A stretch of DNA of 44,975 nucleotides from Candidatus Zixiibacteriota bacterium (GTDB lineage Bacteria; Zixibacteria; MSB-5A5; GN15; FEB-12): contig CP070674.1 in the NCBI GenBank assembly GCA_020351995.1, forward strand, positions 1,564,072 to 1,609,046, read 5' to 3'. Position numbers and translations under genes: made by a program. Shown here piece after piece: positions 1 through 44,975 of this stretch. The notes under the pieces are model-generated. The model worked only from the letters and a program-made list of their open reading frames with translations, was not told the DNA's origin and ran no database searches. Positions within the stretch are counted from its first letter, which is position 1. Each line of letters begins with the position of its first letter.

Positions 1-180
1 AATCAATACACCCCGCTGACGGAAGCCATCATGCAGCAGGCGGCGCTGGCGGTGGCGCTGGACAAGTTTATCAAAGAGCGCAAGATTTCTGTCGGCAAGA
101 AGAAAGAAGCCAAGGCGCAGTCGGGGTGGGTTACTTACTATCGTCGCGGCAGCCTGCGTGATTTTGGCGGGAGTCGCTGA
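1..180 (+). CDS. C-terminal fragment of a probable biotin carboxylase subunit (partial)
   Basis: The window opens inside a gene; 59 codons are visible, ending at TGA 178-180. The visible part has an alanine-rich helix (AALAVALDKFIKERK) and then a basic linker ending in RRGSLRDFGG. This resembles the extreme C-terminus of biotin carboxylase subunits of acetyl-/propionyl-CoA carboxylases, but no catalytic motif lies inside the window. Context is the main support: the stop codon overlaps the start of a biotin carrier protein (TGATG), and methylmalonyl-CoA mutase and epimerase genes follow. The pair would then carboxylate propionyl-CoA. The end of another carboxylase subunit cannot be excluded. 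Confidence 0.5.
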   Translation, partial: NQYTPLTEAIMQQAALAVALDKFIKERKISVGKKKEAKAQSGWVTYYRRGSLRDFGGSR

Positions 181-692
181 TGCCACGCTACATGGTCCAC
201 ATCGGCGGGAAAGAGTTCGATATCGAACTGGAATATCGTTCGGAGAAGTACTACGCCCAGATCAACGACAGCGAAATCGAGATTTCCAGCTATACGATAG
301 GGGAAAGCAGATCGATCCTGATTATCGGCGGGCAATCGCTCGAAGTGGACGTGCGAGCCAACGGTTACGACGCGCGTAAAACAGTTTTTATCCGGGGGCA
401 GGAGATCGCCGTAGATATCGAAGATTACAATCTGGCCCGGTTGCGCAAGACGGCGGGGATGTCGTCGGCGGGTGCCGTTGAGAAGACGATCAAAGCGCCC
501 ATGCCGGGTCTGGTGCTGGATGTGAAGGTTACGCCGGGTGATCGAATCGCCAAAAACCACCCGGTTTTGATAGTGGAAGCGATGAAGATGGAAAATATTA
601 TCAAGGCTCCAATCGATGGAATCGTCAAGGCGGTCCACGTGTCCGCCGGGACATCGGTCGAAAAAGGGGATGCCATGGTGGAATTCGAATAG
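180..692 (+). CDS. Biotin carboxyl carrier protein (biotin/lipoyl attachment domain)
   Basis: A 170-residue protein whose last ~75 residues form a biotinyl domain. The biotin acceptor is Lys136 in the classical EAMKMEN motif (133-139), preceded by the APMPG strand at 106-110. The N-terminal ~95 residues are beta-rich and resemble the variable front part of carrier subunits of propionyl-CoA carboxylase or oxaloacetate/methylmalonyl-CoA decarboxylases. Its start overlaps the stop of the upstream carboxylase by one base, and its stop abuts the ATG of methylmalonyl-CoA mutase (TAGATG), so the genes are probably translationally coupled. Inferred role: carry CO2 on biotin between the carboxylase and the carboxyltransferase in propionyl-CoA carboxylation. 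The carboxyltransferase is not in view. Confidence 0.88.
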   Translation: MPRYMVHIGGKEFDIELEYRSEKYYAQINDSEIEISSYTIGESRSILIIGGQSLEVDVRANGYDARKTVFIRGQEIAVDIEDYNLARLRKTAGMSSAGAVEKTIKAPMPGLVLDVKVTPGDRIAKNHPVLIVEAMKMENIIKAPIDGIVKAVHVSAGTSVEKGDAMVEFE

Positions 693-2273
693 ATGCCGGA
701 GAAACCAAAAAAGACAACGTCGAACATTGATATACCGGTGGCCCTCAGGCCGGGTGATGTCAAGCTGAAACCTGAAATGCTCGCCATGGCCGGGGAGTAT
801 CCCTTCACGCGAGGTGTTTACCCGGATATGTATCGGGGCCGTCTGTGGACGATGCGCCAGTACGCCGGTTTCGGGACGGCCGCGGAGACCAATAAGCGTT
901 TCAAGTATCTGCTCGAACAGGGGCAGACCGGTTTATCGGCAGCTTTTGATCTGGCCACCCAGATAGGTTATGACTCGGACCATCTCATGGCCAAGGGGGA
1001 AGTGGGAAGGACCGGGGTGGCGATAGATTCGCTGGAAGACATGGCCGTCCTCTTCGAGGATATTCCGCTGGATAAAGTCTCGACGTCGATGACGATCAAT
1101 TCCACGGCGGTGATTCTGCTGGCCATGTATATAGCTGTCGGCAAGCGGCAGGGTGTGCCGACCGAAAAGCTGATGGGCACGGTTCAGAATGATATCCTGA
1201 AAGAGTTCATCGCCCGCGGCACGTATATCTTTCCGCCCGGACCGTCCATGCGGATTATCACCGATATTTTCCGGTACGCAGGTAAGCACCTTCCCCGGTA
1301 TAACACGATCTCAATATCCGGATATCATATTCGCGAGGCCGGCGCCACAGCGGCGCAGGAGGTGGCCTTTACGTTGTCCAACGGTGTGGCCTATGTGCGG
1401 GCGGCGCTCGATGCCGGACTGGATATCAACGAGTTCGCGCCGAGGCTATCGTTCTTCTTCGCGTCGCACAACAACCTTTTTGAAGAGGTAGCCAAGTTCC
1501 GGGTGGCCCGGAAAATCTGGGCGAAGATCATGAAGGAACGTTTCAACGCGTCCGACCCGAAAGCCATGCTGTTGAGATTCCATACTCAGACGGGTGGTTC
1601 GACACTGACGGCCCAGCAGCCGGAGAACAACATCGTGCGCACTGCTATGCAGGCGTTGGCGGCGGTGCTGGGAGGAACACAGTCGCTACATACAAACGCC
1701 TACGACGAGGCCCTGGGATTGCCGACCGAGAAATCGGCCGAAATCGCCCTGCGAACACAACAACTGCTGGCCTATGAGTCGGGTGTGACCGATACGGTTG
1801 ACCCGCTGGCCGGATCTTACTATGTCGAGTACCTGAGCGATGAAATGGAAAATCGCGCAGGGGAGATTATGAAGACAGTTGACGGTATGGGAGGAGCCGT
1901 GGCATGTGTTGACTCAGGGTATTTCCGCGACGAGATAGCCCGCTCGGCTTACGCCTATCAACAGATGATTGAGCGAGAGGAAATGACGGTGGTGGGTGTA
2001 AATAAATTCACGGGTAACGAGGCCGAGATCCCCGAGATTCTAAAAGTTGACCCAAAACTTGAAGCACAACAAGTTTCAAGACTCGCCGAGGTTAAGAAGA
2101 AACGGGACAATGACCGGGTCGGAGAGTGTCTTGAACGCCTGAAAGACGCTGCCGGAGGCAACGAAAACATTGTCTACCCCGTCATCGAGGCTGTTGAGAA
2201 TTATGTTACGGTGGGAGAAATCTCCGACGCACTGAGGAAAGTATGGGGTGAATACCATGAAAAGAATCTTTAA
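693..2273 (+). CDS. Methylmalonyl-CoA mutase, catalytic (large/alpha) subunit without B12 domain
   Basis: This 526-residue protein covers the (beta/alpha)8 substrate-binding barrel of methylmalonyl-CoA mutase. Recognisable parts are [15 protein letters not shown] near residue 53, the [14 protein letters not shown] block, [20 protein letters not shown] and the [12 protein letters not shown] segment. It interconverts methylmalonyl-CoA and succinyl-CoA with adenosylcobalamin. The chain ends after the barrel, so the cobalamin-binding domain (DxHxxG) is absent and must be a separate subunit encoded outside this window; two-gene forms are well known in archaea and some bacteria. It starts directly after the biotin carrier stop and lies 549 bases upstream of methylmalonyl-CoA epimerase, giving a coherent propionyl-CoA to succinyl-CoA module. 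Confidence 0.93.
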
Positions 2274-2784
2274 TTGCCACGTGATAGTCATTCTGATGAT
2301 AGTTCTGGCCATGCTGATCGGCTGTTCGAGTAAGGAAGAGTCACCCGGGACGGTAGCGGAAGCCGACGAGAGCACAGCGACAAGCGAGGTTCAAGCCGCC
2401 AGACCACAACCAGTGACGATGAAAGATACTATAGAATACAACCTCAATCTTGCCCTGAACAGACTGCGCCTGGGTGATAAATCGGGTTTATTCGAGAACG
2501 AGTTTGAGTACATGTTCGGAGAGGAAACCTTCGACGATTACCTGGAGTACCGGCATGTCAAATTCGCCAGAGCGGACACGATCAAGTGGGTGGAGGTTAC
2601 GGAGGTAATACCTTATGCTCATGACTCCGCCGAGCTCAAGGTGATTGTGCATTTTGAGGGTCCGGCCGGTATTGAAACCGAGTTTGAAGATAATATAAAG
2701 GCACATTTTCATAAGGGCCGATGGATAAAGCCTACAGCGTCGAACCTGAAGGGCCAGCTCGAATGGGAGGCAGGCGAGAGGTAG
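2257..2784 (+). CDS. Small predicted lipoprotein of unknown function
   Basis: A 175-residue protein with a typical lipoprotein signal: basic start MKR, a hydrophobic stretch and the lipobox LIGC near residue 23, followed by an acidic, Ser/Thr-rich linker. The mature part is charged and mixed alpha/beta, with no motif I recognise. ATG 2257 is preferred over GTG 2248 because GGGGTG lies about 6 bases before it and the signal peptide then begins normally. The gene overlaps the end of the mutase gene by 17 bases, so it is in the same transcript, between mutase and epimerase. A catalytic role in that pathway is not implied. The tail resembles small NTF2-like or DUF4878-type secreted domains only loosely. 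Confidence 0.75.
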
Positions 2785-2822
2785 CGGGTCTCTTAAGGTC
2801 ACAGTAGATTTATATAAGATAG

Positions 2823-3248
2823 ATGAACAACCCACTAATATCCCATATCGGTATTGCCGTGCGAGATATCGAGGCAGCACGAAAGAACTTTGGCCTGGTA
2901 GTCGGCGACGATTCACCGGAGATCTGCGAAGTCGCTGATCAGAATGTCCGGGTGGCTATGTTCTCGCGGGGCGGTACCTCACACGGGATGGGAGACCGCA
3001 TTGAGCTGGTCGCGCCAACCTCAGCTGACAGCCCGGTGGCGCGGTTTATCGAGAAGCGCGGCGAAGGGCTTCACCATATATGTCTGTACGTTGATGATAT
3101 CAAGAAAGCACTGGCCGAATTAAAGCGGGCCGGTGTCAGATTAATCGATGAATCGCCGCGAGTGGGGGCGGAAGGTCATTTGATTGCCTTCATTCACCCT
3201 TCATCCATGAATGGCGTCCTGATCGAGTTGGAAGAGAAACTCAGCTGA
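2823..3248 (+). CDS. mce: Methylmalonyl-CoA epimerase (VOC superfamily)
   Basis: A 141-residue vicinal-oxygen-chelate protein with two beta-alpha-beta-beta-beta modules. It epimerises (S)- and (R)-methylmalonyl-CoA so that carboxylase product can enter the mutase. Metal ligands expected for the family are visible: His8 (ISHIGIAV), the His pair in GLHHICLYVDD near residue 83, and a Glu in the final strand LIELEE. Length matches the family (about 135-150). It is the last gene of the plus-strand module and its end overlaps the end of the opposite-strand gene by 8 bases. No obvious Shine-Dalgarno sequence precedes the ATG. Confidence 0.92.
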   Translation: MNNPLISHIGIAVRDIEAARKNFGLVVGDDSPEICEVADQNVRVAMFSRGGTSHGMGDRIELVAPTSADSPVARFIEKRGEGLHHICLYVDDIKKALAELKRAGVRLIDESPRVGAEGHLIAFIHPSSMNGVLIELEEKLS

Positions 3249-4011
3249 CTTCTTCAACGGGTTGCGGCCGCCCGCAACGCCGGCAGGTGTCAAACTCTAC
3301 ATGATTTAGCCGCCCGCAGTCGCAACGCCAGAAATTGGCCTCGTCGGAGAAGGCGATTTTTTCCTGGCGCTGGCGTTTCTTGAGAATAAAGAGCATAACC
3401 ACCAGCAGCGCGAAGAGAAAGCCAATCAGGTACCAATCGTAGGGGAACGAGCTTCCGAAAACTTCACTTTCCACGTCACCAGTGTAAGCGAATTCGTCCT
3501 GCATCAGCCGCATCTCATACAGAGCTGATGCCGGGGCTCCTTCGATGGCCTTACCCCAGAGCGAGAACAGGAGCTGGTGACCATCCGGGTGCTGGTACAG
3601 CACACCTTTGAGGCGATGCCTGATTTGAAGTTCACGTTCCGGATCCCATGATTCGAAATCAAGGTCGAACCAAACCCGGTTTTTATCGAAATAGCCGGTG
3701 TTGGCCAGGAGATTGGCCTCGGGCAGGCCCAGGATAACATCTTCGATGACCTTATCCACCGAGAGTTTGAGTTCCTGCTCGTTCTTAATCTTTTCGTCGG
3801 CAGCTATGATTGATTTGAAGATTGACAGTTCGGCCGATTGGTCGGTGCGGGATAGTCGGTAAGGGAAACCACCGGTATCATCGACTATTACCCACCTGTC
3901 GGCGAGAGGAATTTTGGCTTCCCTGCCGAGTTCCACAAAACCGCTGGCGGAAGCAGAGCTGGCTGCGAACAGAAATATGACCGCGAGGGCCGAAAGTCTT
4001 GACATATACAT
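3241..4011 (-). CDS. Exported membrane-anchored protein with C-terminal zinc ribbon
   Basis: A 256-residue protein: N-terminal signal peptide (cleavage plausible after the ASSASA region), about 165 residues of extracytoplasmic mixed alpha/beta domain, one transmembrane segment around 196-210 (LIGFLFALLVVMLFIL), a basic stop-transfer stretch, and a cytoplasmic C-terminal ribbon with the pattern C-x-C-x10-C-x2-C (RCDCGRLN then CRRCGRP). Such a ribbon would bind one zinc ion. I do not recognise the outer domain. ATG 4011 or 4005 could start it; neither has a clear ribosome-binding site. It converges on mce with an 8-base overlap. Function unknown; sensing or protein interaction would be a guess. 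Confidence 0.7.
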   Translation of the reverse strand: MYMSRLSALAVIFLFAASSASASGFVELGREAKIPLADRWVIVDDTGGFPYRLSRTDQSAELSIFKSIIAADEKIKNEQELKLSVDKVIEDVILGLPEANLLANTGYFDKNRVWFDLDFESWDPERELQIRHRLKGVLYQHPDGHQLLFSLWGKAIEGAPASALYEMRLMQDEFAYTGDVESEVFGSSFPYDWYLIGFLFALLVVMLFILKKRQRQEKIAFSDEANFWRCDCGRLNHVEFDTCRRCGRPQPVEEVS

Positions 4012-4061
4012 TATATCGGCGAATATCGCAGGTACGATAGCTGCATTATCGGCTGAGATGC

Positions 4062-4217
4062 CTAAGTACGTTTTTTCCAGCGATCAGCTATGAACGAGAC
4101 TCCGAGGGCGACGAGCGCTATGGGCAGGATGTAGTCGCCGAAATCAAAGTGAATGACGCCCACCTTGTCTAGGAGCAATAGAGCGCCGATCAACAGAAGA
4201 AAAACTCCAATTAACAT
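4062..4217 (-). CDS. Very small two-helix membrane protein (LiaI/LiaF-like, DUF5668 type)
   Basis: A 51-residue protein made of two hydrophobic segments (residues about 1-16 and 28-42) joined by a short loop, ending in a basic tail DRWKKRT. This matches small LiaI-LiaF-like transmembrane domain proteins. The start is fixed at 4217 rather than the longer ORF start because AGGAGG lies 7 bases before this ATG and the upstream codons do not look membrane-like. In other bacteria such domains occur in cell-envelope stress systems; no partner of that kind is seen here. Confidence 0.7.
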   Translation of the reverse strand: MLIGVFLLLIGALLLLDKVGVIHFDFGDYILPIALVALGVSFIADRWKKRT

Positions 4218-4337
4218 GAAATTACCTCCTATGAAAAAACTGTGCCCATTTGGATGAATCGGGAATCGCGGCCGTATAATCAAGCTTTTTCTTGTTCAGG
4301 CAGGTTCCACGGTCTTGATAAGAAAAGGCTCCTGTCG

Positions 4338-4805
4338 TCAATGCCCGATAGCTTTGAGTCTTCGGACGACTATAGCCGCAATCTCTTCGAGCATCAGGCG
4401 ATCCTGCTGGTCAAAGAAGGCCGGCTGGTTGGAATCGATATCGATTTCTCCGAGACACCTGTTCCCGTCCATGAGGGGAACCACGATTTCCGAGCGGGTG
4501 GTTACGGAGCAGGCCAAGAAACGCGGGTCGGCGTTGACGTCGTCGACCACAATGGACTCTTTTTGTGTCGCGGCGGCCCCGCAAATGCCTGAATTGAGCT
4601 CAATTTTCGTATGGGGTGTTTCGGGACCGACATAAGGGCCAACTTCGAGAATATCGCCGCGCATCATATAGAAGCCGGTCCAGTTGTATCCGTCGGAGAA
4701 GTCGTCGATCAACTGGACGGCGGCGGTCAAAATTTCCTTTTCAGTATTCTTGTTTTCGATAGCCTCCCTTACCGAGTCGACCAGCTTTGCTCTTTCCGGT
4801 TCCAT
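4338..4805 (-). CDS. msrC: GAF-domain protein, free methionine-(R)-sulfoxide reductase-like
   Basis: A 155-residue single GAF domain. The signature YNWTGFYMM (40-48), GICGAA, LACSVTTRSEIVVPL and LGEIDIDS match free methionine-(R)-sulfoxide reductase (fRMsr/MsrC), which repairs free oxidised methionine in the cytoplasm. Two of the three cysteines of the E. coli type enzyme are present (Cys75 in GICG, Cys99 in LACS). The third, in the region just before GICG, is replaced (PHTKIEL), so the thiol chemistry may use only two cysteines, or the protein may be only a ligand-binding GAF domain. The start is set at 4805 because this ATG overlaps the stop of the upstream gene (TGATG), implying translational coupling. 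Confidence 0.75.
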   Translation of the reverse strand: MEPERAKLVDSVREAIENKNTEKEILTAAVQLIDDFSDGYNWTGFYMMRGDILEVGPYVGPETPHTKIELNSGICGAAATQKESIVVDDVNADPRFLACSVTTRSEIVVPLMDGNRCLGEIDIDSNQPAFFDQQDRLMLEEIAAIVVRRLKAIGH

Positions 4806-5803
4806 CACAGCTTCTCCCTTATGGCGGCCAGGTTTTCCAGTGGAACTTCCGGCGGAATCGAACAACCGGGGCCGACTATCAGACGGGCCGGGTCGAAGTT
4901 GGCTTTGAGCTGGTCCATCTTGTGGCGCATCTCGTCGGCGGTACCATGCAGTAGCCATCCGGCCCGATCGGCGCCGCCTACTACGGCGCGGTCGGTTATA
5001 AGCTGGGGGCCCTTGTCGAGGGGCAAGTTGGTCGGGTCATCACTGTCCCAGTTGTACATCCGACAGGGATAATCCAACTTAACCAACTGTTTGAGATAGT
5101 TGTTCGATGAACAGACGTGAAGCAGATTGATGGCGTCGCTGCCCGCGGAGTTGATCACGCGGAGGTCGAAGGGAACCCCGAATTTTTCGTATTCTTCCCA
5201 GCTTATAAGATTGCTCGAGGCCCACTGGGTGGTGGCGAAGAAGAGCCCGTCGGCGCCGGCGTTTCGCAGTTCGGTGACGAACGTCTCGAAGGTCTGAGTT
5301 ATGGCTTCGATAGCCGGCAGGACCCGTTCCGGGTGCTTATGGATATGTTCGGCCAGCAAATTGTCGTCATCGACGAGCCGTCCGGCGACAGCCAGCGGCG
5401 TGAAAACGGTCATCAGGATGGGGAGTTCTTTAGACGAATTCTTTCGGATGAGCGAGACTACTTTCAGGTGTTCGTCGAGAACGGGTGTTGAGAGTTTCAA
5501 CGGTTCGATATCGCTCCAGTCTTCCAGTGAGCCAACCGGGAAGTTGCTCTTGGCGTGTTTTTTGAATTCATCGTGGGACCACTCCTGTTTTAAGCCCCAG
5601 CCTTCGACGTGGTAATCGGCCCGGGGATTTATCTTCATGAAGTCCCAGTCGAACCGCATTTGAAAGTCGAGCATAGCCTCGGCGGTACCTTCGGCATAAT
5701 GTTCTTTGTGAAAGAAGTGTCTCCAGAAGGAAGCCGCGAAGCGGTCCGGCCTCTGGCCGGCAAAGATCATCTCTAAGCGTTCACGGTGAGAATACCCGTC
5801 CAT
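4805..5803 (-). CDS. Uroporphyrinogen decarboxylase-family (MtaA-like) methyltransferase
   Basis: A 332-residue UroD-superfamily barrel protein. Near the end it has the zinc-ligand pattern of the methylcobalamin:CoM methyltransferase branch rather than true HemE: LLHVC (His-x-Cys) and, later, GPGCSIPPEVPLENLAA. True HemE residues are not evident. The substrate is unknown; corrinoid-dependent methyl transfer is the family-based expectation. The start is taken at M5803 because it gives the usual family opening (HRERLEMIFAGQRPDRF); an in-frame start up to 5902 is possible. It is the first gene of a two-gene minus-strand unit with the GAF protein, whose ATG overlaps its stop. No corrinoid protein gene is adjacent. 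Confidence 0.75.
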   Translation of the reverse strand: MDGYSHRERLEMIFAGQRPDRFAASFWRHFFHKEHYAEGTAEAMLDFQMRFDWDFMKINPRADYHVEGWGLKQEWSHDEFKKHAKSNFPVGSLEDWSDIEPLKLSTPVLDEHLKVVSLIRKNSSKELPILMTVFTPLAVAGRLVDDDNLLAEHIHKHPERVLPAIEAITQTFETFVTELRNAGADGLFFATTQWASSNLISWEEYEKFGVPFDLRVINSAGSDAINLLHVCSSNNYLKQLVKLDYPCRMYNWDSDDPTNLPLDKGPQLITDRAVVGGADRAGWLLHGTADEMRHKMDQLKANFDPARLIVGPGCSIPPEVPLENLAAIREKL

Positions 5804-6056
5804 ATCTTCCAGACTATGTTTTACCGCAGGATTGTTCCTGTAAGAACCTGCATCGTAGGTTAACGACCATAAATCAAAGGGGCAATATGTTCCAATCAGC
5901 AACGTCTGGCAACCAAAATATCGGCCCCGAAAAGTATGGGGAGAATCCCTGTTTAATCTATGACCAATATAGGCTTAGCTTATGCAGTGAGGAATATGTA
6001 TGCCGACAAAATAGTATGATGTAAACCGGTTAATGTATTTACTCGCTGGAGGCTTC

Positions 6057-7451
6057 ATGCCGGCTAAGATCCTTGTTATTGACGACGAAGATTCGATGTG
6101 CAACTTCATGGAGATCATGCTGGCCAAGGAAGGTTACTCGGTAGCAACCGCGTGCTCGGGTAATGAGGGGCTACAACTACTCAAAGAAAATCGGTACGAT
6201 CTGGTCATTGCTGATTTGAACATGCCGGACATGACCGGGATAGATGTTCTCAAGCAGGTGCGGTCATTTCGCCATGATCAGGACCTGATCGTGATGACCG
6301 CGTACGCATCGGTTGACACGGCGATTGAAGCCATGAAGCACGGTGCAGTCGATTACATCACCAAACCGTTCAAGGTTGACGAGATCAAGCTCGTTATCGA
6401 AAAAAGTATCAGCCGCAAGAACCTTGAGAAAGAAAACACCAATCTGAAAAAGCAATTGAAGGGTGACAACTCGTTCGACAATTTTATCGGTACCTCCGAT
6501 GTCGTCGTTCAGTTGAAAAAGACGGCCGGGCGAATCGCCGTAACCGATTCCACGGTTCTAATCCGTGGCGAATCGGGTACGGGAAAGGACCTGATCGCCA
6601 AAGCCATTCATCATCATTCGCCCAGGTGCGGTGGGCCGTTCGTGACTATCAACTGCGCCGCCCTTCCAGAGAATCTCCTGGAGTCCGAACTGTTCGGGCA
6701 CAAGAAAGGATCGTTTACCGGTGCCATCAAGGACAAGGATGGTATGTTCAAGGTCGCCGACGGGGGCACATTCTTTCTCGATGAAGTCGGCAACACTTCG
6801 GTAGCCATTCAAGTCAAGCTTTTGCGAGTACTGGAAGAGAAGAAGATTACGCCAGTTGGGGATACCCGGCCGATTGACGTTGATGTGCGTCTGATCGCGG
6901 CCACGAACTCGGATCTCGATGCTGATGTCAAGAATGGACGTTTTCGCGCTGATCTTTTTTATCGTCTGAACGTGATTCCTATCCATATTCCTCCGCTGAG
7001 GGAGCGAAAGGAAGACATTGAACTTCTGGTGAAGCACTTTATCGATCGCTTCTGCCAGAAAGTAAACATCCCGCCCAAGGAGATAACGCCCGACGCTTTA
7101 GAGATTTTGCTCAACTATCATTGGCCCGGTAATGTTCGTGAGCTCGAGAACACCATCGAACGAGCCGTACTTCTGAATCGGTCGGCGACGCTTGATGTTT
7201 CGGATTTGCCGGAGAAGCTGGGCCGGTCGGAGTCGATTGCGGCGGTGAGTGACGCCGAGCCGGGCAATCCGACTTTAGAGTCAATTGAGAAGGCCTATAT
7301 CCATTATGTGATGGCCCAGACGGGGGGAAAGAAGACAAAAGCTGCCAGAATTCTGGGGATAGACACATCGACGCTGTACAGGAAGCTCGACCGATACAAC
7401 ATGAAGGATATTCCGGGCAGCGGTGATGACAACAAGACCGACGAATCTTAA
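6057..7451 (+). CDS. NtrC-family sigma54-dependent response regulator (PilR-like)
   Basis: A 464-residue regulator. Receiver domain 1-120 has the acidic pocket Asp10/Glu11, phospho-acceptor Asp53 (LVIADLNMPDM) and Lys104. The AAA+ domain (about 140-375) has Walker A GESGTGKD (171-178), the sigma54-contact loop as GSFTGA (218-223, a tolerated variant of GAFTGA), Walker B FFLDE (239-243) and an arginine-rich sensor region. A Fis-type helix-turn-helix (KTKAARILGIDTSTLYRKL) closes the protein. The start at 6057 is supported by GGAGG 5 bases upstream. It sits just before two type IV pilin genes with sigma54-type promoters, so PilR-like control of pilin expression is the best inference. The cognate kinase (PilS) is not in the window. 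Confidence 0.9.
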   Translation: MPAKILVIDDEDSMCNFMEIMLAKEGYSVATACSGNEGLQLLKENRYDLVIADLNMPDMTGIDVLKQVRSFRHDQDLIVMTAYASVDTAIEAMKHGAVDYITKPFKVDEIKLVIEKSISRKNLEKENTNLKKQLKGDNSFDNFIGTSDVVVQLKKTAGRIAVTDSTVLIRGESGTGKDLIAKAIHHHSPRCGGPFVTINCAALPENLLESELFGHKKGSFTGAIKDKDGMFKVADGGTFFLDEVGNTSVAIQVKLLRVLEEKKITPVGDTRPIDVDVRLIAATNSDLDADVKNGRFRADLFYRLNVIPIHIPPLRERKEDIELLVKHFIDRFCQKVNIPPKEITPDALEILLNYHWPGNVRELENTIERAVLLNRSATLDVSDLPEKLGRSESIAAVSDAEPGNPTLESIEKAYIHYVMAQTGGKKTKAARILGIDTSTLYRKLDRYNMKDIPGSGDDNKTDES

Positions 7452-7477
7452 TTAGCTAAAAATTTGAACAGATCAAC

Positions 7478-7491
7478 GGAATGATTATTGC
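7478..7491 (+). promoter_or_regulatory. Candidate sigma54 promoter for the first pilin gene
   Basis: GG at 7478-7479 and GC at 7490-7491 are separated by exactly 10 bases, and the -12 half reads TTGC. The -24 half lacks the usual CAC after GG, so this is a weaker match than the promoter of the second pilin. Transcription would begin near 7502, about 38 bases before the pilin ATG. Confidence 0.35.
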
Positions 7492-7539
7492 CTCTTTGGA
7501 GGGTATGAGGACTATAATTCTGAAGATAGAGAGGCATAT

Positions 7540-7974
7540 ATGAGGATTATGACCGCCAGGAATGAGAGGGGCTTTACCCTGATCGAATTGATGATCGTGG
7601 TGTGCATTATTTCGATACTGGCCATGCTGGCCATCCCGCGTTTCATGCAAGCCTCGACCAAAACCAAGCAGAGCGAGGCCAAGACGATCCTCAAGCAGAT
7701 CTATGTTAATCAACGTACTTTCCGACAGCAATCGATGGACAACACTTATTTTGTAACCGCGGAGGTTGCTTCCAAGGATAACCCGGACGCCTTCAGGGAC
7801 ATCTGGATACAAGTTATGGCCACATGCCGGTATTCTTTCGAGATCGCGGCTACACCGAACACCTTTGTGGCTACCGCGCGCGGGAACATCGATGATGATC
7901 CTCTCGAAGATGTCTGGACAATAACCGACGCGGGTATACTGGACAACCCCACTAATGACGTCGAAGAGAGTTAA
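7540..7974 (+). CDS. Type IV pilin (PilA-like), copy 1
   Basis: A 144-residue prepilin. A short basic leader ends in Gly, followed by the class III signal FTLIELMIVV, with Glu at position +5 of the mature chain and a long hydrophobic alpha1 helix. Prepilin peptidase would cut between Gly and Phe, and the first residue would be methylated. The C-terminal part shares with the second pilin the pattern G-N-[IL]-D-D-D-P then WTI and a terminal NP/ND stretch, so the two are paralogues. ATG 7540 has GAGG 6 bases upstream. The gene lies between the PilR-like regulator and a strong terminator and may have its own sigma54 promoter. Confidence 0.9.
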   Translation: MRIMTARNERGFTLIELMIVVCIISILAMLAIPRFMQASTKTKQSEAKTILKQIYVNQRTFRQQSMDNTYFVTAEVASKDNPDAFRDIWIQVMATCRYSFEIAATPNTFVATARGNIDDDPLEDVWTITDAGILDNPTNDVEES

Positions 7975-7998
7975 GACCAAGCGCCAGAGTGATATGAG

Positions 7999-8022
7999 AC
8001 CCGCCCTTCGGGGCGGGTTTTC
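7999..8022 (+). terminator. Rho-independent terminator after pilin 1
   Basis: An 8-base perfect stem (ACCCGCCC at 7999-8006 with GGGCGGGT at 8011-8018) closes a TTCG tetraloop and runs into TTTTC. It lies 25 bases after the pilin stop codon and separates pilin 1 from pilin 2 transcription. Confidence 0.9.
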
Positions 8023-8092
8023 TATTGTCCGGGCGGAATCCGGGTTAGCGCATAAGGAGTTTTTCCCTGGCCCGGGAAGAAGGGAATCCATC

Positions 8093-8120
8093 GCATTTTG
8101 CCACAGTTTTGGCATTTTGC
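8093..8120 (+). promoter_or_regulatory. Candidate activator-binding site upstream of the pilin 2 promoter
   Basis: TGCCA (8099-8103) and TGGCA (8110-8114) form an inverted repeat with a 6-base spacer. The same segment has a direct repeat GCATTTTGC at 8093-8101 and 8112-8120 (19-base period). It lies about 135 bases upstream of the -24 element, the usual distance for NtrC-family enhancer sites. That the PilR-like protein binds here is inference. The rest of the 357-base gap 7975-8331 shows only the terminator before it and the sigma54 promoter and ribosome-binding site after it. Confidence 0.35.
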
Positions 8121-8248
8121 GTATGCTTGCGGGGAGTCAAGTTACTGAAAAGTATGGGATTACATCCACACCGGGCATTTCGGGTACGAGTAGCTTGGAT
8201 TTAGGTCTGTTAGCGACGTCACAAGATGTTCAAAAAAAGACGCGCTAA

Positions 8249-8263
8249 AGGCACTGTGTTTGC
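8249..8263 (+). promoter_or_regulatory. Sigma54 (-24/-12) promoter of the second pilin gene
   Basis: The sequence AGGCACTGTGTTTGC fits TGGCACRNNNNTTGCW well: GGCAC at 8250-8254, TTGC at 8260-8263, with GG and GC exactly 10 bases apart. Predicted start of transcription is about 8275, leaving a leader of some 57 bases before ATG 8332. The presence of a sigma54 activator gene two genes upstream supports it. Confidence 0.8.
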
Positions 8264-8331
8264 GATAACAGGGTACGAAGAAGAAAACTAACCGGACCAT
8301 TAACCTTTATCAAAACCTGTAGGAGGTTAAG

Positions 8332-8754
8332 ATGTTTTCAAGGATTCACAATCGCAAGGGTTTCACCCTCATCGAGTTGATGATCGTTGTGGTCATCATT
8401 GGTATTTTGGCCGCTCTGGCTATCCCGCGCTTTATGCAGGCCACTACCAAGTCGAAGCAGTCGGAAGCCAAGCAGCTTCTGAAGCGGATTTACACCATGC
8501 AGCGTGCTTATCGCCAGGAGTATAACACCTATGGTGACAATGGTGTAATCATTCCGGCTTTCACCGGTGGAAGATTCCAGCAGATAGGTGTTGAGGTTCA
8601 GTCAACTGCTCGCTATCAGTATGCAATGGTGGCCGCCATCGACGCTTTTACGTGCACCGCCACGGGTAACCTTGATGACGACCCGACCATCGATACGTGG
8701 ACAATTGACCATACTGGATTGCTCAACAACGATCCTAACGACGTCACCGGTTAA
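8332..8754 (+). CDS. pilA: Type IV pilin (PilA-like), copy 2, probably the major pilin
   Basis: A 140-residue prepilin with a 9-residue basic leader ending in Gly, then FTLIELMIVVVIIGILAALA, Glu at +5 and a long alpha1 helix, the canonical type IVa pilin start. The C-terminal half carries ATGNLDDDP and DTWTIDHTG, shared with copy 1. A strong ribosome-binding site (AGGAGG, 5 bases before ATG), its own sigma54 promoter and a strong terminator suggest high, regulated, monocistronic expression, so this is the likelier major pilin. Assembly genes (pilB, pilC, pilQ, prepilin peptidase) are not in the window. Confidence 0.92.
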   Translation: MFSRIHNRKGFTLIELMIVVVIIGILAALAIPRFMQATTKSKQSEAKQLLKRIYTMQRAYRQEYNTYGDNGVIIPAFTGGRFQQIGVEVQSTARYQYAMVAAIDAFTCTATGNLDDDPTIDTWTIDHTGLLNNDPNDVTG

Positions 8755-8774
8755 TATCTGATCCATCGAGTTAC

Positions 8775-8803
8775 AACGCCCCGCTCAGCGGGGCGTTTTT
8801 TTT
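8775..8803 (+). terminator. Rho-independent terminator after pilin 2
   Basis: A 10-base perfect stem (AACGCCCCGC 8775-8784 with GCGGGGCGTT 8788-8797), a TCA loop and an eight-T tract, starting 20 bases after the pilin stop codon. Confidence 0.95.
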
Positions 8804-8929
8804 GTTTGCACGAACCTCCCGAGATGATATTAAAGAATGGATATAACCCACGCCGATAAAGAGTAAAGAACGGTCGCGGCCGGGTTTTCCCGCCACATTT
8901 GCCATGAACATGAGGGGACTTAATAATTG

Positions 8930-8959
8930 TTGATTTGTTCATCCACGTCGGGCTATAAT
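8930..8959 (+). promoter_or_regulatory. Candidate sigma70-type promoter placed for a leaderless transcript
   Basis: TTGATT (8930-8935), an 18-base spacer and a perfect TATAAT (8954-8959). The -10 box ends only 6 bases before ATG 8966, so a start of transcription at the usual distance would coincide with the start codon. No ribosome-binding site is visible before that ATG, consistent with a leaderless mRNA. Confidence 0.5.
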
Positions 8960-8965
8960 TGGCCT

Positions 8966-10903
8966 ATGGTGAGGGCCACTTTAGTCCTGCTGATATTAAT
9001 CCCAATATCCGCCTTCGCGGAAGGTGAACGGAATTTACCGGCGGAGCGATTCGGGATCGAACACCTCACGGAGTATATCGGTATGCGGCCGGATGATATC
9101 GGGTTTCGCACCGACTATGCCGAGCCGGATTCATTTCGGCTGGAGGTGGTCGCTGACCTGATGGCGCGCCCCCTGAACGTTATAGACTACGCGACCGACC
9201 TCAAGAACGGCCATATCAACGGTCAGCCGGAGATCATGGCTCAGTATCTGTTCAAGCAGACCGCAAGGGAGGGTCAGGCCTATCGGGATGATGCCTATCG
9301 GGCCGACATATCTGAAATTCAGGCTAACTATACTCTTCACTATAATGACGTTACGTTCAGCCAGATTCTAACGAGGGCCGCTGTTTATCTCGATGTAACA
9401 TTCTCGAGGTCTCTGGATAAGTCTCTGGCTTTGCTGAGCCGTTCGGAGCGGCGATTCCTTCGTGAGGAGTTCCGGGAGCTTCTGGTGCTCCGTGTAGAGG
9501 ACGAATTGCTGCCGATAGAGCAAATTGACTCTCTTGAAAAAGTCGAGGAAAGGTACTGCGAGCAGTTTCTGACGTTTGGCCACAAGGTGAATAAAGATCC
9601 CCTTCTCGATGCCGGGGTGAATTGTCTTCGGGAATTGCTCCTTGAGATAAACAGTCTCAGATCGCAGCTTAAATCCGGCGCTGTATCGTCCAAATCTGTT
9701 CTCGAGGGGACCGGTTTCCTGCCGGACAACGCGAATCTCGAGGCCTACCTGGGACTTCAGACGGGTTGGAAGGTCGGCGGTCCGGGCAACGATTATTACA
9801 ATGGTGACTACAAGTTCATATTCGATTTTGGTGGTGATGATATCTATGACCTGAGCTACGATCCAGCCAACCCCCATGGTGTAATCATCATCGACCTGTC
9901 CGGTAATGACAGTTACCGGGCACAGTCCGATTTTGTGTTTGGGTCGGGGTGTTTCTCGGTCGGATTCCTCATGGATTTCGAGGGGAATGATCGCTATGAC
10001 AGCCGGTCTTTCAGTCTGGGTTCAGGGTATTTCGGAATGGGGGTACTTTATGACGCGGCCGGGGACGACTGGTACAGCGGTGATACTCACGTGGAGGGAG
10101 CCGGTACCTTCGGTATCGGTTTGCTGATTGATGAAGGTGGCCGGGATGTCTATAACGGCGCAGTCTGTACACAAGGCTTCGGGTTTACGGAAGGGGTCGG
10201 TGTTCTTTATGATTTAGCCGGTTCAGACAACTACTTCGCCGGTGGAAAATATAAGGCGACGATCCATTACGATGATCACTACAACTCCCTTTCACAGGGC
10301 TGCGGCTACGGTATAAGACCGTACGTGTCCGGCGGAATCGGGGCCCTGATAGACCTCCAGGGCCATGACAACTATCAATCGGATATGATAACGCAGGGGG
10401 CGGGTTTCTGGCGGGCGCTGGGTCTGGTGTATGACTCATGCGGCAACGACCAGTATAACGGGTTCCAATATGCCCAGGGATCGGGGACCCATATGGCGTT
10501 GGGGGTTTTAATAGATGATCACGGTAACGATGTTTACTTCGGAAAGGGGTTGATGCAAGGCTGTGGTCATGACTATGCCTGCGGTCTTATTCTCGACCGC
10601 CACGGGGACGATACCTATACGGCTTACGATCTATCGCAGGGGGCGGGTTCCGCCAACGGAGCGGGTCTGTTGATTGACAACCTGGGCAATGATCTGTATA
10701 CGGCCCGGGAGACAAAAAACACCCGTGGTTACGGAAACCCGCGGCGCGATTTTGGCTCTATTGGTCTGTTTATCGATCTGGGCGGTACGGACCAGTATCA
10801 TGGTAATGGCAAGAATGATCACTACTGGCGTCTTGACTCGAAATGGGGCGCCGGAATGGACATCGAGTTAAATCCACTGCCCGGCCAGGAGGCAAAAAAG
10901 TGA
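8966..10903 (+). CDS. Secreted protein with twelve G-N-D-x-Y repeats, function unknown
   Basis: A 645-residue exported protein. A signal peptide occupies about residues 1-18 (hydrophobic LVLLILIPISAFA, then EG). Residues 19-280 are a charged helical domain. From about residue 289 to 612 there are twelve copies of a glycine-rich unit with period about 27 residues, consensus G-x-G-[LV]-[LI]-x-D-x-x-G-[ND]-D-x-Y (for example GNDSY, GNDRY, GDDWY, GNDQY, GDDTY). The regular period and Asp/Gly turns suggest a beta-solenoid, perhaps with calcium, but the unit is not the RTX nonapeptide. ATG 8966 is chosen over the TTG at 8927 because it begins the signal peptide. It overlaps the next gene (GTGA), so the following HEAT-repeat protein is its likely partner. 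No known family is recognised. Confidence 0.8.
   Translation: MVRATLVLLILIPISAFAEGERNLPAERFGIEHLTEYIGMRPDDIGFRTDYAEPDSFRLEVVADLMARPLNVIDYATDLKNGHINGQPEIMAQYLFKQTAREGQAYRDDAYRADISEIQANYTLHYNDVTFSQILTRAAVYLDVTFSRSLDKSLALLSRSERRFLREEFRELLVLRVEDELLPIEQIDSLEKVEERYCEQFLTFGHKVNKDPLLDAGVNCLRELLLEINSLRSQLKSGAVSSKSVLEGTGFLPDNANLEAYLGLQTGWKVGGPGNDYYNGDYKFIFDFGGDDIYDLSYDPANPHGVIIIDLSGNDSYRAQSDFVFGSGCFSVGFLMDFEGNDRYDSRSFSLGSGYFGMGVLYDAAGDDWYSGDTHVEGAGTFGIGLLIDEGGRDVYNGAVCTQGFGFTEGVGVLYDLAGSDNYFAGGKYKATIHYDDHYNSLSQGCGYGIRPYVSGGIGALIDLQGHDNYQSDMITQGAGFWRALGLVYDSCGNDQYNGFQYAQGSGTHMALGVLIDDHGNDVYFGKGLMQGCGHDYACGLILDRHGDDTYTAYDLSQGAGSANGAGLLIDNLGNDLYTARETKNTRGYGNPRRDFGSIGLFIDLGGTDQYHGNGKNDHYWRLDSKWGAGMDIELNPLPGQEAKK
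9830..10805 (+). repeat. Tandem ~81-base coding repeat (12 units)
   Basis: The G-N/D-D-x-Y motif recurs with starts near 9833, 9902, 9984, 10062, 10141, 10221, 10363, 10443, 10524, 10605, 10686 and 10782. Most steps are 78-82 bases. One step of about 142 marks an insertion of about 20 residues (KYKATIHYDDHY region) within a unit. The units have diverged at the DNA level, so the expansion is old. Confidence 0.8.
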
Positions 10904-11862
10904 GTACGGCTTTGAGAAAAGTGATGTTTAAAGCGGGACTCACTACTTTAATTTTGATTGTGGCGGCTTCGCCTGGGTTATGCCAACAGACTCTAAGAAA
11001 GAAGATAGATTCGCTATTTATGATCGCATCTTCGGCGGAGCTGAAGGTTCGCGACCAGGTGGAACCAGCCAAGGATTCAATAGCCGCCCTTGGTGTCGAT
11101 GCCGTGCCCATTCTGGTCGGCAAGCTAGGTACGAAATCGGCGCGGGATCGTTGGACGGTGATTCAGATTCTCAAAAAGATTGGGTCACCGGCAGTGCCGC
11201 ATCTGGTGAAGACACTTAAGAACCCGGATGCTCTGATCGTGCAGCGGGTTTGCTGGGCTTTAGGCGATATCGGGGACAGTGCCGCGGTTGACCCTCTTAT
11301 CGCCGTAACTTCTCATTCCAAGTGGCAGGTCCGGGAACAGGCGCTGGGGGCCCTGGGTGATATCGGAAGTGAGCGTGCCTCTGAGGCTGTCGTGTCCGGG
11401 TTTGATGATGAGGTTGGCCAGGTGCGCAAAGCCGCGGTAGTGTCGTCCGGAGAGATAGGTGTATCGGTGGCAATCTCGCGTCTGGTGCATATGCTCGGCG
11501 ATGAATTTTATGGCGCCCGGCTGTCAGCGATTGACGCGCTGCTGAAGATGGACACGTCCGAAGTAACGATAATCGTTGCCGATTCCCTGACTTCGGCGAA
11601 CTCTCTGGTTGGTGACCTTGGTTGCACGGTTCTCGGTCGGATAGGCGGTGACCGGGCTCTGGAGATTCTTGTGGGTGAGGCTCAAGGAGGCGACCCTTCC
11701 CGAAGAGCCCATGCGTTGCTGGCCATAATTGAAGCCGACCCGCTTGATAACTGTGGTTATCGTGAGACCATTGTCAGTGACGAAACCGACCGCTTCGTCC
11801 TGCTTAAGATAAATTCAGCGATCTACTCCGTGACCCATGCCGGAAAAGAAACTCAAGAATAA
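10900..11862 (+). CDS. Secreted HEAT-repeat protein
   Basis: A 320-residue protein starting at GTG 10900 with AGGAGG 7 bases upstream. The start overlaps the previous stop (GTGA), so translation is coupled. The longer reading from ATG 10843 would run through 60 bases of the upstream gene and is less likely. A signal peptide (TTLILIVAASPGLCQ) precedes about nine HEAT/PBS-lyase-like helical repeats recognisable by AxxALGxIGxxxAVxPLI patterns (for instance WALGDIGDSAAVDPLIAV, ALGALGDIGSERASEAVV). Such repeats form protein-binding solenoids. With its upstream neighbour it may form an exported scaffold pair; no enzymatic motif is present. Confidence 0.8.
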   Translation: MSTALRKVMFKAGLTTLILIVAASPGLCQQTLRKKIDSLFMIASSAELKVRDQVEPAKDSIAALGVDAVPILVGKLGTKSARDRWTVIQILKKIGSPAVPHLVKTLKNPDALIVQRVCWALGDIGDSAAVDPLIAVTSHSKWQVREQALGALGDIGSERASEAVVSGFDDEVGQVRKAAVVSSGEIGVSVAISRLVHMLGDEFYGARLSAIDALLKMDTSEVTIIVADSLTSANSLVGDLGCTVLGRIGGDRALEILVGEAQGGDPSRRAHALLAIIEADPLDNCGYRETIVSDETDRFVLLKINSAIYSVTHAGKETQE

Positions 11863-13054
11863 ACTAGACCGTTTCGGTACTCTGACTAAAGCCGACAGTA
11901 AGACCTCGCAATTGACGACGCCACCTGAACGCTACACGAAACTGGCCAGAGCGGCAGGGGGAAAGACGGTCGTCCGTCGGGCGGGGACCTATTGCCTGGT
12001 TAAGACGACCTATCCTTACAAGTATAATCACGGTAATATGGTTCTTGACAGGATTCAGCGACAGACCGTGCCGCTTTCAGCTTTTCGGACTCAGGACGAG
12101 AAGGGGGCGCTCGATCTCAAGAATATGTTGTTTGTAGACACCGAGACCACCGGTCTGGGGGGTGCGGGAGCGGTGGCTTTTGTTGTGGGTTGCGGGTCAC
12201 TGGGCCGGGGCGGCTTCGAAATTCGGCAATACCTGTTACCTGACTATAGCGACGAAGCCGGTATGCTGGAGGATGTCCTGACGGAATTCGCGACCAGGTC
12301 AGTTCCGGTCACGTATAACGGAGCGGCTTTCGATATGCCGCTTCTTAGGGACCGTATGATTCTGAATCGAGTGGCCAGCGATATTGACTACGACCACCAC
12401 ATAGATCTTCTGCACGCGACCCGACGCCTGTTCAGGCGGCGGCTTCGGGACTGCAGTTTAATAAGTATCGAAGAGCAGGTCTTTGACTTTTTCAGAACCG
12501 ATGACATCCCCGGTTATTTAATACCATCGATATACTTCGAGTGGCTTTCTGAGGAAAATCTGGACCTGGTCAGCGGTGTTCTGGAACACAACCGGTTGGA
12601 TATTGTCTCGCTTCTGTGCCTGGTATACCTGCTGGCCGAGATTCACGAGACCGAGGGTGGGGTGCTCAATCAGGTGGATGACCTGCATAGTCTCTCGAGA
12701 GTTTATGGCCGTCGCCGAGACGGTGAAAGCGTAAGCCGAGTCTTTTCCCGTATTGACGAGATCGGTGGCAACTCGCTGGCCGACGATATTGTCCTGTACC
12801 ACGCCATGAATTTCAAACGGACCGGTGACATCGTCCGGGCTGTTGAAATGTGGCAGAGTCTGGCCGAATCGGACTCCAGGGAGGCCTACTGGGCCAATCT
12901 GGAACTGGCCAAGTATTACGAGCATCGGGAAAAGGACTTCCCCCTGGCTCTGCACCATACGCGTTTGGCGAAATCGGTGTGTCCTTATGGTCACGGGCAT
13001 CACAGTCGCCTCGCCGCTCGCCTTAGTCGGCTCACGGCTAAGCTAAGAAGCTGA
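11837..13054 (+). CDS. YprB-like RNase H-fold 3'-5' exonuclease with C-terminal helical repeats
   Basis: A 405-residue cytoplasmic protein of the YprB ribonuclease-H-like family. DEDD-type catalytic motifs are visible: FVDTETTGL near residue 98 (ExoI), TYNGAAFDMPLLRDR (ExoII) and HNRLDIVSLLCL (ExoIII). About 130 C-terminal residues are helical with TPR-like spacing (AVEMWQSLAESDSREAYWANLELAKYYEH), as in other YprB proteins. It overlaps the HEAT-protein gene by 26 bases. Substrate unknown; the family is assumed to degrade single-stranded nucleic acid. Its place in an operon with two secreted proteins does not suggest a shared function. Confidence 0.8.
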   Translation: MPEKKLKNKLDRFGTLTKADSKTSQLTTPPERYTKLARAAGGKTVVRRAGTYCLVKTTYPYKYNHGNMVLDRIQRQTVPLSAFRTQDEKGALDLKNMLFVDTETTGLGGAGAVAFVVGCGSLGRGGFEIRQYLLPDYSDEAGMLEDVLTEFATRSVPVTYNGAAFDMPLLRDRMILNRVASDIDYDHHIDLLHATRRLFRRRLRDCSLISIEEQVFDFFRTDDIPGYLIPSIYFEWLSEENLDLVSGVLEHNRLDIVSLLCLVYLLAEIHETEGGVLNQVDDLHSLSRVYGRRRDGESVSRVFSRIDEIGGNSLADDIVLYHAMNFKRTGDIVRAVEMWQSLAESDSREAYWANLELAKYYEHREKDFPLALHHTRLAKSVCPYGHGHHSRLAARLSRLTAKLRS

Positions 13055-13123
13055 CCGGCGGCAGCTTATAAAACATCTCAATTCCCTGGCCTTTCGTCCG
13101 ATAATAGCCATTATGAGGCAAAA

Positions 13124-14437
13124 ATGAACGACGATTTGTACGCCCAGATACTTGAAGATCACAAGGAATTGTCATCTCTGCCGCAGACACTGGCAGAGGT
13201 GCTCCGTGTTACCCGCGACGATAACTCCTCGGCCCAGGACCTGGCCGACGTAATAATGCGTGACCCAGCCCTAACAGCTAAACTATTGCGGGTAGTGAAC
13301 TCGCCTTTTTATGGAATGAGTCGCGAGATCAGCACCCTCACCCAGGCCGTGGTGACACTGGGCATAAGGGCCGTTTCCGCCCTGGCCCTGTCGACGTCGA
13401 TATATGACCTGACCGGCCGGTGGCAATCGGCCATTGACCGGATAAGGTTCTGGCGGCATTCGCTCGAGGTAGCTATTGCCAGTCGTCTGATTGCCGATGC
13501 CATCAGATACCCGCGCCCGGAGGAGGCTTTTGTATCCGGATTGCTGCATGATCTCGGTTTGCTGGTGCTGGAAAAATCATTTGCCGACAAGTTCGCTACA
13601 GTCTGGAAACAGGCGCCGAGCGGTGAGGAACTTGTCAACCTCGAGGAAAACACCTGGGGGACCAATCATGCGCGGATCGGTCAGTTTCTGTTGGAACAAT
13701 GGAAACTCCCGGGCACAATCTGCGAAGCGGTTGGTCAGCATCACAAACATTTTCCTCCGGATCTCCATGACAGCGATTACCGACTTCCACAGATAGTGGT
13801 ACTGGCCAACCGAATATCCAAGTTCTCGGTGGCCAATACCCGGAGGAATCTGCCGCACGAATTAGGCAGCGTTGAAGTCCTCAGGAAAAATTTGCAGTTG
13901 CCTGCTGACAGACTCAAACCCATCGAGGAACAGCTTTTCAGCCATACCGTCGAACAGGCCAAATTTTTGGAGATTGATATCGGCTCGCCGGACGACATAC
14001 TGCTGGAAGCCAACCGCATGCTGTATCAGCATTATCATTCGGTGGAGAATCTCTTGCGGGAAAATTCACAGATGCAAAAGGATATAGCGCAGGCCCAGGT
14101 GGAGAAAGCGGCGCTGGAGACTTTGAAAACCATCACGGCTACCTTTAATCATTATATAAATAATGCCGCCGCGACTATTCTTGGGCGGGCTCAGCTTATT
14201 GAGCTTGGCGTCAAGCGGGGTGAAATAGCTGACGCCAAGAACCAGATGCCGGTGGCAATAGATGTCATCATCAGCGGTGTCAACACCATCCAGATGGTTC
14301 TGGAGCAGTTGAAGAGTCTTGAATCTTTCGAAACCACGCCTTATTACGACGATACGCACATCATTGACATCGAGAATAAGATTAAACAGCAATTGTGCGA
14401 GCTGCAGAAAACGGCCCAATCTCAGGTAATCAGTTAG
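13124..14437 (+). CDS. HDOD-domain signalling protein with kinase-like dimerisation segment
   Basis: A 437-residue protein. The HDOD domain (about 15-215) has the family opening (LPQTLAEVLRVTRD, ADVIMRDPALTAKLLRVVNSPFYG) and an HD pair in LLHDLG (His142-Asp143). After a linker and coiled coil (310-335), the segment TFNHYINNAAATILGRAQLI (340-359) matches the H-box of histidine kinases, with His343 in the phospho-acceptor place. The protein ends about 95 residues later, with no ATPase domain. GAGG lies 5 bases before the ATG. A plausible role is a signalling hub that pairs with a kinase or response regulator; this is inference. A second stand-alone H-box-like protein occurs at 33436-33747. Confidence 0.8.
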   Translation: MNDDLYAQILEDHKELSSLPQTLAEVLRVTRDDNSSAQDLADVIMRDPALTAKLLRVVNSPFYGMSREISTLTQAVVTLGIRAVSALALSTSIYDLTGRWQSAIDRIRFWRHSLEVAIASRLIADAIRYPRPEEAFVSGLLHDLGLLVLEKSFADKFATVWKQAPSGEELVNLEENTWGTNHARIGQFLLEQWKLPGTICEAVGQHHKHFPPDLHDSDYRLPQIVVLANRISKFSVANTRRNLPHELGSVEVLRKNLQLPADRLKPIEEQLFSHTVEQAKFLEIDIGSPDDILLEANRMLYQHYHSVENLLRENSQMQKDIAQAQVEKAALETLKTITATFNHYINNAAATILGRAQLIELGVKRGEIADAKNQMPVAIDVIISGVNTIQMVLEQLKSLESFETTPYYDDTHIIDIENKIKQQLCELQKTAQSQVIS

Positions 14438-14462
14438 TAAGAAGGATCTTTTTTGGGGTACG

Positions 14463-14488
14463 ACCGGACGGGGATGTCCGGTTTTTTT
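14463..14488 (+). terminator. Rho-independent terminator after the HDOD gene
   Basis: Stem ACCGGAC (14463-14469) with GTCCGGT (14476-14482), a 6-base loop and a seven-T tract, 26 bases past the stop codon. The opposite strand has no T-tract after the stem, so it acts for the plus strand only. Confidence 0.85.
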
Positions 14489-14499
14489 GTGGCTGGTTT

Positions 14500-16488
14500 T
14501 TAGATATCGTTGGCGCCTTTGATGATGACGGTGGAGTTTTCCGCGGTCACTTTGAGAGGCGCGTTGGCCCGACCGAATTTCATTTCGGTCGAACTGATGT
14601 GGCCATGCTTGCGGATCGGGTTTCCCCCGGCTCCGATGATGCGACCACCCTCGGTTCTTACGGAGAGTAAGATGTCAGATTCGGTAGTAAGGTCCAGCTC
14701 TACCGTACCGGTGTAGCTATTGATGACCGATGGTCCTTCCATGCGTTCATGCAGGATCAATATAGTCGTTCCAGCTTCGTTGGTGATCTCGATGGGGCCG
14801 CGCAGGTAACGGCCGGTAATGGTGCCAAACTTGTTGGAAGCTGTCACCTGCCCGGAAACGTCGCCTATATCGATGGGGCTGCTTATGTTGGACAACTCCA
14901 CCGACCCGCGAATGTCAGAAGCACTAAGAGGTTTGTACGAGTTGCGCGCAATCAGGTCACCGTCCAGGTCGCTTATCTCGACCAGACCGTTGCTGTTTTC
15001 GACGGTGACCTTTCCGTTGTGGTCGCTGATTCTGATTTCTCCTGAGTTGCGCACTATGGCCGGTCCGATACATTCAGTCAGCTCGACGGGTGAATAAGAG
15101 TTCTCAATATCCAGTTCGCCCTGACATTCGGTCACGGTAATTGGGCCCATGGAGTTGACCAGCCTGAATTCTCCGAACGAGTTTGAAACGGATAATGGAT
15201 TCATCTTGGAAACCGCTTCTATGTCACCCGAAATGTTATCCAGCCGGACATCGCAATAGCTTGTATTCAACTTGATCCCCTGGCTCAGGTTTGTCGCGAC
15301 AACAGCCCCGAAAGAATTGTCGCAGACCACGCTGTTTTGCGACGGTATCTTAACATCCATACTGCTCAGCAGTATTCGGCGTTTGGGGTCACTCAGAGAC
15401 GGGAATACAGCTTTTAGATATATACCCTTATCGTTACCCGACAGTTTTACCTCGACATTGTCGGCGAAGCTCTGGGCATTGCGCTCGCTTTCGGCAGCAA
15501 TCTCGACATTGAACCTCACCATCAACATATCTCTGTTCCAGCCCGTGACCCGGAGTTCGCCGGTACCGCTATTGATAAAGATCGGGACCTCCAAGGAGGG
15601 CACCTTGATGCTGTCGTTGTATTCGAGATGAGCAATGGCCTTACCGGTGTGGTCAATAATCATGTGCTCTTTAGGGGGCAGGACAACGACCGCGGGTGGC
15701 GCCGGCGGGAGCTCCAGTTGTGGATTCACTTCCGGAACGGGTGGGATTTCAACCTCGGGGATTTCGACAACCAGGGCCCAGTTGGAGATTTCCTCGAGAA
15801 GCTCCGGAAGGTTCTCCAGCACTTTAATCTGCTCTTCGGTCAGCAGGTCTCTGTCGACGCTCTTGGCAGTCTCGTAAGCTTCCCTGATTTGCTCAACCAG
15901 TTCCTTGTGTTTGAGCATCGTTTCCTTGTATATCTTTTTGGCCTCCTCCGATATCTGCCGTTGATATATGAGATATTCAATGGCCTCGTCGCGTGAGATG
16001 TCCAATCCGTGTTCCAGGAGGATCTCCTCAGCCAATTCATCGATCATTGTGGATAGCTCTCTCTCGAGATTTCGTGACAGGCGATGTAGTTTGAGGTTGC
16101 CGCTTTCTTCCTTCAATTCGCTCTGTTCTTTCTGGAGAACATCCCTCAGGTAGACCATTTCATCGAGAAGCCTCTCAGGATCGCTGCAGAATTTCCCCTG
16201 GCTTATCTTGAGGATGATCTTTTGAAGATGAGCCTGGTATCGGATGGCATAGTAATCGTCAGACTTGGAGAAAGAGTTCAGGTAGTCGAAGCAGAGGCTT
16301 TCCACGCGTTCGACGAAATGCTCATACTCTTCGGCGGCCTCGATGTCGGCGTGACTCTTGGTGTCGGAAGCCTGAGCGTAATGTTCTGTACTGCCGTCAC
16401 CGAAAATCAGCACTTCCTGGGTAGCCGCGTTCGAAAACGGAAACAGCACCGTGGCCGTCAACAGGATAGTGAGTACTCGTTTGCTCAT
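14500..16488 (-). CDS. Secreted coiled-coil / DUF4097-like (putative adhesin) beta-repeat protein
   Basis: A 662-residue exported protein. The start at 16488 gives a clean signal peptide (MSKRVLTILLTATVLFPFSN, then AATQ); the reading frame stays open to 16647, but those codons do not look like a leader. Residues about 25-235 are charged and strongly helical/coiled-coil, a proline-rich hinge follows (EIPEVEIPPVPEVNPQLELP), and about 370 C-terminal residues form short beta-strand repeats (VSNSFGEFRLVNSMGPITV, VENSNGLVEISDLDGDL) as in DUF4097 putative adhesin domains, which fold as a right-handed solenoid. Location should be periplasm or cell surface. No ligand can be assigned. No clear ribosome-binding site is seen. 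Confidence 0.75.
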   Translation of the reverse strand: MSKRVLTILLTATVLFPFSNAATQEVLIFGDGSTEHYAQASDTKSHADIEAAEEYEHFVERVESLCFDYLNSFSKSDDYYAIRYQAHLQKIILKISQGKFCSDPERLLDEMVYLRDVLQKEQSELKEESGNLKLHRLSRNLERELSTMIDELAEEILLEHGLDISRDEAIEYLIYQRQISEEAKKIYKETMLKHKELVEQIREAYETAKSVDRDLLTEEQIKVLENLPELLEEISNWALVVEIPEVEIPPVPEVNPQLELPPAPPAVVVLPPKEHMIIDHTGKAIAHLEYNDSIKVPSLEVPIFINSGTGELRVTGWNRDMLMVRFNVEIAAESERNAQSFADNVEVKLSGNDKGIYLKAVFPSLSDPKRRILLSSMDVKIPSQNSVVCDNSFGAVVATNLSQGIKLNTSYCDVRLDNISGDIEAVSKMNPLSVSNSFGEFRLVNSMGPITVTECQGELDIENSYSPVELTECIGPAIVRNSGEIRISDHNGKVTVENSNGLVEISDLDGDLIARNSYKPLSASDIRGSVELSNISSPIDIGDVSGQVTASNKFGTITGRYLRGPIEITNEAGTTILILHERMEGPSVINSYTGTVELDLTTESDILLSVRTEGGRIIGAGGNPIRKHGHISSTEMKFGRANAPLKVTAENSTVIIKGANDI

Positions 16489-16884
16489 GATCGAGAAGGG
16501 GAAGTCGCTGCTCTTTGCGTACATTCCCCCTGCCCAGGGATGGTCACTGTGCTTACTCAGGACACGAACAGGGACCAACCGCGGGTAATTTACTGCCGCT
16601 ACAAGGCTTTTCGCCATTAAACCAACTATCCTGCTAAAAATCAACATAATCTTTCTGAATCGTTGTCGAGCATCAATATCTCGACGCGCACTCCTTATGT
16701 TATAATACGATTTTCGGACACTTTAGTTTCTCGGACTTGATTTGCCCGGGTTTAGCCAGACTCGAAGCAGGACCATGATAGCAAGCTAAGTTACCGAACG
16801 ATAAGACAATATATGGACGCTGGGAGGTGGAATCGGTGCAATAAAAATATACAAAAAAGGTAGTGATTAGGGGGATTAACGTTT
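16489..16884. other. Intergenic region, 396 bases, little structure
   Basis: No convincing gene. It holds the open upstream extension of the minus-strand adhesin-like frame (16489-16647), one small hairpin (GTCGAG 16665-16670 with CTCGAC 16680-16685), and a perfect TATAAT on the plus strand at 16701-16706 without a matching -35 box or downstream plus-strand gene nearby. Confidence 0.5.
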
Positions 16885-17655
16885 TTACTGCGGGAAGAAC
16901 AGGGCCATAAGGTCCTGGAAGGAGTGGGCTATGATACCGGGCCAGAGAGTGCCCGTTCGCAGGTACAACAGCGAGAAAAGCAGGCCGTAAGTGCCAATCA
17001 GTATGGGTCCGCCGACCCCTTGATAGGCGTGGCAGATGCCGAAAACCACAGACGACACGATGACGGGAATGATCCAGTTGTCCAGCCTGAACAGCAGCCG
17101 TAGCCGGGTCATGAGATAACCGCGAAACGCGACTTCCTCGCAGAATCCGGCGGAAAACGAAACCCCGACCCAGACCAGCCGCCCGGTGGCGTCTTCCGGG
17201 ATAAGCATGCCTAATTCGCCGGTCAGGGGGAGGCCAATCTGAGCAAGCAGCCAAGCCAGCCCCGTAAGAAAGGCCCAGGAAAAAGCCAGGAAGGCGATGG
17301 CCCAGGCGAAATCGACCAGTCGTATGCGCTTAAGGCCGACACCGGCCAGAAGGGTGTTTTCGCGGTAGGTGGCGATCCACAGTATCAGAAAGATTGTCCA
17401 GAGGCTGATTATGGTCACAACCAGCAGGAATATCCTTAAACCCTCATTGAGGTTTCTGAGAATTTCGGTGGGGTCTTCGGTGAAACCTGCTGTCAAGCCG
17501 GGGTAGCCCACGATGAGTATAAACAGTGACACCCAGGTCATTGTGGAGACGCGGAAACTACTGTTGCCCCAGCGTTCCTTAAAGCGCTCGAACGGGTCAC
17601 TGGGGATATCGGGCGGCTGATAGACCTCTAATCTTTCGTACTGTTCCTGATTCAA
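16885..17655 (-). CDS. CPBP-family intramembrane glutamic protease
   Basis: A 256-residue polytopic membrane protein with about six to seven hydrophobic segments after a 40-residue cytoplasmic N-terminus. The CPBP/Abi (Rce1-like) signature is clear: motif 1 EEVAFRGYL (Glu173-Glu174, Arg178) and motif 2 with FGICHAYQG. These glutamates and the later histidine form the active site in Rce1-type proteases. In bacteria such proteins process or degrade membrane substrates or bacteriocin precursors; the substrate here is unknown. It is monocistronic, reading away from the 17844 gene. Confidence 0.85.
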   Translation of the reverse strand: MNQEQYERLEVYQPPDIPSDPFERFKERWGNSSFRVSTMTWVSLFILIVGYPGLTAGFTEDPTEILRNLNEGLRIFLLVVTIISLWTIFLILWIATYRENTLLAGVGLKRIRLVDFAWAIAFLAFSWAFLTGLAWLLAQIGLPLTGELGMLIPEDATGRLVWVGVSFSAGFCEEVAFRGYLMTRLRLLFRLDNWIIPVIVSSVVFGICHAYQGVGGPILIGTYGLLFSLLYLRTGTLWPGIIAHSFQDLMALFFPQ

Positions 17656-17843
17656 ATATACCTCAACTCAGGGCTGAATTTGCTCCACTACATAGTTTGT
17701 CGGACGCAGCCTGTCATAACTGAGAAAAATCAACATGTGATTCACGTGATACTCAGCGGCCGTGCCTATGTGGAATCTATGTTACGTGCATGTGCTGGTC
17801 AAGTTTTGCCTGATGGGTTATGGTGGTCAGAAAAAGGAGATTC

Positions 17844-18362
17844 ATGTCACCGGTTCGTGTTACCTATCAGGACTGGATTGTCACCCTGGGCCGTGACCCG
17901 GCACTGCGGCGGTACGCTGGTCCTGGTACCATGTCAACAGGCGGGGCATTTGAAAGTGACCGGGCGGCTGAAATCGCCGAAGCTGTCGGGCGGGCCCTGG
18001 AGTCGCTGACGGATCAGGAGCGATTGCTGATAATCCGCTTTTACTTCATGGGTGAGAGCTACGAAAAATTGTCGTGTCTGTCGGGAAGGGCAATCCATAA
18101 GCTGGCGGCCGTTCATCATCGGGCCGTGAAGAAACTCAGGGCCCGCCTGGCAACATTTGTTGAGAAGAGATTCGATGTCCGACCAACAGGCAGACCTGAC
18201 TGCATCATCTGCCGCTCGCCATTCCGGGCTGAAATTGACACTCTCATCGATCAGCGCGACCGCGGGCGAAGCTGGCGGACAGTTATAAAGGCACTGAAAA
18301 AGCGTTATTCAATAATAATAAAGACACCGCAGATACTTATCGGCCATGAGAAATACCACTAA
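17844..18362 (+). CDS. Sigma-70 region 4-like DNA-binding protein with C-terminal Cys-His HTH
   Basis: A 172-residue protein from ATG 17844, which has AGGAG 4 bases upstream (the longer frame starting at 17820 lacks one). Residues about 45-100 match sigma-70 region 4 (ALESLTDQERLLIIRFYFMG, then SYEKLS and AVKKLRARL), but there is no region 2, so it cannot be a complete sigma factor. The C-terminal part has CIICRSPFRAEIDTLI and ends in HEKYH, the layout C-x2-C, helix-turn-helix, H-x3-H found in small zinc-binding DNA-binding domains. Two DNA-binding modules in one short protein imply a transcription regulator. It is followed 30 bases later by a ribbon-helix-helix-like gene, probably an operon. 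Confidence 0.6.
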   Translation: MSPVRVTYQDWIVTLGRDPALRRYAGPGTMSTGGAFESDRAAEIAEAVGRALESLTDQERLLIIRFYFMGESYEKLSCLSGRAIHKLAAVHHRAVKKLRARLATFVEKRFDVRPTGRPDCIICRSPFRAEIDTLIDQRDRGRSWRTVIKALKKRYSIIIKTPQILIGHEKYH

Positions 18363-18392
18363 TCCTATGAAGAGTTTAAGGGGAGGATGAAA

Positions 18393-18650
18393 ATGAGTAA
18401 TGAGGTATCAGGAATCAGCAAGACGCGGGGGGAGCAGTGCATCAATATCTTTGTCTCGTCGGAGTTGAAAGGGCGACTTAAGGGACTGGCCGAAAGGTAT
18501 GACCGGACCCTGTCGGATATGGTCAGGGCGGTTCTCAAGATTGGCATTCCGATGATGGAGGGGTTGTCTCAGGCCGAGGAAACGATGGTGCGGGAGTATA
18601 TACACCTGTTTCGGCGACTTCGGCAGGTCAAGTCGCTCAAGGATATCTAG
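18393..18650 (+). CDS. Small ribbon-helix-helix-like DNA-binding protein
   Basis: An 85-residue protein. Residues about 16-50 have the ribbon-helix-helix pattern: strand CINIFVSSEL, helix KGRLKGLAERYD, turn, and helix TLSDMVRAVLKIGI, as in Arc/CopG/NikR-type repressors. The remaining ~35 residues are a charged helix (EETMVREYIHLFRRLRQVKS). ATG 18393 is chosen because GGAGG sits 6 bases before it, while ATG 18387 directly abuts that sequence. No toxin gene lies next to it; the partner is the sigma-region-4-like protein upstream. Probable transcription repressor, perhaps of its own operon. Confidence 0.65.
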   Translation: MSNEVSGISKTRGEQCINIFVSSELKGRLKGLAERYDRTLSDMVRAVLKIGIPMMEGLSQAEETMVREYIHLFRRLRQVKSLKDI

Positions 18651-18675
18651 AGCTGTTGGGGTCAGCAAAAAAAGC

Positions 18676-18704
18676 TTGAGAAAGGGGTCGGATATTCTTA
18701 TACT
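18676..18704 (+). promoter_or_regulatory. Sigma70-type promoter of the lpxC-fabZ operon
   Basis: TTGAGA (18676-18681), a 17-base spacer and TATACT (18699-18704). Transcription would start near 18711, giving a short leader of about 22 bases before ATG 18733. Confidence 0.65.
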
Positions 18705-18732
18705 CAGGCCAACCTCTTTCTTGATTTAACTT

Positions 18733-20124
18733 ATGTATGAAAAACAACGCACTATAAAGAAGGAAATTGCTATGTCCGGGGTGGGTCTCCACACCGGAAC
18801 AACCTGCAGTTTGAGATTCAAACCGGCCGAGCCGGATACCGGTATCAGGTTCGTCCGGGCCGACCTTCCCGATAAGCCCTGGGTTATAGCCGATATTGAC
18901 CATGTAGTGGATATTTCACGCGGTACCACGCTTCAGCACGGCGACGCCAAAGTTCACACGGTCGAGCATGTTCTGGCGGCCCTGGCGGGTCTTCAGATTG
19001 ACAATATCGTAGTTGAACTCGACGGTCACGAACCTCCGGTGGGCGATGGGTCGGCCAAGCCGTACGTGGATACCATCCTCAAGGCCGGTATCGAAAACCA
19101 GGACGCTGATAAGCTCTATTTGGAGATCGATGCCCCCATGGCTTACAGCGAGAAGGACCGCGGAGTAGATCTGGTCGTGGCACCCTCGGATGACCTTCGC
19201 ATCACTTTCATGATCGACTACAAGAACCCCGCCCTGGGAACCCAGTACACCACGCTGGTTGACCTTGACAAGGAATTCGTCGAGGAATTCGCCCCGGCTC
19301 GTACTTTCTGCTTTCTTTCCGAGGTCGAGATGCTCAAGCAAGGCGGCCTGATCAAAGGGGGAAGTCTGGACAACGCCATTGTCATCTATGATTCTGATCT
19401 CGGCCAGGTTGAAGTTGACCGGATTCGCAAGGCACTCGACCTGAAAGAAAAGGCTTTTGTCGGCGAGACAGGTATTATCAACGATGTCCCCCTCCGTTTT
19501 TACAATGAGCCCGTACGGCACAAGACGCTCGATTTGCTCGGTGACCTGCTTCTTATCGGGGTACCGTTCAAGGGTCATGTGCTGGCCGCCCGCTCGGGGC
19601 ACAAAGCCAACGTGGAACTGGCGCGGAGGATGCGGCAGTTGTATCAGAAGAAGAAAATCGCGGGGAAATACACCAAGAAGAAAGGCGGGGCCTTTTTCAA
19701 CATCGACTCTATTTTGAAGATAATGCCGCACCGCTACCCAATGCTTCTGATCGACCGTATTCTCGATCTGGTGCCGGACAAGAAGGTGGTGGCGATAAAG
19801 AACGTGACCATAAACGAGCCGTTTTTCCAGGGTCATTTCCCCGATCATCCCATAATGCCCGGGGTGCTTATACTGGAGGCCATGGCCCAGGCCGGGGGTG
19901 TGCTTCTGCTGAACGCGATCGACGATCCTCAGTCGAAGGTGGTTTACTTTATGTCGATCGACAACGCCAAATTCCGCAAGCCCGTTACTCCCGGCGACCA
20001 GCTTCGGTTCGAACTCGAGATGCATGCTTTTCGTCGTAACACGTGCAAGATGTCGGGCAAAGCTTTCGTGGAAGATGACCTGGTGGCCGGCGCGGACTTT
20101 ATGGCAATGGTGATGGACAGATGA
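18733..20124 (+). CDS. lpxC-fabZ: Bifunctional LpxC-FabZ: UDP-3-O-acyl-GlcNAc deacetylase / 3-hydroxyacyl-ACP dehydratase
   Basis: A 463-residue fusion. The N-terminal ~300 residues are LpxC, the zinc deacetylase committing UDP-3-O-acyl-GlcNAc to lipid A: GVGLHTG, HTVEHVLAAL (zinc ligand His79) and RHKTLDLLGDL (His and Asp ligands). The C-terminal ~145 residues are FabZ, the hydroxyacyl-ACP dehydratase: PHRYPMLLIDRIL with the catalytic His, and GHFPDHPIMPGVLILEAMAQ with the catalytic Glu. Both sets of active-site residues look intact. The fusion is known from Bacteroidetes/Chlorobi relatives and is a useful taxonomic pointer. It may balance the hydroxyacyl-ACP pool between lipid A and fatty acids. 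Its stop overlaps the lpxA start (ATGA). Confidence 0.95.
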   Translation: MYEKQRTIKKEIAMSGVGLHTGTTCSLRFKPAEPDTGIRFVRADLPDKPWVIADIDHVVDISRGTTLQHGDAKVHTVEHVLAALAGLQIDNIVVELDGHEPPVGDGSAKPYVDTILKAGIENQDADKLYLEIDAPMAYSEKDRGVDLVVAPSDDLRITFMIDYKNPALGTQYTTLVDLDKEFVEEFAPARTFCFLSEVEMLKQGGLIKGGSLDNAIVIYDSDLGQVEVDRIRKALDLKEKAFVGETGIINDVPLRFYNEPVRHKTLDLLGDLLLIGVPFKGHVLAARSGHKANVELARRMRQLYQKKKIAGKYTKKKGGAFFNIDSILKIMPHRYPMLLIDRILDLVPDKKVVAIKNVTINEPFFQGHFPDHPIMPGVLILEAMAQAGGVLLLNAIDDPQSKVVYFMSIDNAKFRKPVTPGDQLRFELEMHAFRRNTCKMSGKAFVEDDLVAGADFMAMVMDR

Positions 20125-20894
20125 CTGATATTCACAAGACCGCGATTGTCTCACCGAAGGCTGACCTGGCGGACGATGTAAAAGTCGGGCCATATAGTAT
20201 AATCGAAGACGACGTTCAAATCGGCGATGGCTGTGTAATCGATTCTTCGGCGCTCATAGCCGGTGGGGCCCGGATCGGCAAGAATGTCCGCATACGCCAC
20301 GGAGCCGTTATTTCCACGGAACCTCAGGATCTCAAGTTCGGCGGGGAGAAAAGCGTTGTGACCATCGGCGACGGGACAACAATCCGCGAATACGCCACCG
20401 TGAATCGCGGTACCGCGGCGCGGGGTGAAACTACGGTGGGTAAGAACTGTCTTCTTATGGCCTATTCGCACGTCGCGCACGACTGCCTCCTGGGAGACAA
20501 TGTGATCTTAGCCAATTCGGTAAATCTTGCCGGTCATATCGAAATTGGCGACTACACCATCATCGGGGGAATCGTACCCATTCACCAGTTTGTGAAAATC
20601 GGCGCTCATGTTATGGTTGGCGGCGGTTTTCGCGTGCAGCAGGATATTTGCCCTTACGCGCTGGTGGCCGGCTACCCGCTTAAGGTGAGGGGTCTCAATT
20701 CAATTGGCCTCAAGAGGCGGGGATTCAAAGCCGAGGTTGTTCAGGCATTGGATAAGGCCTTCAAGATTCTTTTTTTCAGCAAGCTCAATACCACTCAGGC
20801 GCTGGAGCGTATCAAAGGAGAGGTGGAGTTGATTGCCGAGGTCCAGGCCATTGTCGACTTCATCGAGAGCTCCGAACGCGGGATAATCAAGTAG
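20121..20894 (+). CDS. lpxA: Acyl-ACP--UDP-N-acetylglucosamine O-acyltransferase LpxA
   Basis: A 257-residue left-handed beta-helix acyltransferase with many hexapeptide units ([LIV]-G-x4), beginning HKTAIVSPKADLADDVKVGP. The catalytic histidine lies in the YSHVAHDC segment, and GGGFRVQQDICPYALVAGYP and GLNSIGLKRRGF are typical LpxA blocks near the end of the helix and the start of the helical tail. It adds a 3-hydroxyacyl chain to UDP-GlcNAc (or to UDP-GlcNAc3N in some lineages), the first lipid A step. Length is normal (255-265). Its start overlaps lpxC-fabZ by four bases. Confidence 0.95.
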   Translation: MTDIHKTAIVSPKADLADDVKVGPYSIIEDDVQIGDGCVIDSSALIAGGARIGKNVRIRHGAVISTEPQDLKFGGEKSVVTIGDGTTIREYATVNRGTAARGETTVGKNCLLMAYSHVAHDCLLGDNVILANSVNLAGHIEIGDYTIIGGIVPIHQFVKIGAHVMVGGGFRVQQDICPYALVAGYPLKVRGLNSIGLKRRGFKAEVVQALDKAFKILFFSKLNTTQALERIKGEVELIAEVQAIVDFIESSERGIIK

Positions 20895-20949
20895 TTTTGC
20901 CGTTTCGGTCCGATCAACGGCTATCGTTTACCACGGAAAGATGACATGT

Positions 20950-21489
20950 ATGCTTGAAAAAGACAACGCTGTTCTCGTCGTTATCGATATCCAGGGGAAG
21001 CTGGCGACACTGATGCATCACCGGGGGACCCTCTTTCAGAACGCGGTGAGGATGATACAGGGAGCCGGGGTTCTGGGTATCCCGATCATATGGACCGAGC
21101 AGCTTCCCGACAAGCTGGGGGAGACATCGCCCGAAATCAAAGCCGCGCTGAAAGGAGAACAGCCGCTGGTCAAGAAGGCTTTTAGTTGCTGCGGTGACGA
21201 CGCCTTTCTCAAACGGATAGTTGCTGTTGGGCGGAAGCAGGTTTTGCTGACCGGCATTGAAACGCACATCTGTGTTTACCAGACGGCTGTTGACCTGATC
21301 CGGTCCGGATATGAGGTATATGTGGTGCAGGATGCCGTGTCGTCACGGATAGAAAGCAATTACGATCTCGGTATCGAGAGGATGAAGGACGCCGGGGCCA
21401 TCCTGACCAGCGTGGAGATGTCTCTTTTTGAGATGCTGAGGGTGGCCGAGGGCGATCAGTTTCGGCAGATTGTCAGGATCGTTAAGTAA
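20950..21489 (+). CDS. Isochorismatase-family cysteine hydrolase
   Basis: A 179-residue protein of the isochorismatase-like hydrolase family. The triad is visible: Asp in VVIDIQGKL, a Lys in the EQLPDKLGETSPEIKAAL region, and the nucleophilic Cys in TGIETHICVYQTA. Members hydrolyse amide or related bonds of small molecules; the substrate cannot be read from sequence. ATG 20950 is preferred (GGAAAG is about 9 bases upstream and the family normally starts so); ATG 20941 lies immediately after that sequence. It sits 55 bases after lpxA and 132 bases before the oxidoreductase, inside the lipid A run, but no known lipid A step needs such an enzyme. Confidence 0.85.
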   Translation: MLEKDNAVLVVIDIQGKLATLMHHRGTLFQNAVRMIQGAGVLGIPIIWTEQLPDKLGETSPEIKAALKGEQPLVKKAFSCCGDDAFLKRIVAVGRKQVLLTGIETHICVYQTAVDLIRSGYEVYVVQDAVSSRIESNYDLGIERMKDAGAILTSVEMSLFEMLRVAEGDQFRQIVRIVK

Positions 21490-21621
21490 AAGTGCCCGAG
21501 CGATTTCCCACTGGGGACACGTAAATAAACGATAGATAATTCTTTATTCCTCCGCGGTGCCATATTATCTTCTTTGCCAAAGTGAACGACTTAATCCGAT
21601 TCATTTCAAAGGCCGGGAACA

Positions 21622-22617
21622 ATGTCGAAACTTAAGACTGCGGTCGTGGGTGTAGGGGCGCTTGGAAGACACCATCTCAAATGGTTGTCAAAGCTCGATA
21701 ACTCCGGGCTGGTTGGTCTGTATGATATAGACCGGGACAAGGCCGCCAGATACGCAGAGGAGTACCGCTGCCAGAATTTCGAGAGCCTTGATCAATTAGC
21801 CAGCGAGACGGAGGCCGTTTCGGTGGTCGTTCCCACCACAGCCCACTACCCGATCGCGTCGTTTCTTATCGATGCCGGCGTACATTGCCTGATCGAGAAA
21901 CCGGTGACGCTCTCGGTGGAGCAGGCGGCGGCGCTGGGGGAAGCAGCCCGGAAAAAGAACGTTAAGGTCACGGTCGGCCAGATAGAGAGTTTCAATCCGG
22001 CTGTGCGCGCTCTGAAAGCTTATGATATCCGGCCGGCGTTTATCGAGGCCCATCGTCTGGCGGCGTTTGACCCGCGTGGTACCGATGTAGCCGTGGTGCT
22101 TGATTTGATGATTCATGACATTGATCTTGTGCTCATGCTTATCGAGTCGGATATCGTTGATATCCAGGCCTCGGCGGTGGCGGTCGTGTCGGAGCAGGCC
22201 GATATCGCCAACGCCCGCATTACCTTCGCCAGCGGCGCCGTGGCCAACCTGACCGCTTCCAGAATCTCGCTAAACCCGATGAGAAAGTTGCGGATATTCC
22301 AGCGATCGGGATATTTCTCGCTGGATCTGGCTAAGAAACAGGCCGATATCTACCGTCTGGCGGGCGATGAGCAAGAGACCGAGGGTTTCCGGGTGCCGCT
22401 GGGCAAATCGGGCAAGGATATCGTGTATGTCAAGAAGGAGGATGACGGCCGGGATATGCTGGCGGCCGAGCTGGAGGCGTTCCTGTCATCGGTCGCCGAT
22501 GATAAACCGGTGGCAGTGACCGTTGAGCGGGCTACCGAGGCGCTGAGGGTAGCGCTGGAGATCGAGAGAATCGGCAAAGAGTCCCTGGCACGGATGGTAA
22601 CAGCGGACCTGGCATAG
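21622..22617 (+). CDS. Gfo/Idh/MocA-family oxidoreductase in the lpx cluster (GnnA-like candidate)
   Basis: A 331-residue NAD(P)-dependent oxidoreductase. An N-terminal Rossmann fold (VGVGALGRHHLKWLSKL) is followed by the family block LIEKPVTLSVEQAAAL (Glu-Lys-Pro) and a C-terminal alpha/beta sugar-binding domain with MIHDIDLVLML. Similar proteins lie between lpxA and lpxB in several phyla. In Acidithiobacillus and Leptospira the neighbour GnnA oxidises the 3-OH of UDP-GlcNAc before GnnB aminates it, giving UDP-GlcNAc3N and amide-linked lipid A acyl chains. No GnnB-type aminotransferase is visible here, so the function is open. A weak promoter-like TATTAT (21563-21568) precedes the gene. Its stop abuts the lpxB ATG. 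Confidence 0.8.
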   Translation: MSKLKTAVVGVGALGRHHLKWLSKLDNSGLVGLYDIDRDKAARYAEEYRCQNFESLDQLASETEAVSVVVPTTAHYPIASFLIDAGVHCLIEKPVTLSVEQAAALGEAARKKNVKVTVGQIESFNPAVRALKAYDIRPAFIEAHRLAAFDPRGTDVAVVLDLMIHDIDLVLMLIESDIVDIQASAVAVVSEQADIANARITFASGAVANLTASRISLNPMRKLRIFQRSGYFSLDLAKKQADIYRLAGDEQETEGFRVPLGKSGKDIVYVKKEDDGRDMLAAELEAFLSSVADDKPVAVTVERATEALRVALEIERIGKESLARMVTADLA

Positions 22618-23733
22618 ATGGAAAGCTCATCAATTTTCCTATCAGCGGGCGATCCCTCGGGTGACATCGCCGCGGCAAAACTGGTTTCGGCGCTCCGCTC
22701 CATAATGCCGCACCTGAAGTTATCGGGCCTCGGGGGAAATCGACTTCGTCAACAGGGACAAGACCAATTAGCCGAGCCTGACGATCTCGCCGTGCTTGGT
22801 TTCTGGGAGGTCGCCAAACGGTTCGGTTTCTTTCGCACACTGCTGTCGAGGGCCGCGGCGCACATCGCCGAGACGAAACCAAAGGCGATAGTGCTGGTTG
22901 ACTACCCTGGGTTCAACCTTCGGCTGGCCAGGAGAGTCAAGGACCTCGGGATTCCGATTATCTACTATATCTCACCACAGATTTGGGCCTGGGGAAAGCG
23001 TCGGCTGAAAGCTATACGCGAATTGGTCGATTTGATGCTGGTCATTCTCCCGTTCGAGACGGATTTCTACGCAGGCACCGGGGTAAAGACAGAATTTGTG
23101 GGTCATTACCTTCTGGAGGATATTCCGGGTGAATACATTTCATCACCGGTACCGGTCAATGATCCGCCACACCTGGCGATTCTTCCCGGTTCCCGGACGC
23201 AGGAGATAGAACGGATGCTTCCCGCAATGCTGAGGACGGCGACCATGTTTGGCCACAAGTACGGCGGCAGGATAACAATTGCGGGAATCAAGAACAGGTT
23301 TGATTATGCTGCCTGTCTTAAGGCAAATGCCGGGGAAGGAATTGAGATTAGCTTTGAGGATTCACGGAAGGTCATCTGTGACAGCAGCCTGGTGTTAACG
23401 TCGTCGGGTACGGCTACGCTCGAAACGGCTATTGTCGGCCGCCCGATGGTGGTGGTGTACAAGACCGGGTTCTTGAGTTATCATATCGCTCGATGGTTGG
23501 TGAAGCTGGATCGAGTCGCGCTGGCCAACCTGGTTCTGGGTGAAAAGGTCGTACCGGAATTAATACAACAGGAGGCTTCCCCTGAGACAATGATGAGGGC
23601 CCTGGAAAGATATATGGCCGATGACACCTATCGTGTCGGCGTGACTGAAAAACTGAACCGGGTGCCGGGTCTTCTGGGTGGGGCCGGGGCCTCGCGGCGT
23701 GCCGCCGAACTTGTGTCCCAATTTTTGAACTGA
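22618..23733 (+). CDS. lpxB: Lipid-A-disaccharide synthase LpxB
   Basis: A 371-residue GT19 glycosyltransferase that joins UDP-2,3-diacyl-GlcN and lipid X. The characteristic opening SAGDPSGDIAAAKLV (SxGExSGD type), YYISPQIWAWGKRR, LAILPGSRTQEIERMLP and LTSSGTATLETAI blocks are all present. Length is as expected (about 370-385). The gene starts directly after the oxidoreductase stop (TAGATG) and is followed 11 bases later by waaA, so it belongs to the same transcript. Peripheral inner-membrane location is known for the family. Confidence 0.95.
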   Translation: MESSSIFLSAGDPSGDIAAAKLVSALRSIMPHLKLSGLGGNRLRQQGQDQLAEPDDLAVLGFWEVAKRFGFFRTLLSRAAAHIAETKPKAIVLVDYPGFNLRLARRVKDLGIPIIYYISPQIWAWGKRRLKAIRELVDLMLVILPFETDFYAGTGVKTEFVGHYLLEDIPGEYISSPVPVNDPPHLAILPGSRTQEIERMLPAMLRTATMFGHKYGGRITIAGIKNRFDYAACLKANAGEGIEISFEDSRKVICDSSLVLTSSGTATLETAIVGRPMVVVYKTGFLSYHIARWLVKLDRVALANLVLGEKVVPELIQQEASPETMMRALERYMADDTYRVGVTEKLNRVPGLLGGAGASRRAAELVSQFLN

Positions 23734-23744
23734 CCGGGTTATTC

Positions 23745-24986
23745 ATGCTCTGGACGTACAGATTCATCACTAACCTGTTTTACCTTGCGGTATATCCCTT
23801 CGGCAAAGGCCGTTCGGATCGTGGCCACCAGTTATGGAAAGGTCGGCTGGGTTTGCTTTCGCCGCGCAGGACGGGGTGCATCTGGCTTCACGCATCCTCG
23901 GTAGGAGAAGTCCGGGTGACGGCTCACCTGGTTGATTATCTGCTTAAAAGAGATGATTCGCTTGCGATTCATCTTACGACCATGACCAGGGCGGGATTCA
24001 ATACGGCTTTGAAGATACATCGATCCGATAACGTGACTATTTCGTACTTTCCGTATGACACCATGCGAGCCATTAAGAAGACGGTCGACGCTATCAAACC
24101 CGACCTGCTGATTATAGCGGAGACCGAAATCTGGCCCAATCTCATCTGCGAGGCGGACGCGCGGAAGATTCCCATCGTGCTGGCGAATGCCCGGATGACA
24201 GAGAAGGCTTACAGGCGATACAGAATATTCCGGCGTACTATGGGGGATCTGTTGAACAAATATGACCGCTTCTTTTTCAAATCCGATGATGATGCTAATA
24301 GATATTACCGATTGGGGCTGGCCGACGAGAAAGGGAGGGTCCTTGGAGATATGAAATTTGACGCCCCGTTGCTCGAACGCACGTCCGAGAAGACGAGGGA
24401 AATACGGCAGAATGCGGGAGTTCCGGCCGACTCGTTTATCTTCGTAGCCGGTTCCACACATCCGGGGGAAGAAGCTATCATGGCTAACGCGTTTCGCGAG
24501 TTGTCATTCGAGTTCAAGAATCTGGTCCTTGTTATCGCACCACGTAAAGTCGACCGCGTGGGCGAGATAAAAGCGCTGTTCGATGATAAGGCGGTGGATT
24601 TCGCCCTGTTCGGTGATAATCCGCAAGATCGAAGGGTAGTGCTGGTTGACAGGATGGGCATACTTAACGACCTGTACTTAACCGCTGACCTTTCTTTTGT
24701 CGGCGGCACGCTGGTGGATATTGGTGGGCACAATATCCTCGAGCCGGTATGGGCCGGTTGCCCGGTACTGTTCGGTCCGTCAGTCTTCAATGTCCGGGAG
24801 GCATCGGATTACGTCCTCGGTCATAATTACGGGGCCATGGTGAGGTCGGAGGAGGAGCTGGTTTCTCTGTTGAAAAAGGTCCTGGTCGGTGATATAATAT
24901 ATGCAACCAAGCAGTCCCGGGACTTAGAAACGTCGCCAACAGCAGTTATCGGCGACTATATTCTGGAAAAACTTAAGAATGCTTGA
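23745..24986 (+). CDS. waaA: 3-deoxy-D-manno-octulosonic acid (Kdo) transferase WaaA/KdtA
   Basis: A 413-residue GT30 enzyme that transfers Kdo to lipid A precursors. Typical blocks: WLHASSVGEVRVT, KPDLLIIAETEIWPNL, FVAGSTHPGEEAIM, FVGGTLVDIGGHNILEPVWAGCPVL. An N-terminal hydrophobic anchor (RFITNLFYLAVYPF) is present as in characterised KdtA. It overlaps lpxK by 8 bases. Whether it adds one or two Kdo residues cannot be read from sequence. Kdo synthesis genes are not in the window. Confidence 0.95.
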   Translation: MLWTYRFITNLFYLAVYPFGKGRSDRGHQLWKGRLGLLSPRRTGCIWLHASSVGEVRVTAHLVDYLLKRDDSLAIHLTTMTRAGFNTALKIHRSDNVTISYFPYDTMRAIKKTVDAIKPDLLIIAETEIWPNLICEADARKIPIVLANARMTEKAYRRYRIFRRTMGDLLNKYDRFFFKSDDDANRYYRLGLADEKGRVLGDMKFDAPLLERTSEKTREIRQNAGVPADSFIFVAGSTHPGEEAIMANAFRELSFEFKNLVLVIAPRKVDRVGEIKALFDDKAVDFALFGDNPQDRRVVLVDRMGILNDLYLTADLSFVGGTLVDIGGHNILEPVWAGCPVLFGPSVFNVREASDYVLGHNYGAMVRSEEELVSLLKKVLVGDIIYATKQSRDLETSPTAVIGDYILEKLKNA

Positions 24987-26064
24987 GCAAACCTGGAAAA
25001 AGATTCTAAGGCGCAGAGGCTTCTCGCTTCTTTCAATTCCCGCTTTTCTGCTATGGCTGGGGTCGTTCGTTTACCGGTTAGGTTTCTGGCTCAAGAAGAA
25101 GTGGACGGCGGTCAAAGTCCGGGTTGAGGTACCGGTGATATGTGTGGGCAATATTACCGTCGGTGGTACCGGCAAAACACCCATGGTGGCCCAACTGGCC
25201 AGATACCTGATAAACGACGGGCACAGAATCGGAATAGTTTCCAGCGGTTATGGGCGGACCGGCCGCGACTCGGTGATGGAGCCGGGTTACAGAATGCAGG
25301 GACTCCCGGTCACCGTCACGGGAGACGAAATCAAGTACCTGGCCCATCTGCTTCCTGACGCTTTCTTCGCGGTCGACCCGGTGAAGTCGGAGGCTGCCCG
25401 AAGGCTTGCCGCAAGTGACCTGGTGGATGTTATCATTGTTGACGACGGTTTTCAGCACTTTTCTCTCGCCCGGGATCTTGATATTGTCACTTATGATGCC
25501 GGCATTAAAAAGAGATTTCTCAAGCCTTTTCCGCTCGGCGTTCTCAGGGAGCCGCTGAGCGCGCTCAAGCGGGCCGATGTGATCATCATAACCCGGGCCA
25601 AATTCGCCAAAGATCTCTATCGTTTGAAAGAAAGACTGAAAAGGATAAACGAAAACGCCCGGCACTATCACGCCCAATTTACGGCTACCGAGATAGTGGG
25701 GCATAAGCAGACTCTCCCGGTGAAGTATCTCGAAGACAAGTCGGTGTTACTGTTCGCCGGGGTGGGTAATTTTTCGAGTTTGCGCCGGCAAGTCATCGCG
25801 CTGTGTGCCGATCTGGACTATGCCATGGAGCTATCAGACCACCAGATTTACGATTTGGAGCTGCTCGAGAAGATCAAGGAGATGGCGGATAAATATGATC
25901 CCGACGTAATATTGACTACCGGCAAGGATTGGGTTAAAGTAGAGCACTTTGATTTCGACCGCGAAATCTATTATCTTAATCAGACGGTGGATCTTGATCC
26001 GGGAGAAGAGAAACTGGTGGCATTCTTGCAGGAAAAACTCGGTTTAGAAAAGCAGGCGACCTGA
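24979..26064 (+). CDS. lpxK: Tetraacyldisaccharide 4'-kinase LpxK
   Basis: A 361-residue membrane-associated P-loop kinase that phosphorylates the 4' position of the lipid A disaccharide. It has an N-terminal hydrophobic helix (FSLLSIPAFLLWLGSFVYR), Walker A in VGNITVGGTGKTPM, the GYGRTG and IIVDDGFQHFSLARDLDIV blocks (the latter with the catalytic Asp pair), and FPLGVLREPL. Length is normal. The start overlaps waaA by 8 bases and the stop overlaps the nadB start (TGATGG). Confidence 0.95.
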   Translation: MLEQTWKKILRRRGFSLLSIPAFLLWLGSFVYRLGFWLKKKWTAVKVRVEVPVICVGNITVGGTGKTPMVAQLARYLINDGHRIGIVSSGYGRTGRDSVMEPGYRMQGLPVTVTGDEIKYLAHLLPDAFFAVDPVKSEAARRLAASDLVDVIIVDDGFQHFSLARDLDIVTYDAGIKKRFLKPFPLGVLREPLSALKRADVIIITRAKFAKDLYRLKERLKRINENARHYHAQFTATEIVGHKQTLPVKYLEDKSVLLFAGVGNFSSLRRQVIALCADLDYAMELSDHQIYDLELLEKIKEMADKYDPDVILTTGKDWVKVEHFDFDREIYYLNQTVDLDPGEEKLVAFLQEKLGLEKQAT

Positions 26065-27686
26065 TGGAAAGGTATTACGATTTCATAGTCGTGGGCAGCG
26101 GTATTGCTGGGCTGTATTATTCCCTGAAAGTATGCGAGTTCAACCCGAAAGCGAAAATCGCCATCGTCACAAAAAAGGGTGAGTCGGATACCAGTACCAA
26201 TCGTGCGCAGGGAGGTATCGCGAGTGTACTGGGTCGGACTGATTCCTTTGAGATGCACATCAAGGATACTCTTACTACGGGTCAGGGGTTGTCTCACAAA
26301 GAAGTCGTGGAAGAGATTGTCCAGGCCGGTCCATCGGTTATAGAAGAGCTTATCTCCTATGGCGTTCGTTTTACCACGGTTGATGGCAAGCTCGATCTTG
26401 GGCGGGAGGGGGGACACTCGTATAATCGCGTTGTCCATGCCTCGGATTTCACCGGTCGCGAGATCGAACGGGCCCTCATAAACGCGTGCCGCTCCAAGCC
26501 TGACAATATCGATATATTTCGTGACCACATGGTTCTCGACCTGATAACCTTTCGCAGTCCGGACGGAAGCGCCTGTGCCGGAGCTTTCGTGTTTTCGGAA
26601 GAGGAGCGCGAGTTCGATGCCTTTTACGCTCCGGTAACGATGCTCTCAACGGGCGGCTTATGCCAGGTCTATTTTCACAATACCAACCCGCGTATCGCTA
26701 CCGGCGACGGTGTCGCTATGGCCTATCGCGCCGGAGTCTCGGTGGCGAACCTGGAATTCATTCAGTTTCATCCGACACTACTTTACACGCCCGGGCGCTG
26801 GCCGTTTTTGATTTCCGAGGCCGTTCGCGGTGAGGGCGGGAGGCTGGTAACGGTCGACGGGCGCTTTCTCATGGAAGGTACGCACGAGCTGGAGGATCTG
26901 GCTCCGCGTGACGTTGTGGCTCGCGCCATCGATAAGGAACTTAAGGAAAGCGGTGAAGAATACGTCATGCTGGATATCAGCCATCGAGATGCCGGTTTTA
27001 TCAAGAAGCGTTTTCCAAACATCTATAAGGAATGTCTTCGTCGCGGCTTTGACATTACCCAGCGCGACATACCGGTGGTGCCGGCAGCGCATTATTCCTG
27101 TGGTGGCGTTGTGTCAAGTCTAAGCGGCGAAACCGAGCTGGCGGGACTCTATGTGGCGGGTGAAGTGGCCATGACCGGGATGCATGGTGCCAATCGTCTG
27201 GCATCCAATTCGCTGCTCGAATCGGTGGTGATGGCGGAATACGCCGCGGAAAAGTCAACCGAGTATTTTAAGAACGTCGATGTGCCCAGGAGCGGTATCG
27301 CCGACACGACGCTGTACTCGTCGCTGCAATATCCTCGGGAGAAAATTTTGGTGGCCCATGACCGAAGAGTGCTCAACCGGGTCATGTCTGACTTCGTCGG
27401 GATTGTCCGTTCGCGCGAACGGCTGAATCTGGCGCTGGAGAAGATCCAGCAGATTAAAGCCGGGATCGAGCAGTATTATCTGGCGACACCGGCCACCTAT
27501 GGTGTGGTCGAACTGAGAAATATGGCCACCGTGGCCGACCTGATTGTCAGATCGGCGCTGATGCGGCTGGAGTCGCGCGGACTGCATTATCTGACTGATT
27601 ATCCGGAAACGAACCCAAAGTACGAGTGTGACACCGTGATTAAAGGGATGACCAGAGAGGACCGTGCTAATGAGCGTGCATCATGA
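26064..27686 (+). CDS. nadB: L-aspartate oxidase NadB
   Basis: A 540-residue flavoprotein that oxidises L-aspartate to iminoaspartate, the first step of NAD synthesis. It has the FAD-binding start [28 protein letters not shown], the active-site region [19 protein letters not shown] and [16 protein letters not shown], and the C-terminal helical domain with [17 protein letters not shown]. These NadB-type blocks favour aspartate oxidase over succinate dehydrogenase. nadA and nadC are not adjacent. It overlaps lpxK by one base and guaA by 17 bases, so it is co-transcribed with both. Confidence 0.93.
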
Positions 27687-29211
27687 AATGATACTGATTC
27701 TGGATTTCGGTTCACAGTACACACAGCTGATTGCCCGGAGGGTTCGAGAAGCCAGCGTTTACTGTGAGATCGCGCCTTTCAACGTAGACCTTGCCTCCTA
27801 CGCCGATAGGAACGTTAAAGGTTATATCCTCTCTGGCGGGCCGGCCTCGGTCAAGGATCCTGACGCTCCGATGCTAGACGCGGCCTTTTTCAAGACGAAC
27901 CTCCCCGTCCTCGGCATCTGCTACGGCATGCAGGTGATGGCCGAGGTATTCGGCGGTCAACTGGTAAGGTCGAAGTCGCGAGAATACGGTCGCGCGCACC
28001 TTGAAGTCGTCAACGAACGGTCTTTGCTCTCCGGAGTGCCACAGCGCAGCCAGGTCTGGATGTCACACGGCGACTCCATTGCCAAGCTTCCCGCGAATTT
28101 CGAGATCATCGGTTCGACCGACTCTCTCGAGGTGGCCGCCATCGGAGATTTTGAACGCAATTTCTTTGGCCTGCAGTTTCACCCGGAGGTTCATCATACT
28201 CCGGAAGGCAAAAACATAATCAACAACTTTCTCTTCGATATCTGTAACCTTAAGGGTGACTGGACAACGGAGTCGTTTATTGAAAGCAGTGTGGTCAGAA
28301 TCCGCGAGCGGGTCGGTAAGAAGAGCGTTATTCTGGGGATATCAGGTGGAGTTGACTCCACGGTTACCGCCCTTCTGCTTTCCCGTGCGATCGGTAAGAA
28401 CCTTCACGCGGTCTTTGTCAACAACGGCCTCTTGAGAAAGAACGAGTTCGAAAACGTGGTCGAGATGCTGGGGAATCTACAATTGAATTTGCACCCTGTA
28501 GATGCTTCAGGCCTTTTTCTGGAACGTCTGGCCGGGGTGGCTGACCCGGAGGAGAAGCGAAAAATTATCGGGGCAACATTCATTGATGTATTTGAGCAGC
28601 AGGCTGAAAAAATTGGCGGTATTGAGTACCTGGCTCAGGGAACACTGTACCCCGATGTAATCGAGTCCGTTTCGTTCAAAGGGCCGTCGGTAACGATCAA
28701 GTCGCACCATAACGTTGGCGGCCTGAAAGATCGGATGAAACTGCGGTTAGTCGAGCCGCTCCGGGAGCTTTTCAAAGATGAAGTTCGTCAACTGGGAAGT
28801 AAACTTGGCCTTCCCGCGACGTTTATCGGCCGCCATCCCTTCCCCGGGCCGGGGCTGGCCGTGCGGATACTCGGTGACGTGACAAAAGAGCGCTGTGACC
28901 TTCTGAGAGAAGTTGACGCCATCTTCATTGAAGAGCTTCACAAGGCGGGAATCTATGACGATATCTGGCAGGCCTTTGCGGTCTTATTGCCGGTGAGCGC
29001 GGTGGGAGTCATGGGTGACGAAAGAACCTACGAGAATGTGGTGGCTCTTCGCGCGGTCACCTCGGTAGACGGCATGACGGCCGACTGGGCACGAATCGAC
29101 AACGACATCATGGCGCACATCTCCAATCGCATTATAAGGAACGTCAGGGGCGTCAATCGCGTTACCTATGATATATCATCAAAACCGCCGGCCACTATCG
29201 AGTGGGAGTAG
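27670..29211 (+). CDS. guaA: GMP synthase (glutamine-hydrolysing)
   Basis: A 513-residue two-domain enzyme converting XMP to GMP. The class I glutamine amidotransferase has its nucleophile in [11 protein letters not shown] and the His/Glu pair in [14 protein letters not shown]. The ATP-pyrophosphatase domain has the P-loop SGGVDSTV. The C-terminal dimerisation domain has [18 protein letters not shown] and ends in [11 protein letters not shown] 27670 is chosen: GAGAGG is about 9 bases upstream, while ATG 27688 has no ribosome-binding site. It is the last gene of the long overlapping run that begins with the lipid A genes. Confidence 0.96.
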
Positions 29212-29250
29212 GCTGGTTATCCTGTGAACCGGCCCTAACCTTTTCGACCT

Positions 29251-30072
29251 ATGAGAGTAGTAAGGATGTTTCTCTGGTTGGTCTTATTCGCCGTTGCCGC
29301 CTTTGCTATCCTTTCCTTTTACCTGTATTTCAACCAAAAGAACATGGTCTTTTTCCCGATAAAGGATCTGGCTGTCACCCCGCGCGACGCCGCTATGGAC
29401 TACGAGAATGTAACGGTATTGACCGGCGATAGCGTCAAGATTCACGCCTGGTACGTTCCCGGAGATTCTTCGAGCGCCAAGGTGTTTCTTTTTTGCCACG
29501 GCAACGCCGGCAACATTTCTCACCGGCTCGAGACAATAGAATTCCTGCGCCAACTGAGGTGCGCGGTGATGATATTTGACTATCGGGGCTTTGGTCGATC
29601 GGGCGGTGATCCGAGTGAGGAAGGAGTCTATGCCGACGCCCGGGCGTGTTATGACTGGCTGGTTAACGGCAAGGGAATAACCCCGGACGACATAGTTATC
29701 TTCGGACGTTCTCTGGGCGGCGCGGTGGCCGTTGATCTGGCCACCAGGGTACCGTGCGGCGGGCTGGTGGTCGAATCCTCGTTTACATCGGCTGCCGATA
29801 TGGCCCGCAGGATATTTCCTTTCCTTCCGACCAGTATGCTTTTGAGATACAAATTTAACACCATTGAAAAAATAGGCGCGGTTAGCTGCCCCATTCTGAT
29901 AACACACTCACCGGAAGATGATATTGTTCCTTACAGCATGGGGGAGGAGCTCTTTGAGAAGGCCGGTGGCTCCAAGCGGTTTGTGAGGCTATCAGGCGGC
30001 CACAATGACCGGGAATATCTGGCTCAATCGGATTACCGGGCCGCGTTTATTGAGTTGCTGGGACAGATGTGA
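29251..30072 (+). CDS. Membrane-anchored alpha/beta hydrolase (ABHD13/17-like)
   Basis: A 273-residue serine hydrolase with an N-terminal signal anchor (residues 5-25). The triad is visible: Ser154 in FGRSLGGAVA, Asp in the PEDDIVP stretch (223-224) and His251 in SGGHND. FCHGNAGNISHR near residue 81 forms the oxyanion loop. The arrangement is that of the widespread YqkD/ABHD13/ABHD17-like group, whose eukaryotic members are depalmitoylases or lysophospholipases; the bacterial substrate is unknown. It begins 39 bases after guaA and is followed by a 145-base gap containing the promoter of the next gene. Confidence 0.85.
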   Translation: MRVVRMFLWLVLFAVAAFAILSFYLYFNQKNMVFFPIKDLAVTPRDAAMDYENVTVLTGDSVKIHAWYVPGDSSSAKVFLFCHGNAGNISHRLETIEFLRQLRCAVMIFDYRGFGRSGGDPSEEGVYADARACYDWLVNGKGITPDDIVIFGRSLGGAVAVDLATRVPCGGLVVESSFTSAADMARRIFPFLPTSMLLRYKFNTIEKIGAVSCPILITHSPEDDIVPYSMGEELFEKAGGSKRFVRLSGGHNDREYLAQSDYRAAFIELLGQM

Positions 30073-30157
30073 TTCGCCCGGGCTCGAACAAAGGGCATAA
30101 CCTGCTGTTGTTTAATCAATAAAGTCAGGTCCGGTTGCCAGAGTAAGCCAAAATAGA

Positions 30158-30186
30158 TTGACATTAAGCTCCAAACGGCCTATTTT
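30158..30186 (+). promoter_or_regulatory. Strong sigma70-type promoter of the polyprenyl synthase gene
   Basis: A perfect TTGACA (30158-30163), a 17-base spacer and TATTTT (30181-30186). Transcription would start near 30193, about 25 bases before ATG 30218. Confidence 0.75.
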
Positions 30187-30217
30187 CTCGTTCCAAAGAA
30201 GCCGTGGCACGATATAA

Positions 30218-31198
30218 ATGCTCGATCTAAATAAAATGTACGAGTTCACTGGTCCGATAAAGTCCGACCTGGACCAGTTCAGCACAAAACTGAATGACCA
30301 CCTTCAGGGCGATTCTCCGCTGATAACCTCAATCGCGCGTCACCTGCTAAAATCGCGGGGTAAGCGGATCCGTCCCGTGTTCCTGTTTCTATCTTCGCGG
30401 GCAGCGGACAATTATACCGAGTATTCTGTCGATGCTTCCCTGGCAATTGAACTGATCCATACCGCTACTTTGCTTCACGATGATGTTGTGGACGAGTCCG
30501 AACTCAGGCGAGGCCATCAGACGGTTAACGCGCAGTGGACGAACCTTATATCGGTTCTGATGGGGGATTATCTCTTTGCCAAGGCCTTCCGTATAATGGT
30601 GGAAACCGATTCCATTGACCTGATGCGCGCTATATCACGGGCTACGGAAAGAGTGGCCGTGGGAGAGTTAAGGCAAATCGAAGAAACCGGCAATTACGAC
30701 CTGTCCGAGGAAGAATATGTTTCCATCATTGCCGATAAGACTGCATCGCTCTTCGCGGTATCGTGCGAGGCGGGGCCGATTCTCAAAAATCGCATGAAGA
30801 GGGAGCGGGACCGATTTGCCGATTTCGGTGAGAAGATAGGTACGGCATTTCAGATGGCCGACGACCTTCTTGATTTTGTTGGTGATGCTGAAGTGACCGG
30901 TAAGGAACCGGGCAACGATGTTCTCACTGGGAAAGTGACTTTGCCGCTGATATACTCGCTGAAAAAGGTCGGCAAGGCCAGTCGCGAGGAGATAGTCAAG
31001 TATTTGCGCGACGGACACGAAGACACTTTTGAGAAAATACACAGCTTCGTGAATGAAACCGGGGGGATTGACTACACTTATCGCAAGGCCAACGAGCTCA
31101 GCCAGCGTGGCCTGGATTCCATTTCCTCGGTCAGCGATTCTATCTACTTCAAGCGCCTTCAGGATATGGTCACATTTACCACCACCAGACAATCTTAG
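30218..31198 (+). CDS. ispB: Trans-polyprenyl diphosphate synthase (IspB-like)
   Basis: A 326-residue all-helical prenyltransferase that builds long-chain polyprenyl diphosphates for quinones or related lipids. The first aspartate-rich motif is LLHDDVVDESELRRG, and the second is FQMADDLLDFVGD. KSRGKRIRP near residue 47 binds the substrate diphosphate. Length fits long-chain (hepta- to octaprenyl) synthases. Chain length cannot be judged safely. The gene stands alone with its own promoter; neighbours are unrelated. Confidence 0.9.
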   Translation: MLDLNKMYEFTGPIKSDLDQFSTKLNDHLQGDSPLITSIARHLLKSRGKRIRPVFLFLSSRAADNYTEYSVDASLAIELIHTATLLHDDVVDESELRRGHQTVNAQWTNLISVLMGDYLFAKAFRIMVETDSIDLMRAISRATERVAVGELRQIEETGNYDLSEEEYVSIIADKTASLFAVSCEAGPILKNRMKRERDRFADFGEKIGTAFQMADDLLDFVGDAEVTGKEPGNDVLTGKVTLPLIYSLKKVGKASREEIVKYLRDGHEDTFEKIHSFVNETGGIDYTYRKANELSQRGLDSISSVSDSIYFKRLQDMVTFTTTRQS

Positions 31199-31208
31199 TC
31201 GGGCCGGG

Positions 31209-31237
31209 TTCGATTCTGCTTTTTCAATGGATATAAT
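31209..31237 (+). promoter_or_regulatory. Candidate promoter of the VWA gene
   Basis: A perfect TATAAT (31232-31237) with a poor -35 box TTCGAT (31209-31214) at a 17-base spacing, 44 bases before ATG 31281. The -35 match is only partial. Confidence 0.4.
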
Positions 31238-31280
31238 CCCGGTCAATACTTATATAAACAGCTGGGACAAGTAATGAGTT

Positions 31281-33452
31281 ATGTTTGGCGTTAAAGACAT
31301 ATCGGTCAGTTTTTTGTCCGGGTCACCGTTGGTTGTCTGGCTGACGGCGGCCCTGCTGGTGCTGCTGGCCGTGTACCTGTACCGGCGCACCAACCCGCCC
31401 CTGCCGGTATATATGAAAGTCATTCTGGCGGTATTGAGGATCATTGCGGTGCTGGCGCTGGTTTTCACTCTGGCCGAGCCGGTGATCGGTTTTACCCGGC
31501 AATTCGAACGTGATTGCAGGGTTGCTGTATTAATCGACGTGTCGGGAAGCATGGACAAAACCGAAGCCGGAAAGAAACGGAGCGAGCGACTGGACTCACT
31601 TATGGCATCGCCGGATTTCAATGGGCTTAAGGGAAATGCCGAGGTCAGTACCTTTTTCTTCGGGGAAAACCTGAGTCCGGAGGAAGCCGAGGTGAAACGT
31701 GACAAGACGGCTCTCGGCGACGCCCTCGAACTTCTGCAAACGAGGCAAATAGCGGAACCTTCCGATTACTGGATCCTTTTCAGTGACGGTAACTCCAACT
31801 CCGGGCAGCAGCCGCGACGGGCAGCCGGTCGATTGACCCAGCCGGTCGTGGCCGTCGACATGGCCTCCGATACCGGTTCTTTTGATATCGGCATTGCCGA
31901 GGTGAATTACAATCCGGTGCTGTTCGTTGGCCAGCCCACCGAGATCAACGTGAGACTGACCTGGCAGAATGTATCGGAACGGAATTTGCCGTTAGAGCTC
32001 TCCGATTCGGTCCGAACGGTGGTTCAGAAGACCTTTCAGATAACACAGGCCGAAGGTCTCGGTGAGGTTGCGCTTTCTTATACGCCCTCAGAACCGGGTC
32101 AGAAGATTCTGCGGGTTCAGATCCCGACCGACGCGAAGGAGGAAAACCCGGGGAACAATCAGCGGTCGTTTTCGGTGAAGGTTCTGAAAAGCAGGCTTCT
32201 GGTTCTCATGGTCACCGGGCAACCTGATTACGAGATCGGGTTTCTCAAGAGGCTTCTGGAGCAGTCGGAAAAATATCAGGTCGAACTGGTTGTCACGGGT
32301 TCTAAATCGGGCAACCTGGTCGGGCGGATACCGTCGCGACAGACGGAAATGAACCGTTATGACCTGATAGTTCTGCACGATCCAGACCCGAAGGGCCTGG
32401 AGTCCCGGCGCGCGGTGCTGGAATCGTATCTGTCTGAAAGAGGTGGAGCGGTCTGGGTACTGATGGGTGGGCGGTTCAGCGAGCGAGGTCCGGTTGGCTG
32501 GTTCAACGACCTGCTTCCCTTCTATCCATCCTTTCGGCATTCGATAGAGTATGCCGGTTTTCGGGGCGAACCGTCGGAGAGTCACCTGTTCCATCCGGCC
32601 GTCCGACTGGCCGACGGCCCCACGGATATTCGGGAGGCCTGGGCGTCGCTGCCGCCTTTTCAGGCGCTGGTAAAGTGCGATCGAATCCACCCGGAAGCGG
32701 TGGTTCTGGCTCGAGCGGCTTTTGCCCGGCGGGATCAAAGCAAATACCCAATTCTCGGCTATCGGCGATTTGGGCCCGGTAAGTTGATGGCGTCGGCGGC
32801 GCTTCCGTTCTGGACCTGGGGATTCGTCAATCTTGGTTTCGGGGAGGATCCCGGTGACTATGCCGATTTTGCGGAGGGTACCATGAGCTGGCTTACGGTA
32901 AGTGATGATCTCGAACCGATTCGGATAAAGCCGGAGAAGGACGTGTTCCATCGCGGCGAAGTCGTTCGCTTTGACGGTTTTGCCTTCGACCTGGGCTTTC
33001 GTCCCATTCCTGGGGTAACAGGTACGATCGGCCTGATCAGTTCGAAAGAGCATCGTTCATATGAGACCGATCTGGTCGCGAAGGGTGGGGGTGCTTACCG
33101 GGGGGAACTATTCAATGTCTCTCCGGGCTCATATACCTATCGGGCGATTTTTGAGAAAGATGGGCGGACGCTCAAAGAATCAGTTGGCTCGATCGTGGTC
33201 GAGACATTCTCGGTAGAGGAAGTTGACCAGGGTGGTGACCCGGCCACACTCGCGGCGGTATCGCGTCTTTCCGGAGGCAGCTACTTTCGTTTCGGTCAAT
33301 TCGCCGATGCCATTGCCGCGCTTGATCTAACGCCGGTCGCCATAAATGAAAAGGCCGAGATCACTCTTTTGAACAAGCTGTGGCTTCTTTTCATTTTCAT
33401 GCTGGCTGTCTGTATCGAGTGGCTGGTTAGAAAAATTAATCAGTTGCTGTAG
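31281..33452 (+). CDS. Large membrane protein with von Willebrand factor A domain
   Basis: A 723-residue protein. Two transmembrane segments lie at about 15-34 and 46-65, a VWA domain follows with an intact MIDAS start Asp86-x-Ser88-x-Ser90 (LIDVSGSMD), then Ig-like beta-rich regions (KILRVQIPTDAKEENPGNN, a CARDB-like piece), a region with a glutamine-amidotransferase-like fold (residues about 310-430: LLVLMVTGQPDYEIGFLKR, WVLMGG), further beta domain and a final transmembrane helix near 700-716. This is the architecture of the BatA-like/DUF1194-type VWA membrane proteins of FCB and Planctomycetes. It probably acts in the cell envelope. It ends over the tail of the opposite gene. Confidence 0.8.
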   Translation: MFGVKDISVSFLSGSPLVVWLTAALLVLLAVYLYRRTNPPLPVYMKVILAVLRIIAVLALVFTLAEPVIGFTRQFERDCRVAVLIDVSGSMDKTEAGKKRSERLDSLMASPDFNGLKGNAEVSTFFFGENLSPEEAEVKRDKTALGDALELLQTRQIAEPSDYWILFSDGNSNSGQQPRRAAGRLTQPVVAVDMASDTGSFDIGIAEVNYNPVLFVGQPTEINVRLTWQNVSERNLPLELSDSVRTVVQKTFQITQAEGLGEVALSYTPSEPGQKILRVQIPTDAKEENPGNNQRSFSVKVLKSRLLVLMVTGQPDYEIGFLKRLLEQSEKYQVELVVTGSKSGNLVGRIPSRQTEMNRYDLIVLHDPDPKGLESRRAVLESYLSERGGAVWVLMGGRFSERGPVGWFNDLLPFYPSFRHSIEYAGFRGEPSESHLFHPAVRLADGPTDIREAWASLPPFQALVKCDRIHPEAVVLARAAFARRDQSKYPILGYRRFGPGKLMASAALPFWTWGFVNLGFGEDPGDYADFAEGTMSWLTVSDDLEPIRIKPEKDVFHRGEVVRFDGFAFDLGFRPIPGVTGTIGLISSKEHRSYETDLVAKGGGAYRGELFNVSPGSYTYRAIFEKDGRTLKESVGSIVVETFSVEEVDQGGDPATLAAVSRLSGGSYFRFGQFADAIAALDLTPVAINEKAEITLLNKLWLLFIFMLAVCIEWLVRKINQLL

Positions 33453-33747
33453 AACCCGACGGTGGCGTGCTTTCCAGGGCCGTAATGTCAATCTTCTTCG
33501 CCAGGGCAGCTTTTTCCGCGGCGAGCTCCTCCAGCGTCGTCTGGATCTTGACGGCGAAATCACGAATTTCCTCAATACTGAGTCTCTGGCCCGCAGTAAG
33601 GCTTTCACTGGTGTCCAATAGAAACTCGCAGTAACCTACAATCCCGGCTACAGGATTGTTGAGCTCTTTGCTCAGCGCCAAACATCGCCGCAGAATGGGC
33701 AATACGGCCTGATTGATTCCCTGTGCCCCTTTTTGATTGTGTGTCAT
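33436..33747 (-). CDS. Stand-alone histidine-kinase-like dimerisation domain with Lys in place of His
   Basis: A 103-residue protein. Residues 21-45 (RCLALSKELNNPVAGIVGYC, then EFLL) match the H-box of sensor kinases, typically SHELNNPLAGILGYAELLL, but the phospho-acceptor His is Lys27. The following helix (RLSIEEIRDFAVKIQTTLEELAA) fits the second dimerisation helix. There is no sensor or ATPase domain. GGGGAT lies 5 bases before the ATG. Such a protein could heterodimerise with, or inhibit, a real kinase, but not be phosphorylated at the normal site; this is inference. It overlaps the VWA gene tail-to-tail by 17 bases and no kinase gene is adjacent. Confidence 0.7.
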   Translation of the reverse strand: MTHNQKGAQGINQAVLPILRRCLALSKELNNPVAGIVGYCEFLLDTSESLTAGQRLSIEEIRDFAVKIQTTLEELAAEKAALAKKIDITALESTPPSGSTATD

Positions 33748-33946
33748 AATATCCCCTCTTGTTTCCGTAAGTACGGCGCCCTCCCTAACCGATTGGGAAG
33801 CCCCCAGATTCGCAGACCCGATCAGCCAGGCGGAGATTTATTGATTGTCTGATATGGGGTCAACGGTACCAGCAAATATTGTCTTTATTGAAACCGCCGT
33901 CAACATTATATTTCACCAATTAACGGACACCACGGAGGTTTCAAGA

Positions 33947-35089
33947 ATGAATATAGCGGTGATAGGTGCCGGGCTTATGGGTCGTGCTGCCGTGTATGAT
34001 CTTTCACGAATAGAAAGTGTCAAGAAAGTCGGCGTTTTTGATATCGATGAGCCCCTGGCCAGGAAGATTGCTGACGCCTATGGCAATAATATCGCCGAGG
34101 CAGGATGTCTGGATGCCGGTGACGAGCCAGCTGTTGCCGAACGACTGGCCCAGTACGACGCCGCTGTCTCATGTGTTACTTATAAATACAATCCGGGTTT
34201 GACCCGGGCCGCCATCGCGGCCGAATGTCATCTGGTTGACCTGGGGGGCAACAACGATGTTGTTCAAACTCAACTGCATATGAACGACGAGGCCGAGCAA
34301 GCCGGTATTATCGTAATTCCGGATTGCGGCCTGGCCCCCGGGATGGTGGCGGTAATGGTATCAGATGGCGTTTCGCGGTTCGACCATGTGCGGTCTCTTA
34401 AGATTCGAGTAGGTGGTCTACCGCAGTCGCCTCGCCCGCCCTTGAATTACCAGATGGTATTTTCGGCCGAGGGTTTGCTCAACGAGTACTGGGAGCCGTG
34501 TGTTATTCTGGAAGATGGCAAGAAGAAAATCGTCAATCCGATGACGGGGGTCGAATCACTGGAATTTGACGGCGTTGGCCCGCTCGAGGCGTTTTACACT
34601 TCGGGTGGCACCTCGACCCTCCCTGATACCTATGAAGGCAAGATAGATTTTCTCGATTATAAGACTATCCGTTACCCCGGGCATTGCCAGCTTTTCAAGC
34701 CCATGCTTGAGATCGGTCTGGCTTCGCGACAGGAGATCGAGGTTGAGGGGCAGAAGGTCCGGCCGAGGGCGGTTCTTCGGGCAGTTCTGGACAAAAATCT
34801 GACGCTGAATGACCTCGATATGGTACTCGTCCGTCTGACGCTGGAAGGGGAAAAAGACGGCAAAGACAAGACAGTCGTTTATGAGATCGTTGACCGTCAG
34901 GATACAAAAACGGGCCTTACGGCCATGATGCGGACGACCTCGTTCCCGGCGGCCATTATCGCGTGGATGGCGGCGGATGGGCAAATAACCGAACGTGGCT
35001 GTAAACCGCAGGAAGAGGTTGTCCCGCCGTCGCTGTTCTTGCCACAATTGAAGAAACGGCGCATAAATCTTGTCATTAAGGAATCTTAG
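33947..35089 (+). CDS. Saccharopine dehydrogenase-family oxidoreductase
   Basis: A 380-residue enzyme starting at ATG 33947, with GGAGG 8 bases upstream; the longer frame (33845) lacks such a site. An N-terminal Rossmann fold (MNIAVIGAGLMGRAAVYDL) is followed by the family block GLAPGMVAVMVSDGV and a C-terminal domain with KIRVGGLPQSPRPPLNYQM. Relatives include saccharopine reductase, lysine 6-dehydrogenase and carboxynorspermidine synthase; the G-L-P-Q start of the second domain is shared by the lysine 6-dehydrogenase-like group, but I would not assign the substrate. TTTATT and TATATT with a 17-base spacer upstream (about 33890-33920) could be its promoter. Confidence 0.8.
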   Translation: MNIAVIGAGLMGRAAVYDLSRIESVKKVGVFDIDEPLARKIADAYGNNIAEAGCLDAGDEPAVAERLAQYDAAVSCVTYKYNPGLTRAAIAAECHLVDLGGNNDVVQTQLHMNDEAEQAGIIVIPDCGLAPGMVAVMVSDGVSRFDHVRSLKIRVGGLPQSPRPPLNYQMVFSAEGLLNEYWEPCVILEDGKKKIVNPMTGVESLEFDGVGPLEAFYTSGGTSTLPDTYEGKIDFLDYKTIRYPGHCQLFKPMLEIGLASRQEIEVEGQKVRPRAVLRAVLDKNLTLNDLDMVLVRLTLEGEKDGKDKTVVYEIVDRQDTKTGLTAMMRTTSFPAAIIAWMAADGQITERGCKPQEEVVPPSLFLPQLKKRRINLVIKES

Positions 35090-35124
35090 TCGGATGATCG
35101 CGAAAGTGAGGCCTTCACCGGATC

Positions 35125-35859
35125 TTACCAGAGGTCGGCAGGGAAGGTAATGCTAAGTTTGGTCGTGCTGGCGGGTGCTACCGAGACATTGTACGTCGCG
35201 GTATCGTTTTCCGCTACGTAGACTATTTGCAGAGTATGGGCGCCGATAGGGACCCCCGCAAAAGTGAAGTTCCCATTGGGGCGCGGATAGACTGTGCTGG
35301 TTGTTGTCCCGCCGCTTCCGTCGGGGTACACCAGCGAGATTGTCAAGGAGGTGGTATCTTCGGTGCCGGGTACGTCGTGGTTGGCATCGACGACGAAGCC
35401 AGTGACGGTGTTGGACAGCACTGCGTCGCTGCTTCTGGCAATCAACTTATCGATATTTGACCCGGAGCCGGTGGACCTTATCAGAGTGTCCTGATACGTG
35501 TACTCGAAACCCCAGGCGTCCTTCTTGAAATCATCTTCATTGTAGCCGGTTCCCATGTAGGGGCCGTCCCATGTGGAATATCCTCCGGGGTTAGTAACCA
35601 GCGCGCCGAGGCTGTCCGGTAGTGCTCCTACATCGCCAACATATCCGAAATCGGTACGTGTGCCACTGGAATAGACATTAGGATTGCCGACTATGGCAAA
35701 GACCAGTTGCTCCATCTCCTGTTTGGTCTGTTGGTACCGGGCAGTTTCGATGGAAGTCGACATCTTCTGAGTTGCCACGGCAGCGATGATGCCGATTATG
35801 ATAATCACGATGGCGAGTTCCACCAGTGTCCAGCCTGAATTCTTGCGAAGTCTGTGCAT
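35125..35859 (-). CDS. GspG-like large pseudopilin, array member 6 (short form)
   Basis: A 244-residue prepilin-like protein. A 9-residue leader ending in Gly precedes WTLVELAIVI (Glu at +5) and the hydrophobic alpha1 helix. Residues about 60-115 repeat the core shared by all six genes (FGYVGDVGALP, LGALVTNPG, STWDGPY, KKDAWGFEYTY), which resembles the GspG signature (YPT..GL..L...W.GPYL..DPWG). A carboxypeptidase-regulatory-like beta domain follows (GFVVDANHDVPG, then NFTFAGVPIGAHTLQIVY), and the protein ends there at DLW. Start at 35859: GGGAG is 7 bases upstream and the ATG overlaps the stop of member 5 (TAATG). Last gene of the six-gene operon. Confidence 0.85.
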   Translation of the reverse strand: MHRLRKNSGWTLVELAIVIIIIGIIAAVATQKMSTSIETARYQQTKQEMEQLVFAIVGNPNVYSSGTRTDFGYVGDVGALPDSLGALVTNPGGYSTWDGPYMGTGYNEDDFKKDAWGFEYTYQDTLIRSTGSGSNIDKLIARSSDAVLSNTVTGFVVDANHDVPGTEDTTSLTISLVYPDGSGGTTTSTVYPRPNGNFTFAGVPIGAHTLQIVYVAENDTATYNVSVAPASTTKLSITFPADLW

Positions 35860-37046
35860 TACGGATCTCCCGTGCATGGGCCGGTGTTGAAGCTGAAGGT
35901 GGAGCCATCGGAGAGTTCGACGGTAATGTCAACATTGTTCATCGCAACCGCCGCCCCTCCCGTTTCCTGCGTGTCACGGAATTGCTCGACGTCGATCGTG
36001 ACGGTTTCCCCGCCGTCCGCCCACTTGACATCGTTGGGCTCCTGGAAGACCGCCCAGTCGCCGGAGGCGGCGCGGCTGGGATTGCCGTTGAAGGCCGCCT
36101 GTCCGTTCCACTGCACATTCTGATAATAGGATACCGGGCTGGTGACGTAGTCGAGTTTGATTGCTGTTACGGAGCTAGGTACACCGCAAGTGTTTCGAAT
36201 CTGAAACCGTAGCCCGTCGCAGTCGACACCGCCGATAGTCTGAGCACTACCAGCGACATATTCAAAGCATCCTAAAACCGGCGGGACCTCGGACCAGGGG
36301 CTGAAGGTCAGAAAATACTCCTGGTATAAAACCGAATTGGGCAATACTGAGACAAACCGGTGCAGGGTGTCATCAATGGGCATATATACTATCCTGATAT
36401 CATGGTTACCGATCGGTATCGAGTCGAACTCGAAGTATCCGCTGGGTTCAGGATGAGTGGATTTGGTCGCGGTCGAGCCCACACCGTTGGGGATGGTAAG
36501 CAGAATGTCGACAGTGTCGCACTCGTCACTTCCGGGCGGGGCGCCATCGCGGTCGAGAATTATCCCGGTAACCTTATTGCGGAGCAGATCATCCTCGGAG
36601 TTGGCGAGCCTCCGGACTATGTCGGATCCGGAGCCTGAAGACGTAATCTCGATCCCGCCGGTGTAAGTGTAAGCCACGCCCCAGGCATCTTCTTTGTAAT
36701 CGTCAGTGATCTGCTGAAACCTTCGGCTGACATAAGGTCCGTTCCAGGTGGTGTAACCGGATGGCTGGGTATAGAGTGAGTCCAGCCCAGCCGGTAGCGA
36801 ACCCACATCGCCCACGTAGCCGAAATCGGTCCGGACGCCGTTGTTTTCCAGCTCAGGGTTGCCGCAGATGGCCCAGGTGAGTTGTTCCATTTCCCGTTTG
36901 GTTTCCTCGACCCGACCGGTTTCGGTGACGGTTACGACCGACTTCATCGCTATGGTCACCAGGATGGCCGCAATAATTATCACCATGACGACTTCGACTA
37001 TCGTGAAGCCGCTATTATTGATCTTTCTTTTGGTTTCACTAATCAC
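35859..37046 (-). CDS. GspG-like large pseudopilin, array member 5 (long form)
   Basis: About 395 residues. The prepilin start is NNSG then FTIVEVVMVI with Glu at +5. The shared core follows (FGYVGDVGSLP, TTWNGPYV, KEDAWGVAYTY), then a beta domain (GIILDRDGAPPG, FEFDSIPIGNHDIRIVY) and the extra C-terminal domain of long members (CDGLRFQIRN, YYQNVQWNG, VELSDGSTFSFN, final Cys). No ATG is available. GTG 37046 is preferred over GTG 37055 because it gives a polar 13-residue leader and total length like its paralogues. It overlaps member 4 by 8 bases. In its core (WAICGNPEL) it is closer to members 1 and 6 than to 2-4. Confidence 0.82.
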   Translation of the reverse strand: MISETKRKINNSGFTIVEVVMVIIIAAILVTIAMKSVVTVTETGRVEETKREMEQLTWAICGNPELENNGVRTDFGYVGDVGSLPAGLDSLYTQPSGYTTWNGPYVSRRFQQITDDYKEDAWGVAYTYTGGIEITSSGSGSDIVRRLANSEDDLLRNKVTGIILDRDGAPPGSDECDTVDILLTIPNGVGSTATKSTHPEPSGYFEFDSIPIGNHDIRIVYMPIDDTLHRFVSVLPNSVLYQEYFLTFSPWSEVPPVLGCFEYVAGSAQTIGGVDCDGLRFQIRNTCGVPSSVTAIKLDYVTSPVSYYQNVQWNGQAAFNGNPSRAASGDWAVFQEPNDVKWADGGETVTIDVEQFRDTQETGGAAVAMNNVDITVELSDGSTFSFNTGPCTGDP

Positions 37047-38232
37047 AATAACCACTCATAGCTACGTCAAAGGTTGAGCCGTCAGAAAAAGTGACGGTGA
37101 ATGTCGTGGTCGACATGTCGACTTTGTTACCGGTTCCCGACTCCACGTCAATGAATGTCTCGACCTCGATCTTACTCGTACCACCGTTTGCTACGGTTTC
37201 GGTGAGCGTGAATGTTACCGTATCGCTCGATCCGTTACGCGGGGAACTGCCGGCAAATTCGTAATCACCGTCGGCGCCATAATCGAAAACCTGGTAGTAG
37301 GCAGTTGTCGAATACTCCAGAACGACCCAGTCGATTTGGATCGAAGCACCGCTATTGTTCGCGAGCCAGAAACTTACACAGTGGCAATACCCGCCGGCAC
37401 CGTAAGCCGTGTCGCTTCCCTCGACGAAAGTCAGGCCGACGCAGGCGCTCGTGTCCGGTTGTGAGAAATAGCTGGTGTCGAAATTATATCGGGCCAGCTG
37501 GTCGTCGCCGTTGCGCGGTACGACCGTGACATAGCGCGTTAAAGTATCGACCTCCGGGGTGTAGATGACATGTACCTGGTGTCGGCCAATCGGCAGCGAG
37601 GTGAGCGAAAACCAGCCGCTGTCATCGGGGTGATACGAATTGGTATCGAGGCCGCCGGTACCATCCGGGTAGATGATGACCACGTCAATATCAGCTGCGT
37701 CGTCGGGAGTCGGGAGAGAGTCATTGATATCCCTGATGAGTCCGGTGATGCTATTTAAGAGCAGATCATCGCTACTTTCGGCGAACTGCTTGACGATGCT
37801 GGAGTCAGAGCCGGTAGAAGTTATTGTAACGCCGCCGGTGTAGGTATAGTCAACTCCCCAGGCATCTTTTTTGAAATCGTTATCAGCGGTGTTGAAGGAA
37901 GGCGGAATGTACGGTCCGTGCCAGGTGGAGTAGCCGGGATTAGTGACCAGGGCGTCAAGATTGGGAGGCAAGGCGCCAATATCGCCGACATAGCCGAATT
38001 CGGAACGTTCGCCGCCGGCTACGGCCATGATCGATGGATCGCCGGCAATGGCTTTGGCCAGCATATCCATCTCGCGCTCGGTTTCCACCTGCCGGGCGTC
38101 TTTCAAAAGAGCACTCATCGATTGCAGAACCAGCGAAGCGAGGATACCAACAGCCACGATTATGATGGCCACCTCTATGAGGCTGATACCTTTTTCGCCC
38201 TTCGCTCTGTTGACAATGCGCTCGATGTTCAT
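37039..38232 (-). CDS. GspG-like large pseudopilin, array member 4 (long form)
   Basis: A 397-residue prepilin-like protein. The 15-residue leader ends EKG, then ISLIEVAIII with Glu at +5. Core: FGYVGDIGALPPNLDALV, STWHGPYIPP, KKDAWGVDYTY. Beta domain: GLIRDINDSLP, WFSLTSLPIGRHQVHVIY. C-terminal domain: FVEGSDTAY, CHCVSFWLANNSG, TAYYQVFDY, FTVTFSDGSTFDV and a final Cys. GGGAG lies about 9 bases before ATG 38232. It is 24 bases after member 3. Members 2, 3 and 4 share AIAGDPS in the alpha1-core junction and are the closest to each other. Expected to be processed by prepilin peptidase and built into a pseudopilus-like fibre or tip. Confidence 0.85.
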   Translation of the reverse strand: MNIERIVNRAKGEKGISLIEVAIIIVAVGILASLVLQSMSALLKDARQVETEREMDMLAKAIAGDPSIMAVAGGERSEFGYVGDIGALPPNLDALVTNPGYSTWHGPYIPPSFNTADNDFKKDAWGVDYTYTGGVTITSTGSDSSIVKQFAESSDDLLLNSITGLIRDINDSLPTPDDAADIDVVIIYPDGTGGLDTNSYHPDDSGWFSLTSLPIGRHQVHVIYTPEVDTLTRYVTVVPRNGDDQLARYNFDTSYFSQPDTSACVGLTFVEGSDTAYGAGGYCHCVSFWLANNSGASIQIDWVVLEYSTTAYYQVFDYGADGDYEFAGSSPRNGSSDTVTFTLTETVANGGTSKIEVETFIDVESGTGNKVDMSTTTFTVTFSDGSTFDVAMSGYCD

Positions 38233-38256
38233 ATCAGACTTCTCCCGCGGTTACGG

Positions 38257-39438
38257 CTATGGACAACTCGGTGTCGTAAACTCGATTATTGAACCATCCG
38301 AAAATTCGATGGTAAAATCCCTGCTACCCATATTCACTGAGCTTGCCGATCCCGTTGACTTGTTCTTAAATGCTTCGATTACGATGGTAAGGGTGTCACC
38401 ATCAACGACAGTCTGGTCATCTATATCGGCCAATTCACCGGAACCGTTTCTCGTTGAACCGGCAATAAACACGACGGTACCTCCCCAGCGGATGGTCTGG
38501 TAATAAGCGGTGGAACCGGACCACGTCGCGGTCATACTCTCCACGAGTACGTCCTCGCCGGTGTTGTTGGCGAGATCGAAGGTCACATCCTCACATTCAG
38601 GTCCGTCGGCCACGGCGGTACCTTCAACGAGGGTCAGCATGCTGTCGCTACCGCCGCCGGAGGTATCCTCGGTGGAAAACCAGGCCGAGGCGAAATTGAA
38701 ACGCATATACTCATCACTGCTGTGACGCGGCAGGACGACTACGCAACGGCTCAGAGTATCCACCTCCGGCGTATAGATTGCTTCTATGTAGTGACGGCCG
38801 ATGGGAATAGAATCGAGGGAAAATTCGCCGGCGGAGTCCGGGTGGTACACTTTGGTTGTTACGCTTCCGGCGCCGTCGGGGATGGTTATCTCGACATCGA
38901 TAGAATCGTCGAAAACCGGACCGGGTACCGAGTCGTTGACATCACGGATTAGTCCGCTGACGGTGTTGTAAAGGATGTCGAGCGAATCAATGCTGCCGCG
39001 ATGTCGCATCGGTGAACCGGAACCGTGGGATTCGATGTCGAGCCCTCCATTGTAAGTGTATTCCACACCCCACTCATCGGTCTTAAAGCCGTTTATGAGT
39101 TCCGGAGGAATGTAGGGTCCTTTCCAGGTTGAATAACTGCCGGGGTTTTCTACGAGAGCATCGAGGTCGGGCGGAAAGGCTCCGATATCGCCCACATAGC
39201 CAAAATCGGCGCGCACTCCACCCGCTACCGTCATCAGCGACGGGTCTCCGGCTATGGCCTTTATTATGGCTTCCATTTCGTGCTCCGTTTTCCTCTTTCT
39301 GGCATTTTCAATGCCAGGTGTCATAGATTGCATCGCCACGGCCATCACGATAGCGATTATCACGACCAGCATTGTTATTTCAACAAGGCTGATCCCGCGG
39401 TCATTTCTAATGTCGCGCCGCTCGCCACGCGTTCTCAT
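38257..39438 (-). CDS. GspG-like large pseudopilin, array member 3 (long form)
   Basis: A 393-residue prepilin-like protein: 15-residue basic leader ending NDRG, then ISLVEITMLVV with Glu at +5. Core: FGYVGDIGAFPPDLDALVEN, STWKGPYIPP, KTDEWGVEYTYN. Beta domain: GLIRDVNDSVPG, FSLDSIPIGRHYIEAIY. C-terminal domain: LVEGTAV, CEDVTFDLANNTG, STAYYQTIRWGG, FTIEFSDGSIIEF and a penultimate Cys. The core lysine in KKDAWG is KTDEWG here. GGGG is about 7 bases before the ATG. It lies between members 2 and 4 with gaps of 44 and 24 bases, clearly in one operon. Confidence 0.85.
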   Translation of the reverse strand: MRTRGERRDIRNDRGISLVEITMLVVIIAIVMAVAMQSMTPGIENARKRKTEHEMEAIIKAIAGDPSLMTVAGGVRADFGYVGDIGAFPPDLDALVENPGSYSTWKGPYIPPELINGFKTDEWGVEYTYNGGLDIESHGSGSPMRHRGSIDSLDILYNTVSGLIRDVNDSVPGPVFDDSIDVEITIPDGAGSVTTKVYHPDSAGEFSLDSIPIGRHYIEAIYTPEVDTLSRCVVVLPRHSSDEYMRFNFASAWFSTEDTSGGGSDSMLTLVEGTAVADGPECEDVTFDLANNTGEDVLVESMTATWSGSTAYYQTIRWGGTVVFIAGSTRNGSGELADIDDQTVVDGDTLTIVIEAFKNKSTGSASSVNMGSRDFTIEFSDGSIIEFTTPSCP

Positions 39439-39482
39439 ACCTAGCCCCCTGCGGTTTGATCAAATAAGTCGTCCTAGCCATG

Positions 39483-40667
39483 TTAGTTACATTCCCCCAT
39501 GGTTACATCGAACGTTGAGCCGTCGGAAAACAGCACTGTGAATGTCGTCCCGGACATGTCAGGTTTGCTTCCGTTGCCCGTCGGCGTACTGCGGAACAAC
39601 TTCACCTCAACCGGAACGGTCCAACCGTAAATTATCGTCTGCGGATTATCGAAGACGGCGGTGTCGCCGCTGCCGTTGCGAGGTGTGGAGTTGTTCCAGA
39701 CCCTGGCCCCTGCCCACCAGACTTCCTGATAGTAAGCGGTCGGGCTGGGCCAGGTTAGTTCGATGCTTGTTACTTCGACATCCTCCCCCGTGTTATTCCT
39801 GATCTCAAAGCTAATGTTGTTGCAGTCCGTCCCTGAGCCGAATACCGAGTGTGAGCCTTCAACCAGAGTCAACATGCTATCACCGCCAAGATCGGCCGAA
39901 AAGTAATTCTGGGCGAAATTGAAGCGGAGCACATCATCGGTCTTGTTGCGCGGTATTATCTGGGAGTACCGGATAAGCGTATCCAGTTCCGGCAGAAAAA
40001 TTGCCCTCATAAGGTGTTTGCCAACCGGGAGTGAGTCGATGGTGAATTCTCCCGACGAATCGGGCTGATAGACTTTCGTCTGCAGACTGCCCAGGCCATC
40101 GGGAACGACAATCTCAATCCGCGCCGAATCCATCCATGCCGACCCCGGGAGGGAATCGGCGGCATCGCGCACCTCGCCTATCAGTGTGTTATCAAGATAG
40201 TCTGAGGTACGGCTGTTGCTGCCTCTCCGGATGGTACTTCCCGAACCGTGCGACACTATCTCCAGAACACCGTTATAGGTGTAGGTTTTCCCCCAGGCGT
40301 CGGTTTTGAAGTCGTTCCCGTCGTTGGCGAATCCGGGCGGCAGGTAAGGTCCGTCCCAGGTGGAGTACCCTCCGGGGTTTTCCACCAGCGCGCCCAGATC
40401 GGGCGGGAAAGCCCCCACGTCACCCACGTACCCGAAATCGGAACGCGCTCCACCGGCGACGGACATTTGTGACGGATCCCCGGCGATGGCTATCTGTAGC
40501 ATTCTCATCTCGCGTTCGGTTTCTCTTTCGCGACTCTGCTTCAAGCTGTGTGTCATCGACTGCATAACTGCCGCGGCCAGAATGGCGATACCGACCATGA
40601 TAATGATCACCTCAACCAGACTGATGCCGCGCTCTTGTTTTCTTCTACCTATCTTTTTCTGACTCAT
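39483..40667 (-). CDS. GspG-like large pseudopilin, array member 2 (long form)
   Basis: About 394 residues. A strongly basic leader (KKIGRRKQERG) precedes ISLVEVIIIMV with Glu at +5. Core: FGYVGDVGAFPPDLGALVEN, STWDGPYLPP, KTDAWGKTYTYN, the member closest in wording to GspG. Beta domain: GEVRDAADSLPG, FTIDSLPVGKHLMRAIF. C-terminal domain: LVEGSHSVF, CNNISFEIRNNTG, TAYYQEVWWAG, FTVLFSDGSTFDV and a near-terminal Cys. ATG 40667 is preferred to GTG 40670; AGGTG lies just before it. It is 67 bases after member 1. Confidence 0.85.
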   Translation of the reverse strand: MSQKKIGRRKQERGISLVEVIIIMVGIAILAAAVMQSMTHSLKQSRERETEREMRMLQIAIAGDPSQMSVAGGARSDFGYVGDVGAFPPDLGALVENPGGYSTWDGPYLPPGFANDGNDFKTDAWGKTYTYNGVLEIVSHGSGSTIRRGSNSRTSDYLDNTLIGEVRDAADSLPGSAWMDSARIEIVVPDGLGSLQTKVYQPDSSGEFTIDSLPVGKHLMRAIFLPELDTLIRYSQIIPRNKTDDVLRFNFAQNYFSADLGGDSMLTLVEGSHSVFGSGTDCNNISFEIRNNTGEDVEVTSIELTWPSPTAYYQEVWWAGARVWNNSTPRNGSGDTAVFDNPQTIIYGWTVPVEVKLFRSTPTGNGSKPDMSGTTFTVLFSDGSTFDVTMGECN

Positions 40668-40734
40668 CACCTGATCAGGTGTCCAGCCCCGAAGTCAGTC
40701 ATGTTGTTAGCCCCGCTGCCCCCACCAAATCCTC

Positions 40735-41496
40735 CTACCAATAATTCTGTGAAAAACTAATTTCCGTGTAAAACGAGTCCTTCGGATACACGACCACCTT
40801 GCGAAAAAGAGTATCATAGGTGGGATCATCCTCCCAGATAACCAGCAATTGGTGATGCCCCACCGGGACCGATTCAAAGCTGGCCAGTCCATTACCGGCC
40901 GGACTGCTGGAAGCAGTTGTGTCGGACCCGGCCCCATTGGGATATGTCAATTCAAGCGTCACCGACCCGGCGCTGCCGCCGGGTGGAGTGTTATTGACAT
41001 CGGTAATCAGCGCCTGCACCACGTTCGACAGGAGATCACTGGTTGAGTAGCATACTTCCCGGGCAATCGAGGTTCCGCCCCCGGTGGATATTATACTGTC
41101 TCCGGTATACGTGTACTCCACCCCCCAGGCGTCGTACTTGAACTCGGACTCGGCTCCGCCGCTTGAAGCATAGAAATCATCGCGGATGTATGGCCCATCC
41201 CAGTTAGCGTAACTGCCCGGGTTGGTAACCAGGTTATCCAGGCTGGCCGGAAGCGCCCCGACATCTCCGACATAACCGAAATCCGTTCGGACACCACCGG
41301 AGATCAGATTGGGGTTACCGCAAATGGCCCAGGCGAGCTGATCCATCTCTTGCCTGGTTTCCTCAACCCGCGAGACTTCGACGGTCCCCCGCATCGAGCG
41401 CATCGAAACGGCGGCCACGATACCGATAATGATTATCACGGCTAGAAGCTCAAAAAGCGAGTAGCCGTGGGCTCTTTGGAAACTCCGAATGCTCAT
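40735..41496 (-). CDS. GspG-like large pseudopilin, array member 1 (short form)
   Basis: A 253-residue prepilin-like protein and the first gene of the array. The 11-residue leader ends in HG, then YSLFELLAVII with Glu at +5. Core: FGYVGDVGALPASLDNLVTN, NWDGPYI, KYDAWGVEYTY. Beta domain: ALITDVNNTPPGG, LASFESVPVGHHQLLVIW. It ends at SQNYW, the point where the long members continue into their C-terminal domain, so short forms bracket the four long forms. No clear ribosome-binding site precedes ATG 41496; a candidate promoter and an inverted repeat lie just upstream. Confidence 0.85.
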   Translation of the reverse strand: MSIRSFQRAHGYSLFELLAVIIIIGIVAAVSMRSMRGTVEVSRVEETRQEMDQLAWAICGNPNLISGGVRTDFGYVGDVGALPASLDNLVTNPGSYANWDGPYIRDDFYASSGGAESEFKYDAWGVEYTYTGDSIISTGGGTSIAREVCYSTSDLLSNVVQALITDVNNTPPGGSAGSVTLELTYPNGAGSDTTASSSPAGNGLASFESVPVGHHQLLVIWEDDPTYDTLFRKVVVYPKDSFYTEISFSQNYW

Positions 41497-41497
41497 T

Positions 41498-41522
41498 TTG
41501 CACAGAAAACCCTATTCTGCAA
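41498..41522. repeat. Imperfect inverted repeat just upstream of the pseudopilin array
   Basis: TTGCACAGAA (41498-41507) faces TTCTGCAA (41515-41522); the arms pair except for a two-base bulge. The site begins 2 bases upstream of the first array ATG and covers the predicted transcription start, a typical place for a repressor operator or an RNA hairpin that masks translation. Either use is inference. Confidence 0.35.
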
Positions 41523-41523
41523 G

Positions 41524-41552
41524 AGTATCGGCAGTTTATGAAACTCTCTTAA
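41524..41552 (-). promoter_or_regulatory. Candidate sigma70-type promoter of the pseudopilin array
   Basis: Read on the minus strand: TTAAGA (41552-41547), a 17-base spacer and GATACT (41529-41524), giving a start near 41517 and a 20-base leader. Both boxes match only partly. No sigma54-type element with GG and GC 10 bases apart was found here, unlike at the pilin genes. The array could also be read through from the ferredoxin gene 185 bases upstream. Confidence 0.35.
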
Positions 41553-41681
41553 TATTAGTGATTTAGCTCAAAATCGGGGTGTTCCGCGACCTGAACCGCC
41601 GGGGGTCAAACCGGGTAAGTGCGGCTGCGATAATTGATTGGGTTGACGACCCGCCAGAAGAGGTGCTGGGAGAGCCTTTTT

Positions 41682-41996
41682 CTAAATATCGTCTTCGAAA
41701 AGGGGGGCTTTTTCGGGGATACGGACAAGCAGGTCCGAGGTTACCCTGCACTGGCAGGCCAGACGGGAATTAGCCTGCAGATTCTCGACCTCGTCGAGCA
41801 TATCCTCTTCATCCTCGGACATCTCGTTGAGGGTATCGTAACCTTCTTCGATGTAAACGTGGCAGGTGGAGCAGGCACAGTTGCCGCCGCAGTTGTGGTC
41901 GATCTTCACGTTGTTATCCAGCGCGGCGTCGAGCAGAATCTTTCCCTCCGGGACTTCAACTTCCGCCCCCGAAGGCAAGAATTTTATCTTAGGCAT
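41682..41996 (-). CDS. fdx: [2Fe-2S] ferredoxin, ISC type
   Basis: A 104-residue adrenodoxin/ISC-type ferredoxin. Cluster ligands: Cys36, Cys42 and Cys45 (CGGNCACSTC, C-x5-C-x2-C) and Cys81 in SRLACQCRV. The block HVYIEEG and the acidic EDEEDMLDEV helix are typical. It carries electrons for Fe-S assembly or other redox enzymes. ATG 41996 begins the usual family N-terminus (MPKIKFLPSG); the longer frame opens with an unsupported GTG. It is third in the order iscA-type carrier, DUF2480 protein, ferredoxin. Confidence 0.9.
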   Translation of the reverse strand: MPKIKFLPSGAEVEVPEGKILLDAALDNNVKIDHNCGGNCACSTCHVYIEEGYDTLNEMSEDEEDMLDEVENLQANSRLACQCRVTSDLLVRIPEKAPLFEDDI

Positions 41997-42063
41997 CGGG
42001 TTTCCATCTTGAGTCTGTCTTTGGTCGATAAGATAGACGCCGGCGTGGGATTTTTCAAGTTTA

Positions 42064-42315
42064 TTACTCACTCTTATACACCGCTACGTTATCGTGTTCG
42101 TTGCCATAGTAAATGGACCGTGCATGCGGGATGAGTTTCGCGGTCAGGTGCATCAACGCCCACGGTGGTAGAAAGGTAGAGGAACACCCGCGCACAAGGA
42201 CCCGCTTGCCCTTAAAAGGGCTCCAATCCCGGCGCTCAACACTGCGCAAAAAGAACTCCTGTCTGAAGACGTTATTTTCCAGGAACTCTGATGGATCGAC
42301 TATCTCGAAAGCCAT
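42064..42315 (-). CDS. DUF2480-family protein (short form)
   Basis: An 83-residue protein whose C-terminal two thirds match DUF2480 proteins known mainly from Bacteroidetes: RRDWSPFKGKRVLV, a conserved Cys-Ser in RGCSSTFLPPWALMHLTAKL, and a final YYGNEHDNVAVYK. The family is usually about 150-170 residues, so this one lacks much of the N-terminal part. Function unknown. Its placing between an IscA-type carrier (gap 3 bases) and a ferredoxin supports a link to Fe-S metabolism. No enzymatic motif is obvious apart from the conserved cysteine. Confidence 0.7.
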   Translation of the reverse strand: MAFEIVDPSEFLENNVFRQEFFLRSVERRDWSPFKGKRVLVRGCSSTFLPPWALMHLTAKLIPHARSIYYGNEHDNVAVYKSE

Positions 42316-42318
42316 GCG

Positions 42319-42678
42319 TTAACAGGTGAAAGAACTTCCGCAGCCGCAGGAGCGGCGGGCGTTGGGGTTGCTGAAATGAAATCCGCCGCCGAGCATACCG
42401 CCCTTGTAGTCGACAACCGATCCGGTCAGGTAGGGCAAGGCTCGCCCGTCGATAACGACTTTCAGGCCGTTGTAATCAAACTGCCGGTCGTGTTCGCCCG
42501 GGTTGTTATCGAAAGCCATTACGTATGACATTCCGGAGCAACCCCCGGCCGCAACTCCGATTCGCAGAAAGAGATTGGGATTCGATTCCTGCTGGAGTAA
42601 GCGCTTGATTTCGGATATGGCCGTATCGGTAATAGTAACGGCGGGATCTTTATGGGAAGAAATTGAGTTGTCCGACAT
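42319..42678 (-). CDS. IscA/HesB-type iron-sulfur cluster carrier (ErpA-like)
   Basis: A 119-residue A-type carrier that accepts Fe-S clusters and hands them to target enzymes. The three conserved cysteines are Cys47 (GGCSGMSYVM), Cys111 and Cys113 (SCGCGSSF); the chain ends one residue after a Phe-Thr pair with an extra Cys119. GGTGAG lies about 7 bases before ATG 42678. It leads a minus-strand trio with DUF2480 and ferredoxin and is divergent from an Rrf2 regulator with cysteines, which probably controls it. Assignment as IscA, SufA or ErpA is not possible from sequence alone. Confidence 0.9.
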   Translation of the reverse strand: MSDNSISSHKDPAVTITDTAISEIKRLLQQESNPNLFLRIGVAAGGCSGMSYVMAFDNNPGEHDRQFDYNGLKVVIDGRALPYLTGSVVDYKGGMLGGGFHFSNPNARRSCGCGSSFTC

Positions 42679-42863
42679 ATTTTTTTCTCACCGGGTTGAA
42701 ATTTCAAGGTGTAACATTCGTGTTTATTAACACCTTTGGCTGCTTGTTGTTCCTGCGGTGGGAGAATTTTTGCCGATCGCTTCTTTGTCTACCGGGCACA
42801 TATCGGGTATGGTGGGTACCGCCTTCGTACTGATCTGGTGAATCGAGAAAAAAGTGCCTATTT

Positions 42864-42891
42864 TGTCAATTTTTTTATGGACTATGTCAAT
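42864..42891. promoter_or_regulatory. Direct repeat TGTCAAT with 21-base period in the iscA/rrf2 divergent region
   Basis: TGTCAAT occurs at 42864-42870 and 42885-42891, each followed by a T-rich run, so the copies are two helical turns apart. On the minus strand each contains TTGACA, so they could be -35 boxes for leftward transcription, although no good -10 box was found at the right spacing. The alternative is a tandem operator for the adjacent Rrf2 protein. The remaining part of 42679-42863 shows nothing else. Confidence 0.4.
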
Positions 42892-42908
42892 CTTTTTTCG
42901 TATATACA

Positions 42909-42939
42909 TTGAACTAGAGTGGATTTAAAAGGATATAAT
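42909..42939 (+). promoter_or_regulatory. Candidate promoter of the rrf2 gene
   Basis: TTGAAC (42909-42914) and a perfect TATAAT (42934-42939) with a 19-base spacer, which is longer than ideal. Transcription would begin near 42946, about 30 bases before ATG 42976. Confidence 0.5.
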
Positions 42940-42975
42940 ACTTAACAGAACAAGCCAAACAATAGGGATTGCAAC

Positions 42976-43389
42976 ATGAGACTGTCACGCAAATCAGATT
43001 ATGCTTTGAGGGCTGTGCGACACATTTCCTCACTGCCGAAAGGGAAGCTGGGCTCGATAAACTCCGTCAGTGAGGCTGAGAACATCCCCAGGGAGTTCCT
43101 GGCGAAAATCCTTAAAGACCTTACCCGAAGTGGTATTCTGGTTTCGTATCAGGGTGTAACCGGCGGTTACAGGCTGTCCCGTGTGCCCAAAGACATTACT
43201 TTTCTTGATGTAATAGAGGCCATTGACGGTCCCATTCACCTGAATCTGTGCACCGAGTCGCCCAATTGTCGATGCGAGCAGTACAACAAGTGCCAGATGA
43301 AGGAATTCTGGATGGCACAGGAAAAGATCTTCAAGAGAGCTTTGAGTAAGGAGCATTTCGCCAAGTACAAGAAGGGAAAGAAAAAATAA
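42976..43389 (+). CDS. Rrf2-family transcription regulator (IscR-like, cysteine-containing)
   Basis: A 137-residue winged-helix regulator. The opening MRLSRKSDYALRAVRHI, the recognition-helix region ENIPREFLAKILKDL and the wing GVTGGYRLSR are typical of Rrf2 proteins. The sensory loop has Cys92, Cys98, Cys100 and Cys106, similar to but not identical in spacing with the Cys92/98/104 set of IscR, so it could hold an Fe-S cluster. It is divergent from the IscA-type operon, the usual context for a regulator of Fe-S assembly. The C-terminus is lysine-rich. Confidence 0.88.
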   Translation: MRLSRKSDYALRAVRHISSLPKGKLGSINSVSEAENIPREFLAKILKDLTRSGILVSYQGVTGGYRLSRVPKDITFLDVIEAIDGPIHLNLCTESPNCRCEQYNKCQMKEFWMAQEKIFKRALSKEHFAKYKKGKKK

Positions 43390-43506
43390 CCGGCTTTATG
43401 TTGCCGGATAGCTAGCCGCCGCCAGCCCCAGCGGGTCCTTCCAGACACCCTGGGCCCATGCCCATGCGACATTTGACCGCAGGCCGGCGTTGACGGGTTA
43501 GTTTTT

Positions 43507-43533
43507 GGGGCTTGTGTAAAGGCCCCATTTTTT
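43507..43533 (+). terminator. Probable rho-independent terminator between rrf2 and pdxS
   Basis: GGGGC-TT (43507-43513) pairs with AAGGCCCC (43519-43526) with one bulged base, followed by A and six T. It lies 118 bases after the rrf2 stop. The preceding stretch 43390-43506 is GC-rich and holds a small hairpin CCGGC/GCCGG (43391-43408) but no gene. Confidence 0.6.
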
Positions 43534-43682
43534 ATTATATTTTTGCGGAGCCAGATACATCGGATAGGTTTTTTCCGCCGTCCTCAGGCCGTCGCGATGC
43601 AGTTGTCGGGCCGGTCTGGTCAAGAAACTCTCCCGCTCTGGCAGTGTTAGAATAGATGGAAGACCAACAAAGGAGTCTGACA

Positions 43683-44567
43683 GTGTTCGATTTCAATGAT
43701 AAACAGCACAAGGTGAAAGTCGGTCTGGCCGAAATGCTCAAGGGCGGCGTCATAATGGATGTGACCAGCGCCGAGCAGGCAAAGATCGCCGAGGAGGCCG
43801 GGGCGGCGGCGGTTATGGCGCTGGAGAGGGTGCCGTCGGATATCAGGGCCGAAGGCGGGGTGGCCCGGATGGCCGATCCCGATGTGATTGAGGCCATCAA
43901 ACGTGCTGTAACAATTCCGGTAATGGCCAAGTGTCGTATTGGTCATTTTGCCGAGGCGCAGGTGCTGGAGTCGCTCGAGATCGACTTCATCGATGAATCG
44001 GAAGTTTTGACCCCGGCGGATAACAAGTATCATATTAACAAGTGGCCGTTCAAGGTTCCGTTCGTATGCGGATGCCGAAACTTGGGTGAAGCCCTCAGGC
44101 GAATTTCCGAAGGCGCAGCGATGATACGAACCAAGGGCGAAGCCGGAACGGGTGACGTTTCCGAGGCTGTTAAGCATCTGCGTGAGATTGGACTGGCCAT
44201 GAAACAGCTTACGGTGATGAGCCAGGAAGAGCTCTACGGCGCGGCCAAGGAACACCGGGTACCGATAGAACTGGTTCGCATGGTTGCCAAGACGGGTAAA
44301 CTTCCGGTGCCGAATTTCGCCGCCGGCGGTATTGCTACACCGGCTGATGCTTCACTGTGCATGCAACTTGGTGCCGAAGCGGTTTTTGTCGGTTCGGGTA
44401 TATTTAAGTCCGACAATCCCGAGAAGCGGGCCAAGGCAATTGTAGCCGCTACCACGCACTATAAGGATGCCGTGATTGTAGCCGATGCTTCGCGCGGACT
44501 GGGTCAGGCCATGAAAGGCATCCAGGTTACCGACATCCCCGATGAGGAGATACTGCACACGCGGTAG
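43683..44567 (+). CDS. pdxS: Pyridoxal 5'-phosphate synthase subunit PdxS
   Basis: A 294-residue (beta/alpha)8 enzyme that makes pyridoxal phosphate from ribose 5-phosphate, glyceraldehyde 3-phosphate and ammonia. Active-site lysines are in VMAKCRIGH (Lys80-81 region) and [10 protein letters not shown], with [20 protein letters not shown] near the phosphate site. GTG 43683 is chosen over ATG 43656: AGGAG lies 7 bases before it and the length then matches the family (about 290-295). The ammonia-supplying partner PdxT is not beside it, since a terminator follows; it should be elsewhere in the genome. Confidence 0.95.
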
Positions 44568-44603
44568 ACCGCTGAGCAAGGGTCCCAAAGATTAAGTCAG
44601 ACA

Positions 44604-44627
44604 AGCCGCCCGATGGGGCGGCTTTTT
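44604..44627 (+). terminator. Rho-independent terminator after pdxS
   Basis: Stem AGCCGCCC (44604-44611) with GGGCGGCT (44616-44623), a GATG loop and a five-T tract, 36 bases past the stop codon. Confidence 0.9.
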
Positions 44628-44678
44628 ACATTTTGTGATTTACCTTTCGCTGAACTTAGCGTACCTGTTAATGGAACT

Positions 44679-44975
44679 ATGACGAGACGTTCGAATATAG
44701 AATGGACCTGGGTTACCTGGAACCCGGTCACCGGGTGCAACAAGATCAGTGCCGGGTGCGACAACTGTTATGCTCATCGCATGGCGATAAGGCTGAAGGG
44801 TATGGGTGTTGAAAAATACAGGAACGGATTTGAGACGACACTTCATCCCCCCACGCTTCAGATTCCCATTCGCCGCAAAAAACCCCAGATAATCTTCGTC
44901 AACTCTATGGGCGACTTGTTTCATGACAAGGTTCCTGATGTGTTCATAAAACAGGTGTTTAGTGTTATGACAAAA
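44679..44975 (+). CDS. DUF5131 (phage Gp37/Gp68-type) protein, N-terminal part (partial)
   Basis: The first 99 codons of a gene that runs off the window. The start has the family wording IEWTWVTWNPVTGC then ISAGCDNCYA, with the cysteine set C-x6-C-x2-C that resembles a metal- or Fe-S-binding site of radical-SAM type, followed by INxFVNSMGDLFH-like text (IIFVNSMGDLFHDKVPD). The family is found in phages and in many chromosomes; its reaction is not established as far as I know. No ribosome-binding site stands out before ATG 44679. No other phage-like genes are seen nearby. Confidence 0.8.
   Translation, partial: MTRRSNIEWTWVTWNPVTGCNKISAGCDNCYAHRMAIRLKGMGVEKYRNGFETTLHPPTLQIPIRRKKPQIIFVNSMGDLFHDKVPDVFIKQVFSVMTK

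Follow-up and report, generated by a model that had tools for sequence, protein, structure and literature searches.

Modular GspG-like pseudopilins in a six-gene array of Zixibacteria, probably minor pseudopilins of a T2SS-like filament machine

What is the role of six large GspG-like pseudopilin genes that stand in a row with no secretion ATPase or secretin beside them? The question arises from a 44,975-nucleotide stretch of a Candidatus Zixiibacteriota chromosome, analysed as a whole and here called the window. A sequence-only reading of it had described a minus-strand tandem array of six paralogues, and the ORF coordinates bore this out: six consecutive ORFs occupy 35125-41496, with the sizes and spacings that had been given. 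The array comprises P1, three copies of P2, P3 and P4 (Table 1). Taking ATG starts at 40667, 37046 and 35859, the genes are spaced by 67, 44, 24, -8 and -1 bases, and this tight spacing makes a single operon probable, as had been proposed. An alternative upstream ATG of P4 would give a protein of 250 aa. Promoter and terminator scans gave no excess of terminators and only weak promoter matches, and no promoter is claimed.

Table 1. Array genes and conserved neighbouring genes, with positions in the window
Feature	Position	Strand	Description
P1	40735-41496	-	Short modular pseudopilin, 253 aa; prepilin helix, GspG-like core, CarboxypepD_reg/TTL domain
P2 copy a	39483-40670	-	395 aa; core, TTL domain, C-terminal beta domain (~264-393); AlphaFold model
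P2 copy b	38257-39438	-	393 aa; sister of copy a; own orthologue in L018
P2 copy c	37039-38232	-	397 aa; older P2 branch; own orthologue in L018
P3	35859-37046	-	395 aa (398 from start 37055); core, TTL domain, C-terminal beta domain
P4	35125-35859	-	Short modular pseudopilin, 244 aa; no C-terminal domain; ends FPADLW
Ferredoxin (Fer2)	41682-42071	-	Conserved on the upstream side of detached arrays; serves as a synteny marker and is not counted among the parts of the system
IscA-like Fe-S biosynthesis protein	42319-42678	-	Synteny marker
Rrf2	42976-43389	+	Synteny marker alongside IscA-like gene
pdxS	43656-44567	+	Synteny marker alongside IscA-like gene
Saccharopine dehydrogenase-like gene	33845-35089	+	Kept downstream neighbour of detached arrays; synteny marker

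All six proteins begin with a class III prepilin signal (G^[Y/I/F/W]xxxE and a hydrophobic helix) and align end to end over the prepilin helix, the core and the following domain, with 58 alignment columns invariant. The motifs FGYVGD(V/I)G, P..L..L, W.GPY and K.D.WG..YTY are common to all, and an S.G.G...I motif is conserved at the place of the GspG C-terminal-loop calcium site, a likeness of motif only. The N_methyl model was above its cut-off in three of the proteins and weaker in two. Profile searches, named in the earlier reading among the ways to refute its GspG-like cores, agreed with it. TIGR01710 (GspG) was the top NCBIfam match for each protein (E 2e-8 to 2e-4); for two proteins the match spans both helix and core, for the other four chiefly the helix. 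PF08334 matched every protein of the array (E 1e-4 to 0.026), with two scores above Pfam's cut-off, as well as 33/58 and 23/35 homologues. Judged by these profiles, the likeness of the cores to GspG exceeds chance. Membership of the type IV filament superfamily is well supported by the prepilin signals and by the assembly machine encoded in the genome. Since the TIGR01710 scores of 21.5-34.2 bits all fall below the equivalog cut-off of 88.85, the proteins are GspG-like and not GspG.

The prepilin helix and GspG-like core take up residues 1-150 and are followed, at residues ~155-250, by a CarboxypepD_reg-like (transthyretin-like, TTL) beta domain. Its Pfam signal is weak: PF13620 reached E 2e-4 in P4, the window proteins lay below Pfam's cut-off, and at E 0.01 the family was matched by 22/35 P4 proteins and 21/58 long members. 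A second beta domain with no clear family match (~264-393) is present in four of the six proteins, the three P2 copies and P3, which supports the earlier view of added beta domains on a shared pilus-like base. A long helix at 18-63 was seen in the models of both P2 (copy a; mean pLDDT 87) and P4. The modelled TTL domain resembles the regulatory domains of carboxypeptidases M/N/D, with Z of 9.5-10.1 over 79 residues, values only somewhat above background. When the P2 and P4 models were used in fold searches, the only matches were beta-sandwiches that fell on the TTL and C-terminal domains, so these searches have no bearing either way on a GspG fold of the core.

The absence of a secretion ATPase and secretin, which had been taken from the sequence of the window, held for the array's flanking genes and for all window proteins that were scanned; it did not hold for the genome. 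A machine operon lies at ~399-407 kb on the same chromosome, 1.2 Mb (1.2 million bases) from the array, in the order GspE-GspF-pp1-pp2-PilM-PilO-GspC/B-secretin, encoding a GspE/PilB-type ATPase, a GspF platform protein, a GspG-like pp2 and PilM-like, PilO-like and GspC/B-like proteins. Only pp1 and pp2 are found between GspF and PilM; the operon has no GspH, I, J or K gene and no large pseudopilin of its own. A single prepilin peptidase gene is present in the genome, at 378.6 kb. Classed by model scores, the machine is neither a canonical T2SS (GspE, GspF and GspD at 566/630, 316/424 and 192/351 bits, score/equivalog cut-off) nor a type IVa pilus machine (PilB and PilQ at 587/676 and 224/284 bits, score/cut-off), and its ATPase is intermediate between PilB and GspE. 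The small pseudopilin pp2 can be aligned with the array core over its whole length and ends at the point where the added domains start; a large subunit can therefore be regarded as a pp2-like pseudopilin with one or two outward domains.

Other pilin-like genes were also recorded. Two small pilin genes (GFTLIELMIVV..., N_methyl) are found in the window at 7468-8754 (+), the second with weak ComP/Pilin_GH matches, and are followed by a 658-aa ORF without a Pfam match. Two minor-pilin-like gene pairs (GLSLLEVLVAM / GFT[LI][IL]E...; L105 6078-7142 and L106 6156-7290) lie elsewhere in the genome and probably belong to its type IV pilus (T4P). Adjoining the machine operon (L102 13143-15966) are genes that, as named from a reading of their sequence, encode an M6-like peptidase with a C-terminal sorting-like domain and a PorV-like protein.

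A separate T4P machine is encoded at 2211-2215 kb (PilB/PilT/PilC), and since it and other minor pilins are present in the genome, P1-P4 could make use of it. The array proteins would then be minor pilins of the T4P acting as adhesins, and modular adhesive pilins are indeed often carried by T4P (PMC8179133). This account is nevertheless unlikely: the core shows homology over its full length to pp2 of the T2SS-like operon, relatives hold array-family genes within that operon, and 17 of the 19 array-negative genomes described below have an ATPase in the score range of T4P PilB, yet no array.

A scan of named genomes gave 76 loci, nearly all titled Zixibacteria and a few titled Calditrichaeota, Ignavibacterium or FCB (by title only). 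The loci are of two kinds. Detached arrays, usually of four genes, lie between two groups of genes: pdxS, Rrf2, IscA and ferredoxin to one side, and a saccharopine dehydrogenase-like gene with a 723-aa-type gene to the other. At the second kind (~20 other Zixibacteria loci), one to three large genes are inserted in the machine operon between pp2 and PilM. Where locations could be assigned (36 genomes), 16 had a detached array, 20 an in-operon copy and none both, as raw counts that ignore ancestry; detached arrays were concentrated in two families, f1 and f2, with a single further case in an f4 genome. In the window, the 723-aa ORF (31281-33452, +), which adjoins detached arrays in many relatives, has no Pfam match, and an 83-aa protein between IscA and ferredoxin (42064-42315, -) matches only the C-terminal half of DUF2480. 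At two in-operon loci (L071 11133-11903 and L093 11134-12018), a third large pseudopilin has Thr or Gly in place of Glu at +5, like GspK, and is a possible tip subunit.

The search of related genomes for the array and an ATPase, which the earlier reading had suggested, showed the two to occur together. The array family was found in 78 of 97 genomes of the phylum, and the machine ATPase in 74/78 array-positive genomes (36/36 + 38/42) vs 0/19 array-negative genomes, raw counts in which shared ancestry is ignored. Four array-positive genomes had no machine ATPase at the threshold. The gap on which this separation depends is narrow: the weakest machine ATPase match scored 521 bits, and the best ATPase matches of the 19 array-negative genomes scored <=500 bits, in the range of PilB paralogues. 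Together with the in-operon copies, this co-occurrence makes the assignment of P1-P4 to the ~399-407 kb machine well supported at the level of comparative sequence analysis.

Is the array, then, a bank of interchangeable parts, as the sequence-only reading had considered? On such an account the fibre would be variable or mosaic, with interchangeable subunits or phase-variable cassettes showing different C-terminal domains. The tandem paralogues with their common core are in keeping with it, as are the triplication of P2 in the genus and the tails, which are of varying length and, in a small number of relatives, of differing kind (99/104 join one loose group by single linkage, 5 fall outside). 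Against this, a 176-protein tree placed every array position in a clade of its own (support: P1 100, P2 100, P3 87 and P4 97) and the in-operon genes in another (98), and the five labels required only four changes, the minimum. The order P1-P4 is fixed in detached arrays over the family and the order, with no sign of mixing by gene conversion. P2 alone was multiplied in this genus, each of the three window copies having a separate orthologue in the closest relative (L018). Tyr was found at +1 in 42/42 P1 proteins, and P4 measured 245-251 residues and lacked a tail in 41/41, with an invariant D-L near its C-terminus. Because four orthologous clades recur in fixed order, the array is not a cassette bank of interchangeable variants. 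Phase-variable cassettes were rejected on the 176-protein tree, and a variable fibre of any kind is very improbable; at the sequence level, the pattern argues for four subunits with fixed roles. A core-only tree with pp2 as outgroup did not resolve which is oldest among the in-operon group and P1-P4.

The array is broken up in the two closest named MAG chromosomes, its two parts lying far from each other (L018/L074 and L019/L080). Runs of N at the break could reflect a mis-join or a rearrangement, and the split arrays were set aside as candidate recombination events since the breaks fall at these runs.

The array is best explained, and with reasonable probability, as a set of modular minor pseudopilins of the T2SS-like type IV filament machine at ~399-407 kb, evolved by duplication of the machine's GspG-like subunit and probably forming its tip complex. 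The single prepilin peptidase would cleave P1-P4 after Gly, and their N-terminal helices would enter the filament as that of pp2 does, by homology. The TTL domain, with the C-terminal beta domain in P2 and P3, would reach outward and may contact one another, the secretin, or a ligand, external or periplasmic. That there are four subunits, fixed and not interchangeable, points to a single hetero-oligomeric complex whose likeliest place is the filament tip; P1-P4 would stand in the role of GspH/I/J/K or FimU/PilV/W/X, but built from a GspG-like subunit. The tip assignment is drawn by analogy with modular pilins, the T2SS tip complex and the Bacteroidetes machine. A GspK-like tip subunit is expected to lack Glu at +5; this residue is kept in 6/6 array proteins, which counts against placing them at the tip.

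Whether the machine would serve secretion or adhesion is a further question. It could be a surface adhesion pilus instead of a protein-secretion system, with P1-P4 as tip adhesins, a reading that departs from the best explanation in the machine's output only. Several affinities point this way, namely pp1 to pilins such as MshA, the secretin to PilQ, the MshEN domain on the ATPase, and PF13620, which in modular pilins already known has been interpreted as a carbohydrate-binding-like fold (PMC8179133). The GspF protein, by contrast, is closest to T2SS GspF, pp2 and P1-P4 are closest to GspG, the operon lacks a retraction ATPase, and a similarly composed Bacteroidetes machine is required for cellulose use (PMC5553014). 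Adhesion is a serious possibility, though less likely than not.

Under the preferred reading of P1-P4 as minor pseudopilins, a broader proposal may be put forward tentatively: that Zixibacteria possess a distinct class of type IV filament machine. Its four-part tip complex would have evolved separately from GspH/I/J/K, by duplication of a GspG-like subunit that carried a fused transthyretin-like domain, and the tip genes would have moved out of the machine operon to a conserved site next to iron-sulphur genes. The filament machine is widespread in Zixibacteria, below the curated cut-offs for T2SS and T4aP alike. It would offer a natural case of a secretion-pilus tip set traceable from one machine-operon gene to four specialised paralogues, and such a one-to-four series would make the specialisation of minor pseudopilins testable by comparison within one phylum.

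The earlier reading knew of no described system of this form. That stands for the detached four-part set itself, which was not found described, and not for its general kind, since modular pilins (PMC8179133) and T2SS-like machines of the FCB group (Cytophaga hutchinsonii and Flavobacterium johnsoniae; PMC5553014, PMC6668835) have been reported. A search of the literature on secretion or pili in Zixibacteria gave nothing relevant. As far as could be found, the component parts are known and the four-part set detached from its machine is apparently undescribed.

Modular type IV pilins, exemplified by S. sanguinis PilB and PilC, are a described class of 264 architectures, with pilin-PF13620 among the 15 most frequent, and are proposed to be exposed at the tip (PMC8179133). 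The array proteins share their plan, in which a small pilin module at the N-terminus is followed by additional modules; the first of these is a domain (CarboxypepD_reg/TTL) that is not pilus-specific and whose PF13620 fold is listed there. They differ in being four orthologous modular pseudopilins with GspG-like cores, whose genes form one conserved set at a distance from the machine operon. The T2SS, with GspG as major pseudopilin, has a tip complex of four minor pseudopilins, GspH/I/J/K (PMC6211770). The Zixibacteria system resembles it in its GspG-like core, its ATPase/GspF/secretin machine and the four further pseudopilins of the detached arrays, but all four are GspG-derived, two- or three-domain proteins and not orthologues of H/I/J/K, and none of ATPase, GspF and secretin reaches its T2SS equivalog cut-off. 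The Bacteroidetes T2SS-like machine, which branches away from T2SS (PMC6668835) and in Cytophaga is involved in cellulose use (PMC5553014), is alike in make-up: it is a divergent machine of the FCB group, its genes include those for ATPase, GspF, secretin and GspG together with PilM/N/O/P-like ones, and its minor pseudopilins are hard to spot. In contrast to the Zixibacteria system, the accessible portions of its descriptions (PMC5553014, PMC6668835) contain no multi-gene array of large modular pseudopilins. A likeness in architecture, as opposed to sequence, is offered by CofB/TcpB of the T4bP (as in PMC8179133), large minor pilins that carry two further beta domains and are displayed at the tip of the filament, but which differ in being the product of a single gene and a homotrimer on a T4b pilus.
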